From NCBI GenBank assembly GCA_029706075.1, contig JAINUG010000070.1, forward strand, positions 2,837,500 through 2,901,499: DNA of 64,000 bases, read 5' to 3'. Positions 1 through 64,000 of this stretch are shown one piece after another. The stretch comes from Aldrovandia affinis (lineage: Eukaryota > Chordata > Actinopteri > Notacanthiformes > Halosauridae). Under the pieces are notes generated by a model that was not told where the DNA came from, ran no database searches, and was given only the letters and a program-made list of their open reading frames with translations. A program made the position numbers and the translations under genes. Numbering within the stretch: position 1 is the first letter of the stretch; each line of letters opens with the position of its first letter.

Positions 1-111
1 ATCAGCTCTGCGTAGGACCCCAAACAATACTGTGTACATTGAAAATGGTTATGTACAGGTAGTTATACTTAATGGTAAAATGTGTGTTGTGGTTTGTTCA
101 ACAATATTATA

Positions 112-349
112 CAGGTAACATAAAGGCAACACTTTGGTAACCCGGGGGAGGGGGGGAACTCAAACAGCTCTAGCCAAGGCTAGGACAGTCCCAGCTGGGC
201 AAGGCGATTCTCCTAGTGTTGGAAAGGGGAGCGCTGGGCCTATCCGCCGGTACCAGCTTTGGCACCCATGAACAGACACTCGTGGTAATGCATCCGTTTA
301 AAGGATCCCTAATTTACGCAAGTGTTGCCTTTATTTTGGCAGTTACCTG
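112..349. mobile_element. Tc1/mariner-like MITE, TA-flanked
   Basis: A 238-bp miniature element between TA dinucleotides (110-111 and 350-351). The ends are inverted: the left starts CAGGTAACATAAAGGCAACA and the right, read on the minus strand, starts CAGGTAACTGCCAAAATAAA. The interior has no transposase and holds a short GC-rich block near 220-265. A related 5'-truncated copy lies at 9121-9263, and the same ends border Tc1 remnants near 20.2 and 24.2 kb, so it is probably mobilised by that lineage. Confidence 0.7.
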
Positions 350-353
350 TACA

Positions 354-710
354 TAATATGTAACATTTGTTACAATGAAAAGTAAAGTAAGTCATTAAAA
401 CATAATTAGCTGCTGTGGTTGAGCTTAGTGAGGCTAAATGGTAATATGTTATTCTACAGCTATTAATGATGACATGCATTAATGCTTTGGGACCCCCTGT
501 ACTAAATTAATGTAACTTACTGTATGGTTAGTTATGGCTTATCTGGGTGGATTAGTGGAGGATAAACAGAGGCTGTGTCCCAAATTGCATACTTGTGTCC
601 TGCGTTCTCGTATACTTGTAAGAATGCACTTCAAAGTACACTCAAAAGAATGCACTACCAAGAGTGCAAGAACGCAGAACGCTTAAAATCCATACATTTG
701 AAACGCACTT
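354..710. other. Unannotated; possible DNA-transposon end
   Basis: No gene seen. The stretch from about 570, beginning GGCTGTGTCCCAAATTGCAT, resembles the terminal sequence of fish non-autonomous DNA transposons, but I find no matching inverted end. The L2 LINE begins right after it and may have truncated it. Confidence 0.3.
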
Positions 711-762
711 ATATTTACATATACATTTTAAGCATTTAGCAGATGCTCTTATCCAGAGCGAC

Positions 763-1350
763 TTACAAGATGTGCATTAATACATGGTAGGAACAATCAT
801 AGTTTGTGCACGAGATCAGTGCAGTAATACAGCGATAGACAACGTTGTAGGCAACTGAATACCATACCTGTAACACTGGGAAGGAAAAGGTTAGTCTTTT
901 TTTATTATATGAGTAGGCAGGGATACATATACAAGAAGTGTTGAGCAAGTAACACTGGTGATGACAATTGGGTAGATGTACAGAATTCAGTGGTAGTGGA
1001 GTCTGAAAAGGTGGGTTTTGAGTCTCTTGCAGAAGATCGCAAGTGATTCCGCGGTCCTGACCAATTGCCCACCGAGGGGTCAGGACAGAGAAGAGGTGAG
1101 ACCGTGAGGAGCGGCTGCCAGGCGCCCGGAGGGATGGGACAGTCAGTTTGCCAGAGGAGGCTGAACGGAGAGGTCTGGCTGGGGTGTAGGGTGTGATGAG
1201 TGTCTGGAGATAAGGGGGAGCAGTTCCTCTAGCTGTCCTAAAAGCAAGTACCAGTGATTTGAGTATGATGCGTGCTGCAATGGGGAGCCAGTGCAGAGAG
1301 GAGAGTAGAGGGGTGACGTAGGTGAACTTAGGTTGATTGAACACCAAATG
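763..1350 (-). pseudogene. L2 LINE C-terminal region
   Basis: The 194-codon frame contains YVTPLLSSLHWLPIAARI and PARPLRSASSGKLTVPS, the conserved C-terminal part of L2/CR1 LINE proteins (TPLLxxLHWLP, RxLRSA). It lies between the RT and the 3' tail, as expected. No catalytic residues are known here. Confidence 0.75.
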
Positions 1351-1429
1351 TGTGGCAGCATTCTAGACTAGTTGCAATAGCTTGATGGCACAGGCCGGTA
1401 GGCCTGCCAGCCTGCCAAGACCTGTGGGA

Positions 1430-2060
1430 CCTGTGTCTCAGATGGAGAGAAGGAGAGAAAGAGTTGAGTGTCATCAGCATAACAGTGGTAAGAAAAACCA
1501 TGAGCAGAGACTTGGTGTACAGGGAAAATAGGACTGGGCCTAGCACCGAAGGGTGTGGGGAGAAGAGAGGGATCCTCTCCAGGCCACCTGGTAGGACCGG
1601 TCAACTAGGTAGGATTTGAACCATGTCAGTGCAGATCCAGAGATTCCCATCTCGATAAGAGATGAGAGCAGGATCTGGTGGTCCACGGTATCAAATGCAG
1701 CTGACAGGTCGAGGAGGAGGAGGACGGAGCTAAGGGATTGGGACTTAGCCGTTTGAAGAGCCTCAGTGATCGCAAGGAGAGCAGTCTCTGTGGAGTGGCC
1801 TGCCTTGAACCCAAATTGGTTAGGATCAAGCAGGCCATTCTGTAGGAGATGAGCAGACAGTTGATTATAGACAGCCCGCTGTAGTGTTTTGGAGAGGAAT
1901 GGGAGGAGAGAGACAGGTCGGTAGTTGGAAATGACAGCAGGATTCAGAGAGGTTTTTTTGGGGGACGACATGGGCATTTTTGAGGGAAGAGGGGACAGAG
2001 CCAGAGGAAAGAGAGGAGTTGATAATATTGGAGACAAAGGGGAGGATGTCCATAGCAATG
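1430..2060 (-). pseudogene. L2 LINE reverse transcriptase core
   Basis: Reverse-transcriptase palm and fingers. The frame at 1540-2058 reads NYRPVSLLPFLSKTLQRAV, QFGFKAGHSTETALL and LLLLDLSAAFDTVDHQIL, the last holding the first catalytic aspartate, then LTWFKSYLVDRSYQV. The GVPQGSVLGPLLFSLYT-type turn and the YADDTQLF active site continue in other frames down to about 1430, so at least one frameshift separates motif A from the YADD box. The signature is typical of the L2 clade (Jockey/CR1 supergroup). Inactive as read. Confidence 0.85.
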
Positions 2061-2680
2061 GAAGAGGGGGGAAGGAATGTGATCGAGAGGGCAGGTATTG
2101 GGACAGTGGGAGTGAACAAGTTGAAGGATGTCCGAGTCAGGGAGGGGCGAGAAGGAGGACAGAGGGATGAAAGGTTTAGGTAGCGAGGTGGGTGAGAGGG
2201 TTAGATGAGGGAGAGGATGGGGGCAAGGAGTTGCGAATGTCATCGACCTTCTCGCGAAAGAAGGATGTGAAGTCATCCACGGATAGAGAGGAGAGAGGTG
2301 GTGGAGGAGGAGGGGTGAGGAGAGAGGAGAACATAGAATAGAGTTTTCGAGTAGAGTAGAGTTGAGTAGAGTTTAGAGGATTAGAAGCAGAAGATTGAAT
2401 CTTGGAAAGGAAAAATGCAGATTTAGCAGAGGAGAGGTTAGAGGAAAAGGTAGCCAGGAGTGTGTGGAAGTCAGTCAGATCTACAGGGGATTTGGATTTT
2501 CTCAATTTCCTTTCTGCTGCTCGCAATTTGAGTCAGTCAGCCTGAATGGAGTCTGTTAGCCAAGGGGTGGGGGGTCGGAGATGAGCAGGTTTAGTGGATA
2601 GAGGACAGAGTGAATCAAAGGAGGAGAGGGAGGACAATAAGGTAGATGAGGCTACCTCAGCAGGTAGCTGAGAGAAGGCA

Positions 2681-3730
2681 TCAGTAGGGGGAAGGGAGGA
2701 TAGAACAGTAGCTGACAGGGCAGCGGGGGAGAGAGAGGTCGCGATGGACAAAGACAGTTGGGGCAGGTGAAGATGGTTTAGGCACAAAGGGGATGGAGAG
2801 GGAAAAAGACAGAAAGCAGTGGTCAGACACATGTAGAGGAGATACCGTAATGTTGGGTGAGGTGCAGTTCCTATTGAAGACCAGGTCCAGTTGGTTACCA
2901 GCCTTGTGGGTGGATGGGGATTCAGCCATGGTGAAGTCAAAGGACTGAAGCAAGGGAAGAAATGCAAAGGACTGAGGGGTGTCCAGCAGCAGGTTGAAGT
3001 CACCGAGGAGTAAGACGAGAGTGCCATCCTCAGGGAAGGTGCTGAGTAAGGCATCCATCTCATCTAGGAAACTCCCCAGTGGACCTGGTGGGTGATAAAG
3101 AACAATGATGTGCAGTTTACATGGAACAGTGACAGTGACAGTATGAAATTCAAAGGAGGAGGGTGAGAAGTGAGGAAGAGGAACAATACCAAATCTCCAC
3201 AGGGGGGAGATCAGTATACCTGTCCCTCCACCTCTACCTGTGGGTTGTGGAGTGTGTGAGAAGGTGTAGGCAGCGGAGAGAGCAGCAGGGGTGGCCGTGT
3301 TCTGCAGAGTGATCCATGTCTCCGTGAGCGCCAGGAACTGCAGGGAGAGTAGTGAGGTCTGGGCCGAGATTAAATCGACCTTCCGGACAGCAGACTGGCA
3401 GTTCCATAGTCCGTCTGCTACCACCACGTCGACACCGGAAGATCTAGGAGGGTGGATGAGATTGGAGAGGTTGCGAGTGTGAGTAGAATCGCTCCTTCTA
3501 GGAAATCTAGAAGAGGAGAAATGGACTGGGATAGGGAGGTAGCATGTAGTGTTAGATGCGGAGGAAGAACAGGGAGATACAAAACTATGATACTTACCGT
3601 GCGGCGAGCACCCCCTAGTTGGCCTCACTCGGTGGACTCCTGTAGGTAGACTACTTTGTCTTTGTCCGCTAAGTCTTCGTACAGGGAGGCTAGGACGGGG
3701 AGGCTGCCGCAAAAAGCTGCCGCTTTCCAC
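2681..3730 (-). pseudogene. L2 LINE apurinic-type endonuclease domain
   Basis: An open frame of 349 codons covering the N-terminal endonuclease of the LINE polyprotein. Family motifs appear in order: LALTETWIT, then GRGGGTGILIS, then VLLLGDFNL, then KAGNQLDLVF, and VSDHCFLSF near the C-terminal side, the last being the SDH motif of exonuclease/endonuclease/phosphatase folds. In the family this domain nicks target DNA to prime reverse transcription. All expected motifs are visible, but the frame does not run into the RT, so the polyprotein is broken by frameshifts in the linker. Small plus-strand frames over this region are shadows. Confidence 0.85.
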
Positions 3731-3789
3731 AACTACGGTTGCTTAAAGCTGAGTGGTGCTAAGCACTAAGTGACGAATGCCAGCTGATA

Positions 3790-5055
3790 ACAATAGACAC
3801 CAATTAACTGGCTAACAGGGAACACTCGACTACAGAGATGGACGTTACACCTGAAACAATTAAACAGATTCTAAGAACCTAATTGCTAATCAACTTCTGA
3901 CAGAAACACATCTAAGCAGCAGCATGCATTTCAACTGTTTCTTTTGAACTTAATCACATTACTGAATGAACACAGCTGTCCTACTGTTTCTTCCACCACA
4001 GCACTGTTTATAAATAAAATAAGTACAGAAATAAATTCAAGCTTAAAAGATTGACTGTGGTGACTGAAAATAAATATGACATAAATTATTTGTTCTTCAA
4101 CAAAGATCAAACAAAATCTTTGTTCTTCAACAAAAAATAAACTAGCGCTATGTTTCCCCCCGTGTGATCTCCGGCGTAAAAAGACGTTTGCAAGCAGCAG
4201 CTTCTCAACTCAAAGTCCTTATTAATACAGTGCACCATTAAACTTATATATGGCTCAGTCGTCTGCCTGGAACACAGGTCTGTTGTGGTTGCTTTGTTTG
4301 TTGTGCTTGTCAAGCCTGTCTATCAATTTATGGAAGATCTCTTTGCTCACAGTATGTATTAGCATCATGTCTTTTGCGAGGTGGAAGGTGATAGCCTCTG
4401 TGATTTTGTTGTGCCTTCAATAACTTTTCTCGTAAGGCGTTGCATTTTCAAACACATCTGAGATTTATGCTTGCTTGGGCTGGGACTGAGTGTGAGATGT
4501 GATTTTGGAGTTCTGGGGAGACAAAGCTAGTTTTCGAGTATGTGTGAGAAACAAATGTAAGACAAAACATTGTGTTGCTATAGACTTATATCGCAAACTT
4601 TGGCGGTATGATATTGCAAATGCTCATATTGGAATAATGATTGGAATACGATATATTAATATCGATATATTCACTACTATTTGTAACTCGTTCTGGACAT
4701 ATGTTTGCAGCTACAAGATACATGAAAGCACAGATATATATACACAAAGACAAATATAGTTAATGTTTTCATTTTTATACAATAGGCTACAGATATTATA
4801 TTAATTGTATTAATTGTGATCTTGGTAAATTACAATTCATTGGAGGACCAATGCCAAATAATAAACATAATCAAATATGAAAGATTATATAGCGTAGTGT
4901 GAAGTCACTGTATGGTACCTCATGCACTTGCTGCCCCCGACATGACTACCAAACTCTTAGGTAGAGGTAATACAATTATAGCTAATGTTATGGGGAAAGC
5001 CGTGTTCTGCTTTTGTGAATTTGAGCTGGAATGTTTATAATGTCCATTACCCAAT
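3790..5055. other. Unannotated A+T-rich DNA
   Basis: No gene or repeat family recognised. A short direct repeat (ttgttcttcaacaaa) occurs around 4090 and 4121. Confidence 0.4.
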
Positions 5056-5057
5056 TA

Positions 5058-5530
5058 CCATACTATGCGGTGGAAAAATGCCATTAGTGAAGAGGGACCC
5101 AGAGCCTCAGCACCCAGATTAGTTACAGCGAAAGCCATTCTGAGAGATCACCTTCATCCTATGGTGAAGCATTTATATCCCGATGGGAGTGGTCTCTTAC
5201 AGCATGACAATGCCCCAATCCACAGGGCACAATTTGTCACTGAATGGTTTGATATATGAAAACAATGTAAACCACATGCCATGGCCATCTCAGTGACCAG
5301 ATCTCAACCCAATTGAACACTTATGGGGGATTCTGGAGCAGTGCCTTTTCCACCATCATTAACACAACACCAAATTATGGAATTCCTCATTGAAGAATGG
5401 TGTTGCATCCCTCCAATAGATTTGCAGACACCAGAATCTATGCCAAGGCGCTGTTCTGGCAGCTCATTGTGTCCCAACGCCCTATGAAGACACTTTACGT
5501 TGGTTGTTCCTTTATTTTGACAGTTTACTG
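5058..5530 (+). mobile_element. Tc1-like element, 3' half with transposase remnant
   Basis: A 5'-truncated Tc1/mariner copy. The frame at 5065-5259 ends in LLQHDNAPIHRAQFVTEWFD, which carries the second catalytic aspartate of DDE transposases (HDNAPIH). After a stop, the next frame reads PDLNPIEHLWGILE, the third acidic motif. The first catalytic aspartate and the DNA-binding domain are missing. The right end (5507-5530) matches the CCTTTATTTTGRCAGTTA end of the MITE at 112-349. Dead copy. Confidence 0.7.
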
Positions 5531-5985
5531 GAGTCTCAACTGTGCTCCCTTGTGAAAAACAAAACACCACAAACATCCCCATGGGTTCCTGGCAGAACCT
5601 GCAGTGATTCAGAACAGACTGGATCTTTTTAATTTACAGCTTTTCAGCAGAGACAAGCATTTTCACGCACATACAGTAGCTCCTGGGTGGGGTCCCAGTC
5701 AATCATGCTGTAAAGCTCCATGTCAAGTGGAGCGGCAGTATAAGTACAGAAATAAATTAGCAGTATGTTCCCTCCCCCAATCCCTTCAGAATGTTTCATC
5801 AGTGGTTAAAACCGAGAACCTTCCAGTGCCAAAGAGATCCTTCCCTTGCTGCAAAGCCACTTGTATCTTGAACATGTTGATATTTGCTGTGAAAAATCCT
5901 TCCTTTGGTGTCAACCACTTTGTATCCTGTACAGACTATTATGATCTGTGTCAGGGGAAAAAGAGGGGTGAGGAACGGGCAAATT
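5531..5985. other. Unannotated; long plus frame without recognisable content
   Basis: A 171-codon plus-strand frame (5604-6119) crosses here, but its composition matches no family I know and its 3' part overlaps an antisense LINE fragment, so I do not call it a gene. Confidence 0.3.
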
Positions 5986-5989
5986 CTCC

Positions 5990-6180
5990 AGATGTTGTGA
6001 AGGGAGAATCAGCAGGTCCGGGTGATCACTGCAATGTGCCACAGTTAGTCATCCAGAGTCACTCCAAGGTTCTTGGCAGATTTGAACGGAGACACTACAG
6101 AGCCTTCCACAGTGATTGAGGCATCAATTATCGGGGAGCTCTTCGCTGGGAGGAAGAGCAGCTTGGTCAAATAAATAAAT
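5990..6180 (-). mobile_element. LINE RT fragment (L2-like)
   Basis: Read on the minus strand this translates as KLLFLPAKSSPIIDASITV followed by SAKNLGVTLDD. The NLGVTLDD box is a conserved segment downstream of the RT active site in L2/CR1-group LINEs. It ends near an AAATAAATAAAT stretch. A small decayed fragment. Confidence 0.6.
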
Positions 6181-6184
6181 AAAA

Positions 6185-7340
6185 ACACAAGTTATAAAGC
6201 AAACCCATCATCTGATATTGTGTTGACTCTGATAAGTACATGCTTCTGAAGCAGTGTTTAAAAAAATGTGTACAGGAATCACACTCAACTCACTGCCTTC
6301 CACTGAAGTGTGGGTTTACCTATGTGGAGCTTTAAACGTTATTATCATTTTTCTTTTTTTGTTGTTGGGCAAGGGGAGGGGGTTAACGTATCCAACTTCA
6401 CATGAATATTATGCAACCATTTTTATCTTTTTATCAACCACTGGTTAACTTCACAGAACAACGCTATTCCTGTTTACATGTGTAAGGATGTCAAATGCGT
6501 ATCCCCTGTAAAACAGATTAGTGCAAACCGAGCTGTTGAGAGAAAGGGAAGTGTGTGGGCATCCCCCAGGTTTCACAGCTCAGTAGATTTCACAGTCAGT
6601 GGTAGCCCATAAGCTTGAAACAGGGCCCCCAGGTTTATTCACTTATGACCAGCTTATTAACCTCTCGCTTCACATAAGAAAGAGGAAGGCCAGATTCTTG
6701 AAGGATTTGTATGTGCCATGAGCAGATGGAGAAAGCGCAGGCCGAGGTGTGGTTTCCGTTCGGTCAGCAGGCCGTAAAGGCAGCTAACGTGATTGAGCCA
6801 ATGGAGCACTGTCTATAAAGAACATGTCAAAAGTCATGGTTAAATTTGAGGGGGAGATCAGCCTTGTCTCTGTACAGGCCTCTGAAGGATGCCAGTGGAT
6901 TAAAGAGGCAGAGAGACCAGCCCCAGCATTTATTCCTCCCCCTGCTGTCACTGATGACTCACAGATGATGTGTCAGTCTTCCAGAATGTCCTGAGCTGTC
7001 CTGTGATAGCAACAGGATGAGCATCCTCCCCCTCCATGTGATCGCTCGCCCCCAGGGGAAACCGCACTAACCGTACATCCAAGCCGAGTTGTCAAAGAAA
7101 ATATTCAGCCAACTGTCTGTTACTAATCCCTTCCGACACCGACCTGGAAAGCAGTCACCTGTGTCTTTAAAATCCCACAAAATAATGTGTGATGGAACAG
7201 TGCAAAGCGGAGATGAGAGAATTCTGCAAAGGTGCACAGTCCGCAATTCATATCAAAATTACTTTATTATTCATGTTTCATGTTTGTAACTTTATTATTC
7301 ATTGACAATTCCTTTAGTCTATATTTTACAAGAACAAACG
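6185..7340. other. Unannotated single-copy-looking DNA
   Basis: No repeat family or coding signature recognised. The block at 6840-7060 is less A+T-rich than its surroundings and could be conserved non-coding DNA, but nothing in the sequence proves it. Confidence 0.35.
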
Positions 7341-7344
7341 CGTA

Positions 7345-7460
7345 CGTGTAGATATTTTTTAATCCTATGCTCAAGGGCACACAAACGGCAAGGATCTCAC
7401 CTGGAAAATCAAACATTCCAAGTTCGTTAACCGCTGCACCACAGCGATGCCCCATCCTCC
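7345..7460 (-). mobile_element. tRNA-derived SINE head (V-SINE-like) fragment
   Basis: On the minus strand it reads GTGGTGCAGCGGTTAACG (A-box-like), then a degraded B-box-like stretch, and ends with TGCCCTTGAGCATA, the segment that follows the tRNA-like head in fish V-SINE-type elements. The L2-like tail is not adjacent. Confidence 0.5.
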
Positions 7461-7689
7461 TCTCTTAAACTGTCTTGGATAATATACCATCACGGCCATT
7501 ATGCTGTCTGCTCATGATGGCATGCAAATGTGCTCACTGACTCCAACTTCCCTTAACAAGTAAAATTTAAGGTGATGAGTAGTATGGGAACTGCAGCTGT
7601 TTACCTTGAGCTTGTGGCATGGTTGTTCCAAATTGACACTTTACAGTCGAATGTAGTAAATAGCTGTATAAATGTATTGTTTTTACATA

Positions 7690-7757
7690 TGTAAGAAATG
7701 TAAACTGTGTAAGTCTCTCTGGATAGGAGTGTCTGCTAAATGCCTGTAATGTAAGTC
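7690..7757 (+). mobile_element. L2/V-SINE 3' tail fragment
   Basis: The plus strand holds GTAAGTCTCTCTGGATAGGA followed by a GTGTCTGCTAAATG-type block, the shared 3' tail of L2 LINEs and V-SINEs. Only the tail is left. Confidence 0.65.
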
Positions 7758-8051
7758 TTGTGTCTGTAATGTTCATGGTATATAACACAGTGTTGTACAG
7801 GTCTTTATTGGGTCTGTAGTATGCATAGTATATGACACAGTGTGGTATAGGTCATTTTTGTGTCCATTGTTGTAACAGTAAATGACACAGTGTTATATAT
7901 GGAACAGTCAGACTCCAGGGGTCATCAGGTTCATGGATTGCCTCCTAATGATCATCCATTAAAGTCCATTAAAGAGTTGGAAATCTTGGGGACAGGAGGT
8001 GTTAACAGAACACCCTTATTTGTATTCACATAGCTGCATGCTCAAACACGG

Positions 8052-8053
<2 letters not shown>

Positions 8054-8089
<36 letters not shown>
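8054..8089. repeat. (GT)n microsatellite
   Basis: About 18 uninterrupted GT units. Confidence 0.95.
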
Positions 8090-8091
<2 letters not shown>

Positions 8092-9120
8092 GAGTTTGAG
8101 AGAGAAAGGGTGGGGGTGCACCCCCCTATTCCTGTGTGAGCTCAGGATTTGGAGTGTCTTGAGGCTGCTGGGAAGATGGGACTTGTTTCACCCCATGGTC
8201 GTTTCAGCTCCTGCCGTGCCATGCCAGCGCGGGGGCGGGATCAGGGACCAGGGGAGCGGTGCGGGGCAGCGTGTTGACTGTTTACACAGCTGAGAACTCT
8301 GGTGGGAAGGGGGGGAGGGCGCTTTTCACACCTTCTGGCAGCTTCCGCTCTCTGTCACGCCACGGCGCTGCGAGTTTCATCAGCGCCACCCACCCACCTC
8401 CACCTCTGGCTCCTCCGTAAACTACACCTGCTCTGTGCTGGGGACGGGGGTGGTCTCTAAAGGACTAATTACCTTTACTGTGGCGTGGATTCAAGCACCA
8501 TGGCAACTTATGAATATGCGAGTGTTACACGCACACTTAAACACACATATACATTTTTTTATAAAACAAAGAATGGCATGCCACTTGAGTTTGTTTGAAG
8601 TCCCAAGACCTGGTTGGGTTCATATGTGTTTCTTTAAAACATAAGAGTTGTTGCTAACAGTATTCATTTTAACATTCAAAACAAATAAAATCAAAATACA
8701 TAACAAAAAAAGGCTTTTCAAAATGATTTAAACTTTTATAAAAGGTTTTACAGATTGATTTTCATGCCGTGCATTTTCAAGCTGTAATGTAAGTCCATCA
8801 CTCTAATTCAGCTCTTAATACATACTGGAAGTCAATAGTAGCACATTGAAGTGAAATTTTGTCTGGGGAATAGGCAATCTTTCCAGATTCTAAGCTTTCA
8901 GGCCTTGACAGATGTTGCTAAAATCTACTACATTTCATTTTTACCTAGATTTTCACCTTAGCACCAGCATACATTTTAATTTCATCCCAATAACACATGC
9001 AACTCTGTGTGAATTAGTGGATACAATGATACTTTGTTGATATCACCTGACAGGTAGCACAGCTGAAAAGAGCATGGTTATAATGTCTTTAATCTAATAA
9101 TAACAGCAAATTATAATAAT
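8090..9120. other. Unannotated; G+C-rich block then A+T-rich DNA
   Basis: 8090-8450 is G+C-rich with C and G runs. 8500-9110 is A+T-rich. No coding or repeat signature recognised. Confidence 0.35.
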
Positions 9121-9263
9121 AGGTTTGTTGGAAGGGGTTTAGGTTGGGCCTATGCGCCAGTACCAGCCATGGCACCACGCCCCCGATGGACAATTGCGGT
9201 ACTGGACCCATGTAAAGGATCCCTCATTTACTCAAGTGTTGGTATTATTTTGGCAGTTACATG
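9121..9263 (+). mobile_element. Truncated copy of the 112-349 MITE
   Basis: Shares with the first MITE the block GGGCCTATNCGCCNGTACCAGC, the segment AAAGGATCCCT and the right end ATTTTGGCAGTTAC-TGTA. The left inverted end is missing. Confidence 0.65.
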
Positions 9264-10210
9264 TACAGTAGTCAAAGTTCACTTGGAAGGTACATCTGTG
9301 CATTGTAAAACTCAAAAGCACCAATTGTGATAATGAAACTCAATAAACAATAAACATCAGAAGCCTTTGTTGAGATTTTCCACATGAGTTTAGGGTTATT
9401 GCATGTCTATTTCCATTTAGGTGATCCCACTGAAGGTGCATATTATATTTCAGTTCAGATTTATTCACTTCTTGACATGTTGTGACAGAAGCACAACCAC
9501 CAAACGTCAAAACAACTAAGCTGTATATAAGTGTGAATTAGCCAAGCTTGTTGCAATCCTTTGGGATTGAGTTTTATAATGTTTTCTTGGGGGGGTGTAA
9601 TAAAAAACATACAGTTTAGCATATAGAAATCCATCACCTCTGTAGAGGCCATGCATTATTGGTTTGAAAAATGCATGTTTGAAAATGTATGACACTATAG
9701 AAAATTAATTGTATTCACCATTCTTTAAATATTTGCTAGAACCAGTATCGCAATGTGGGTCCATATCATAGCTTCCGCGTGCTTATATAAACAAAAAACA
9801 AATCGAAAGAATCTGCAGTAGCCTATCTCTCGGCAGCATTACTGTGATACGTGACAAGATTAAGTTTACACGGTTCTACTCAGTTGCCTCTATTTGCAAA
9901 GGAGACAATTAGCCAAAGGCAAGTTTAATTTCAGTTCAGTGTGTGGTGGCGATAAATGTTACAATGGCCTCAATCAGTCCTTTGTTTTAGATTTAGATAA
10001 CATCCAACTGCCGCCTCATTATCTGTAGAAACAGGTTTTATGGCATGTTCGACATCTAAGAAACACAGCCGTGCACTTTGCTTGAACGTGCCGGTCTCAC
10101 GCGATAGGCATACTTTTGGTAGGGAGAGACAATAAATCCTGTTTGCAGTGGTGAATGTGTGGGGAGTGATTCAACAAGCCCACACTTGGAGCCTTGGAGT
10201 GGCCCTGGTG
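9264..10210. other. Unannotated DNA
   Basis: No feature recognised. Confidence 0.35.
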
Positions 10211-10213
10211 GAA

Positions 10214-10345
10214 GTGTGTGTGTGTGTGTGTGCGTGTGCGTGTGTGTGCTTGTGTGTGCGTGCGTGTGTATGTGTTTGTGTGCGAATGAGAAAATGTATG
10301 TGAGAGAAAGAGTGTGTGTGCGTGTGTGTGTGTGTTTCTGTATGA
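10214..10345. repeat. GT-rich microsatellite
   Basis: Imperfect GT tract interrupted by GC and GAGA units. The overlapping Cys-Val and Thr-His frames are translations of the repeat. Confidence 0.9.
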
Positions 10346-10389
10346 AAGAAAGTGTTTAAGTGCAAGGGAGAAAGAGTCTCTGTGCATCT

Positions 10390-13300
10390 GTGTTTTGTGT
10401 ACGTGTGTGTCTGTGCAAATTTAGCTAATAATGTTTTTAAATAACACGAAAGACCAAATCAACCCCTAATGATAAGAATGGTTGTACATTATGTCCAGAT
10501 AACTCAACAATAAAACATGTTTTATTAACACACATTATTGTTATATACTATGGGTAATAGTTTAATTTGCCATAATTAATTGCACCAGAAAGGAGGTTGA
10601 TGCCAATGTGTTTTGGGAATAGTGAATAGTGGGAATTCAATAGTTTTAAGGGCACTCTTATTGTTCTTATGAAATGTTCAGAGATTCTGTTTCCTGAAAT
10701 GTTAGAGATTCTGTTTCCTGCCAAATAAAAGGCAATTCTAATGCAATTAAAAGTATAGGGGGCTGATTTTCAGTTGATTGACAGGACAGATGAACTGCAT
10801 CAAAACAAGAGACAGACTTACTGCTGGAAAAATGACCCATTTTACTCACTAAATAATGATTGACAATAGATGACATCATTTGATGAGGAAGACTGTCGCG
10901 TCTTTATTAAGGGAGCAATGGGTCTCACCCTGGTGGCTCAATCGGCCACCAGGCCTTTTTAGAGTTGTTTTTTCCTACTGACTAACAGCTACAGCCTTAG
11001 TTCCAGTTACATCATCGGGGGGGTTGAGCTAAATGTATTATGACATCATCATTCTCAGTCATCAAGGTAATGTTCCTTACACATTACACAGCATATCAAA
11101 TGATAGATTTTGAATAGAGTGACCCTGTAGTGTAATATCATATTAGAGCAAGCAAATGAATACCTTTTTACCACAAAATGTCAATGTCTCATATTAGTGT
11201 TAAAAAAACACTGTGAACACCCTCTCGGGGGAACTTGAATGAATATTGTTCTGTGGCTGAAGGAAATCGTACTCGATTTCGCAGAAACTCAGTGAGTCTT
11301 CTTTTGGATATTTTGTTTATATTCATGTCCCTGTAGTTAATACCATAGCATTTTAATGTAATTATAACAACATGGACCAAAAATAGCCATGTCATTGTGT
11401 TGTTGCATATTTTTAGTAATGTTTTAATTAATACCATAGAATATGTCACAGAATCCATAATTTTCCACATTAAAGGATCACAGACACTGAGGGTGCTGGG
11501 AGTTCAGATTGTTATGCTTTTTGGCAAAAAGGTCACTTTCAAATCATACTTATTGAAATGTTACATGCTACAGTTGCCTCGGGTCAGTAAGCATTTTCAG
11601 AGCCTGAATTCAGTCATGCCCTATTAAATGTGTTCAAGTAGTCAACAATTGGGTAGTCAACAATACATTACCTGGAAGATGCTATGTATAGCATATCAAC
11701 AGGCCTCAGTTCATTCATTCATTCAATTATTCTATGAACGTACTGATGTATTTTCACTTTATGTTCAGCAAAATACATTCTTTTATGATTACATTCCCTC
11801 AAAATACAGTCTGCAAGCCGGCATGAGCTTGCCACGTACAAGATTGCCTATGTGTGCACCGGAGTTACGGTTGACAGTTTGGTGGGGTTCTGTCTCAGAG
11901 GAGGCGGTTCATCGCCTTTGTCACTGCCAGCTCCAGAGCTGCGGAGGCGGGGAGGGGGGTAGTTGAAGTAGAAAGAGGATACAATTGGCTACTAAATTGT
12001 GGAAAAAACCCAGAAACAAATAAAAAGAAATACATTTTAAAAATACAGTCTGCTGCAACCACATAAATATCAAAAGATGCCTTAAAATGTCAGTATTTTA
12101 ACATGTGTTTTAGCATATACTGCGGCGTATTGTGTGTCCGTGTTCACCCTTATCAGTTACATAAGCAACTGTGCAGTTTCGTACCCCTGGGAAGGGAGTT
12201 GCTCTGTGACCCCTGATTTTTGTGAAATCTGTCCAAAATCCATAAAAAATTATGCAGTTGCTACAATAATAAATTGTGACAAGACATATGACCATCTATA
12301 ACTCATATTCATATACATATATAACTCATACTGCAGTGTATTCAAATTGACTGTCATCTCCACTGGTCATATTAATCCTTACCGACTGTTCTCTGACTCT
12401 GTAACTGGTTGCTCGTAAAAAATGTACTGCCTTGTATTTCAAACAACAGGCGGAATAGTCTGTTCTTGTCATGAAATATTCACTCAAGTATGTCCATTAG
12501 CGTATGGCTTTTGTTTAATTTGCAAGCTAAATTAAAGTGTATTTGTATTCTTTTTGTTAAACCCTCAGCTCCATATTGCTTCACATCAAACAAACAACAA
12601 CAAAAAAATGTTCCAGAATATTCTGAGGTTTGGAGAGAGATTCCGTTCATGTTCTCCATAACCTGTAACAGGTGTATGGTTAAGCTTGGTTAAACACAAT
12701 GAATTTGGGACATTTTCTTTTTCTGATACACGTGGCAGTTTCCTCCCCCTTTTTAAAGAACAGATGTTTTTTTTTCTTTCATTTTGCTCATTTTGACTGA
12801 TTTCACTGTTAAGTCAATAATCTTGGGAGGGAGTTCTACAGCCTTCAACATTCTAGCTCATCTATCCGCAAAGCAGATTTTCATTTGAAATGTGGGGAAA
12901 AAAGAAAAAGGCTAGTTTCCTTCTAAAGCAGGCTTCCTCTCACGCCTGTGTTTTTACACGTTCTGACTGTCATCTCCAAGGTCCTCCTTTATGGATTATG
13001 GAAAAATCAAGCAAATTATACATATACGTGAATCACATGCTTTTTGGACATTTCATATGAAATTCACATGTATACCACACATTTCCACATGCATACCACA
13101 TATTGTCACAGGTTGTCATATTGTTGTTTGACAACAATTATACCTCACAGGTATGCATGTGTGTTTTCTTGGACATTGCACAAGTTCATGTGATTGTTTC
13201 CATTAGGCCTGCTCTCATCATCGTGAGATCATCTCTTTGTCATGCTCAAAAAAGGGTATTTGTACCTTCGGCAGATAAAGGCTGGATCGCCTCTCTGCCA

Positions 13301-13500
13301 TAACGCCTCTCAGAAAGACAGTCTCTCATCTTGTGTTATGATTTTAATGAGAAACTTCCTCCTTGGCTCATGAACCCATAAAGTATGGCCCACTTTTTTA
13401 AGTGTTGTTCTGATCTCCTCAGGACACAGGCAGAACAGTAGGTATTTAGATAACAACAATAACTAATTTCACAGGATAATTTAGCAAATAATGGAGCTAA
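10390..13500. other. Unannotated, mostly A+T-rich DNA
   Basis: No gene or named repeat recognised over about 3.1 kb. The only compact structure is a perfect hairpin at 10929-10953. Confidence 0.35.
10929..10953 (+). other. Perfect 9-bp hairpin followed by a T run
   Basis: CCTGGTGGC and GCCACCAGG pair perfectly around a 7-nt loop, and CCTTTTT follows directly. It resembles a short terminator-like structure, but no RNA gene is recognised next to it. Confidence 0.5.
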
Positions 13501-13504
13501 TTAT

Positions 13505-13577
13505 CTAATCAAGAGCGGAGGCTGGAGTAACAACCAGCATAAACATGGCCCTCCATGGCATTGAGCTTGACACCACT
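13505..13577 (+). mobile_element. Possible hAT transposon end fragment
   Basis: The segment ending GAGCTTGACACCACTG resembles the inverted end of Charlie-type hAT elements (their other end starts CAGNGGTGTCAAACTC-like). No partner end seen. Confidence 0.35.
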
Positions 13578-14731
13578 GCTCTAGAAGAACTGCAGACTGT
13601 TCGGAAACAATGTCGGACATACCATTGGCCATCAAGGCCTGGTTTTCCTCTGAAACAGAGCGCTATCATGAATGACATGAATTACAATTTTATGTGGTAA
13701 GGCAGTGGGAGGATCAAAGCTGTAATCTGGTAGCGACCGAGAGGTCAAGCTGAAGGATTTCAGGAGGATGAAAACCACGAGCCACGGGAGGGTTATTTCA
13801 CATGATATACAGTAATATGATTTAAATTCACTATCATAATATCAGTATAGTATAGCATATTATATATTATATATATATACACACACATACATATATACAG
13901 ATACTATATAATATATTCATTATCCATGTAGACATGTTTTCCTGTTGTTAAATGTACTATTATTTGTATTCTGTGTAAAATACATTTTAACTTAATATAA
14001 TATAAATATATAAATTAATATTATATAATGTTTAATAAATGTAGCTATATAGAATAAAAAACAAATGTGAAAATGTTCAAATATTGAAAATGTATTTTTT
14101 TTTAAAGGCTTCTATTTGTGGAGCCAGTATCTGCTGCAGTGATGTAATCTGTTTCCCAGTCCAGCAGGGCAGTATGTGTGAAGTGGAGTGAACAGAGTAC
14201 CACCCAGTGCTTAAGGAGTGCGGACAGCACACAGCACGCGAATCAACGCATCCTCAAAAAACTGGGTCCCAATGCGCTCCCTGCTGGACTGATCTGCAAT
14301 TGCTCACAATGCAATAGACTGTCACTGACTACTGTGATATCAACACACACATATTACATATACAATCAAGTTCTGGTTTCTTCATACAGGCATATGTGGA
14401 CGTCACTGAAATGCATAAAACACGCTGTATTGTACTTCTACTACAACTACAAATAATAATAATAATGTGTTTTATAAACTCTTGCTGAGTAGATTCAAAG
14501 TTGAGCCAATGCGTGGCGCCAATGCGTGGCGTGTGTGCGGGGGATCTGTGGAGATGAGATTCAATATGTCTTTCTGAACACATGATCAGGACAGAAGGTG
14601 AGATAAACCCAGCACTGCAAATCAGCCAGGTGATCAAGGAACAAAGGGGTCACAAGCTTCAAGTGTGGCTCTCCCAGAATGCAATGATCTCAGACCAGAC
14701 ATCAGGTAATCTGGGCCTTGGAGACAAACTG
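13578..14731. other. Unannotated, very A+T-rich DNA
   Basis: 13840-14060 is dominated by TATA-type low-complexity sequence. A duplicated 'aatgcgtggcg' occurs at 14508-14532. No gene seen. Confidence 0.35.
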
Positions 14732-14744
14732 CATTGATAGATAG

Positions 14745-15467
<723 letters not shown>

Positions 15468-15661
15468 ATAGATAGATAGATTATTTATTGTCCTTTACAG
15501 GAAATGTGTTGCCACAGTCTGTACCTCACATAAATTACATAAATACAAATATACACACCACTATTACATATACATACATTAAATATGCGCCCACATGGGT
15601 ACATCCACATTTGTGCCTAAATACACAGTCATATTCATCTACACATGATCATTCATCATCA

Positions 15662-16264
15662 TCATCGCCTACTGCCCATCCTTAGGCATAGGCCACGAAC
15701 AAGGGCTCTCCAGGCATTCTGGTCCTGGGCCATCTTCTCCAGTTGTCCCCATGTATGGCCCGACCTCTTCACATCTGCATCCAGGTCACGCCGCCAGCTG
15801 TTTCTTGGCCTGCCTCTCTTCCTTTTCCCTTGTGGATTCCAGAAGAGGGCTTGTCTTGTGATGTTAGATGCAGGCTTGCGAAGGGTATGGCCAACCCATC
15901 TCCAGCGTCTTTGGAGGATCTCTTCCTCAACAGGCTGCTGCCCTGTCTGCTGCCACAGGTCCAGGTTGCTGATGGTGTTCGGCCAGTGTATTCTCAGGAT
16001 TCGTCTGAGGCAGGAGTTAATGAATGTCTGGATTTTCTTCATGGTGGTGACGGTTGTTCTCCAGGTCTCTGCTCCATATAGTAGAACAGGCTTCACCATG
16101 GAATTAAAGATCCTGATCTTGATGTTTCTCGGCAGCTCAGATGATCTCCAGACATTCTTCAACTGGTGAAAAGCTGCCCTTGCCTTTCCAATTCGAACTT
16201 TAACATCAGCATCTGTCCCTCCCAGCTTGTCGACCACACTGCCAAGATAAGTGAAGCTCTCCAC
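15662..16264 (-). pseudogene. RTE RT C-terminal domain
   Basis: The frame contains FTYLGSVVDKLGGTDADVKVRI, LLYGAETWR and RWRWVGHTLRKP, the conserved C-terminal segments of RTE-like reverse transcriptases (YLGS, YGxETW, RWxGHxLR). It continues the RT after a frame break. Confidence 0.85.
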
Positions 16265-16284
16265 CTCCTCTAGTGCTTCACCCT

Positions 16285-17038
16285 CTAGTGTGACGGGGTA
16301 GTATTGTTGTTATTTACCTTGAGGATCTTGCTCTTTCCCTTGTGTATAATGAGACCAAGGCTTGCCGAGTGTGTTGAGATTATGTTGGTCTTCTCCTGCA
16401 TTTGTTGCTGGGTGTGGGAAAGAAGGGCCAGGTCATCAGCAAAGTCGAGGTCATCCAGCTGAGTCCAAGGAGTCCACTGGATGCCATTCCTCTTCTGGGC
16501 AGTTGATGTCTTCATTACCCAGTCGATGGCCAACAGAAAAAGGAAAGGTGACAACAGGCATCCTTGCCTCACTCCTGTTCGCACCTGGAAGGCATCAGTG
16601 AGGTGTTGGCCATGAACCACTCTGCAGGTCATTCCCTCGTATGAGTTCCTGATGATGTTAGTAAGCTTTGCCGGTACCCCATAGTGTCTCAACAGTTTCC
16701 AGATGGTCTGCCTATCCACACTGTCAAACGCCTTCTCGTAGTCAATGAAATTAACATAGAGAGGTGAGTTCCACTCCAAGGACTGTTCCAGGATGATCCG
16801 CAGGGTTGTTATCTGATCCGTGCAGGATCTACTCTTCCTGAAGCCAGCTTGTTGATCTCGGAGGTGTGGGTCAACAGCATCCTTCATCCTGTTTAGGATG
16901 ACTCTATTAAAGATCTTTCCTGGGGTTGACAGCAGAGTTATCCCCCTGTAGTTGGAGCAGGAACTAAGGTCACCCTTCTTTGGGAGCTTAATGAGGTAGC
17001 CCTCCTTCCACTCTGATGGAATGTCCTCCTCTTCCCAA
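16285..17038 (-). pseudogene. RTE reverse transcriptase
   Basis: The minus-strand frame shows RT motifs in order: SNYRGITLLSTPGKIFNRVI, QQAGFRKSRSCTDQI, YVNFIDYEKAFDSVDR with the first catalytic aspartate, RTGVRQGCLLSPFLF, and LDFADDLALLSH with the catalytic FADD box typical of the RTE clade. It begins mid-protein at the truncation point (IPSEWKEGYLIKLPKKGD). The native start is therefore absent, and the N-terminal codons beyond 17038 belong to another LINE. Confidence 0.85.
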
Positions 17039-17237
17039 ATGATCATTACAGAGGTATTTTGTTCAGTGATGCTATGGCAGAGGGGACAAAACTCCTGCCA
17101 AAGCATGCCCATTTCCAGGCAAGGGTTCTATATCTGCGACCTGATGGAAGTAGTGTGAAGAATGGGTTGAGGGGGTGGCTGGGGTCATGTGCAATGGTAC
17201 GTGCTCTGCGTGTAATGGCTCTGCTGTTGAGCATATA

Positions 17238-17431
<194 letters not shown>

Positions 17432-17639
17432 AGAATACAAAAGGGTAAAACCTGCTGGATTCAGCAATTACTGCATATTTTGCGATTTTAAAGATGTGGG
17501 TGAGTGGAAGAGAGAGGAGAGCCATTAGGTCAGTTATTTTGTTGTGTACAAGTGTGCAGGGAACAGGCGAACAGAACATCATAAATTTACACATAAAACT
17601 TTTATCACATAAAGATAACCAAAAACAATTACATAAGAT

Positions 17640-18540
17640 CATAACATAGATTTGTTATAGCTTCCAGAAAGTTGCTTCAGCACTTATAGCCCTGACTTTA
17701 ACTCCATTCATTTTTGTTAGCTTGGTTCTAAAGGGGGTCAGAATGTAGCCTACCCTCGTGTTCCTCACAGTTTTAGGCAAGAAACCATTCACTCTCTGTC
17801 ACATTCCCTTTGTTCCTGTCTCGTCTTTTCTTTGTCTTGTTTTCCCCTGTGTTCGTTTGTTCTCTGGAGTTCTTCCCTCGTGAGTGTTTGTGTTAATTGT
17901 TTTATTAGTTTCCATTATTCAATCATCACTCCTGGTTACCTCTCATCCTGCTCACCTGCTTCCAATCTCGTCACCCATTTCCTGCACACCAGCCTCCCAT
18001 CTTGATCATCAGCCCTGCAGTATTTCTACCCCGGTTTTCCAGTCATTCTTCGTCAGATCGTTGTTCTCTCTACCCCGGTAGAACCTGACTCTCGAATTCC
18101 GAATTTATATTTTGCGAATCTTTGTGTTTGTTGTTTGTGCTTGTTAACCCTTGTTCCTGTTGTCTCCCCTATGTGTTCAGGTTCATTCCCCGTCTGTTTG
18201 CCAGCCTGTTTGTCCTGCCAGCCCTGCCTGCCTGCACGCCTTGCTTGGCCTCCGGTTTCCCTAGCCTGCCTGCCCATTCATCTCGCCCACTCCACCTGGG
18301 CTCCCCTTCTGTTGTCCTGTTCCCGTCACCAGTCCTCCAGCTCATCGATTCCATACCCCTGTTAATCAATAAATCATCTCTCTTTTCATCCAAACCCACC
18401 TTGTCTGTGTCTGCGTTTGTGTTCGTTCTGTATATCATAACACTCTCTTAGTCTACCAGCTCTGCTACATGCTACATAGGATCTTCCAGAAATGTATCAT
18501 CTGCCTGCAAGTTGAAGCTAAAAGGACCACAATGGATATA
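17640..18540 (-). mobile_element. LINE C-terminal fragment split by a solo LTR
   Basis: On the minus strand 17650-17775 reads NTRVGYILTPFRTKLTK and RAISAEATFWKL followed by a stop, a LINE RT C-terminus. Decayed sequence on the other side of the LTR (18448-18540) may be the upstream part. The LTR at 17797-18442 interrupts it. Confidence 0.45.
17797..18442 (+). mobile_element. Solo Gypsy-type LTR with 5-bp TSD
   Basis: Starts TGTCACATTCCC, ends TATATCATAACA, and is flanked by CTCTC on both sides (17792-17796 and 18443-18447). An AATAAA signal lies near 18368. The pyrimidine-rich composition, TG...CA ends and 5-bp duplication fit a Gypsy LTR in plus orientation. Frames over it are not genes. 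Confidence 0.85.
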
Positions 18541-18544
18541 AGCT

Positions 18545-20244
18545 GTTTAGCTTTTTTTGTGTCATCCTTGATGATTTTTTTATAAAAAGACATTGTACCC
18601 ACTTATGTGGTTTATAATTGTACTTTTAATAGTTAAATAAATCAATGTAAAATCAAGATCATAATCACCAGAAGAAAAAATGTTCCTGCCTGAACCGCCC
18701 AGCCTAGGAGGCCTCACTCTCTGACAGGGGAAGCTACCGGAGCGCCAGTCTCGCCGTGGACGTCATGAACCTTCAAACTGCTCCAAGGTCGCCTCGTAGT
18801 TTCATTGTGAACCGCAGAGATTGTTCACCGCTGGTGTTGCATTGCCCGTAGGTCCTTTGAAGTGATGCAGTTTCTTTGAGCAATAAAACTAATCTGTGCA
18901 GTAATTATCCTAGAGTAGGATGGTTATGCTGGGAACCAGTCCCCACGGTGCTTTGATTTTAACCGCAGTCAAGTGCCAGGCAACTGTAAGGGTGATGGGA
19001 CGATCGCCAGGCGCACTGATTTCAATCTGTCAATTAACAGACTGACCCCACGTAATTGGAAAATACAGGCTCCCCGGAGATTCTTCAAACCCCTATCAAA
19101 TGCCCATCTCGGCCCTGGACAATTAGTATATCTGTCTTCAATGAACCTGGGTGGTCTCTGTTGATGGTGTGGCGTTCCCAGAACAACCCAAAATACGGTA
19201 ATGATGCACCCCAAAAAAAAAGAAGACAAAAAAATAAACGGGAAAAGAATACAAGAAAGAAAGAAATACATAAAATCTGTGAATAATACAAACATTTCTG
19301 AACGTCTACACTGCACATTTACATTCATTCTGAAACATTGACGTGCAGTAGGCCTACAGAACTGGCTTTTCTTGTATCTATTATAAATATATATGATTTA
19401 TTTATTAATTATATGCCATTTAGCAGATTGGCATAATTGGCAAAGATTGGCAAAGATTTAGCATAATTAATTATGAATTATGTATTCATTATTTACCTTT
19501 ATTTATCCAGGCAGGTCAACCAAGAACTCATTTCGCATTTGCAGTGATGACCTGGGGAATCATGCATTCATTTATTGGACAAACAAAGAAGGAAAAACAC
19601 ACCGAAGGATTTGTGTCAGCAGTCAAAACATGTCAAATTCTTATATAGAAAAAGTTAATTCAAATATTTCCACCGCTAAAATAAGAGGCCACTTCAAATT
19701 AATTGGATGCTGTTGGAGGCTGTGGTAAAGGTTGGCTTTAGATCATTCACCCAGCTGAATCTAAATAAGCAGGCTTACTGTGGTTGGCCTCATCTTGCAA
19801 ATGGATATGGAGTATTTTCTCTTGTGTTTGTGGGACACTCACACATCGGTCGTTTAATGTGTGATCTCAGAAAGCTTATCCTGATGAACATTGGTTCCGC
19901 TGTCCTGTATTTTAAGCTTTGACCCTTGTAAATCTCTAAAGTAAAAATGAGTTTAGTTACACTGTGCATGCCCTGATACATTACAGAGAAAGAGAAAGAG
20001 ACTTAAAATATTTTATTAATTAAAAGCAATTTGAAAAAAGACAAAACTGTATAAAACTAATGGATGAATAAGAATGTACATTCTACTACACTTCCAATAT
20101 TGAGACTTCTAATATGCCAGCACCTAGCACAATACCTTTTCATCAACATTTTCCTGCTTATTGCCAAATTATACTTATATTCTCCTAGGTTGTAGTTTAA
20201 TTCATAAAACCTTGAAAATGTTCCAGTTTCAGTAAGGACCACAT
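18545..20244. other. Unannotated DNA; one less A+T-rich block
   Basis: No gene recognised. 18690-19175 is more complex and G+C-richer than its surroundings and holds TGTCAATTAA/TAATTG-type homeodomain-like sites. It could be a conserved non-coding element. A possible L2 tail remnant (GCCATTTAGCAG) lies near 19415. Confidence 0.35.
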
Positions 20245-20245
20245 C

Positions 20246-20771
20246 TCTTGCCAAAATAAAGGAAACACTTGAGTAAATGAAGGGTTCTGGCAGCTCTCTT
20301 ATGGTGTGTGGTGCATTTTCCTGGCATGGTTTAGGTTTAATCAACCCCTTAGAGGGAAAGGTAAACGGCAATAAATACAAAGTCATTCTGAGTGATCACC
20401 TTCATCCTATGGTGGGACATTTCTAACATGATGGGAGTGGTCTCCTCCAGGATGACAATGCCCCCATCCACAGGGCACGAGTGATCACCGAATAGTTTGG
20501 TGAGCATAAAAACTATGTAAAACACTGAGCAGTCACCAGATCTCAACTGATTAAACACAGTTTGGAGCAGCACCTGAGACAGCAGTTTCTACCACCATCA
20601 ACAGAACACCAAATAATGGAATTCTCTTCTGTTGCATCCCTTCGATATAATTCCAGACACTTGTAGAATCTATGCCAAGGTGCATTGAACCTGTTCTGGT
20701 GGTGACCCAACACCCTATTAAGACACCTTATGTTGATGTTTCCTTTATGTTGATAGTTATCTGTAGATGTG
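20246..20771 (+). mobile_element. Deleted Tc1-like element
   Basis: The left end contains GCCAAAATAAAGGAAACACT and the right end TTTCCTTTATGTTGATAGTTA, both of the Tc1 lineage seen at 5.5, 24.2 and 25.7 kb. The interior keeps scraps of transposase sequence (ATGACAATGCCCCCATCCAC, the second aspartate region) with stops. About 0.5 kb is left of the usual 1.5 kb. Confidence 0.65.
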
Positions 20772-21383
20772 GTACTTACTCTATAACATCTACAGTATAA
20801 CTGCTTCCATGTTGCTAGGCCTTATAGCAATATTGATTGCCAACAATCAAATTGGTAAACATATTGGACAAGTTTATTTTCATCTATTTATGAACCAGAT
20901 AAAAATAAGCATAAAAATAAGTTTAAATTATATTTAGTCATCCAATTATTTATCACTATCATATTGGAGCATAACCATAGGCGTTCCCCAAAACAGGGGA
21001 AAGCACTCGCTCGCTTTGTACGTTGGGATTGAACCTGTCAGCAACACTGTCAACAGCGATTACCTCTGCTCTTAAGATCAACAGTCTGCTTTGTTATAAG
21101 ACAAAGAGAGAGAGATGGAGAGCCTGATGGAAACTGTGTATCAGTCACTAAATAAGAAGATGAAGTGGGGGGGTGATATGTGGGGTTTTTTTTGTGGTCC
21201 ACGCGTACAGTATCTGTTCATTCTGGGCCTCTGCTTTAAATGTGTAAACATGATGCTCTGTAGGAGTGGTCCATCTGTGTGCCAGGTGTGGGTGAAATAC
21301 GTACTTGAAATGCTTTAGCTTTTTAGACGCCAGTCAAATTTGAAACCATTCCTGCAGATCCTTGGGAATTTCCAGAGAACTTA

Positions 21384-21415
<32 letters not shown>

Positions 21416-22450
21416 GGGACAAAGTGTATATTTATGATGGCTGTAATGTATGATTTATAAAGCCTTAATTACAACAGTAAAATGTGTTTATAGATCATTC
21501 ATACCATGCCTCATGGTGCTGTCAGTGAATAGTTTGTTCCTGGCAGAAAAAAACTAAATATATCATAATGATCTCTTTAAGGATTTATATAAGGCCAAAA
21601 AGAAAAACGATCACTTTTTTTTGCATTTGCTTGAAAGTTGTACATTTTAAATTGTACACTTTGCAAATGCACACTACTTGGTCGGGCTTGATTGGATCAT
21701 AAATAAGATCATTGTACAATATGTTCTTCACTCTCTCTGTAAAAAAATCATATTACTAATAATAATCAACATGAGATAATATTCCAGACTTTTAAGATGA
21801 AGACTGTTGGGCAGTTCCCATGACCTCTGACCTCTGTTTGGAAAAGAGACAAAGCATCCTTTTTGTATTTTGTATGACCTCCATGCGTTGTGGGTTAGGC
21901 AGGGTTCAGGATTTCTCACCCCTCCCCTTGCCCTGTTAAGTAGCACCCAGGTGGGGTGCAAACTGCTGTTTCAGCTGGACTCCATGAATTCACACAGTAA
22001 GCACTTTCAAACTGTTTGCACAGCTCAGGACATGAGATCTTTAATGTGACTTAAGCCTGCCGATGTTATTGCATGTATAGATATGTGAAATGATAATAGT
22101 GCATATTGTAATGGAAAATCTGAGGGCTTTTTCCCGTCTTAATTGTGCGTCAGTGTTAAAACCTGTGATGGGAGGATTGGGTGGGGCCCTGCCTGTCAGG
22201 GAGAAGTTTGGATTGGAGGAGGGCCATCACCACGCAGGGGGACACACATTTCCATGCTGAGCCTTCCTGTCACTGTCCCATGTCCCTGAGATGGCCCCCG
22301 GGCCGGCTTTTTGACCAGTCGCCACCCAGCTTCCTGCCTCCTGTAACCCACTGCTAATTGGAAGTTTGGGTGGCCTGGCTTATTTTTGTAGGTGGAGTGC
22401 CAGGCTGTGTTTTCACAGCACTTTCTCAGCAGTGCTGCATTACAGAGCCC
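20772..22450. other. Unannotated DNA with an (ATT)n tract
   Basis: An (ATT)n microsatellite lies at 21384-21415. 22150-22440 is G+C-rich and complex but gives no convincing coding signal on either strand. Confidence 0.35.
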
Positions 22451-22454
22451 AGTG

Positions 22455-22785
22455 AGGTGTGTGTGTGCATTCATGTTTGTATGTGTTGGTGCGTTCGTGT
22501 GTGTGTGTGTGTGTATTTATTTGTGTCTGTGTGTGTGCGTGTGCATGTGCCTGCATCTGTTTATGTTCATGTTTGTATGTGTTGGTGCGTGTGTGTGTGT
22601 GTGTGTCTGTGTGTGTGCATATGCATGCAACTGTATGTATGTATGTGCGTGCATGTGTGTGTGTATGTGTGTGTGTGTGCATTCATGTTTGTATGTGTTG
22701 GTGTGTGTGTGTATGTGTGCATGTGCATGTGTCTGTGTATGTTCACGTTTGTATGTGTTGGTGTGTGTGTGTGGGTGTGTGTGGC
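22455..22785. repeat. GT-rich array with a recurring higher-order block
   Basis: A GT-rich tract in which TTCATGTTTGTATGTGTTGG (or a variant with TTCACG) returns at about 22470, 22567, 22682 and 22741. All long Cys/Val and Thr/His frames here are repeat translations. Confidence 0.9.
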
Positions 22786-22799
22786 CTCCATTATGGGGG

Positions 22800-24160
22800 G
22801 TTCCACGATGGACACAGAATTGTTCACACAATCATATTACAGCACATGGTTACCAACATGGTCATGATGTGGCGAGGAATGCATCCCAAACCACTACATG
22901 ATTTCTAAAGCAACCTTTCAGTTCAAGCAATCAGAGCTGTGCTTGCATAGCTAGGCCCCAGGAACGTCTCTGAACTGGACCTTGACTGAAATCATGGGCC
23001 AGCATTTCAGGCATCACATCATGTGCCTTGCTGAAGTTTGCACACATGGCTTTGCAGAATAAATAAAAAAATCTTCAGTTTTGTTGAAATGAAATACTAA
23101 AGTAGTTTACTGACCTGATTATTGAAACATGACTGAGCGACAGTCATGAGACATGCATGTTCTCCCAGAGTAGCTTAATTATTGGCAGTGTAATTGCATC
23201 ATGTGACACACACACATTGTAAAAAGGTGTTCACTATATATATACTGTATATATACGCAAACAGGCACCCACACGCACAAACATGCCTCACAATAATTAA
23301 AATTAAAATACTGATAAATTACAGGAACATGAAAACCAACACTTTGTGAAGCTTATGTTACACCCTGTGTCCTCTCTTCTAGTGCTAATTACTAGTTGAG
23401 CGCTGGCATTGACCATACCCACTTTAAGCAGAGCAGAACATAACCAAGACCTGCACATCAAGGCTGCAGGACCAAAAAAAACGGGTTCAGTTTTTCACGA
23501 CTGTTTATACCAGAGCAACAGGCAAAATGTCAATTTACTCTTGTTCTACACAAAAACATGTAAGTGTATATTTACCATTTATTTTATTTTTACAGTTTGG
23601 TTGTTTTGCCTTTTAGAAACATGACCTTAATTTGAAGGCTTGCGGTTAGAACTTAGTCTTGTAGATGTTAGTTTACAGGCCTTAGTTTGCAACATGTCCC
23701 TTTAAGGGCACCTCTTAAAGGGACGTGTTGCTAACCCTCTAGGAATCATGTGACCGTAACACCTTTTTCCAAGAAAAACTATTTTTACTATTTAAAACAT
23801 TACTGTTGAAAGGGTAATTATTGGGAGAAGTCGTTGGTAAGGAATTATCATCAATAAAGATGTGATGATGAATACCTTCAGGATGATTGACAGTTTTGTG
23901 ACCCACCAAGGATAATAGAGGAGGGGGACCTAAGGAGCAGGAGCTGTTGCTCTTCGCACATACTTATGAAAATATGTCCATATGTCAATATATGGACACA
24001 TATGAAATATTTACCTGTCAGGGGAATGCATAGGAATACATTGTAAAATGCTGGGAAGGGTCTTGACACTAATTTAATAACCTCATTTTTTTATTCTCTG
24101 ATCACCTTTCAGTAATTTTAGAAGAAGTGATTCTTAGGGCTTATACTACTAGAATTATTA
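22800..24160. other. Unannotated DNA with a 43-bp hairpin
   Basis: No gene recognised. A TATA palindrome lies at 23235-23257. The strong inverted repeat at 23689-23731 is listed separately. Confidence 0.35.
23689..23731. other. 18-bp inverted repeat with 7-nt loop
   Basis: GCAACATGTCCCTTTAAG and CTTAAAGGGACGTGTTGC pair at 17 of 18 positions. No flanking target duplication is evident. It could be a hairpin-forming relic of a MITE. Confidence 0.6.
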
Positions 24161-24503
24161 AATACAGGTAACTGTTTAAAGTAAAGTATCAAAATAAAGT
24201 AAACACCTACATAAAGTGTCTTAATAGGGCGTTAGGCTACCATGAGCCTCCAGAACAACTTCAATACACCATGGCAAAGATTCTACAAGTGCCTGAAACA
24301 GTATTGGAGGGATGTAACACCATTCTGTTCAATTCATTCAAATTCTATCATTTAGTGTTTTGTGGATGGTGGTTAAAAACGCTGTCTCAGGCGTCGCTCC
24401 AGAATCTCCGATAAGTGTTCAGTTGGGTTGAGATGGTTTATAGCATTTTCATGCTCATCAAACCATTCAGTGACTAGTTGTGCTCTGTGGATGGACGCAT
24501 TGG

Positions 24504-25615
24504 GCGCATTTTTACGCACAAATTTGTTCGTAAGTAACTCTGCGAGTGATTTACGAGAATTTGCCGCATTCACCAATTTTCTCGTATTTAGAATTTTCTC
24601 TTAGGTACAAGTGGTCCAGAGCTGTCGTGCAAGTCATACGTACAATTTGCCTGCCATTCTCCAAAGCAAAACAACTTTGTTTTTGACTAATAATCGTTAC
24701 TTAGAACTGTTGAGTTTGAATATATAAATTACACAATAAATGATGGAATTCATAATGTATAATCATGTTGAGAGTATCCTGTTTGACAATTGTAGGCCTA
24801 TATTTGACTGTTTTCTTTTCAAATTGTAGGATAATATCATTCATAATTCATTAATATAATTATATAATTATCATTCGTTTCAATTGTGGCTATTGAGGCT
24901 ATGGTATAATACTACAATATCTTGGAAGAGAGCGTGTATTTAGAGAGTGCGCTGATCTATTTGCAGAGACAGACGAGTGTCGCGTTTTCGGTTACCACGG
25001 GCTGTGCTTCGCTGTCAGTCGCTGTCCAGGGGGATATCCTTTGCAACACCGGACAAGGCAACCTCGCCAATTATGGCTTGTCGGTGTGCGTAACGGAGAC
25101 TTCCTCCTGACCCCTGTTGCAGTCATGGATCGCCTTGCTTTCGCGAGACGTTTCTTTGACTCCAATTTCATATCACACTATTTTTTTTTTTCTGTGATGC
25201 TACGGGCAACAGATCATACTGCGATAACTGCACAAGTAATTTTTTCCCACTCCTTGGTTTTAACAGGTCCCTTCATTCCACTTATTTCAGATAGTAGTAC
25301 TTCAATCTCCGAGCTCGTAAAGTTTTTCTTCTTGGTTTTGTTTGGTGCCATTATTATGAATGACTTTCCTATGAAAATGGGGCAGGACACCTAACCTTAT
25401 ATAGCATTATTTGGGCGTTAATTATGCTAATTCACAAATCACATGAACGCGCACTCATTTAAGAAGACGTAGCATTCAGCATGTTTACGTTGTCATTTAC
25501 GACAGTTTTCTGAAGTTACGAGTGTTTGCTGAATCTAACGTGGAACACTCGTAGTAGAGGTCACCTCACAAAAAAAAATATTAAAAAAATACGAAAATGT
25601 TCTTGCATGAGGCCC
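24504..25615 (-). mobile_element. Non-autonomous PIF/Harbinger-like element
   Basis: Sits inside the Tc1 copy. The left border is near GGGCGCATTTTTACGCAC and the right border, read inward on the minus strand, is CTGGGCCTCATGCAAGAAC. These could be degraded inverted ends sharing GGGC(N)2CAT. The only coding remnant is a Myb/SANT-like N-terminus near 25160-25350 on the minus strand. No HARBI1-type nuclease motifs are visible, so it cannot move on its own. I could not define the 3-bp target duplication. Confidence 0.6.
25168..25350 (-). pseudogene. Harbinger Myb/SANT-like DNA-binding protein, N-terminal remnant
   Basis: The minus strand translates from an ATG near 25350 as MAPNKTKKKNFTSSEIEVLL, then SEISGMKGPVKTKEWEKITC and soon a stop. 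This is the start of the trihelix/Myb-SANT protein that PIF/Harbinger transposons encode beside their nuclease (NAIF1-like proteins share the fold). A TATATAAGG box lies about 60 bp upstream (near 25400). Truncated and inactive. Confidence 0.6.
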
Positions 25616-25774
25616 AGTGTCTTCCTGGAAGAGACCACTCCCTTCAGGATAGAAATTACTGGACCTAAACTATGCCAGGGAAATGCACCCAACACCATAA
25701 CAGGATCCCTCATTTACTCAAGTGTTTCCTTTATTTTGGCAATTATCTGTATGTATTACTTACGTAATATGACC

Positions 25775-25965
25775 ACCCTTGTTCCCTGTCCAGTTCTGAT
25801 GCATGCGTTTTGCATGTTGCCCATTGGTGCAGCTGGAAATGTAACTGGAGCAATTTAGTTTCACAGCCTTGTCAAGGATACAATGGCAGTGCCCTGCCTG
25901 AGATTCAAACCCACAAGTTGGTTAGGTTCCCTAACAACTGCACCACACAGCTGGCCCTACATGCC
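25775..25965 (-). mobile_element. tRNA-derived SINE (V-SINE-like), decayed
   Basis: On the minus strand the head reads GTGTGGTGCAGTTGTTAGGG (A-box-like) and GTGGGTTTGAATCTCAG (B-box-like), then the central block with CACTGCCATTGTATCCTTGA. This order of tRNA-like head and central domain is that of V-SINE-type elements. The L2-like tail is not preserved next to it. Confidence 0.6.
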
Positions 25966-25984
25966 TTTTATAGCATTGCAGTTG

Positions 25985-26480
25985 TTACAGACTGTAGTGT
26001 GTCTCCGTAGCATTGCACTGGCCTGATTGGTGCAGACTGCAGTGTGTTTCTGCTACATTTCATTGTCCTGGTTGTGTTGCTCACAGGGCTGTGGGCTGCA
26101 GTGTGTCTTTGCTGCATTGCAGTGGCCTGGTTGTGTCGCTCACAGGGTGGTAGCATTGCAGTGGCCAGGTTTGTCACTCACAGGGCTACATTGTGTCTCT
26201 GTAGCATTGCAGTGGCCTGATTGTGTCATTCATAGGGCTGTGGGCTGCAGTGTGTCTCTGTAGCATTGCAATGGCCTGGTTGTTGCAGACTGCAGTGTGT
26301 CTCTGTAGCATTGCAATGGCCTGGTTGTTGCAAACTGCAGTGTGTCTCTGTAGCATTGCAATGGCCTGGTTGTTGCAGACTGCAGTGTGTCTCTGCTGCA
26401 TTGCAGTGGCCTGGTTGTTGCAGACTGCAGTGTGTCTCTGTAGCATTGCAATGGCCTGGTTGTGTTGCTCACAGGCTCGT
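25985..26480. repeat. 45-bp minisatellite with divergent 5' flank
   Basis: Five tight 45-bp units run from 26246 to about 26465. Each contains GCAGTGTGTCTCTGTAGCAT and GCAATGGCCTGGTTGT. Looser units with an extra CTCACAGGGCTGTGGGC-like insert extend back to about 25985. The period is divisible by three, so frames stay open on both strands; they are not genes. Confidence 0.9.
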
Positions 26481-26499
26481 GGGCTGCAGTGTGTGGGCG

Positions 26500-27713
26500 G
26501 AGCCCTGGCTAAAGTAAACAGGCCAGGGCTCATTCTCTTCCCCCAGACGCTGCAGACCACACACCCGGAACTCAGACCACACAGAGTCTGTTCTGCAACG
26601 GCCCCTCGCACGCAACTACTCTGAGCTGTCACTCTGCACTGCATGTGAAAGGAAGAGTGGGAGTGTGTGTGAGAGTATGCTTATTTTATGTTTATGAGAG
26701 AGAGTATTTTGTGTTTGTGTGTGCATTTGTATGTTTTTTCTTTGTGAAAGTGTATGTATGTGTTTGTGAGTGCATGCGTATGCACATGTATGTGTGTACA
26801 TGTGTCTGTTTGTGTTTTTGTGTTTTTGAGTTCATATGTGCTTTTGTTTGTGAGTGTGTGTGTTTGCTTGTGTTTGTTTGTGAGTGCATGTGTGTATATG
26901 CCTTTGTGAGTACAGGTGTGTGCACGCATATGTGTACATGTGTGTGTGTGTGTGGCTGAAAGAGGGAAACCTGATACCTGCCCCCTGCTGTAAAAACAGC
27001 AGTTGTAGCGTTTGGCTGAAATGAGGCGGCCCTCACGCTGAACGGCTGATGTAACACATGCTAAATGACAATTACCCCCTGCCCTTCCTGGAACCAATTC
27101 CTCTCCTCGTATTCCAAAAACGGGGGGTGCAGGGGGGGAGAACCAGCCCCCTTCTGCACAAGTTCTGACCTCTCATACCGTGGTTCTATTCTGAGTAACT
27201 CTATGGAGAATTAATCAGAAATGTGATCCACATTTTACCAAGTGCCAATGGACTGAGATGGCTTGCTCTAATGATTGTGAATGATTGTTTTGTCATTACA
27301 TTAGACTACAACTATGCTTTGTGAGCTGAATTGTATTGGGTGGTATGGTCTAATCCTTCTACTTCTGGGACTCTACTGGATGTAAGAAGATGGTGACAAT
27401 GTTTAGTTTGAAAGTAATGAATAAACACAATTGAATATGTTTGCTTTTATTCTTTCTCCAAGAAGAAGCACGTGCTTTACCATGTTGGAAGGGGCTTGAA
27501 CGATGCTTATGTTGCCATACAGAGCAAAGGCATATGAGAGTGAGCAGGGCTCATGTGACCATTCACCTCACATTCTCTCCTTTCTGTCTCTTGCTTTCTC
27601 TCCTCAGTTCTCTTCATCTCTATTGCAAACTCCATAGTTCACTTTTATTCAAATGTAGTTTTATTGGCATAACAAACCATTGGACAGTACAAAATGTAAA
27701 TCACATTGTAAGC
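26500..27713. other. Unannotated; GT-rich tract then complex DNA
   Basis: 26650-26955 is an impure GT-rich tract whose long frames are artefacts. 26960-27713 shows no recognised feature. Confidence 0.4.
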
Positions 27714-27717
27714 ATGT

Positions 27718-28275
27718 TGTGGCAGCCCGAAGGGTTGCACCACAAAATGGCTGCCTGGCCTCCAACACATGGCAGCCATTTTTCACTACATTTCCCAGCA
27801 TGCCACCGCAACACCTGAACGAAGTCAGGCAATGGAGCTAAGCCAGCTGACCAGCATTGCAAGGCCTATTTAAAGGTCTCGCTCCCATTGTTCTGCGAAA
27901 GGAGTAGGAACGAGCTGTGAAAGGAGTTGCTGTGCGAGTTTGGTGAGTAAATACCTGTGAAGTCATTGACCAGCCAGGATTTACAAGGAGCTGTGAGAGA
28001 GAGTGTTTTTGTGTTGGATTGGATTGATTGGAATTGGATTACGGACTGGACAACGGAACTTGGACCTGGATTGCGGATTTGGAACGGACATCGACGAAGA
28101 GACAAGAATTGTGGACTTTGTGTTCGTATTCCCCAAAAGACCCCACCCTGCGTTTTGTGTTGTTTGTTTAATAAATCATAATTTCTGCTGATATTACTGC
28201 CTCCTCAGTGTTCTTACACTTGCCTACGCCCTCTGAAAGGTCAGTGAGTGTCGCCCAACCCTTGGGGACGCCACA
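27718..28275 (+). repeat. Left (5') LTR
   Basis: 558 bp, TGTGGCAGCCC...GGGGACGCCACA. A TATTTAAAG box lies at 27867-27875 and an AATAAA signal at 28170-28175, giving a U3-R-U5 layout in plus orientation. Confidence 0.92.
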
Positions 28276-28277
28276 TA

Positions 28278-28294
28278 TGGTGGAGAATGCGGGC
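28278..28294 (+). promoter_or_regulatory. Primer-binding site complementary to tRNA-Ala
   Basis: TGGTGGAGAATGCGGGC begins two bases after the LTR. It is the complement of the CCA-tailed 3' end of vertebrate tRNA-Ala (whose genes end GCCCGCATCCTCCA or a CATTCTCCA variant), with at most one mismatch from my recollection of those genes. Confidence 0.8.
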
Positions 28295-28367
28295 AGAGGG
28301 CAGCACAGATAGGCAAGAGGAGGTAGTGCAGCAGGGGTTTTGTTTGGTTTGTGCAACAGACTCCACG

Positions 28368-28574
28368 ATGGAAGAGATGCAGAGACCGAAGAGACGGGCA
28401 GCCATGGTGGAGGACCGATGGCGTGTCACCCTCCGTGAGGTCCAACAGCTGAAGCAGAGTGCCCAGCTTGAGCTGTGCAAGGCAAAGTTGGAGGTGAGCA
28501 CCTCAGAGGAGCGCCACCTGATGGCAATGATGAAGTTGCGAGAGGAGCACCACATGGACTCCTGGGAGTGGTGA
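28368..28574 (+). CDS. Short charged ORF at the 5' end of the internal region
   Basis: 68 codons from ATG 28368, beginning [18 protein letters not shown] and containing [20 protein letters not shown]. It is rich in Lys, Arg and Glu, probably helical, and ends at a TGA six bases before the ATG of the GRIPAP1-like frame. It could be a leftover of the element's own Gag N-terminus or further captured sequence. I recognise no domain. Its place straight after the primer-binding site argues for a first-ORF role. Confidence 0.4.
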
Positions 28575-28579
28575 GAATC

Positions 28580-29856
28580 ATGGCTGGGGAGATGGAAAAG
28601 GAGAAGGCATCCCTTGGCGATGAGATGAGGCGTGTAGAGTCCCACAACCTGGCGCTCAAAGAACAGGTGAGAAACCTAACAAAGATGTGTGAGAATGAGC
28701 AGCGACATTGTCTGGACATGCAGGAGTCCCAGGACCAGGCCACAGATGAGTATGCCAGGGCCTTGGGGGATGCACAGACCAGGCTCGCCCAGAAGGAGGC
28801 AGAGCTAAGGAAAGCAGCGGAGAACCATGCGTCCGAGGCGGAGCAACTCCGGTGCCAAGTGGAGCAGGAGAGCAGGGATATGCACCAGGTCGAGGCCAAC
28901 GCCCTGCGGGAGCAGCTGGCCCAGCTGGAGAAGAGTGTGGAGCAGGAAATGGCGCTGAACATGGAGCTGCAGCAGAGGCAGACCGAGCAGGAGAAGCTCC
29001 TGGCCCAGAGAGATGACGTCAGCTCCCAGCTGCAGGAGGTGAACCACGCCAACAGCCGGCTCCTGGAGCAGGTGACTGAACTGGGCCAAGAGAAGGACAA
29101 ACTCCAGCAGGAGCTGGAGGAGACCAGGAAGACGGCGGACAAGCGCCAGGCCATGCTGGACGAGCTGGCCATCGACGTGGCGCAGGAGAAGTCGCGGCAC
29201 AAGGAGGAGCTGAGCGACGTGCGGCTGCAGCACGAGAAGGAGGTGCTGGGCGGCGGGCGCGCTACGAGAAGGAGCTGCGCGGCCTGCACGAGGACCAGAA
29301 CCGCACCGAGGAGGAGATCCGCTCACAGCTCCGTGACGAGAAGGCCCGCACTCGGGAGCTGGAGAGCCTACAGCCGACGGTGGAGAAGCTGCAGGCTCAA
29401 ATCCAGTCCATGGAGGGCACCAAGGGATGGTTCGAGCGCAGACTCAAAGAGGCGGATGAGACGGCGGAGAAGAGTGCGCTGGAGCACCAGGAGCAGGTCC
29501 AGAAGCTGCAGCTGGAGCAGACCGCACAGCTTCAGGGGAAAATGGCGGAGATGGAAGCCCAGCAGCGGGCCACAGAGAATGCATTTCGGGAAGTACTGAA
29601 GGTCCAAGCCGAGACTGTGCTGGACCTACAAGCCCGACTGAAAGGGGTGAGTGAAGACTTAGCCTGTGTAAAGTGTGTTCCTGTCACCCAAGACGCTAGC
29701 ACGCAGGTGGAGGTCTCGCAGCCAGCGGAGCTGGGAGGACATGATGACCAGACATTGGAGTGGGGACAGTGGTCCTCAGTCCCACTCAGCCTGCCGGACC
29801 TTCAAGGGGGCCTAGAGGAGCTATGGGGGACCATAGGGTTGAGGAAGGCCTCCTAA
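28580..29856 (+). pseudogene. gripap1: Captured GRIPAP1 (GRASP-1) coiled-coil segment
   Basis: From ATG 28580 the frame runs as a continuous heptad-rich coiled coil of about 225 codons, is broken by one missing base near 29250 (after HEKEVLG), and resumes ([20 protein letters not shown]) to a stop at 29856. Motifs that I recognise from vertebrate GRIPAP1 appear in the same order: [43 protein letters not shown] and [10 protein letters not shown]. Likeness is clear from about 28890 to 29565. GRIPAP1 is a cytosolic recycling-endosome effector of Rab4 that binds the AMPA-receptor scaffold GRIP1. No introns interrupt the segment, so it came from a spliced transcript. The N-terminus and C-terminal half of the host protein are absent. 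The end (DASTQVE...) looks element-derived. Confidence 0.8.
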
Positions 29857-30486
29857 TTAAGGCCGAGGCCTGTTTGAGCACCCGACCATCTCCTGATGTG
29901 GTGAGTCCATCTCCCTCAGTAAAATTAAAAAGACAGAGAAGAATGGAGCGCAGAAATTCTGGTCGGAAGAAAAACGGGAAACGGAACCGGCAGATGATGG
30001 AATGGGATGACCCTAGGAAATGGCTAGGGAAGGGGGATTTTAAGGAAAATGTGGAAAATAAATCCAAGAATAAAAGTAACAGTGTTGTGAAGAGCATGAT
30101 TTCCCCAGTTACCCCACCAGACCCTCTGAAAGAAAAAGGGATGTGGAGGAAAAGGCTGAAGCATGGACACTGGATTCCGGAACGGCACAACGTATACCGG
30201 AGGAGCCATGGGGGGCTGGTGAAGACCAGAACAGGAGCGGTGACCGCTCCGTCCGTGGAGCCCAGAGCCTGTACCCACTGGTGGCCATTTTGGGCAGAAA
30301 AGGTGAGCAACTTGCGTCACTCATTAATGTCTGCCAGATTTTTTCAGGCAACCGGAGACTGGGGATTCTGGACGTTTGACCCAGGGGGGACACTTCCTGA
30401 GTGGACCTGGAGAGGGGGACCCTCCTGGTGGCCGCTGGACATAGGCCGCTCGGCCCTCCCCGAGGTCAGAGCTGAGGAGGAGGGTG
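29760..30486 (+). CDS. Basic downstream ORF of the LTR element, unrecognised
   Basis: An open frame overlapping the end of the coiled-coil ORF in another phase and running into the right LTR (nominal stop at 30587). It holds a strongly basic run (KLKRQRRMERRNSGRKKNGK) followed by Trp-rich segments (DWGFWTFDPGG, WRGGPSWWPLD). I recognise no enzyme motif. It may be a remnant of the autonomous element's Gag or Pol, or a chance frame. Confidence 0.35.
30473..30486 (+). promoter_or_regulatory. Polypurine tract
   Basis: TGAGGAGGAGGGTG abuts the right LTR, where a plus-strand primer tract is expected. Confidence 0.7.
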
Positions 30487-31047
30487 TGTGGCAGCCCGAA
30501 GGGTTGCACCACAAAATGGCTGCCTGGCCTCCAACACATGGCAGCCATTTTTCACTACATTTCCCAGCATGCCACCGCAACACCTGAACGAAGTCAGGCA
30601 ATGGGAGCTAACGACCAGCTGAAGGCCATTGCAAGGCCTATTTAAAGGTCTCGCTCCCATTGTTCTGCGAAAGGAGTAGGAACGAGCTGTGAAAGGAGTT
30701 GCTGTGCGAGTTTGGTGAGTAAATACCTGTGAAGTCATTGACCAGCCAGGATTTACAAGGAGCTGTGAGAGAGAGTGTTTTTGTGTTGGATTGGATTGAT
30801 TGGAATTGGATTACGGACTGGACAACGGAACTTGGACCTGGATTGCGGATTTGGAACGGACATCGACGAAGAGACAAGAATTGTGGACTTTGTGTTCGTA
30901 TTCCCCAAAAGACCCCACCCTGCGTTTTGTGTTGTTTGTTTAATAAATCATAATTTCTGCTGATATTACTGCCTCCTCAGTGTTCTTACACTTGCCTACG
31001 CCCTCTGAAAGGTCAGTGAGTGTCGCCCAACCCTTGGGGACGCCACA
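30487..31047 (+). repeat. Right (3') LTR
   Basis: 561 bp, nearly identical to the left LTR. The main differences cluster near 30597-30635. AATAAA lies at 30942-30947. Confidence 0.92.
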
Positions 31048-31094
31048 ATGTATACAAACAACATCATAAAAAACAACAATGACATGGTGCTTTA

Positions 31095-31135
31095 TATATG
31101 AGTAAATGAGAAATGAGGGATCCTTTAAATGGGTG
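31095..31135 (-). mobile_element. Small fragment of the 112-349 MITE family
   Basis: AAATGAGGGATCCTTTAAAT is the reverse complement of the block preceding the right end of that MITE. Confidence 0.45.
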
Positions 31136-31139
31136 TGAT

Positions 31140-32365
31140 AAATGTGAATCCTGAATATATACATTTATGCTTTAAATTTAAACTTTATGCTCAGGCATCT
31201 CAAAAGACAGGTGCTTTGGTCTCTTTGCAATTTATTGTGATGGAACAATTCATTTGTTTTGTTTGTAATTGTCATTAATCTGACAGAGTACAATTAGAAA
31301 TACATTATTTAACATGTTAAAATTAATTTTGAATGACAGTTTGATAGACTGCATGAAAGGGGACGGGGCTTATTCTGCACATGTCCAGTGGGGTCCCCTG
31401 CACACACTACCCTGCCTCTTTGCCTGCCATGGCTACAGAGCCCAGAGGCTCTGTCTCTCTCAGTGCGTAACCTTGAGGATAAGGCCAGTGGCCCCTGCAT
31501 AGTGACCCAACCCTGACCCGCGATACAATACTATGTAAACACACCACACAGGGACAGCCCCAGGACTGAGCGTGTGTGACAGGGGAGGGGGGCGGGAGCA
31601 GTCTGTTTTGTGACACAGGTCATTAGTGGACATCAAGCACCTGTGTAAATCCAGTACTCTGGAACAATTCTGCCTGGAGCAAAAAAAACAAAAACAACAA
31701 GCAACAGAAACAGAAACATCTCTGCAACTTAATGTTGCCAAGACATCAGCCAACCTTTCACTCAGAGGCTATCTGAGAGTGTGTGATTTACGGCACACCG
31801 ACACACAGCTCTCAAGAGGGAGAAGTGGAGAGCCGTGCTGACAAAGAGCACTTTCAAAGATTGATAGCTTGTTCTTTTTTTTTGTTGTTGTTTTTTTTTC
31901 CCCACCTTCTCCATCCAAGCAGGTCACATATATAACAGTTTTAAGCTAAAAACAAATTCACTATATATACTATATATACACAGTACCAATTAAATATCCC
32001 TCAGAAAGACATGAAAAGTCTGTTTTCTGGGACAAGAGGGATATTTACCCAGCATTCTACTAATTCAAATAGCAGAGAAATAGAAAAAAGATATGTTGTT
32101 TGCACTATATACTGAATTTAGATATAGCAGATTTAACATGTTTTTCTCCTGGTCACCGGTAGTGTTGTTGTCCTCCGTCAGTCACATGGAGGATAAATAT
32201 GTCCATTAGAGAGAGAGACGGTGAGCACATACTCGTGAAGACCTTAACCCTAATAATAATAATTTAGACATTATTCACCTTAATTTATATAAAATAAATG
32301 TTAATTAACCTCTCTCTTCCCTTTGTATAACAGGTTTTGTGGTATGAACATCATACATGTCAATG
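31140..32365. other. Unannotated DNA
   Basis: No gene or repeat recognised. Short TATA-rich palindromic sequence lies near 31960-31985. Confidence 0.35.
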
Positions 32366-32369
32366 ATTT

Positions 32370-32480
32370 GACTTTTACTTGCTGTTCGATAGCTCGAGTG
32401 ATGATCTCTAGCCATATTAATGCACTCCTGTAAGTTACTTTGGGTAAATGAGTGTGCCAAATAACTCAGTTGTAAAATTG
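32370..32480 (+). mobile_element. V-SINE/L2 3' tail fragment
   Basis: TGTAAGTTACTTTGGGTAAA followed by TGAGTGTGCCAAATAAC is a diverged form of the L2/V-SINE 3' tail. Confidence 0.55.
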
Positions 32481-32489
32481 TACATAAGG

Positions 32490-33430
32490 CCGTTTGCTGC
32501 TAATCCCACTGCGATTCCAAATAGTAAGAGTGGTCCAGGGCGTAACCCCCCTACACATGCACACAAATGAGAAGCTCCAGTGTTTTGGGTAAGGTGTCTT
32601 TTTCCCCCCAGAGGGAAGTGTGGACCTGATCCCAGAACGACTTTCCTGACATATTTTCTTGACATACAGAAACAAATACTATGAACCTTTGCCCATTCCA
32701 GAAAGGTAACAGGAATCCAGAGTCACTGACTGTCAAGAAAAACATTGTTTTGGCAGCTGGCAGGTAGTAAGCGTTGGCTAGTTTCATCAGATAGTTTTCA
32801 ATGCTTGCTGCAGTGCTTCTCTGCCTCTAGTGGAAAAACATTGTTACTGCAGGTTCCTTACTGGGTGAGTCATTCAGTAAAGGATTAAGGGGCACCACCA
32901 TTGCAGGACTGCGTCTTTACTACTTACTCAGGTGTTTTTTTGTTTTGCTTTTAATTTATTATGAAATTTGTAAACAGTGGCTAGTAATTTACTGAAATGC
33001 GGACGAGAGTGAACTTTGTAGAGGGGCTCAATCACTTTCAACATATGTTTAAAACCTGTGTTCTCGACAACGAGTATGGTCGCAGATGTGCTGCTATAAA
33101 CACACCTACGGCGTTTGTTATTGCTTTGGCCCAGTCTGAATTATCAGCGAGAGGCTGCTTAAATGCCATGCTGAGCTGTATTTGCACTCCACTCTGTTTT
33201 TTCCTTGTACCAGTGATATTCACATTCGGGTGATGCCATCTCAAATTAGTTTGACGTACTGCCAGCGACATACCCGATCTCAGTTGAACAATGCCGGCAC
33301 GCTGTTTTCGTCCAATTCGGACTCGGGTTTTGAATCAAGTTCCGCACACAAACATTTCTGCACATGCGGTAGTGGTTAAAGCAAGATTGCATGTACCGAA
33401 CAGTTCAGTACAAATATGTGTACCATTACA
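32490..33430. other. Unannotated DNA
   Basis: No gene recognised; the short frames here show no family motif. Confidence 0.35.
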
Positions 33431-33439
33431 CCCCTAATA

Positions 33440-34790
33440 AAGACATAAGCTAAAAAAACACAGGCAGTACAGTGACAAAAATGTAATTAAAAAAACACAA
33501 TTAGTAACACCTGTCAGTTGAAGGCCTGTCTGAACAAATGGGTCTTTAAATGCTGCTTAAAAATGTCAACAGTGTTGGCAGATCTAATATCAAAGGGAAA
33601 TCTGTTCCATAGCCTGGGAGCCACAGTGGCAAAAGCACGATCACCCTTTGTCTTCAGTCTAAACCGAGGGATAGCCAGCAGCCCCTGGACCTAAGAGACC
33701 TACTGGTTGAATATGGGGACAGCATTTCACTAATATATGCAGGAGCCTGACCATGCAGTGCCTTATATGCAGTCAACGTGATTTTAAAATTGATCCTGAA
33801 TTTAATTGGTAACCAATGAAGTGTAGCCAATATGGGTGTAATATGAGCCCTTTGACAGGCTCTAGTCAACAGCCTTGGAGCGGCATTCTGGACTAACTGG
33901 GATCGATCCAATGCTGATTTGCTGAGGCAGTTAAAAAGGGTATTGCAATAGTCCAGGCGGGATTAAATAAAAGAATGGATAATTGTTTTCAGCTGAGAAG
34001 TAGACACCACAGATCTTAATTTAGAAATATTCCTCAGCTGGAAAAAACATGACCTGGTCAGCTTCCTGACGTGTTGTTAAAAATTCACGTGCTGATTGAA
34101 AATACGTTTTTTTAAATTGGACTTAATATTTTATGACAGCGGGCTGATACACTGCTAAACCTTGAATGCTGTGCTGTCAGGGCCAATAATAAGAACCTCA
34201 ATTTTATCCAAGTTCAATTGTAGGAAGTTGTTTGACATCCAGTCCTTGATGGCAGCTACACAGTCCTGTACGATGGCTAACTTATCCAATTGGTCAGGTT
34301 TAAAGGAAAGGTACAGCTGTGTGTCATCCGAATAGTAGTGATAAGAGATCGATTTAAAACAACTAATAATTTGCCCTAGGGGAAGCATATATAATGAGAA
34401 TAAAATAGGAGCCAGGGTTGAGGCTTGGGGCACTCCGCAATGTGATTCAAGTGAAGACACAAAGTTTAAAAAGTCTTAAAATAGAGACAGAAAAGTTTCT
34501 GTCAGAAAGATAGGTTGAGAACCTATCCAGGGATGACCCAGCTATACCTAGCCACTGCCTAAGCCTCTCAATAAGGATACTGTGATCGATAGTGTGAAAA
34601 GCTGCACTAAGGTCCAACAGTATCAAGATTGAGCATTCGCCAGCATCTGCATGCATCAAGATGTCAGTTGAGACTGAGGAGATCTGATTCAGTAGAATGC
34701 TTCTGACGAAAACCCAACTGGAACTTGTCAAAGATATTGTGGGTTTCCACAACATTCATTATTTGTTTAACAACCACTTTCTACAGGGAA
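33440..34790 (-). mobile_element. L2/CR1-group LINE, 5'-truncated
   Basis: Minus-strand element with its 3' UTR at 33440-33650 and RT sequence above it. It belongs to a different subfamily from the copies at 0.7 and 40.8 kb. The 5' end stops inside the RT near 34790. Frame breaks separate the pieces. Confidence 0.75.
33654..34755 (-). pseudogene. Reverse transcriptase of the truncated LINE
   Basis: Three minus-strand frames give, in order, ILLDLSAAFHTIDHSILIER (motif A; the usual D before the TID is H here), [42 protein letters not shown] (normally YADD, here YSDD), [20 protein letters not shown], and C-terminal VQNAAPRLLTRACQRAHITP with LHWLPI. Substitutions at motif A and the active-site box, with several frameshifts, show it is dead. 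Confidence 0.8.
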
Positions 34791-34835
34791 AAGAACAGTT
34801 GTCTTAATAGTTCAGAAGAAACTTTTGATCTTGTT

Positions 34836-35155
34836 ACAAATATTAACTACCACACTGAGTAATTAAAAAATGCTAATAATAAGTAACCGGTGATGGGTTG
34901 TTCTTTATAAACTGTTATAAAAACAGAATAAATGTATTGGATGGAGGCTTTAGTTGTTATATTTATATATATTTATATAATATTAAAAAATAAATGTAAC
35001 AAATATTAACTACCACACTGAGTAATTAAAAAATGCTAATAATAAGTAACTGGTGATGGGTTGTTCTTTATAAACTGTTATAAAAACAGAATAAATGTAT
35101 TGGATGGAGGCTTTAGTTGTTATATTTATATATATGTATATAATATAGTTATATA
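34836..35155. repeat. 163-bp tandem duplication, two copies
   Basis: 34836-34998 and 34999-about 35155 start ACAAATATTAACTACCACAC and stay nearly identical (one is AACCGGTG, the other AACTGGTG). The second copy ends about 45 bp before a Tc1 element. Confidence 0.9.
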
Positions 35156-35202
35156 CATTAATTGATAAATATTAATTTGTGTACATGTGATCACATGATA
35201 TA

Positions 35203-36635
35203 CAGTGGGGAAAATAAGTATTTCACCCCCTGCTGATTTTGTGAGTTTGCCCCCTTACAAAGAAAGGAACGGAATGGTCGGTCTATAAATTTCATGGTAG
35301 GTTCATCTTAACAGTGAGAGACAGAATATTTAAAAAAATCCCAGAAAATCACATTATATGAATTTTAAACATTTATTTGTGTTTTATTGAGGAAAATAAG
35401 TATTTCACCCCCTAGCAAAACAGCAAGAATTCTGGCTCCCACCGACCGGTTATGTGACCAGGAGGCACACAGATTAGTCCTCTTACTTAATTAGTACTCC
35501 TAATTAAGTACTCGTTACCTGTATAAAAGACAACTGTCCACAGAATCAATCAATGAATCAGATTCCAACCTCTTCACAATGGGCAAGACCAAAGAATTGT
35601 CTAAGGACATCAGGGACAAAATTGTAGACCTGCACAAGACTGGAATGGGCTACAAGACCATTGGCAAGCAGCTTGGTGAGAAGGAGTCAACTGTTGGTGC
35701 GATAATTAGAAAATGGAAGAAACACCAATTGACCATCAATCTCCCTCGGACTGGGGCTCCACGCAAGATCTCACCTCGTGGAGTGAACCTGATCATGAGA
35801 AAGGTGAGGGAACAACCCAGAACTACACGACTGGAGCTTGTTGATGATCTCAAGGCAGCTGGGACCACAGTCACCAAGATGACCATTGGTAACACACTAC
35901 GCCGTAATGGATTGAAATCCTGTAGTGCCCGCAAGGTCCCCCTGCTCAAAAAGGCACATGTACAGGCCCGTCTGAAGTTTGCCAATGAGCACCTGGATGA
36001 TTCAGAGGAAGCTTGGGAGAAAGTGCTGTGGTCAGATGAGACTAAAATCGAGCTCTTTGGCATCAACTCGACTCGCCGTGTTTCGAGGAAGAAAAAAGCT
36101 GCCTTGGACCCGAAGAACACCATCCCCACCGCCAAGCATGGCGGTGGAAACATTATGCTTTGGGGCTGTTTCTCTGCTAAGGGCACAGGACGACTTCACC
36201 GGATCGAGGGGAGGATGAATGGGGCCATGTACCGGGAAATCTTGGGTGAGAACCTCCTTCCCTCAGCCAGGACACTGAAAATGGATTTCTAAGGATTTGG
36301 AGAGGATCTGCAAAGAGGAGTGGGCCAAAATCCCTCCTGGGATCTGCGCAAACTTGGTGACCAACTACAAGAAACGTCTGACCGCTGTGCTTGCCAACAA
36401 GGGTTTCTCCACCAAGTACTGAGTCATGTTTTGCTAGGGGTGAAATACTTATTTTCCTCAATAAAACACAAATAAATGTTTAAAATTCATATAATGTGAT
36501 TTTCTGGATTTTTTTAAATATTCTGTCTCTCACTGTTAAGATGAACCTACCATGAAAATTATAGACCGTTCCTTTCTTTGTAAGGGGGCAAACTCACAAA
36601 ATCAGCAGGGGGTGAAATACTTATTTTCCCCACTG
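35203..36635 (+). mobile_element. Tc1-like transposon with IR/DR ends, deleted transposase
   Basis: 1433 bp between TA dinucleotides (35201-35202 and 36636-36637). Inverted arms of about 215 bp (35203-35421 and 36425-36635) each carry two copies of GGAAAATAAGTATTTCACCC, one outer and one inner, the IR/DR layout of Sleeping Beauty-like elements. The transposase frame lacks its catalytic C-terminal half, so the copy is non-autonomous. Confidence 0.9.
35579..36292 (+). pseudogene. Tc1-like transposase, internal deletion
   Basis: 237 codons from [20 protein letters not shown]. The N-terminal paired-type helix-turn-helix ([17 protein letters not shown], then [10 protein letters not shown]), the basic [10 protein letters not shown] linker and the second HTH ([17 protein letters not shown]) are intact. 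The first catalytic aspartate is present in [13 protein letters not shown], followed by [19 protein letters not shown]. After [11 protein letters not shown] the sequence jumps to material matching the family C-terminus: codons after 36292 read [14 protein letters not shown], ending FSTKY and a stop at 36421. The segment with the second Asp (QxDNDPKHT) and the acidic third residue (SPDLNPIE) is deleted. It could bind ends but not catalyse transposition. Confidence 0.9.
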
Positions 36636-36641
36636 TACATA

Positions 36642-37841
36642 CACTATATGGCCAAAAGTCAGGGGACACCCCTACTAATTATTGAGTTCAGGTGTTTCAG
36701 CCACACCCATTGCCAACAGGTGCATAAAATCCAGCACATAGCCATGCAATCTCCACAGACAAACATTTAGAATTCAGAATGGTTTGTAAAGAGCTCAGTG
36801 ACTTTCAACGCGGCACTGTCATAGGATGCCACCTTTGCCACAAGTCAGTTCATGAAATTTCTGCCCTACTAGATGTGCCCCGGTCATCTGTAAGTGCTAT
36901 TATTGTGAAGTGGAAGCGCCTAGGAGCAACAACAGCTCGGCCACGAAGTGGTAGACCACGCAAACTCACAGAGCGGGGCCGACGAGTGCTGAAGCGCATA
37001 ACGCATAAAAATTGCCTATCATCTGCTGCATCACTCACTACAGATTACCAAACTGCCTCTGGAAGCACCATCAGCACAAGAACTGTGTGTCAGGAGCTTC
37101 ATGGAATGGGTTTCCATGGCCGATCAGCTGCACACAAGCCTCACATCACCTTGCGCAATGCCAAGCGTCGGCTGGAGTGGTGTAAAGCATGCCGCAACTG
37201 GACTCTGGAGCAGTGGAAACATGTTCTTTGGAGTGATGAATCACGCTTCACTATCTGGCAGTCTGATGGATGAATCTGGGTTTGGCGGATGCCAGGAGAA
37301 CGCTACCTTCCGGAATGCATAGTGCCTACTGTAAAGTTTGGTGGAGGAGGGATAATGGTCTGGGGCTCTCTGGTTTCTCAGGGTTTGGGATAGGCCCCTT
37401 AGTTCCAGTGAAGGGTATTATTGATGCTACAAGATACGAAGACATCTTAGCCAATTGGGCGCTTCCAACTTTGTGGCAACAGTTTGGGGAAGGCCCTTTG
37501 CTGTTCCAGCATGACTGTGCCCCTGTGCACAAAGCGAGGTCCATAAAGACATGGTTAGACGAGTTTGGTGTGGAGGAACTCGACTGGCATGCACACAGCC
37601 CTGACCTCAACCCCATTGAACACCTTTGGGAGGAATTAGAACGCTAATTGTGAGCCAGGCCTTCTTGTCCAACATCAGTGCCTGACCTCACAGATGCTCT
37701 TTTGGCTGAATGGGCACAAATTCCCACAGACACACTCCAAAATCTTGTGGAAAGCCTTCCCAGAAGAGTGGCAGCTGTCATAGCCAACAAGCTCATATAG
37801 GTGTGATGGTCAGGTGTCCACTGACTTTTGGCCATATAGTG
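36642..37841 (+). mobile_element. Tc1-like transposon, about 29-bp TIRs
   Basis: 1200 bp between TA dinucleotides (36640-36641 and 37842-37843). The ends are CACTATATGGCCAAAAGTCA and its complement. It starts four bases after the TA of the preceding element. The transposase is present at nearly full length but broken. Confidence 0.9.
36779..37800 (+). pseudogene. Tc1-like transposase, full length but broken
   Basis: Starts MVCKELSDFQRGTVIGCHL. It shows two HTH units (VHEISALLDVPRSSVSAIIV; TISTRTVCQELHGMGFHG), the GRPRKL hook, and all three acidic motifs: LWSDESRFTIW (first Asp), LFQHDCAPVHKA (second), SPDLNPIEHLWEELE (third). Breaks: a TGA at 37271-37273 in place of a likely CGA arginine codon, a +1 shift near 37370, and further stops just after ELER (37645 on). 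The C-terminus RRVAAVIANK precedes the stop at 37798. Several changes look like CpG decay. Confidence 0.9.
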
Positions 37842-37854
37842 TATGTGTCAATAT

Positions 37855-38854
37855 TGTGACGATTGTGATAAGGACCCAGACGCAGATCAGGACTTAGGCA
37901 AAAGAGTAGTTTATTGGGAAGCAGGGGTCAAATCCAGGAGTCAGATATAGCGAAGGTACAGAATCACAATGCAGAGAGTAGTCACAAAAAGGCAGTCCAA
38001 AAAGTCAAAACAGGTAGGCAGAAAGGCAAACTGACAGAATCGCTAGGCAGGCTCGGAGTCGTAAACAGAAGCGATGTCTCGGAAAAATCAATAAACACTG
38101 GCTGAATAAGAGTAGGCACAGGGAATAAGGATAAAGTACAGAACAGGAAAGAACATAGACTTAAATACAAGCAGGGAAGGGAACACAAAGGGAATCAGGT
38201 GTGACTGGGAGGAGAGAGGTAGGAACACAGGTATAAACAATGGGAATCGATAATCTAATAACGAGGGGATTCGCTAATAGAATAACGAGGGGAAACGAAA
38301 GACACGGACTGGGAAACATAAACACATATACAATAAACGACCTGGGAGATCAGGCAGACACGTGCATAGTTAGAAGGGGAGGAACGCAAAGAGAGAAGCT
38401 GCGTGCGAATGAAAGGGAAAGTGAAAAGCTAATCAGGGATACGATAATGAGAGAATGAGCGAAAGTTAGAAGCGTGAGATAATTAGTGATTAGTAGTGTT
38501 AGTAACTTAATCTAAATCCCTAATGTTAGTAGATTAGTTGGTTAGTACTATATACATCTAACTAATATATACAAAGTGTAATATAGAAAGTAAGAAGGAA
38601 GAAAAATGAGATTAGAAACGAAGACGGAAAAACCGAAACATTTCCCGAAGTGCAAATGACAAAGACAAGGAGTGGATCTAGAACCGGAACAATAACAGAC
38701 GGGGAACAGAACGTGAATGGAACAAGACACGAAGAATGATAAATAAACAAAGTACAAAAACAAACCGAACAGACACTCAGAACATAACAGTACTCGAAGA
38801 ATGATAAATAAACAAAGTACAAAAACAAACCGAACAGACACTCAGAACGTAACA
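37855..38854 (-). mobile_element. 1-kb solo LTR with 5-bp TSD
   Basis: Flanked by AATAT on both sides (37850-37854 and 38855-38859). Plus-strand ends are TGTGACGATTG and ACGTAACA, so both termini are TG...CA. Orientation is inferred from TTTATT near 37910, an AATAAA signal on the minus strand, as in the Gypsy LTRs further on. Its high-coordinate end contains a duplicated block (see findings). Confidence 0.8.
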
Positions 38855-38999
38855 AATATGCCATATTTAAGTGGAAATGTGTGGTGTATATGTGACAACA
38901 TGTGAAATTCATGCAATTAAATTGCATGTAAATCATGTAATTCTCTATAAGGGTAGTACTGATGTGTGTGGGTGAGTCTATCTGTATCTAAGCAGTGTG

Positions 39000-39215
39000 C
39001 TACAGCATTGAAAAAGGACTACAGGATGCTGGGATACATAGCAAAAAGTATTGTGTATAAATCAAAGCAGGTTATATTAATGTTATATAATGCCTTTATC
39101 AGACTTCACTGAGAGTACTGTGTGTAGTTCTGGGCACCACACTACAAGAACGATATAGAAGCTCAAAGAAGGGCAACCAAATTGGTACCTGGTATGAAAG
39201 GCACCACTTGGGCTA
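39000..39215 (+). mobile_element. LINE RT C-terminal fragment
   Basis: The plus strand translates as RMLGYIAKSIVYKSKQVIL, LYNAFIRLH, EYCV, FWAPHYKNDIEAQRRATKL with two stops. LEYCVQFWxPHYxxDI and QRRATKL are typical of Jockey/CR1-group RT C-termini. It ends near 39215, beside the opposite-strand LINE. Confidence 0.6.
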
Positions 39216-39843
39216 TTCAAGTCCAGGCTTGATGCAGTATATATTTATTTATTCATCTATTTGTAAGGGACAAACACAACAAACAAACAAACCAAAAAAA
39301 AACACCTTTAGAACATGAGGTCAAATACAGTAATGATTAGTTGGTGTCACAATTACAATTTTGGCCAAGTTTTAGCCAGGACAACCTGTAAGTGTGAGGT
39401 TGGAGTAATTCATGAAATTGTCAAAACTGAGCAAATTGTACTTCTTTAGGATATTGAAGTGATGGAATCTTAGCGATTTCTTGGCCACGACTTTGATAGC
39501 TTGGTTCTAGAGGGATGTTAATGGTTTGATGGCGGAGGCTGATGCCTGGGACTAAGAGGTTATGCAATATGAGAGATGAGAGAAAATCATGGCATGCATA
39601 AATGTCAGGGCTGTATGGAATGGTAAGCAGTGTCTGATTTGCCTAAAGGTTTGAAGATTGGTCCTAACAATTCTACCAATTTTTTTTTAGCTGAGAGTCC
39701 AAAACAATTCCACGGTACTTAAAATCCTGTACTGTCTTTAGTTCATTGTCTTTTATCCTCACACTGAAGGTTTCTGTGGCTGGGAGCATTCTAGTTGAGA
39801 AACACATACAGAGTTTTTTTACATTCAATGTTAGGTAGGAAGT

Positions 39844-40101
39844 CTAAAGCCAGTGTGCCATCTTGACCAAGCAGTCTGTTAGTTTAGCTGCAGCAATAGT
39901 AGGTGTTTTTGCCGCCACAAACAAAACAGTGTTGTCAGCGTACATTTGTAACCCAACTCCTGTGCAACACTCAGAGATGTTGTTGATATATAAACTAAAC
40001 AACAAATGTCCAAGCACTGATCCTTCTGGAATACCCATTTTACTTTCACGGCATTCTGTGAATACAACAGTTATGATTTTATGTACCGAATCCTGATTCA
40101 T
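39844..40101 (-). pseudogene. LINE reverse transcriptase fragment (motifs B-C)
   Basis: The frame reads MGIPEGSVLGHLLFSLYINN, then GVGLQMYADNTVLFVAAKTP. These are the GxPQGSxLGPLLFSLYIND and YADDTVLF motifs. The second catalytic aspartate of the active site is Asn here, and PQG is PEG, so it is dead. It ends at the boundary with a retroposon tail. Confidence 0.8.
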
Positions 40102-41377
40102 CTCATCTCATCTCATCTTCAGCCGCTTATTCCTAGTTAGTTATTCCTAGGGGGGGCTGGAGCCTATCCCAGCATGCATTGGGGCGAGAGGCAGGAATAC
40201 ACCAGTGGTGGGCCATCAGGGCCTGCAAGGCCTTCTCTGCTGGCCTAAAAAATATCTGAATCACAGACTGATGTTAATTATATTTTGTCCATGAATACTT
40301 ATTAAATAATTCCAAATGGTCTGTCTGCTTCCTTTCATAGCTTTTCCCTGGTTGCGCTGCGTCCAGACGTGTATTTTCATATTAAAGCATTTAACCAATC
40401 ACATTTCAGCCATCATTTGTTGCCACGGTCAAATAAATCTGCCTGGAGGCCTTCACAATCAATTCTGAAGGCCCTGTAGCATAAAATAAGTGTTGATCAA
40501 AGTGTTGCTTCAACCAATCAAATTTTGAGTTGGAGACACCAAGGCCTTCTAGAAGGCCTAGGTACGTCAGCGTATTCACACCCTTTGATTGGATAGTCAG
40601 AGAGTATCTGACTATGATGTAATGTGATTGGTTAAATGCTTTAATATGAAAATACACGTCTGGAAGGAGCGCAGCCAGGGGAAAAGCTATGAAAGGAAGC
40701 GGACAGACCATTTTGAATGATTTGAACCATTTATTGAGTTATTAATAACAAGCTAGCCATCATGCAAGGCAGATAATAACATTACATTACATTACATTAC
40801 ATTACATTATAGGCATTTGGCAGACGCTCTTATCCAGAGCGACGTACAACAAAGTGTTAACCGTAGTCAAGAACAGTTTAGCTGAAAGCCACCCTAGTGG
40901 GAAGTACAATTCCTGGGTGCTAGGAGCAACCACATAGTTAAACTAGGACCCTGTAGGTAAATCTGTAGCCACAATTCAGAGGTAGCAGTAAAGCACTCAA
41001 TGCAGGAAATAATGCCTAAGCCTAATACAATACATAAACAAGTAGACGTGTAAACTAAGCAACTATGTCCCTAAGTTAACAAAAACTGGACTACGGGGAG
41101 AGGTGCACCCTGAAGAGGTGAGTCTTCAGTCGCCGCTGAAGGTGGCCAGGGTCTCAGCTGTTCTGACTTCCACAGGAAGGTCATTCCACCATCGTGGAGC
41201 CAGAACCGACAGGAGACGTGACCGGGAAGCGCAGGGGGGGAGGTGCTAGGCGTCCTGAGGTAGCAGAACGGAGAGGTCTGGCAGGTGTGTAGGGTTTGAA
41301 GATCTTGGTGAGGTATGTTGGGGCTGATCCCTTGACTGCCTGGTATGCTAGGACCAATGTCTTGAATTTGATGCGAG

Positions 41378-41683
41378 CTATAACAGGCAGCCAGTGGAGG
41401 GTAGTGAGCAGGGGGTGACATGGGAGTGTCGAGGAAGGTTGTAGATCAGACGGGCCGCAGCGTTCTGGATGAGTTGCAGGGGTCTGATAGCAGATGCGGG
41501 AAGGCCAGCCAGGAGCGAGTTGCAGTAGTCCAAGCGGGACAGTACCATTGCTTGGACCAGGAGCTGGGTAGAGTACGTGGTAAGGAAGGGACGGATCCTC
41601 CTGATGTTATACAGGAAGAATCTGCACGCCCGGCTTACCGCTGCAATGTTCATTGATAGGGACAGCCTGTTGTCCATCACCAC
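41378..41683 (-). pseudogene. L2 LINE RT C-terminal region
   Basis: The frame reads FFLYNIRRIRPFLTTYSTQL, then MVLSRLDYCNSLLAGLP and QLIQNAAARLIYNLPRHSHV, hallmark L2-clade segments downstream of the active site. Confidence 0.85.
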
Positions 41684-42045
41684 ACCGAGATTCTTCGCGC
41701 AGGGTGATTATGTCACCAGGGTGTCACCTAGAGAAATGGAGAAATCAAGGTGGGGAGAGTTTAGGGCAGGAATGAAGATTAGCTCTGTTTTACCTGGGTT
41801 GAGCTTTAGGTGGTGACTGTCCATCCAGCTCTGAATGTCCCCCAGGCAAGCAGCGATGCGGGTAGAGACCTGAGTGTCTGATGGGGAGAAGGAGAGAAAG
41901 AGTTGGTGTCATCAGCATAACAATGGTAAGATAAGCCGTGGGCAGAGATTACAGAGCCAAGGGAGCGGGTGTACAGGAGAAGAGAAGGGGACCGAGGACT
42001 GAGCCCTGTGGAACCCCGGTGGGGAGGGAGCAAGGCGGTGATACT

Positions 42046-43140
42046 TTACCAGCCCAGGCAACCTGGAAGGAGCGACCGAGAGGTAGGACTCGATCCAGGC
42101 GAGGCTGTACCGCAGATCCCTGTTGCTGCCAGGGAGGACAGGAGGATGGAGTGCTCCACAGTGTCGAAGGCAGCGGAGAGATCAAGCAGGATCAGGATGG
42201 AGGAGAGGGAGGCGGCTCGTGCGGTGTGAAGAGCTTCATTGACCGAGAGGAGAGCGGTTTCTGTTGAGTGGCCAGGTCTGAAGCCGGACTGGTAGGGGTC
42301 CAGCAGGTTATTTTCTGTAAGGAAAGCAGAGAGTTGGTGAGATACCGCTCTTTCGAGGGTTTTAGACAGGAAGGGGAGGAGGGATACTGGGCGATAATTC
42401 TGGATAACTGAGGGGTCTAGAGTGGGTTTTTTCAGCAGAGGGGTGATATGGGCCCTTTTGAAGGGCGAGGGGAAACAACCAGAAGACAGGGAGGAGTTCA
42501 CAAGGGAGGTGACAAATGGGAGGATGTCAGGTGTGATCGCCTGGAGGAGGGATGAAGGGATAGGGTCGAGGGCACAAGTGGTAGGGCGGTGGGAGAGGAG
42601 GAGGTGGGAAATATCAGAGTCTGAGAGGGGAGAAAAAGAGGGGAAGCAGGGGGAGGGCACAGAGGGAGTGGAGGGCACCGCGGGAGTGGAAGGCACAGAG
42701 GGAGTGGAGGGAGCAGAGGGAGTGGAAGGCACAGAGGGAGTGGAGGGAGCAGAGGGAGTGGAAGGCACAGAGGGAGTGGAGGGAGCAGAGGGAGTGGAAG
42801 GCACAGAGGGAGTGGAGGGAGCAGAGGAGCAGAGGAGCGGAGGGAGCGGAGGGAGCGGAGGGAGCGGAGGGAGGAGCAGGAGTGGAGGGCACAGCGGGAG
42901 TGGAGGGCACAAAGGAGCTGCGGATGTCTGCAATTTTCTCCTTGAAGAAAGCAGCAAAGTCATCTGCGGTGAAGGGGGACTGAAGTGGGGGAGGAGGTGT
43001 GCTGAGGAGAGAGGAGAAAATAGAGAACAGTTGACGAGGTTTAGATATAGAATTTTGAATTTTAGTTTGGTAGAAGATTGCCTTAGCGGCAGTGACAGCA
43101 GAAGAAAACACAGACAGTAAAGACTGATAGGATGAAAGGC
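42046..43140 (-). pseudogene. L2 LINE linker and reverse transcriptase N-terminal half
   Basis: A long minus-strand frame (nominally up to 43278, but sequence above about 43140 is not LINE). The linker has a Ser/Thr/Pro/Ala repeat (STPSVPSTPSAP units, 42655-42830). RT motifs: NYRPVSLLPFLSKTLERAV, QSGFRPGHSTETALLSVNEA, ILILLDLSAAFDTVEHSILL. A frameshift after GICGTA scrambles the rest. GVPQGSVLGPLLFS and SYHCYADDTNSF (the active-site box) continue in other frames at 41930-42020. Confidence 0.85.
42655..42900. repeat. 18/36-bp minisatellite in the L2 linker
   Basis: Alternating units AGAGGGAGTGGAAGGCAC and AGAGGGAGTGGAGGGAGC at 42655-42830, then shorter GGAGC-GGAGG units to 42900. The period keeps the reading frame. 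Confidence 0.9.
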
Positions 43141-43472
43141 TGCATAACAAAATGTTATAGATAGCATAACTATCCCACACTGAACACAGGCTGGTTCTGG
43201 TTCTGCCGATCCGGTCTCGCGGTGAGAAGAGAACCGTGTCTCTCTGGTGGCAGCAGTGAGTTGTCTTTCTGTAAGCACAGATTCTCACCCGCTGTGATGA
43301 GGCAGGCCTGGGTCTGTGAGAGGGACAGTGACCCCCCGTCTTCCTCTGTTATGTCCTGTCCCTACACCGTCCCCATAGCCCCATGTTTATACTGCATTTC
43401 TGCATAATAAGAATAAGATGGTTTTTATAGCCATAAAATAGTTATTGAGGGGTGGATCGATTCAGACGGAGC

Positions 43473-43573
43473 CATAGGCGTAGCGTGGGGGGGTGCCCCC
43501 CGGTCCGCGGAAAATGAAACGGTGAACGGTGAAAGGTTGGGCAGCGCACACGTTACTGCGCTACGCCACTGGG
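43473..43573. mobile_element. Short inverted-repeat element inside the hAT
   Basis: CATAGGCGTAGCGTGG at the left and CGCTACGCCACTGG at the right are inverted (shared core GGCGTAGCG). About 100 bp. Possibly a tiny MITE; no target duplication resolved. Confidence 0.4.
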
Positions 43574-43690
43574 CAGAGCACTACTGAAGGCCTAGGTGTG
43601 AAATGCACGGCCCGCCACTGGAATACACCCTGGACAGGTCGCCAATCCATCGCAGGGCACTACATACACCATTCACTCACACACTAAAAA

Positions 43691-44637
43691 CATTTGTAAT
43701 CTCCTTAGGGTCTGTAATTGTGGTATTCTCAATCTTAAACTCCTTAACAGAGCTCTGTTTCTGAGGTGTACCAAACTGTATATTTGTTTCCAGTCATTAG
43801 AATCGTTCCCCTTGCTGTTTTCAATCAGCTTGATAAAGTACTGTGCTTTTGCAGTGCATAATTATTTGTTTCTTAAAGGCTTAAAAGTTACGATGTCAGT
43901 GTTTCTTTTTGATTTCAGGGAGATTTTTAGGGCCTGATCTCTCTTTTTCATTGGAGTCCAGATTTCCTTTGTCAGCCAAGGCAATTCATTTTTCCTGGGT
44001 TTTGTTTAACAAACCTGTGTATACTTATCCATAATGTTTTTGATTGGGCCCATGGGGTTATTGCAGCCATTATTCAAATCATCAGATTTTAGTATGTCTT
44101 CACAGTTTTTGCAGCAGCTCAGATTGAAATTGAGCCCAGTTGCCAGATGATTTGGAATGCCTTTTATTGTCATTGAATTGGTTGCATGGGCTGAGAATCT
44201 TTTTTTGGTTAATTTACGAGCAAATAAAGTCAAATTATGATCAGATAGGCCTATAATTGGATTGTATGTTTTAGTTACACGATCTAGGGTTGTTTGAGAA
44301 TATTAAATCAATCAAGGTCTGAGAATTTATGGCAATTCTTGTTGAAGTAGTGACCATTTGTTTCAGATTGAGCTTTGAAGTTATGCTTTTGAGTTTTTCC
44401 TTATTTTTCTTGTCCAACCAGATGATATTCAAATCACTAAGAACATATATTTCTTTATGATGATCCAACATTTTCAGCAGTGCTTCAAAATCATTATAGA
44501 ATGGAGTGTCATGTGAGGGAGCGTTATACATGACCAACACATCAAAATACATTTGGGGTGACAGGATAATCCGTACAGCCAAACATTCCATTTGGGATTC
44601 TAGTTCGATTTCACAGCTGTTAATGGTATCTTTAATG
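43691..44637 (-). pseudogene. LINE endonuclease C-terminal half and linker
   Basis: Minus-strand pieces read IKDTINSCEIE, YFDVLVMYNAPSHDTPFYND, EIYVLSDLNIIWLDK (the usual GDFN is SDLN), SQTLIDLIFSNNP, then LTLFARKLTKKRF and, in the linker, LPWLTKEIWTPMKKRDQALK and ENTTITDPKEITNVF. The order matches LINE endonuclease and linker. Several frameshifts. Confidence 0.75.
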
Positions 44638-44639
44638 TA

Positions 44640-45542
44640 CAGTCAAGCCGGAAAGTCTACACACCCCTTTCACCCTTTCCACGTTTCATTGCGTTACAGA
44701 CTTATTCTACAATAGATTAAGTACATTTTTTGTCTCAAAATTCTACACAAAATAGCCCATACTGACAAAGTGAAAACCGGTTTTTAGGCATTTGTGCTAA
44801 TTTATTAAAAATCTAAATGTAAAATATGAAGGTCTGATTGATGGAGTGCTGCAGAGATTTGTGTCCTTCTGCCAGGTTCTCCCATCGCTGCAGAGGAACT
44901 CTGAAGCTCTCTTAGAGTGGCCATTGGGTTCTTGGTCACCTCCCTGACCAAGGCCCTTCTTGCCCGGTTACTGAGTTTGGCTGGATGGCCAGCTCTAAGA
45001 AGAGTTGTGGTGGTTCCAAACTTCTTCCATTTCACAATGATGGAGCCCACTGTTCTCCTGGGTGCTTTCAATGCTTTAGCAATGTTTTATACCCTTCCCC
45101 ATATCTATGCCTCAACACAATTCTATCTCGGAGGTCTATGGAGAGTTCCTAGGACTTCATGGCTTGGTTTTTACTCTGACATGCACTGTCAACTGTGGGA
45201 CCTTATATAGGCAGGTGTTGGCAATCCCCAATCATGTCCAATCAATTAATTTACCACAGGTGGACCCCAATTAAGTTGTAGAAACATCTCAAGCAGTATC
45301 AGTGGAAACAAAATGCACCTCAGCTCACTTTTGGGTGTCATACTTGTGTACATATGATATTTTACATTTAGATTTTTAATAAATTAGCACAAATGTCTAA
45401 AAACCTGTTTTCACTTTGTCATTATGGGCTATTTTGTGTCGTATTTTGAGACAAAAAATGAACTTAATCTATTAGAATAAGTCTGTAACGCAATGAAACG
45501 TGGAAAGGGTGAAAGGGGTGTGCAGGCTTTCCGGCTTGACTG
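44640..45542 (-). mobile_element. Tc1-like deletion derivative
   Basis: 903 bp between TA dinucleotides (44638-44639 and 45543-45544), ends CAGTCAAGCCGGAAAGTCTA and complement. Long inverted arms (44640-44820 and 45350-45542) surround an N-terminal transposase remnant only. It sits in the LINE endonuclease. Confidence 0.9.
44805..45175 (-). pseudogene. Tc1-like transposase, DNA-binding half only
   Basis: The 88-codon frame reads APRRTVGSIIVKWKKFGTTT, GHPAKLSNRARRALVREV, MATLRELQSSSAAMGEPGRR, ISAALHQ. Upstream, out of frame, ELSIDLRDRIVLRHRYGEGY supplies the start of the first helix-turn-helix. No catalytic DDE residue remains because the sequence jumps to the inverted arm after ALHQSD. Confidence 0.85.
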
Positions 45543-45696
45543 TACATTATTACACCTCCACCTTTCCCCAAACATACAGTACTGTGCAAAGTTTTTAGGC
45601 AGGTGTGAAAAAATGCTGTAAAGTAAGAATGCTTTAAAAAATAGAAGTGTTCATAGTTTATTTTTATCAATTAACAAAATGCAAAGTGAATGAACA

Positions 45697-46436
45697 TGTC
45701 AGGGCAGGGACCAGAAAACCAGGCGCGGACCCAGAAATGCAGAAACTTATTTTATTAAGTGAACAGGCAAAGGTCAGGCAGGAGTAATCAGGGCAATGCA
45801 GAGATCCAAAGGATGGTCGGGGACAGGCAGAGTTCGTTACGGGCTTCAGGGGTATCAGGGGCAGGCAAGGCGTAGTCAGTGGGCAGGCAAAGGTCGAAAA
45901 CGAGAAGGCAGTCCAGGGAACACAGGGAGGAGCGGGAACGAGACTGGGGTACTGACGAACACTGGAGCACAAACACGAACACGAACACGAAGCCACAAAA
46001 CGCTGGGAAACAGAGATAACGCGGGAGAGTAATGTGAGCATAACGCAAAGCACAAGACAATCTGGCAACGAACATGGGAAAACACACAGCTTAAATACAT
46101 TTAGACATAACGAGAAACAATCAGGAATAAACATGAATGCAGCTGACTGCAATCAGACACATGAGGAATTAAGTGAAAACGATAATACAATAACGAGACA
46201 ATCAGGAAATGAACATGGGAAACGAACAGCTAACTACATCAGACATAACAAGAAACAATCAGGAATTAACATGAATGCAGCTAACTGCAATCAGACACAT
46301 GAGGAACAGGTGAAAACAATACAATGACAAGACTGGGAACAGGTAGGTGAAAGTGAAAACACGGACCAGACAACCAGGAAAACATGGAGCGAATGAAAAC
46401 ACCTAATTACGGGGAACACGAACACGAGACGTGACA
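45697..46436 (-). repeat. Gypsy LTR 1 (3' end of the tandem)
   Basis: 740 bp. The minus strand starts TGTCACGTCTCG and ends CCCTGCCCTGACA. TATTTAAG box at 46090-46097, AATAAA signal at 45751-45756 (minus). It contains a two-copy repeat of about 143 bp (about 46050-46330). Confidence 0.95.
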
Positions 46437-47720
46437 GTACCCCCCCCCTAGGGACGCCACCTGGCGGATCACCAACCTGTATCGGATGCCGACGCAGGAA
46501 TTCCTGGATTAGGAGGGTCGACGATATGTCTCTCGGCACCCAACTGCGCGTTCGGGGACCGTACCCTCCCAATCCACCAGAAATTGGCGACCACGGCCCC
46601 TGCGTCGGACATCCAGCAGGCGGCGAACGGTGTAGACTGGGCCCCTTCGATGAGCCGGGGGAGGTGGGGTGGACAGGAGGGCTAAAACGAGAGACAAGAT
46701 AGGGTTTGAGACGAGACATGTGAAACACAGGATGGATGCGGCGTAGGGGAGGGGGGAGGCGCAACTGTATGGCCGAGGGGGTGATAACACGAATGATGGG
46801 GTAGGGACCAATAAATCTAGGGGATAACTTTTTACAAGATCCCCGCAGGAGAATGTCCTTGGCAGAGAGCCAGACCTTCTGGCCGACCCTGTAGCGAGGG
46901 GCCGGACGACGGTGGCGGTCGGCCTGGCTCTTCATGGCTGAGACGTGGCGAAGTAGGGTGACACGTGCTCTCCGCCATGTACTTCGGGCTCTTGAGATGA
47001 GGGCCTGGGCAGACGGCACCTCCACCTCCTTCTCCTCCTCTGGGAACAGAGGAGGTTGGTATCCCAAACAACATTTAAAAGGAGAGATTCCGGTAGAGGA
47101 TACGGGAAGGGAATTGTGGGCGTATTCCACCCAGGGCAGGGAGCGAGACCAGGTAGCCGGAGTTTGTTCGGCCAGACAGCGCAGTCCCTTCCCCAGCTCC
47201 TGGTTATAACGCTCAGTCTGGCCATTAGTCTCTGGATGGAACCCAGAGGACAGGTTGGGCTTGGCGCCGATCAGGGAGCAAAACGCTTTCCAGAACCTGC
47301 TGGAGAACTGGGGCCCCCGGTCCGAGGTCATCTCCTGTGGTAGTCCATGGAGGCGAAAAACATGTCTCACCATGAGCTCAGCGGTCTCCTTAGCAGAGGG
47401 GAGTTTAGGCAGCGGGATGAAATGCACACTCTTAGAAAACCGGTCTACCACCGTAAGGACGACTGTGTTACCTTCAGATGGTGGTAGACCGGTTACAAAG
47501 TCCAGGGCGACATGGGACCACGGGCGTGTGGGACAGCCAAGGGCTGAAGGAGACCGCTGGGGCGTGCATTAGAGGTCTTGGACCGAGCACAGGGCACACA
47601 AGCTGCCACAAATTCGGCTGTGTCGTCCTTCATGGTGGGCCACCAAAATCTACGGGACATGAAGGCTAATGTCCGTGAAACACCGGGGTGACAGGCCATC
47701 GGGAAGAATGTGCCCACTCC
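46437..47720 (-). pseudogene. Gypsy copy A: integrase and chromodomain
   Basis: The zinc-binding end is visible in [20 protein letters not shown] and [10 protein letters not shown] (47500-47700). A one-base loss near 47530 breaks the first catalytic aspartate region. The long frame 46291-47451 then gives [36 protein letters not shown] (second Asp) and [14 protein letters not shown] (the Glu), [14 protein letters not shown] and [17 protein letters not shown]. Chromodomain pieces [20 protein letters not shown] and DWEG lie at 46560-46650. Integrase joins cDNA to the genome and the chromodomain targets chromatin. Confidence 0.9.
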
Positions 47721-48111
47721 AGCACCTGGGGCCGGACGGTCTCAGGCACGAAGAGGGGTTGGCCGGCGTATCTCTGGGAACCTGTGTGGTGTGGAGCGCC
47801 TCCTCCACCATCTGAACAATATCAAGCACAGCTGCTGCTACCATGCAGCTGGGCGGCAGGATGGGCTCAGGATTGCCTTCCTCCTCTGGAGAGGCATAGA
47901 CCCGGATAAGGCCGGCCTTGGTGTTCTTGGAACCAGGGCGAAAAGACAGGGTAAACACAAAACGTGCAAAAATAGAGACCACCTGGCTTGACGTGGATTA
48001 AGACGTTGGGCCGAGTGGAGGTACTCCAGGTTACGGTGGTCCGTCCAGACCAGGAATGGCACAGCAGCCCCTTCAAGCCAGTGTCTCCACTCTTCAAGGC
48101 TAATTTTATGG

Positions 48112-49700
48112 CTAAAAGTTCACGGTCACCAATGCTATAATTTCTCTCCGTAGCGGAAAGGCGGTGCGAAAAGAAAGCGCATGGATGTACCTTGTTGTCA
48201 GGGCTTCTTTGTGAGAGAATCGCCCTGTCCCTGAATCGGAGGCATCCACCTCCACAACGAACTGACGCGTGGGATCCGGGAGTGCGAGGACAGGGCTGAC
48301 GTGGAATCGAGACTTGAGTCTCTCGAAGGCTGCCTGGGCATCAGGATTCCATCTGAAACAAATCTTTGTGGATGTTAGAGATATTAACGGTGCGGCGGCG
48401 ACCGTGCTGTAATTACGCACAAAGCGTCTATAGAAATTTGCAAAACCCGAGGAAGCGTTGGAGTTGCTTGCGATCAGAGGGTATGGGCCATTCCTGTACC
48501 GCCTGCACCTTGGCGGAGTCCATCTCCAGATGGCCTCGGGAGATAATGAAACCTAAAAAATTGGACAGAGTCTTTATGGAAATCACATTTCTCTGCTTTA
48601 ATAAACAATCGGTTCTCTAGCAGTCTCTGGATAACCCGCGTACATGCTGTATGTGTTCCTCTAAGGTTCTAGAGAAAATCAGAATGTCATCCAGGTAGAC
48701 AGACACAAACTGGGACAGCATGTCCCGGAGGACGCCATTCACCAATCCCTGGAAGACGGCAGGAGCGTTGGTGAGTCCAAATGGCATGGCCAGGTATTCA
48801 TAATGACCAGAGTGAGTGTTGAATGCGGTCTTCCATTCATCCCCCTGCCGAATCCGGACCAGGTGGTAGGCGTTATGAGATCCAATTTGGTGAAAACTGT
48901 CCCTCCTGGAGATTGTCAAATGCCGAAGACATCAATGGGAGAGGGTAGCGGTTCTTCACGGTAATGGCATTGAGACCTCGGTAATCAATGCAAGGACGCA
49001 AAGTTCCATCTCTTCTTAACAAAGAAGAAACCAGCACCAGCAGGGGATGACGAAGGGCGGATAATTCCTGATGACAACGAGATGGCAATGTACTCCTCCA
49101 TGGCTTTGTTCTCTGGGACAGACAATGAGTATAGGTGGCCTCTCGGAGGAGTTGAACCAGGAAATAGGTCGATAGGGCAGTCGTAGGCACGATGAGGTGG
49201 CAAGGTGCAGGCACGGGACTTGCTGAAAGCCTGGCCGAGGTCGTGGTATTCAGAGGGCACGAGTGACAGGTCCACTGGTCCTTCTCTAGCCACGGGTGTG
49301 GAGTCTCCAGGGGTAGCTGCGGAACGGAGGCATGACTTCTGACAATAAGAGCTCCACTCACGGATGTTACCAGTGGTCCAGTCAATACTGGGATTGTGGG
49401 TTGCCAGCCAGGGTCCGCCAAGCACCACTGGAGCATGGGGAGACTCCATGAGATAGAGTGCTAGCTTCTCTCTGTGATTCCCAGAAACAAGCAGCTCCAG
49501 GGGCTGGGTGATCTCCTGAATTACTGCTAGAGGCGTACCTGTCAGGGTCTTGGTGCGGAGAGGTGTCGCTAGACGAGACACCGGGATTCCCATGCGACGA
49601 ACCAGGGTAGGGCAGATGAGGTTGGCATCGCCCCGAGTCAATCAGGGCCTGCACCGAAACTGCTCTCCTTGCCAGGAGAGGAGAACGTGGAGCATGGGAC
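48112..49700 (-). pseudogene. Gypsy copy A: protease, RT, RNase H
   Basis: The protease active site reads VQALIDSG near 49640, then shifts frame. [22 protein letters not shown] (near 48990), [39 protein letters not shown] and [10 protein letters not shown] (YLDD codons at 48686-48697). RNase [19 protein letters not shown] near 48240. At least four frame breaks, so no full polyprotein as read. Confidence 0.9.
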
Positions 49701-49751
49701 ATTGGGGTTGGAAGGTTGAAAGCTGAGAGGCGCCCATCAGAACCTCCCTCT

Positions 49752-50694
49752 TCACTGACGGGCGTTGTCTTTTACCGGGCACGAAGACCGGAAATGTCCC
49801 CTGCCTCCGCAGTAAAGGCAAAGTCCTCCTCCCGGCGGCGCTGGCGTTCGGCCTCGGATAGAGGAGCCCGATTCCCTGCATGGCTCCGCAGTCACAGTGG
49901 GTTGAGCGGGAAGTCGGGTCGTGTCGTCGGCCGGAAACGGGAGGAAGCAGGAGACTTGTGACGCCTTCTTCCTCTCTCCTGCAGACGCGTGTCGATTCGG
50001 ATAGCCAGGTCCACAAGTCTGTCCAGGTCCGGAGGTAGATCGCACACAGTTAGTTCGCCCAGAACCCTGTCGGAAAGACCGTGCATGAAGGCATCGTGAG
50101 GTGGCCACGGCATTCCATCCTGCTGAGGTCGCCAGGGTCCGGAACTCGATGGAGTAGTCCGAGACGGATTGTTCTCCTTGGTGAAACTGAAGCAGTTGAC
50201 GTGCCGCCGCCCGTCCGACCGAGGACCGGGTCAAAACCCTTCTCATCTCCTCCCGAAGGATGAGAAGGTTGTGAGAGCAGGGTGTCCAGACTCCAAGAGA
50301 GAGGTTCCCATAGTCGAGCTTTTCCCCAAGGAGTGTGATTACATAGGCGACCCTCGCCTCGTTCCGTAGGAAATGAGGAGGGTTGGAGTTCGAATACTAG
50401 CGAGCATTGACTCAAAAAAGCGCGACATGAGTTGGGGTCGCCCAGGTAGCGTTCGGAGAGGGTAATCGTGGTTCGGACCCTCTGATAACCGGCTTGCGTC
50501 TGCACCTGGATTACTGCGTTCTGTGCAGAACGGGCCGTTTCTGCAGACTCTTGGATGATTTGGAACATGGGAAAGCTGCTCCGCCAGAGCTTGGACGGTC
50601 TGCTGCAACGTCCGCAACTCCGCTTTGTGATGTCCAAGGCGATTCCGTGGTAATGGGCTACGTCGATGGGTTCGGGATCGTCCGCTGGTTCCAT
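49752..50694 (-). pseudogene. Gypsy copy A: Gag
   Basis: The start is ATG at 50694, only 16 nt after the 5' LTR: MEPADDPEPIDVAHYHG. The coiled-coil-like ELRTLQQTVQALAEQLSH and the capsid-like region follow in shifting frames. The CCHC zinc knuckle CLYCGGRGHFRSSCP is at 49779-49820, followed by PVKDNARQ. Gag packages element RNA. Several one-base frame breaks. Confidence 0.85.
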
Positions 50695-50698
50695 CTTG

Positions 50699-50708
50699 GC
50701 CAGATTGT
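50699..50708 (-). promoter_or_regulatory. Candidate self-priming PBS, copy A
   Basis: The minus strand reads ACAATCTGGC two bases after the 5' LTR. It is perfectly complementary to GCCAGATTGT in that LTR (51070-51079), 31 nt downstream of the TATA-like box. Confidence 0.65.
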
Positions 50709-50710
50709 TC

Positions 50711-51448
50711 TGTCAGGGCAGGGACCAGAAAACCAGGCGCGGACCCAGAAATGCAGAAACTTATTTTATTAAGTGAACAGGCAAAGGTCAGGCAGGAGTA
50801 ATCAGGGCAATGCAGAGATCCAAAGGATGGTCGGGGACAGGCAGAGTTCGTTACGGGCTTCAGGGGTATCAGGGGCAGGCAAGGCGTAGTCAGTGGGCAG
50901 GCAAAGGTCGAAAACGAGAAGGCAGTCCAGGGAACACAGGGAGGAGCGGGAACGAGACTGGGGTACTGACGAACACTGGAGCACAAACACGAACACGAAC
51001 ACGAAGCCACAAAACGCTGGGAAACAGAGATAACGCGGAGAGTAATGTGAGCATAACGCAAAGCACAAGACAATCTGGCAACGAACATGGGAAAACACAC
51101 AGCTTAAATACATTTAGACATAACGAGAAACAATCAGGAATAAACATGAATGCAGCTGACTGCAATCAGACACATGAGGAATTAAGTGAAAACGATAATA
51201 CAATAACGAGACAATCAGGAAATGAACATGGGAAACGAACAGCTAACTACATCAGACATAACAAGAAACAATCAGGAATTAACATGAATGCAGCTAACTG
51301 CAATCAGACACATGAGGAACAGGTGAAAACAATACAATGACAAGACTGGGAACAGGTAGGTGAAAGTGAAAACACGGACCAGACAACCAGGAAAACATGG
51401 AGCGAATGAAAACACCTAATTACGGGAACACGAACACGAGACGTGACA
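50711..51448 (-). repeat. Gypsy LTR 2 (shared middle LTR)
   Basis: 738 bp. It shares with LTR 1, against LTR 3, an A at the ACATAACAAGAAAC site and the lack of a 6-bp insert. TATTTAAG box at 51103-51110. Confidence 0.95.
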
Positions 51449-52840
51449 GTACCCCCCTAGGACGCCACCTGGCGGATCACCAACCTGTATCGGATGCCGA
51501 CGCAGGAATTCCTGGATTAGGGAGGGGTCGACGATATGTCCTCGGGCACCCAACTGCGTTCCTTCGGGACCGCACCCCTCCCAATCCACCAGAAATTGGC
51601 GACCACGGCCCCTGCGTCGGACATCCAGCAGGCGGCGAACGGTGTAGACTGGGCCCCCTTCGATGAGCCGGGGGAGGTGGGGTGCGGACAGGAGGCTAAA
51701 ACGAGAGACAAGATAGGGTTTGAGACGAGACATGTGAAACACAGGATGGATGCGGCGTAGGGGGAGGGGGGAGGCGCAACTGTATGGCCGAGGGGGTGAT
51801 AACACGAATGATGGGGTAGGGACCAATAAATCTAGGGGATAACTCTTTACAAGATCCCCGCAGGAGAATGTCCTTGGCAGAGAGCCAGACCTTCTGGCCG
51901 ACCCTGTAGCGAGGGGCCGGACGACGGTGGCGGCCGGCCTGGCTCTTCATGGCTGAGACGTGGCGAAGTAGGGTGACACGTGCTCTCCGCCATGTACTTC
52001 GGGCTCTTGAGATGAGGGCCTGGGCAGACGGCACCTCCACCTCCTTCTCTCCTCCTCTGGGAACAGAGGAGGTTGGTATCCCAAACAACATTTAAAAGGA
52101 GAGATCCGGTAGAGGATACGGGAAGGGAATTGTGGGCGTATTCCACCCAGGGCAGGGAGCGAGACCAGGTAGCCGGAGTTTGTTCGGCCAGACAGCGCAG
52201 TCCCTTCCCAGCTCCTGGTTATAACGCTCAGTCTGGCCATTAGTCTCTGGATGGAACCCAGAGGACAGGTTGGGCTTGGCGCCGATCAGGAGCAAAACGC
52301 TTTCCAGAACCTGCTGGAGAACTGGGGCCCCCGGTCCGAGGTCATCTCCTGTGGTAGTCCATGGAGGCGAAAAACATGTCTCACCATGAGCTCAGCGGTC
52401 TCCTTAGCAGAGGGGAGTTTAGGCAGCGGGATGAAATGCACACTCTAGAAAACCGGTCTACCACCGTAAGGACGACTGTGTTACCTTCAGATGGTGGTAG
52501 ACCGGTTACAAAGTCCAGGGCGACATGGGACCACGGGCGTCGTGGGACAGCCAAGGGCTGAAGGAGACCGCTGGGGCGTGCATTAGAGGTCTTGGACCGA
52601 GCACAGGGCACACAAGCTGCCACAAATTCGGCTGTGTCGTCCTTCATGGTGGGCCACCAAAATCTACGGGACATGAAGGCTAATGTCCGTGAAACACCGG
52701 GTGACAGGCCATCGGGAAGAATGTGCCCACTCCAGCACCTGGGGCCGGACGGTCTCAGGCACGAAGAGGGGGTTGGCCGGCGTATCTCTGGGAACCTGTG
52801 TGGTGTGGAGCGCCTCCTCCACCATCTGAACAATATCAAG
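51449..52840 (-). pseudogene. Gypsy copy B: integrase and chromodomain
   Basis: A clean stretch at 52381-52730 gives [60 protein letters not shown] (first catalytic Asp in ALDF) and [10 protein letters not shown]. Then come [14 protein letters not shown] near 52235, [14 protein letters not shown] near 51840 and the chromodomain [20 protein letters not shown] with FLVDWEG near 51600. It keeps the first Asp region that copy A breaks, but is broken in the core that copy A keeps. Confidence 0.9.
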
Positions 52841-53087
52841 CACAGCTGCTGCTACCATGCAGCTGGGCGGCAGGATGGGCTCAGGATTGCCTTCCTCCTC
52901 TGGAGAGGCATAGACCCGGGATAAGGCGTCGGCCTTGGTGTTCTTGGAACCAGGGCGAAAAGACAGGGTAAACACAAAAACGCAAAAAATAGAGACCACC
53001 TGGCTTGACGTGGATTAAGACGTTGGGCGAGTGGAGGTACTCCAGGTTACGGTGGTCCGTCCAGACCAGGAATGGCACAGCAGCCCT

Positions 53088-54660
53088 TCAAGCCAGTGTC
53101 TCCACTCTTCGAAGGCTAATTTTATGGCTAAAGTTCACGGTCACCAATGCTATAATTTCTCTCCGTAGCGGAAAGGCGGTGCGAAAAGAAAGCGCATGGA
53201 TGTACCTTGTTGTCAGGGCTTCTTTGTGAGAGAATCGCCCCTGTCCCTGAATCGGAGGCATCCACCTCCACAACGAACTGACGCGTGGGATCCGGGAGTG
53301 CGAGGACAGGGGCTGACGTGAATCGAGACTTGAGTCTCTCAAGGCTGCCTGGGCATCAGGATTCCATCTGAAACAAATCTTTGTGGATGTTAGAGATATT
53401 AACGGTGCGGCGACCGTGCTGTAATTACGCACAAAGCGTCTATAGAAATTTGCAAACCCGAGGAAGCGTTGGAGTTGCTTGCGATCAGAGGGTATGGGCC
53501 ATTCCTGTACCGCCTGCACCTTGGCGGAGTCCATCTCCAGATGGCCTCGGGAGATAATGAAACCTAAAAATTGGACAGAGTCTTTATGGAAATCACATTT
53601 CTCTGCTTTAATAAACAATCGGTTCTCTAGCAGTCTCTGGATAACCCGGCGTACATGCTGTATGTGTTCCTCTAAGGTTCTAGAGAAAATCAGAATGTCA
53701 TCCAGGTAGACAGACACAAACTGGGACAGCATGTCCCGGAGGACGTCATTCACCAATCCCTGGAAGACGGCAGGAGCGTTGGTGAGTCCAAATGGCATGG
53801 CCAGGTATTCATAATGACCAGAGTGAGTGTTGAATGCGGTCTTCCATTCATCCCCCTGCCGAATCCGACCAGGTGGTAGGCGTTGCGGAGATCCAATTTG
53901 GTGAAAACTGTCCCTCCTGGAGATTGTCAAATGTCAAGACATCAATGGGAGAGGGTAGCGGTTCTTCACGGTAATGGCATTGAGACCTCGGTAATCAATG
54001 CAAGGACGCAAAGTTCCATCTCTTCTTAACAAAGAAGAAACCAGCACCAGCAGGGGATGACGAAGGGCGGATAATTCCTGATGACAACGAGATGGCAATG
54101 TACTCCTCCATGGCTTTGTTCTCTGGGACAGACAATGAGTATAGGTGGCCTCTCGGAGGAGTTGAACCAGGAAATAGGTCGATAGGGCAGTCGTAGGCAC
54201 GATGAGGTGGCAAGGTGCAGGCACGGGACTTGCTGAAAGCCTGGCCGAGGTCGTGGTATTCAGAGGGCACGAGTGACAGGTCCACTGGTCCTTCTCTAGC
54301 CACGGGTGTGGAGTCTCCAGGGGTAGCTGCGGAACGGAGGCATGACTTCTGACAATAAGAGCTCCACTCACGGATGTTACCAGTGGTCCAGTCAATACTG
54401 GGATTGTGGGTTGCCAGCCAGGGTCCGCCAAGCACCACTGGAGCATGGGGAGACTCCATGAGATAGAGTGCTAGCTTCTCTCTGTGATTCCCAGAAACAA
54501 GCAGCTCCAGGGGCTGGGTGATCTCCTGAATTACTGCTAGAGGCGACCTGTCAGGTCTTGGTGCGGAGAGGTGTCGCTAGACGAGACACCGGGATTCCCA
54601 TGCGACGAACCAGGGTAGGGCAGATGAGGTTGGCATCGGCCCCCGAGTCAATCAGGGCCT
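53088..54660 (-). pseudogene. Gypsy copy B: protease, RT, RNase H
   Basis: Protease: [19 protein letters not shown], active-site DSG at about 54641-54649. RT: a 280-codon frame (53088-53930) with [58 protein letters not shown] (YLDD at 53697-53708), [20 protein letters not shown] and [20 protein letters not shown]. RNase H follows in another frame near 53260. The earlier RT motif [20 protein letters not shown] is at about 53940-54000, across a frame break. Confidence 0.9.
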
Positions 54661-54739
54661 GCACCGGAAACTGCTCTCCTTGCCAGGAGAGGAGAACGTG
54701 GAGCATGGGACATTGGGGTTGGAAGGTTGAAAGCTGAGA

Positions 54740-55708
54740 GGCGCCCATCAGAACCTCCCTCTTCACTGACGGGCGTTGTCTTTTACCGGGCACGAAGACC
54801 GGAAATGTCCCCTGCCTCCGCAGTAAAGGCAAAGTCCTCCTCCCGGCGGCGCTGGCGTTCGGCCTCGGATAGAGGAGCCCGATTCCCTGCATGGGCTCCG
54901 CAGTCACAGTGGGTTGAGCGGGAAGTCGGGTCGTGTCGCCGGCCGGAAACGGGAGGAAGCAGGAGACTTGTGACGCCTTCTTCCTCTCTCCTGCAGACGC
55001 GTGTCGATTCGGATAGCCAGGTCCACAAGTCTGTCCAGGTCCGGAGGTAGATCGCACACAGTTAGTTCGTCCAGAACCCTGTCGGAAAGACCGTGCATGA
55101 AGGCATCGTAGGTGGCCACGGCATTCCATCCTGCTGAGGTCGCCAGGTCCGGAACTCGATGGAGTAGTCCGAGACGGATTGTTCTCCTTGGTGAAACTGA
55201 AGCAGTTGACGTGCCGTCGCCCGTCCGACCGAGGACCGGCCGAAAACCCCTTCTCATCTCCTCCGCGAAGGATGAGAAGGTTGTGAGAGCAGGGTGTCCA
55301 GACTCCAAGAGAGAGGTTCCCCATAGTCGAGCTTTTCCCCAAGGAGTGTGATTACATAGGCGACCTCGCTCGTTCCGTAGGAAATGAGGAGGGTTGGAGT
55401 TCGAATACTAGCGAGCATTGACTCAAAAAAGCGCGACATGAGTTGGGGTCGCCCAGGTAGCGTTCCGGAGAGGGTAATCGTGGTTCGACCCCTCTGATAA
55501 CCGGCTTGCGTCTGCACCTGGATTACTGCGTTCTGTGCAGAACGGGCCGTTTCTGCAGACTCTGGATGATTTGGAACATGGACGAAAGCTGCTCCGCCAG
55601 AGCTTGGACGGTCTGCTGCAACGTCCGCAACTCCGCTTTGTGATGTCCAAGGCGAATTCCGTGGTAATGGGCTACGTCGATGGGTTCGGATCGGTCCGCT
55701 GGTTCCAT
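54740..55708 (-). pseudogene. Gypsy copy B: Gag
   Basis: Starts MEPADRSEPIDVAHYHG at 55708, 16 nt after LTR 3, followed by GHHKAELRTLQQTVQALAEQ. The zinc-knuckle region is at about 54785-54850, with the Cys residues in a shifted frame. A 263-codon frame (54551-55342) joins part of Gag to the protease. Confidence 0.85.
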
Positions 55709-55712
55709 CTTG

Positions 55713-55722
55713 GCCAGATTGT
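55713..55722 (-). promoter_or_regulatory. Candidate self-priming PBS, copy B
   Basis: The same ACAATCTGGC, two bases from LTR 3. Its complement lies in LTR 3 at 56089-56098, 31 nt from the TATA-like box (56122-56129). Confidence 0.65.
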
Positions 55723-55724
55723 TC

Positions 55725-56468
55725 TGTCAGGGCAGGGACCAGAAAACCAGGCGCGGACCCAGAAATGCAGAAACTTATTTTATTAAGTGAACAGGCAAAG
55801 GTCAGGCAGGAGTAATCAGGGCAATGCAGAGATCCAAAGGATGGTCGGGACAGGCAGAGTTCGTTACGGGCTTCAGGGGTATCAGGGGCAGGCAAGGCGT
55901 AGTCAGTGGGCAGGCAAAGGTCGAAAACGAGAAGGCAGTCCAGGGAACACAGGGAGGAGCGGAACGAGACTGGGGTACTGACGAACACTGGAGCACAAGC
56001 ACAAACACGAACACGAACACGAAGCCACAAAACGCTGGGAAACAGAGATAACGCGGGAGAGTAATGTGAGCATAACGCAAAGCACAAGACAATCTGGCAA
56101 CGAACATGGGAAAACACACAGCTTAAATACATTTAGACATAACGAGAAACAATCAGGAATAAACATGAATGCAGCTGACTGCAATCAGACACATGAGGAA
56201 TTAAGTGAAAACGATAATACAATAACGAGACAATCAGGAAATGAACATGGGAAACGAACAGCTAACTACATCAGACATAACGAGAAACAATCAGGAATTA
56301 ACATGAATGCAGCTAACTGCAATCAGACACATGAGGAACAGGTGAAAACAATACAATGACAAGACTGGGAACAGGTAGGTGAAAGTGAAAACACGGACCA
56401 GACAACCAGGAAAACATGGAGCGAATGAAAACACCTAATTACGGGGAACACGAACACGAGACGTGACA
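55725..56468 (-). repeat. Gypsy LTR 3 (5' end of the tandem)
   Basis: 744 bp. It has an extra ACAAGC-like hexamer near 55996 and G at the ACATAACGAGAAAC site, unlike LTRs 1 and 2. GAACA follows at 56469. Confidence 0.95.
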
Positions 56469-56543
56469 GAACAGAAGAGAAATCTAAATCTAAATCAATA
56501 TTTGATGTGACCATCCTTTGCCTTCAAAACAGCATCAATTATT

Positions 56544-57490
56544 CTAGGTACACTTGCACACAGTTTTTGAAGGAACTCGGCAGGTAGGTTGTTCCAAAAA
56601 TCTTGGAGAACTAACCACTGTGTATGTAGGCTGCCTCAAATCCTTCTGTCTCTTCATGTAATCCCAGACAGACTCGATGATGTTGAGATCAGGGCTCTGT
56701 GGGGGCCAAACCATCACTTCCAGGACTCCTTGTTCTTCTTTACGCTGAAGATAGTTCTTAATGACATTGGCTGTATGTTTGGGGTCGTTGTCCTGCTGCA
56801 GAATAAATTTGGTGCCAATCAGACGCCTCCCTGATGGTATTGCATGATGGATAAGTATCTGCCTGTATTTCTCAGCATCGAGGACACCATTAATCCTGAC
56901 CAAATCCCCAACTCCATTTGCAGAAATGCAGCCCCAAACTTGCAAGGAACCTCCACCATGCTTCACTGTTGCCTCCAGACACATTATTGTACTGCTCTCC
57001 AGCTCTTTGGCAAACAGACTGCCTTCTGCTACAGCCAAATATTTCACATTTTGACTCATCAATCCAGAGCATTTCTGCACCCCAGTTCCTATGTTTTCGT
57101 GCATAGTGGAGTCGCTTAACCTTGTTTCCACGTCGGAGGTATGGCTTTTTGGCCGCAATTCTTCCATGAAGACCACTTCTGGCCAGACTTCTCTGGACAG
57201 TAGATGGGTGTACCTGGGTCCCACTGGTTTATGCCAGTTCTGAGCTGATGGTACTGCTGGATATCTTCTGATTTCGAAGGGAAGTAAGCATGATGTGTCT
57301 TTCATCTGCTGCATTACGTTTTCTTGGCCGACCACTGCGTCTACGGTCCTCAACGTTGCCCGTTTCTTTGTGCTTCTTCAAAAGAGCTTGAACAGCACAT
57401 CTTGAAACCCCAGTCTGCTTTGAAATCTTTGCCTGGGAGAGACCTTGCTGATGCAGTATAACTACCTTGTGTCTTGTTGCTGTGCTCAGT
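56544..57490 (-). pseudogene. Tc1-like transposase, frameshifted
   Basis: N-terminus MARLSTATRHKVVILHQQGL, HTH ISKQTGVSRCAVQALLKKHK, GRPRKRNAADERHIMLTSL. A frame break near 57230 is followed by scrambled sequence. The second HTH and arginine-rich region are in other frames, and the first aspartate is visible near 57060 as MLWIDESKCEIFG. The original frame resumes with VKHGGGSLQVWGCISANGVG, LQQDNDPKHTANVIKNYL (second Asp) and WPPQSPDLNIIESVWDYMKR (third acidic residue). All three acidic motifs survive, but at least two shifts separate them. Confidence 0.9.
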
Positions 57491-57895
57491 CTTGCCATGG
57501 TGTATGACCTGTGACATGAATCTGTCTTCCACAACCTCACCTTAGTAGCAGAGTTTGGCTGTTCCTCACCCAGTTTTAAGCCTCCTACACAGCTGTTTCT
57601 GTTTCAGTTAATGACTGTGTTTCAACCTACATATGAAATTGATGATCATTAGCACCTGTTTGGTATAATTGGTTAATCATACACCTAGGACTATAATCCT
57701 ACAAAATCCCTGACTTTGTGCAAGTGTACCTATAAGAATTGATGCTGGTTTGAAGGCAAAGGGTAGTCACACCAAATATTGATTTGATTTAGATTTTTCT
57801 TCTGTTCGCTCACTTTGCATTTTGTAAATTTTTTAAAGCATTCTTACTTTACAGCATTTCTTCACACCTGCCTAAAACTTTTGCACAGTACTGTA

Positions 57896-58150
57896 TATAT
57901 TTGCTGTAGCCGTAGCCGTTGTAGTCAGGTATTTCTAAGAATTCTGGTACAATATTGGAATTAAGCCATGATTCAGAAACAGCCAAAAAGTCCAAGTTTG
58001 AATGAATCAGCATTTTGTGTATTTGATCACGTTCGGGCAGCAGGCCCAACTAACATTCAAATATCCTCCAAAAATACTGTACCTTTAGGTTTAAATGTCG
58101 GATCCCAAATAATTTTGGCATGGTTTACAGTCTGAAAAAAACTGCCTTGT
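57896..58150 (-). pseudogene. LINE endonuclease N-terminus
   Basis: The minus strand reads GLLPERDQIHKMLIHSNLDF, LAVSESWLNSNI and IPDYNGYGYSKY. The SESWL box is the usual ETWL/ESWL motif of LINE endonucleases. It connects across the Tc1 at 45577-57893 to the GKGGG piece, one base out of frame. Confidence 0.75.
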
Positions 58151-59065
58151 TCAGCCTTGTCCTATTGAGAGCCTTGACGCTACCATTATTGTCATTTTAG
58201 TTTTTACTTTTACCTTACCGTGTAGTGTTCATGTCCATTCGCATCCATGCAAACTGTTTGTCCTTTCTTTTTTGCATGTTAAGAAAGCCTTTCAAGCTTC
58301 TCCCTGTTTGCACATCCGTATTTTCCAGATGGGCTAATGACTTGTTGAAGGCCTGTCTAGTATTTGTGACTAGTATTATAATAATAATAATAATAATGTA
58401 TTAGTATTGTATTTGTATTGTAATACTAGTAACTGCGTCTAGTCGTTGTTAATGTCAATAAGGAGGCCATCTGAGGCAGCAACCTCCGTGGGTTTCTTTT
58501 TAGTTTATTTTTTAGTTTTATAAATTAGGAAAAATAAATAACGAACACAAAACAAACAAAACACAGAGGCTCACGAGGAAATGGCAAGGATCAGCCAAAC
58601 ACACTAACAGTCAGATGAGTTATAGTTATAGTGCAAAAATGTCTTTGCGTTTTTTGAATTTAGAATCTCTGGGTTCTCTCTCAGACTCCTCTGCTTATGA
58701 TGCTGTTTGTAATGTTCAGAGTTACAAAGAGGCGGGTCCAAGCAGTTGCTGTTACTACTGTTGCCATTGTAGATTTGTTTTTGTATTTATTTTTTCCTTT
58801 TTTCCTTGTGATATTATCCTTCTTCCTCAAAGCCCTTCTCACTCACAAATACTATTTAGCTTCAGTGAACTGATGCAACCTCTGAATAGAACTTGAACGT
58901 TTAAATAATCCTATAGAGATTTTAATACTTTTTTCAAAGTTTCACTAACCCCAAATATATAAAAATATATAAAAATAAGGAGCTAATCTTAAGCATTCAG
59001 CATGACCGTTCAGTAAGCTGCAAAATACCAGAATTTAGTACTTCCAAATAGTACTAGATACTATT
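58151..59065. other. Unannotated DNA with an ATA tract
   Basis: An (ATA)n tract lies at 58376-58397. No gene recognised. The frame at 58615-58896 shows no family motif. Confidence 0.35.
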
Positions 59066-59067
59066 TA

Positions 59068-59140
59068 TATTAGGACATGACAAGCATAGATGGGCTGAAC
59101 GGATCGTCCTTGCCATTATGTATTCTTATGTTCTTAATGG
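59068..59140 (+). mobile_element. LINE 3' UTR fragment
   Basis: CATAGATGGGCTGAACGGAT...TTATGTATTCTTATGTTCTTA is a common vertebrate CR1-like 3' end. Only the terminal part is left. Confidence 0.5.
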
Positions 59141-59440
59141 AAGGCCACACTGCGAGACCCATCCTCAGTTTATTTGGGGTCGACTGCATCCAGGCGCAGC
59201 CTATGACCCCGCTGATCTCAAACCCAAATCCAGGTTCTGTGGGAATGCCCCTGCAGGCTCCATCAGCGGACAGTGGGGCATGGGGGTTATCATCCATCAG
59301 GAATCCGGCGGGGGCTGTTTACTTTTTCACTGCCAGTTCCTCATATTCAAAAACGTCCCGGAATTACGCAAGTGGCAATGCGCAATAGAGCCGGTTTATT
59401 TTTAAACAGGAGATTTCTTAAATAACACTGCTGAAGCTTC
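59141..59440. other. Unannotated; open in two plus frames
   Basis: Two overlapping plus-strand frames (59077-59388 and 59118-59405) lack known motifs. G+C is higher than around. Not called as an exon. Confidence 0.3.
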
Positions 59441-59441
59441 C

Positions 59442-59584
<143 letters not shown>

Positions 59585-61855
59585 CCTTTTTATCCCCTGT
59601 CTCTCTCTCACTGAACGAAACTCACTCAGTTAAATATTATTTTGCATTTGGTTTTAAGATTTCTGAATCGTGGTCCAGCCATTTAGTCCACCTCTCTGGT
59701 AGAAATCTAAGGGTTCTGTGTCAAATCAGAGGGTTCTATGAGAAATCACAGGATTCTGTGTAGAACAGGGGGAATCGTGAGAGCTCCCTCAGTGTTGTAG
59801 TAATGGTGGCATGCTGAAAGTAAAGCCTAACCAACTGTTCTTTCAAGCTTCCCGCGAGCCAGGAAGTGGCTTGTTTATGTTAGCATTTCAGTGCTGTAGA
59901 CACATAAATGATGTTTACGTTGAAATTGAAATTGGTTTCCATCGAGGATGGAATATATACAACAGAACATTCTGCAGCCCCACCACCAAGGTCTGCAATA
60001 CAGAACAGTGATACTGGTGAGAGCCTCTACTGTACTCAAGTTTATACATTCCATATCTGCTTTTAGGGTATTCCTGCAATTAGGCATTTTAGGTTCTCAT
60101 CAAACTGCACTTCTTGAGCAGGTAAGAACTTAAGATCCAAAAGGGAGCTGCACTGCATAGCACAACATTTGTTTTTTTTTTTTGTTTTGTTTTTCAGTTA
60201 TTTTTTTGTTTCTAGTTTTGTTTGCTTTTTCCTTTTCACTGTCCTTCCATCCACACTTTTACTGTGATGAATACATGTCAGAGTGAAACCCCTTCACAGC
60301 AGAACGTCTTAAATAAAGTATCATAGAGTATATTTTAATATCCCCCCCCCACCCTTTTGGACTCTGTTAGACTATGTTAACTCTGTTAGAGTTAAATGTA
60401 ATACCATCAAATAATTAATATAAACTCTGTTAGAGTGAAATTAACACAGAACACTGTATTTAGTGCAGAGCCGTTAGTTACACAAGGCATAACTATGCCT
60501 TTCTTGTAAAGTGAGCACAGTGCTACAAACATGGATAAAATGAAGCTTAAATATGATAAAATACCAAATAACAAATCAAGTACAAAATACAAAACATAAA
60601 TCAACAAACAATGATTGCTTGACATTCTATCTATTAATACCACTAGCCAATCTTGTAGAAGACCCATCCAAAAGATCACTTGCATCCAACCAGATATCCA
60701 CTCTACAGACTTTACAGCAAATACACTTCTAGCTTTAAAATCCTAATCACTTACGTTGGGCAAGGACTCCAGGAAGTTCGGCTTCATTAACGTGCATACC
60801 ATATGTCTCACTTGCATCTTGCATCTGTTAGGCATGCATGTAGGCCTTGCAAGTGGGTTTATTTTACATGTTGGTTTGAATTAAGGTGCAAAAAGCAAAC
60901 ATACAAACAACAAAAAGAACATATCCTCCTTGGAAATGTTCATTAGGGTATTGTTTGTTTTGTTTTACTAATATCGGCTCTTTTAATGTTTGGCGATCTC
61001 TCGTAGAGAAACGAAAGCTAGCGTGTTTATTCTGTGAGCGTGACGGGCTGACGCCGTTCCGCTCCTCGCGAGTGAGCTCCCGTCCCTCTGCACTCGCGCT
61101 GGAACGATGCAACCCCGACTGTCGGCCAAGAGATGCAGCTTCATAGGGGTGGAGGGTGAAAATTAATACCTTCTGATCCGTTCATGATTAACGCCCTTAA
61201 TTATCGGTTCTTCTATGTGTTTTCCTTTATCACCTGTACCCGATCACCCCTCTGACTAACTGAAGTCATGTAGTGCTTTTGCTACAGTCAAAGTAACTTG
61301 AGCGAACAGTTAGTCATGAAAAGAATGATGGTAAACATATTGAATTGATATTCAAGGCAGTTGCACCCTATTTTTCTAAAGGAAAGCATAAATAGAGTGA
61401 TGTTCAGATAATGATATAGATTATGTTAGCTAATCACGATAAAGGAGTTGGAATTGTAGCTTTTAGAGTGCACAGAAGACTTCAGTTCCCCTGCCTGGCA
61501 ACCAGGGCAACAGCAAATGTACCCCTTGTTTATATCAGAGCGAGAACACAATGCAAGATGAGAAGAACATTTTTACAAACCACACAAACATTGCAGGGGC
61601 TGGAGTATGTCAAGGAGCTCAGACTCCACTTTGAGTATGTGTCTTCATTTTCTCAGAAGCATCTGATCTGCGCTCCACCACCCTCCCCCACCCAACTGGT
61701 GACACACATACGTGCACATACACACAGACCATTTTGCTAAATCAAACATGGAAAAAAAGAGGGAGCGGGAAGTTAGTCAACGTGGAACTATGGTTGTCTG
61801 TTGCCATCTACTGGTGTAGCCATGCCTAACCCCACCAGAAAAAAAATGCTATTGT
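59585..61855. other. Unannotated DNA
   Basis: No gene or family recognised. T-rich at 60170-60240. A short CpG-richer block lies at 61035-61145. Confidence 0.35.
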
Positions 61856-61859
61856 TTAT

Positions 61860-62245
61860 TTTCTTGGCAGATTCCCTTATCCCGAATAACTTAACCCTTT
61901 GAGCAGTTAGTTCTCGCTCTAATTCACAGTGTTCTATTCTGGAATGGTACTGTTCATTGAGGATGCCATTAGCAGCCCTTTATGATGTCATGTATTACAG
62001 TCAACTATAATGTTACCGCATGTTCTAGAATAAACAGCATAGTACAACAATAACTCTTCAAAGGGTTAAACAGTCCACATATTTGTATCCTGTCCATTTA
62101 TACAGCTGGATATTCACTAAAGCAATTAAGTACATTTATCAAGGGTATGAAAGCTCTGTCCTGCCCTGGGTTCAGAACTGAAACCTCCCTGTTACACAGC
62201 CAGTTTCACTGATCGCTAAGCTGTATTTCTGCCCAGATATCTAGC
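61860..62245 (-). mobile_element. V-SINE-like element, interrupted by a MITE
   Basis: On the minus strand the degraded head region lies at 62105-62245 (GGGTTCAGAACTGAAACCTC and ATCAAGGGTATGAAAGCTCT on the plus strand). The tail remnant at 61866-61890 (GGCAGATTCCCTTATCC) matches the L2-like SINE tail. A 171-bp TTAA-flanked element separates them. Confidence 0.5.
61895..62065. mobile_element. piggyBac-like MITE
   Basis: 171 bp flanked by TTAA (61891-61894 and 62066-62069). The ends are CCCTTTGAGCAGTTA and, on the minus strand, CCCTTTGAAGAGTTA, matching at 13 of 15 positions. The TTAA target and CCY ends are those of piggyBac elements. Confidence 0.75.
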
Positions 62246-62427
62246 AGTTTTTAGTTTTTCTCTGCAGCTGTTCTGGGCCTGTCAGGCGGCCAATTAGATA
62301 TTCCCCATCACTCTCTCGCTTCCTTAAAATGGTGTGCAGTGGTGACGCCATTTGGTCATGGAACAATAAGGCATTCTTTTAAGCACAGACGTCCAGAAAG
62401 AAATAAAATAAAAGAAAGAAACTTAAA

Positions 62428-62660
62428 ACATATTAAATCAGACTTTCCCCACCTTTTATATGCACATTTTAACCTACAACTTGAAAACAAAGTGAAAAGA
62501 AATCTCACATTTCTGAACATTAATTCAAAATGTTCATTTGGAAGTTGTAGGGTAAAATGTGGGGGAAAAGTGGGAAAGGTCTGATTTAATACGTTTTAAT
62601 TTCAGACTGTAAGGCAACAAAAGGTGAAATATTTGAAATGGGGTGTACATTTTAAAGGGG
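62428..62660. repeat. Inverted repeat, about 55-bp arms, Tc1-like end
   Basis: 62428-62480 and 62541-62597 are inverted and similar (ATTAAATCAGACTTTCCCCA against the complement of a GGGAAAGGTCTGATTTAAT block). The adjoining CAGACTGTAAGGCAACAAAA resembles a Tc1 arm. Confidence 0.6.
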
Positions 62661-62754
62661 CACTGTATAGATGGCTGTGTAAGTTGTGCATTGTAAGGGT
62701 GGGTTAAGTGATTGGAGTCAATCGCAGAACCCCAGGGATATCGATAAGTTAGAC

Positions 62755-63287
62755 TGTAAGCTTACAGCCTAACCACAAGCTCTGAATGACAGAGAATAGG
62801 AAGAATAATAATAAAAAGGGGGAAACAGAAAATATCACCCAACGGGTGACTAAGTGCCACAAAGACACAAACAAACGAATAAATCAACCACCGACACCGG
62901 GTGTCTGGACAAAATAATAAACGGCTAGGAGAGCCAAATAAACAGCGAAGAAATGAAACCCGAAACACAGTCACAGACTGCCTAACCGGAACACAAACCA
63001 ACTCAGGAGGAGCGAGTAAGTTTCCTAAATCAGGTAATATAAAAGATATCCTACATTTACTAAATGAGAATTCTTTGATCCTAAAGTAAGTTCTTTTAGT
63101 AGTGTCTTTAAAAAGACGCTACCTACCTTACCGGCTAAATCGTAATAATGGCTTACGATTTCGCAAAGAACGAAACCAGGTGCGAGAATTTATAGGGAGG
63201 TGATTAGTAAACGAAACCAGCTGGACACACCTCCCAAGATGGTGCAACACCGCCATCTGGTGGTGGTTCAGGGGAACAACCGTGACA
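62755..63287 (-). repeat. 3' LTR of a second Gypsy chromovirus
   Basis: The upper border is clear: the minus strand starts TGTCACGGTTG directly after a purine-rich TTAAGGGGGTCC tract. A CTATAAATT box lies at 63187-63195 (minus). The lower border at TGTAAGCTTACAG (62755) is a guess from the TG...CA rule. Confidence 0.6.
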
Positions 63288-64000
63288 GGACCCCCTTAAG
63301 GGACGACTCCTGACGACCCTTCAGAACCACGCGGTGAAAATCTTGGATCAACGATGGATCCAAGATGCCGGGACGGGACCCAACTGCGCTCCTCAGGACC
63401 GTAACCCTCCCAGTCAACAAGGAACTGAGTTCCCCTGCCTACTCGCCGCGAGGCCACAATACTCCGCACAGTGTAAGCAGGACCCCCCAATGATACGAGG
63501 CGGCGGCGGCGGAGTACTTGGGAGGCGCTAAGGCGCTAGTGAGTAATGGTTTGATGCGGGATCGTGGAACGTGGGATGTATCCGCATGGATTGTGGGAGC
63601 TGTAATCGAACGGTGACCGGGTTAATCTTACGGATGATCTTGAAAGGTCCAATAAAGCGTGGCGCGTTTCGGGATTCTACCCGTAACGGCAGATCCCGGT
63701 AGAAAGCCACACCCGTTGCCCCACCCGACACGATGGAGCAGCCTGTCGACGACGGTTAGCAAACTCCCTCTGGCGATCCGCGCGCGCAACAGTGCCGCCC
63801 GAACCCTCTGCCAGGTGGCCCGACAACGCCGCACAAAGGCCGCTGCGGAAGGCACCCTGCGTCACCCTCCAGCTCAGGAAACAGAGGAGGCTGAAACCCA
63901 AATTGAGCCTCGAACGGAGAGAGACCAGAAGAGGCATTACGCAGGGTGTTATGGGCGTACTCCGCCCAGGCAAGATGCCGACTCCACGATGTGGGATTGG
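63288..64000 (-). pseudogene. Second Gypsy: integrase C-terminus and chromodomain, runs off window
   Basis: Minus-strand pieces: [12 protein letters not shown] (63700-63720), [20 protein letters not shown] and HPTFHDPAS (63540-63660), then the chromodomain [35 protein letters not shown] at 63380-63480. The order matches the end of a chromovirus Pol. It differs from the tandem Gypsy, so it is another family. Frame breaks occur near 63540 and 63690. Protease and RT would lie beyond the window end. Confidence 0.85.

What the first reader, a model, noticed from the sequence alone, without database searches (positions are those of the whole stretch)
27718..31047. LTR retrotransposon that carries a captured GRIPAP1 cDNA segment
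The sequence shows two near-identical LTRs, a tRNA-Ala-type primer-binding site, a polypurine tract and a 4-bp direct repeat, but no retroelement enzyme. The interior is an intronless coiled coil whose ordered motifs ([31 protein letters not shown]) I recognise from GRIPAP1. Host-gene transduction by LTR elements is known mainly from retroviruses and plant elements; a fish element carrying part of a recycling-endosome effector would be notable. One frameshift interrupts about 425 codons. A product, if made, could act as a dominant fragment of GRIPAP1, or simply serve as spacer or Gag-like coiled coil.
Basis: partly seen in the sequence, partly recalled or inferred. Interest (0 to 1): 0.88.

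Follow-up and report, generated by a model that had tools for sequence, protein, structure and literature searches.

The report
Jumping element carrying a GRIPAP1 piece
This fish DNA holds a jumping element, without recognisable enzymes of its own, that picked up an intron-free piece of the host gene GRIPAP1 and appears to have spread in many copies; it is a vertebrate example of a gene-capture process known best from plants and retroviruses, with no sign so far that the captured piece still works as GRIPAP1.

Summary
The finding is real. Window 27718-31047 is a 3.3-kb LTR element: TG...CA LTRs that differ in 13 alignment columns, all within about 20 bp; an ATGT target duplication; a tRNA-Ala-type primer site; a purine tract; no Pfam-recognised Gag/Pol in the 13 frames scanned. 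About 202 residues (28949-29559) are GRIPAP1 sequence, 84-86% identical to eel GRIPAP1, in frame between coiled-coil segments of the element.

Of 53 related protein models, all from Aldrovandia affinis (the likely species), 50 carry the GRIPAP1 piece. Hits to the element's own coil were all Aldrovandia (43 of 43, 12 of 12). All 8 models that read past the 3' join share it, across three 5' join types, which fits one capture and later recombination. The joins seem to lie inside exons, pointing to template switching onto spliced mRNA. Changes private to one model ignore GRIPAP1's conserved sites, so a working GRIPAP1 fragment is not indicated.

Closest precedent: maize Bs1. The host genome could not be searched, so LTR-linked copy number, dN/dS, expression, enzyme donor and donor-gene exons are untested.

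The parts
27714..27717 (.). target-site duplication, left copy (ATGT)
27718..28275 (+). 5' LTR, TGTGGCAG...GACGCCACA, with a poly(A) signal AATAAA
28278..28294 (+). primer-binding site, matches the 17-nt 3' end of tRNA-Ala (tRNA sequence recalled)
28368..28948 (+). element's own coiled-coil segments A and B of the hybrid reading frame; one frame break near 28570; relatives found only in Aldrovandia affinis
28949..29559 (+). captured GRIPAP1 segment (about fish residues 371-575; central coiled coil), intronless at the one exon edge that could be placed; one frame break near 29250
29560..29856 (+). element's own C-terminal tail of the hybrid reading frame, ends in a stop codon
29857..30486 (+). 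3' region with one weakly significant open frame (basic, then W-rich; 209 open codons; 40 of 2000 shuffles reach it); no Pfam or PDB match
30474..30484 (+). polypurine tract GAGGAGGAGGG
30487..31047 (+). 3' LTR
31048..31051 (.). target-site duplication, right copy (ATGT)
14745..15467 (+). solo LTR of the same LTR superfamily (pieces 75-81% identical), expanded by a GA repeat, flanked by ATAG within a GATA-like repeat

Best explanation
This is one young copy of a non-autonomous LTR retrotransposon family. An ancestral copy encoded a coiled-coil protein of its own. During reverse transcription the enzyme switched onto co-packaged, spliced GRIPAP1 mRNA and back, leaving about 200-240 codons of GRIPAP1 in frame inside the element's ORF. 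The hybrid then spread using the reverse transcriptase and integrase of another element, and later recombined on its 5' side. The GRIPAP1 piece is now carried mainly as a passenger or spacer coil. Shown: the LTR anatomy, the GRIPAP1 identity, one exon edge crossed without an intron, both joins in frame in the window DNA, 50 related models with the piece in one annotated species, and no GRIPAP1-type constraint on changes private to single models. Inferred: template switching, mobilisation in trans, a single capture, that the other models also lie between such LTRs, and the species.
For: LTR anatomy with target duplication. The best 31 of the 120 listed hits (1123 in all) are Aldrovandia affinis hypothetical proteins, followed by an unnamed Albula protein and named GRIP1-associated protein 1 of Conger, Anguilla and Scleropages. 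The window's own segment matches 172 of 202 residues of Conger and of Anguilla, 169 of Scleropages, 153 of Danio GRIPAP1. Five of the 89 listed GRIPAP1-type proteins end by running on after QLE or QLK, which marks an exon edge in the gene; the element runs CAGCTTCAG|GGGAAAATG across it. Models with the alternative exon join inside that exon at VEQ|VESILT (7 of 53). The 3' join MEA|QQRATE, eight residues past that edge, is in all 8 models that read past it and in three 5' classes. Of 53 related models, 50 hold the GRIPAP1 segment. Element rows and fish GRIPAP1 rows separate on one branch, 99/95. 8 of 204 element consensus residues are absent from four elopomorph GRIPAP1 sequences, 1 of the 8 at a conserved site. 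Residues private to one model fall at conserved sites 95 of 186 times, or 43 of 69 once scrambled stretches are blanked; 113 of 204 sites are conserved. The LTRs are near-identical, yet this copy has two frame breaks.
Against: No second full element with LTRs was seen, because the host genome could not be searched; the link between the 53 models and this LTR rests on shared interior sequence. The models are automatic gene predictions, favour open frames and may splice out DNA, so intron absence is shown only in the window and only at one edge. The donor gene of this species was not seen, so nucleotide-level junctions, microhomology and single versus repeated capture from that same gene are unproven; other exon edges near the 5' join are unknown. 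The autonomous partner is unknown.
Confidence: 0.85

Rival explanations
1. The hybrid protein is selected and works for the element, for example as a Gag-like self-assembling coil, and the GRIPAP1 piece was kept because it lengthens or retunes that coil.
For: The joins B|GRIPAP1 and GRIPAP1|tail are in frame in the window DNA. Four main 5' junction classes are each shared by 4 to 23 of 53 models and read in frame, though protein models are in frame by construction. A model without GRIPAP1 (P0121) pairs the same coil with a knuckle-like CX2CX4HX4C motif, seen by eye and not scored by Pfam.
Against: This young copy moved with two frame breaks, or gained both very recently. Private changes show no preference for GRIPAP1-variable sites under five filter settings. 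The predicted models are biased to open frames.
Confidence: 0.2
2. The product acts on the host as a dominant fragment of GRIPAP1.
For: The segment is a central coiled coil that could pair with host GRIPAP1 (inference).
Against: It lies between the region needed for Rab4 binding (aa 280-300) and the C-terminal region needed for syntaxin 13 binding, both described in PMC2808209 (passages; numbering of another species). No GRIPAP1-like constraint is seen in the private changes. This copy is frame-broken.
Confidence: 0.04
3. A LINE-made GRIPAP1 retrocopy landed inside an LTR element, which then spread.
For: LINE 3' ends of the UnaL2 type lie elsewhere in the window, so LINEs are present.
Against: No poly(A) run at the 3' join, the segment starts and stops within the coding sequence, and both joins are in frame.
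Confidence: 0.08
4. The element captured GRIPAP1 more than once from the same host gene.
For: Four main 5' junction classes; the tree lacks this species' own GRIPAP1, so it cannot exclude this.
Against: Two J1, three J2 and one J3 model share the same 3' join MEA|QQRATE, and no model reading past it has another (8 of 8), as expected from one capture and later recombination with GRIPAP1-less copies.
Confidence: 0.12

Closest known systems
Bs1 LTR retroelement of maize
   Same: An LTR element with transduced host gene fragments in a chimeric or hybrid gene (passages of reviews PMC13317346, PMC8616336, PMC5408686).
   Different: [quoted passage not shown] Here one host gene, a vertebrate, no Pfam-recognised gag, many models, expression unknown.
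LTR-mediated retroposition in metazoans (Tan et al. 2016, seen only as described in passages of PMC5408686 and PMC8232201)
   Same: Template switching between LTR element RNA and cellular mRNA; zebrafish is among the species named.
   Different: Described in those passages as retrocopies; here the chimera itself appears to have become a proliferating element family.
TRIM and other non-autonomous LTR elements, including Katydid-At1 with a transduced gene
   Same: Short non-autonomous LTR element with host sequence (passage of PMC8616336).
   Different: Longer, with a hybrid coiled-coil reading frame; found in a fish.
Transducing retroviruses (recalled)
   Same: Host cDNA replaces or joins viral genes between LTRs and needs a helper.
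   Different: No env, gag or pol match found in the frames scanned; present as a genomic family.
GRIPAP1 (GRASP-1), recycling-endosome Rab4 effector
   Same: Sequence source of 28949-29559.
   Different: Only the central coil is present; the regions described for Rab4 and syntaxin-13 binding are missing.

Membership tests
LTR retrotransposon | paired LTRs with TG...CA ends | tested here: met
LTR retrotransposon | short target-site duplication | tested here: met
   ATGT at 27714 and 31048; a related solo LTR has ATAG, in a GATA-like repeat
LTR retrotransposon | primer-binding site and polypurine tract | tested here: met
   the tRNA sequence was recalled
LTR retrotransposon | gag and pol (autonomous element) | tested here: not met
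   no such domain in 13 interior frames scanned of 17 overlapping it; hence filed as non-autonomous
Captured host cDNA (gene transduction) | best named match is the host gene | tested here: met
Captured host cDNA (gene transduction) | introns absent at the gene's exon edges | tested here: met
   one edge (QLQ|GKM) in the window, inferred from models of other fish that run on into apparent intron; the own gene was not seen
Captured host cDNA (gene transduction) | several copies with the same junctions | tested here: met
   at protein-model level only
Captured host cDNA (gene transduction) | copies share the LTRs | not tested
   The genome search did not answer in 24 tries
Functional GRIPAP1 fragment | amino-acid changes avoid conserved sites | tested here: not met
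   private changes at conserved sites 95 of 186, or 43 of 69, 43 of 76, 38 of 64, 32 of 54 under stricter filters, with 113 of 204 sites conserved
Functional GRIPAP1 fragment | open reading frame in this copy | tested here: not met
   two frame breaks
Functional GRIPAP1 fragment | RNA or protein expression | not testable with these tools
   no RNA-seq at hand

The most novel reading that the evidence does not exclude
A vertebrate LTR element lineage owes its spread to a captured endosomal coiled coil: the in-frame element-GRIPAP1 hybrid is a working Gag-like protein in the active master copies, and repeated recombination reshapes the coil.
Probability: 0.13. Interest if true: 0.82.

Novelty: new member of a known kind. 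Interest (0 to 1): 0.6.

Why it matters
By the reviews seen here (passages), host-gene capture by LTR elements is documented largely in plants, with retrocopies reported in animals. Here is a vertebrate family in which the captured segment, its junctions and many descendants can be read, so the steps capture, recombination and spread could be dated and tested for selection. It also warns that the annotation of this fish holds many GRIPAP1-like models that are element copies, some joined to parts of other genes.

Tried and rejected
Tried without result: search of the window's own genome; viral contigs (8 pattern matches, none a relative; one scan with one model, P0003); PDB (two weak hits with E 0.12 and 0.46; none); Pfam on the 3' frame (none).

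Rejected: segmental duplication (TG...CA ends, target duplication and primer site are present); unrelated coiled coil (each GRIPAP1 half alone matches at 72-86% identity over its whole length); GRIPAP1 derived from the element (GRIPAP1 is listed from many fishes, the element coil from one species). Integrase-like (P0132, just under Pfam's cut-off), protease-like (P0013) and LINE-like (P0005) pieces, the last two seen by eye, look like neighbouring repeats joined by gene prediction and were not taken as the partner. Pfam PF27241, listed for some models, did not appear in my scan of four such models (P0007, P0009, P0019, P0026); the library copy may lack it. In the first site count more than half of the private residues came from scrambled stretches; the repeat without them gives the same verdict.

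Full report
What is there. Window 27718-31047 is an LTR insertion with all its ends. The LTRs (558 and 561 bp) start TGTGGCAG and end GACGCCACA; they differ in 13 alignment columns, all between 27836 and 27854 of the 5' LTR. A 4-bp duplication ATGT flanks them. The 17-base primer site at 28278-28294 matches the 3' end of tRNA-Ala as I recall it, and a purine tract precedes the 3' LTR. A related solo LTR flanked by ATAG lies at 14745-15467, so the LTR superfamily is repeated here; that ATAG lies in a GATA-like repeat and is less certain. Thirteen interior frames, of the 17 of at least 60 aa that overlap the interior, gave no gag, protease, RT or integrase match.

The interior. Three stretches in three frames, 28368 to 29856, make one hybrid coding sequence of about 496 codons with two frame breaks, near 28570 and near 29250. 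Joined for one search, they hit 31 Aldrovandia affinis hypothetical proteins first, then an unnamed Albula protein (P0032) and named GRIP1-associated protein 1 of Conger, Anguilla and Scleropages (120 of 1123 hits were listed and only 7999 candidates scored, so counts are lower bounds). The window's own GRIPAP1 part, read as two stretches of 100 and 102 residues, matches Conger and Anguilla at 172 of 202 residues each, Scleropages at 169 and Danio at 153. The corresponding blocks typed from Aldrovandia models are 85-89% identical to those eels and Scleropages and 72-82% to Danio. In the window this is 28949-29559, about fish residues 371-575. The coil before it and the tail after it are not GRIPAP1: at best 22-24% identity, with E-values of 1e-4 to 7e-4 in a six-protein search, as coils give; the tail had no hit. 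Relatives of the element coil were found only in Aldrovandia: 43 of 43 hits and 12 of 12.

Species. The nearest model in the GRIPAP1 part, P0004, is 98% identical over 181 columns, and the 53 element-type relatives listed are from Aldrovandia affinis, a halosaur of the Elopomorpha. The window is therefore probably from that species or a close relative; this is inference.

A spread element. Of 53 Aldrovandia models collected carry the GRIPAP1 segment at 60% identity or more. The three without it are P0121, P0126 and P0128. P0121 begins with a knuckle-like motif, CX2CX4HX4C, seen by eye before the same coil; Pfam does not score it. It may show the element's ORF before capture. One search finds 5' junction classes VEQ|VESILT (J1, 7 of 53), VEQE|MALN (J2, 11, and the window), NQELQ|TEQE (J3, 23) and MQE|MNVELQQ (J4, 4); a longer variant (8) overlaps J3, and 8 models have none. 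The 3' join MEA|QQRATE occurs in 8 of 53: two J1, three J2, one J3, two without a class. No model that reads past that point has another join (8 of 8). One capture with later recombination on the 5' side explains this best. The tree separates 24 element rows (23 models with at least 160 aligned query residues, and the window) from 15 chosen GRIPAP1 rows of the 89 listed on one branch, 99/95. The host's own GRIPAP1 was not available, so repeated capture from that same gene is not excluded.

Capture from spliced RNA. Five fish GRIPAP1 models (P0035, P0056, P0110, P0117, P0119) end by reading on into apparent intron after QLK or QLE, which marks an exon edge. The window crosses it as CAGCTTCAG|GGGAAAATG with no intron. 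The 3' join lies eight residues past that edge. Seven models join the element coil inside the alternative exon (VACQ...LAALEQ in fish isoforms); whether their DNA also lacks the next intron cannot be told from models. So far as edges are known, both ends of the segment lie inside exons, which favours template switching during reverse transcription over splicing of a read-through transcript. The review PMC5408686 (passages) describes these steps as a model.

Is the product used? [quoted passage not shown] residue numbers differ between species). Host variability was taken from the 89 non-Aldrovandia rows. The element consensus has 8 of 204 residues absent from four elopomorph GRIPAP1 sequences, 1 of the 8 at a conserved site (113 of 204 sites are conserved), so the shared stem looks like ordinary GRIPAP1 evolution. 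Residues seen in a single model fall at conserved sites 95 of 186 times (rank correlation 0.05, p 0.50; 49 and 31 models for the two blocks; matches under 60% identity and second copies within a model were dropped). Many of these came from scrambled, probably frame-shifted stretches. With such stretches blanked, or with only closer matches kept, or both, the counts are 43 of 69, 43 of 76, 38 of 64 and 32 of 54, none below expectation. So after capture the segment evolves without visible GRIPAP1-type constraint. This cannot exclude selection on a coil as such, nor on the active master copies. The in-frame joins in the window are the main hint for a working hybrid ORF; those of the models carry the bias of gene prediction. 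The near-identical LTRs with two frame breaks suggest that this copy, or its parent, moved without an intact protein; supply in trans is inferred.

Prior knowledge. The pair LTR retrotransposon + GRIPAP1 gave no paper. GRIPAP1 + retrotransposon gave five, each with a single mention of GRIPAP1; I saw only the listing. Broader searches on gene capture by LTR elements were seen as listings (one search listed 20 of 42 papers, 15 of 20, 10 of 16), apart from passages of PMC8232201, PMC5408686, PMC13317346 and PMC8616336. Maize Bs1 is the closest described case. Tan et al. 2016 could not be read. I therefore file this as a new member of a known kind: unusual because it appears to be a proliferating, in-frame hybrid in a vertebrate.

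Limits. The genome search did not complete (24 calls), so LTR-linked copy number, dN/dS, the donor gene and the enzyme donor remain open.

Noticed in passing
45697-56469 (minus strand): Tandem Ty3/Gypsy-type element: three ~740-bp LTRs with two ~4.3-kb interiors, repeat unit 98.3% identical, frames broken; Pfam matches above cut-off for RT and a Tf2-1-type SH3 domain, just below it for integrase, gag and protease.
   Followed up: partly
14745-15467: Solo LTR related to the element's LTR, with a ~180-bp GA repeat inside and ATAG on both sides.
   Followed up: yes
29857-30486: A 209-codon open frame, basic then tryptophan-rich, with no Pfam or PDB match; 40 of 2000 shuffles reach it. Could be a second element ORF.
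   Followed up: partly
27836-27854 against 30605-30626: All 13 differing columns between the two LTRs lie in this one short cluster, which looks like a template switch or conversion from another LTR variant.
   Followed up: partly
P0002, P0011, P0025, P0026, P0027, P0028: Aldrovandia gene models that join the element-GRIPAP1 coil to doublecortin, methyltransferase, fibronectin-type, plectin, GalNAc-transferase or myosin-X-type parts, by the names and domains listed (plectin also): probably annotation artefacts, possibly exonised copies.
   Followed up: no
726-778 and 40807-40860: UnaL2-type LINE 3' ends on the minus strand.
   Followed up: no
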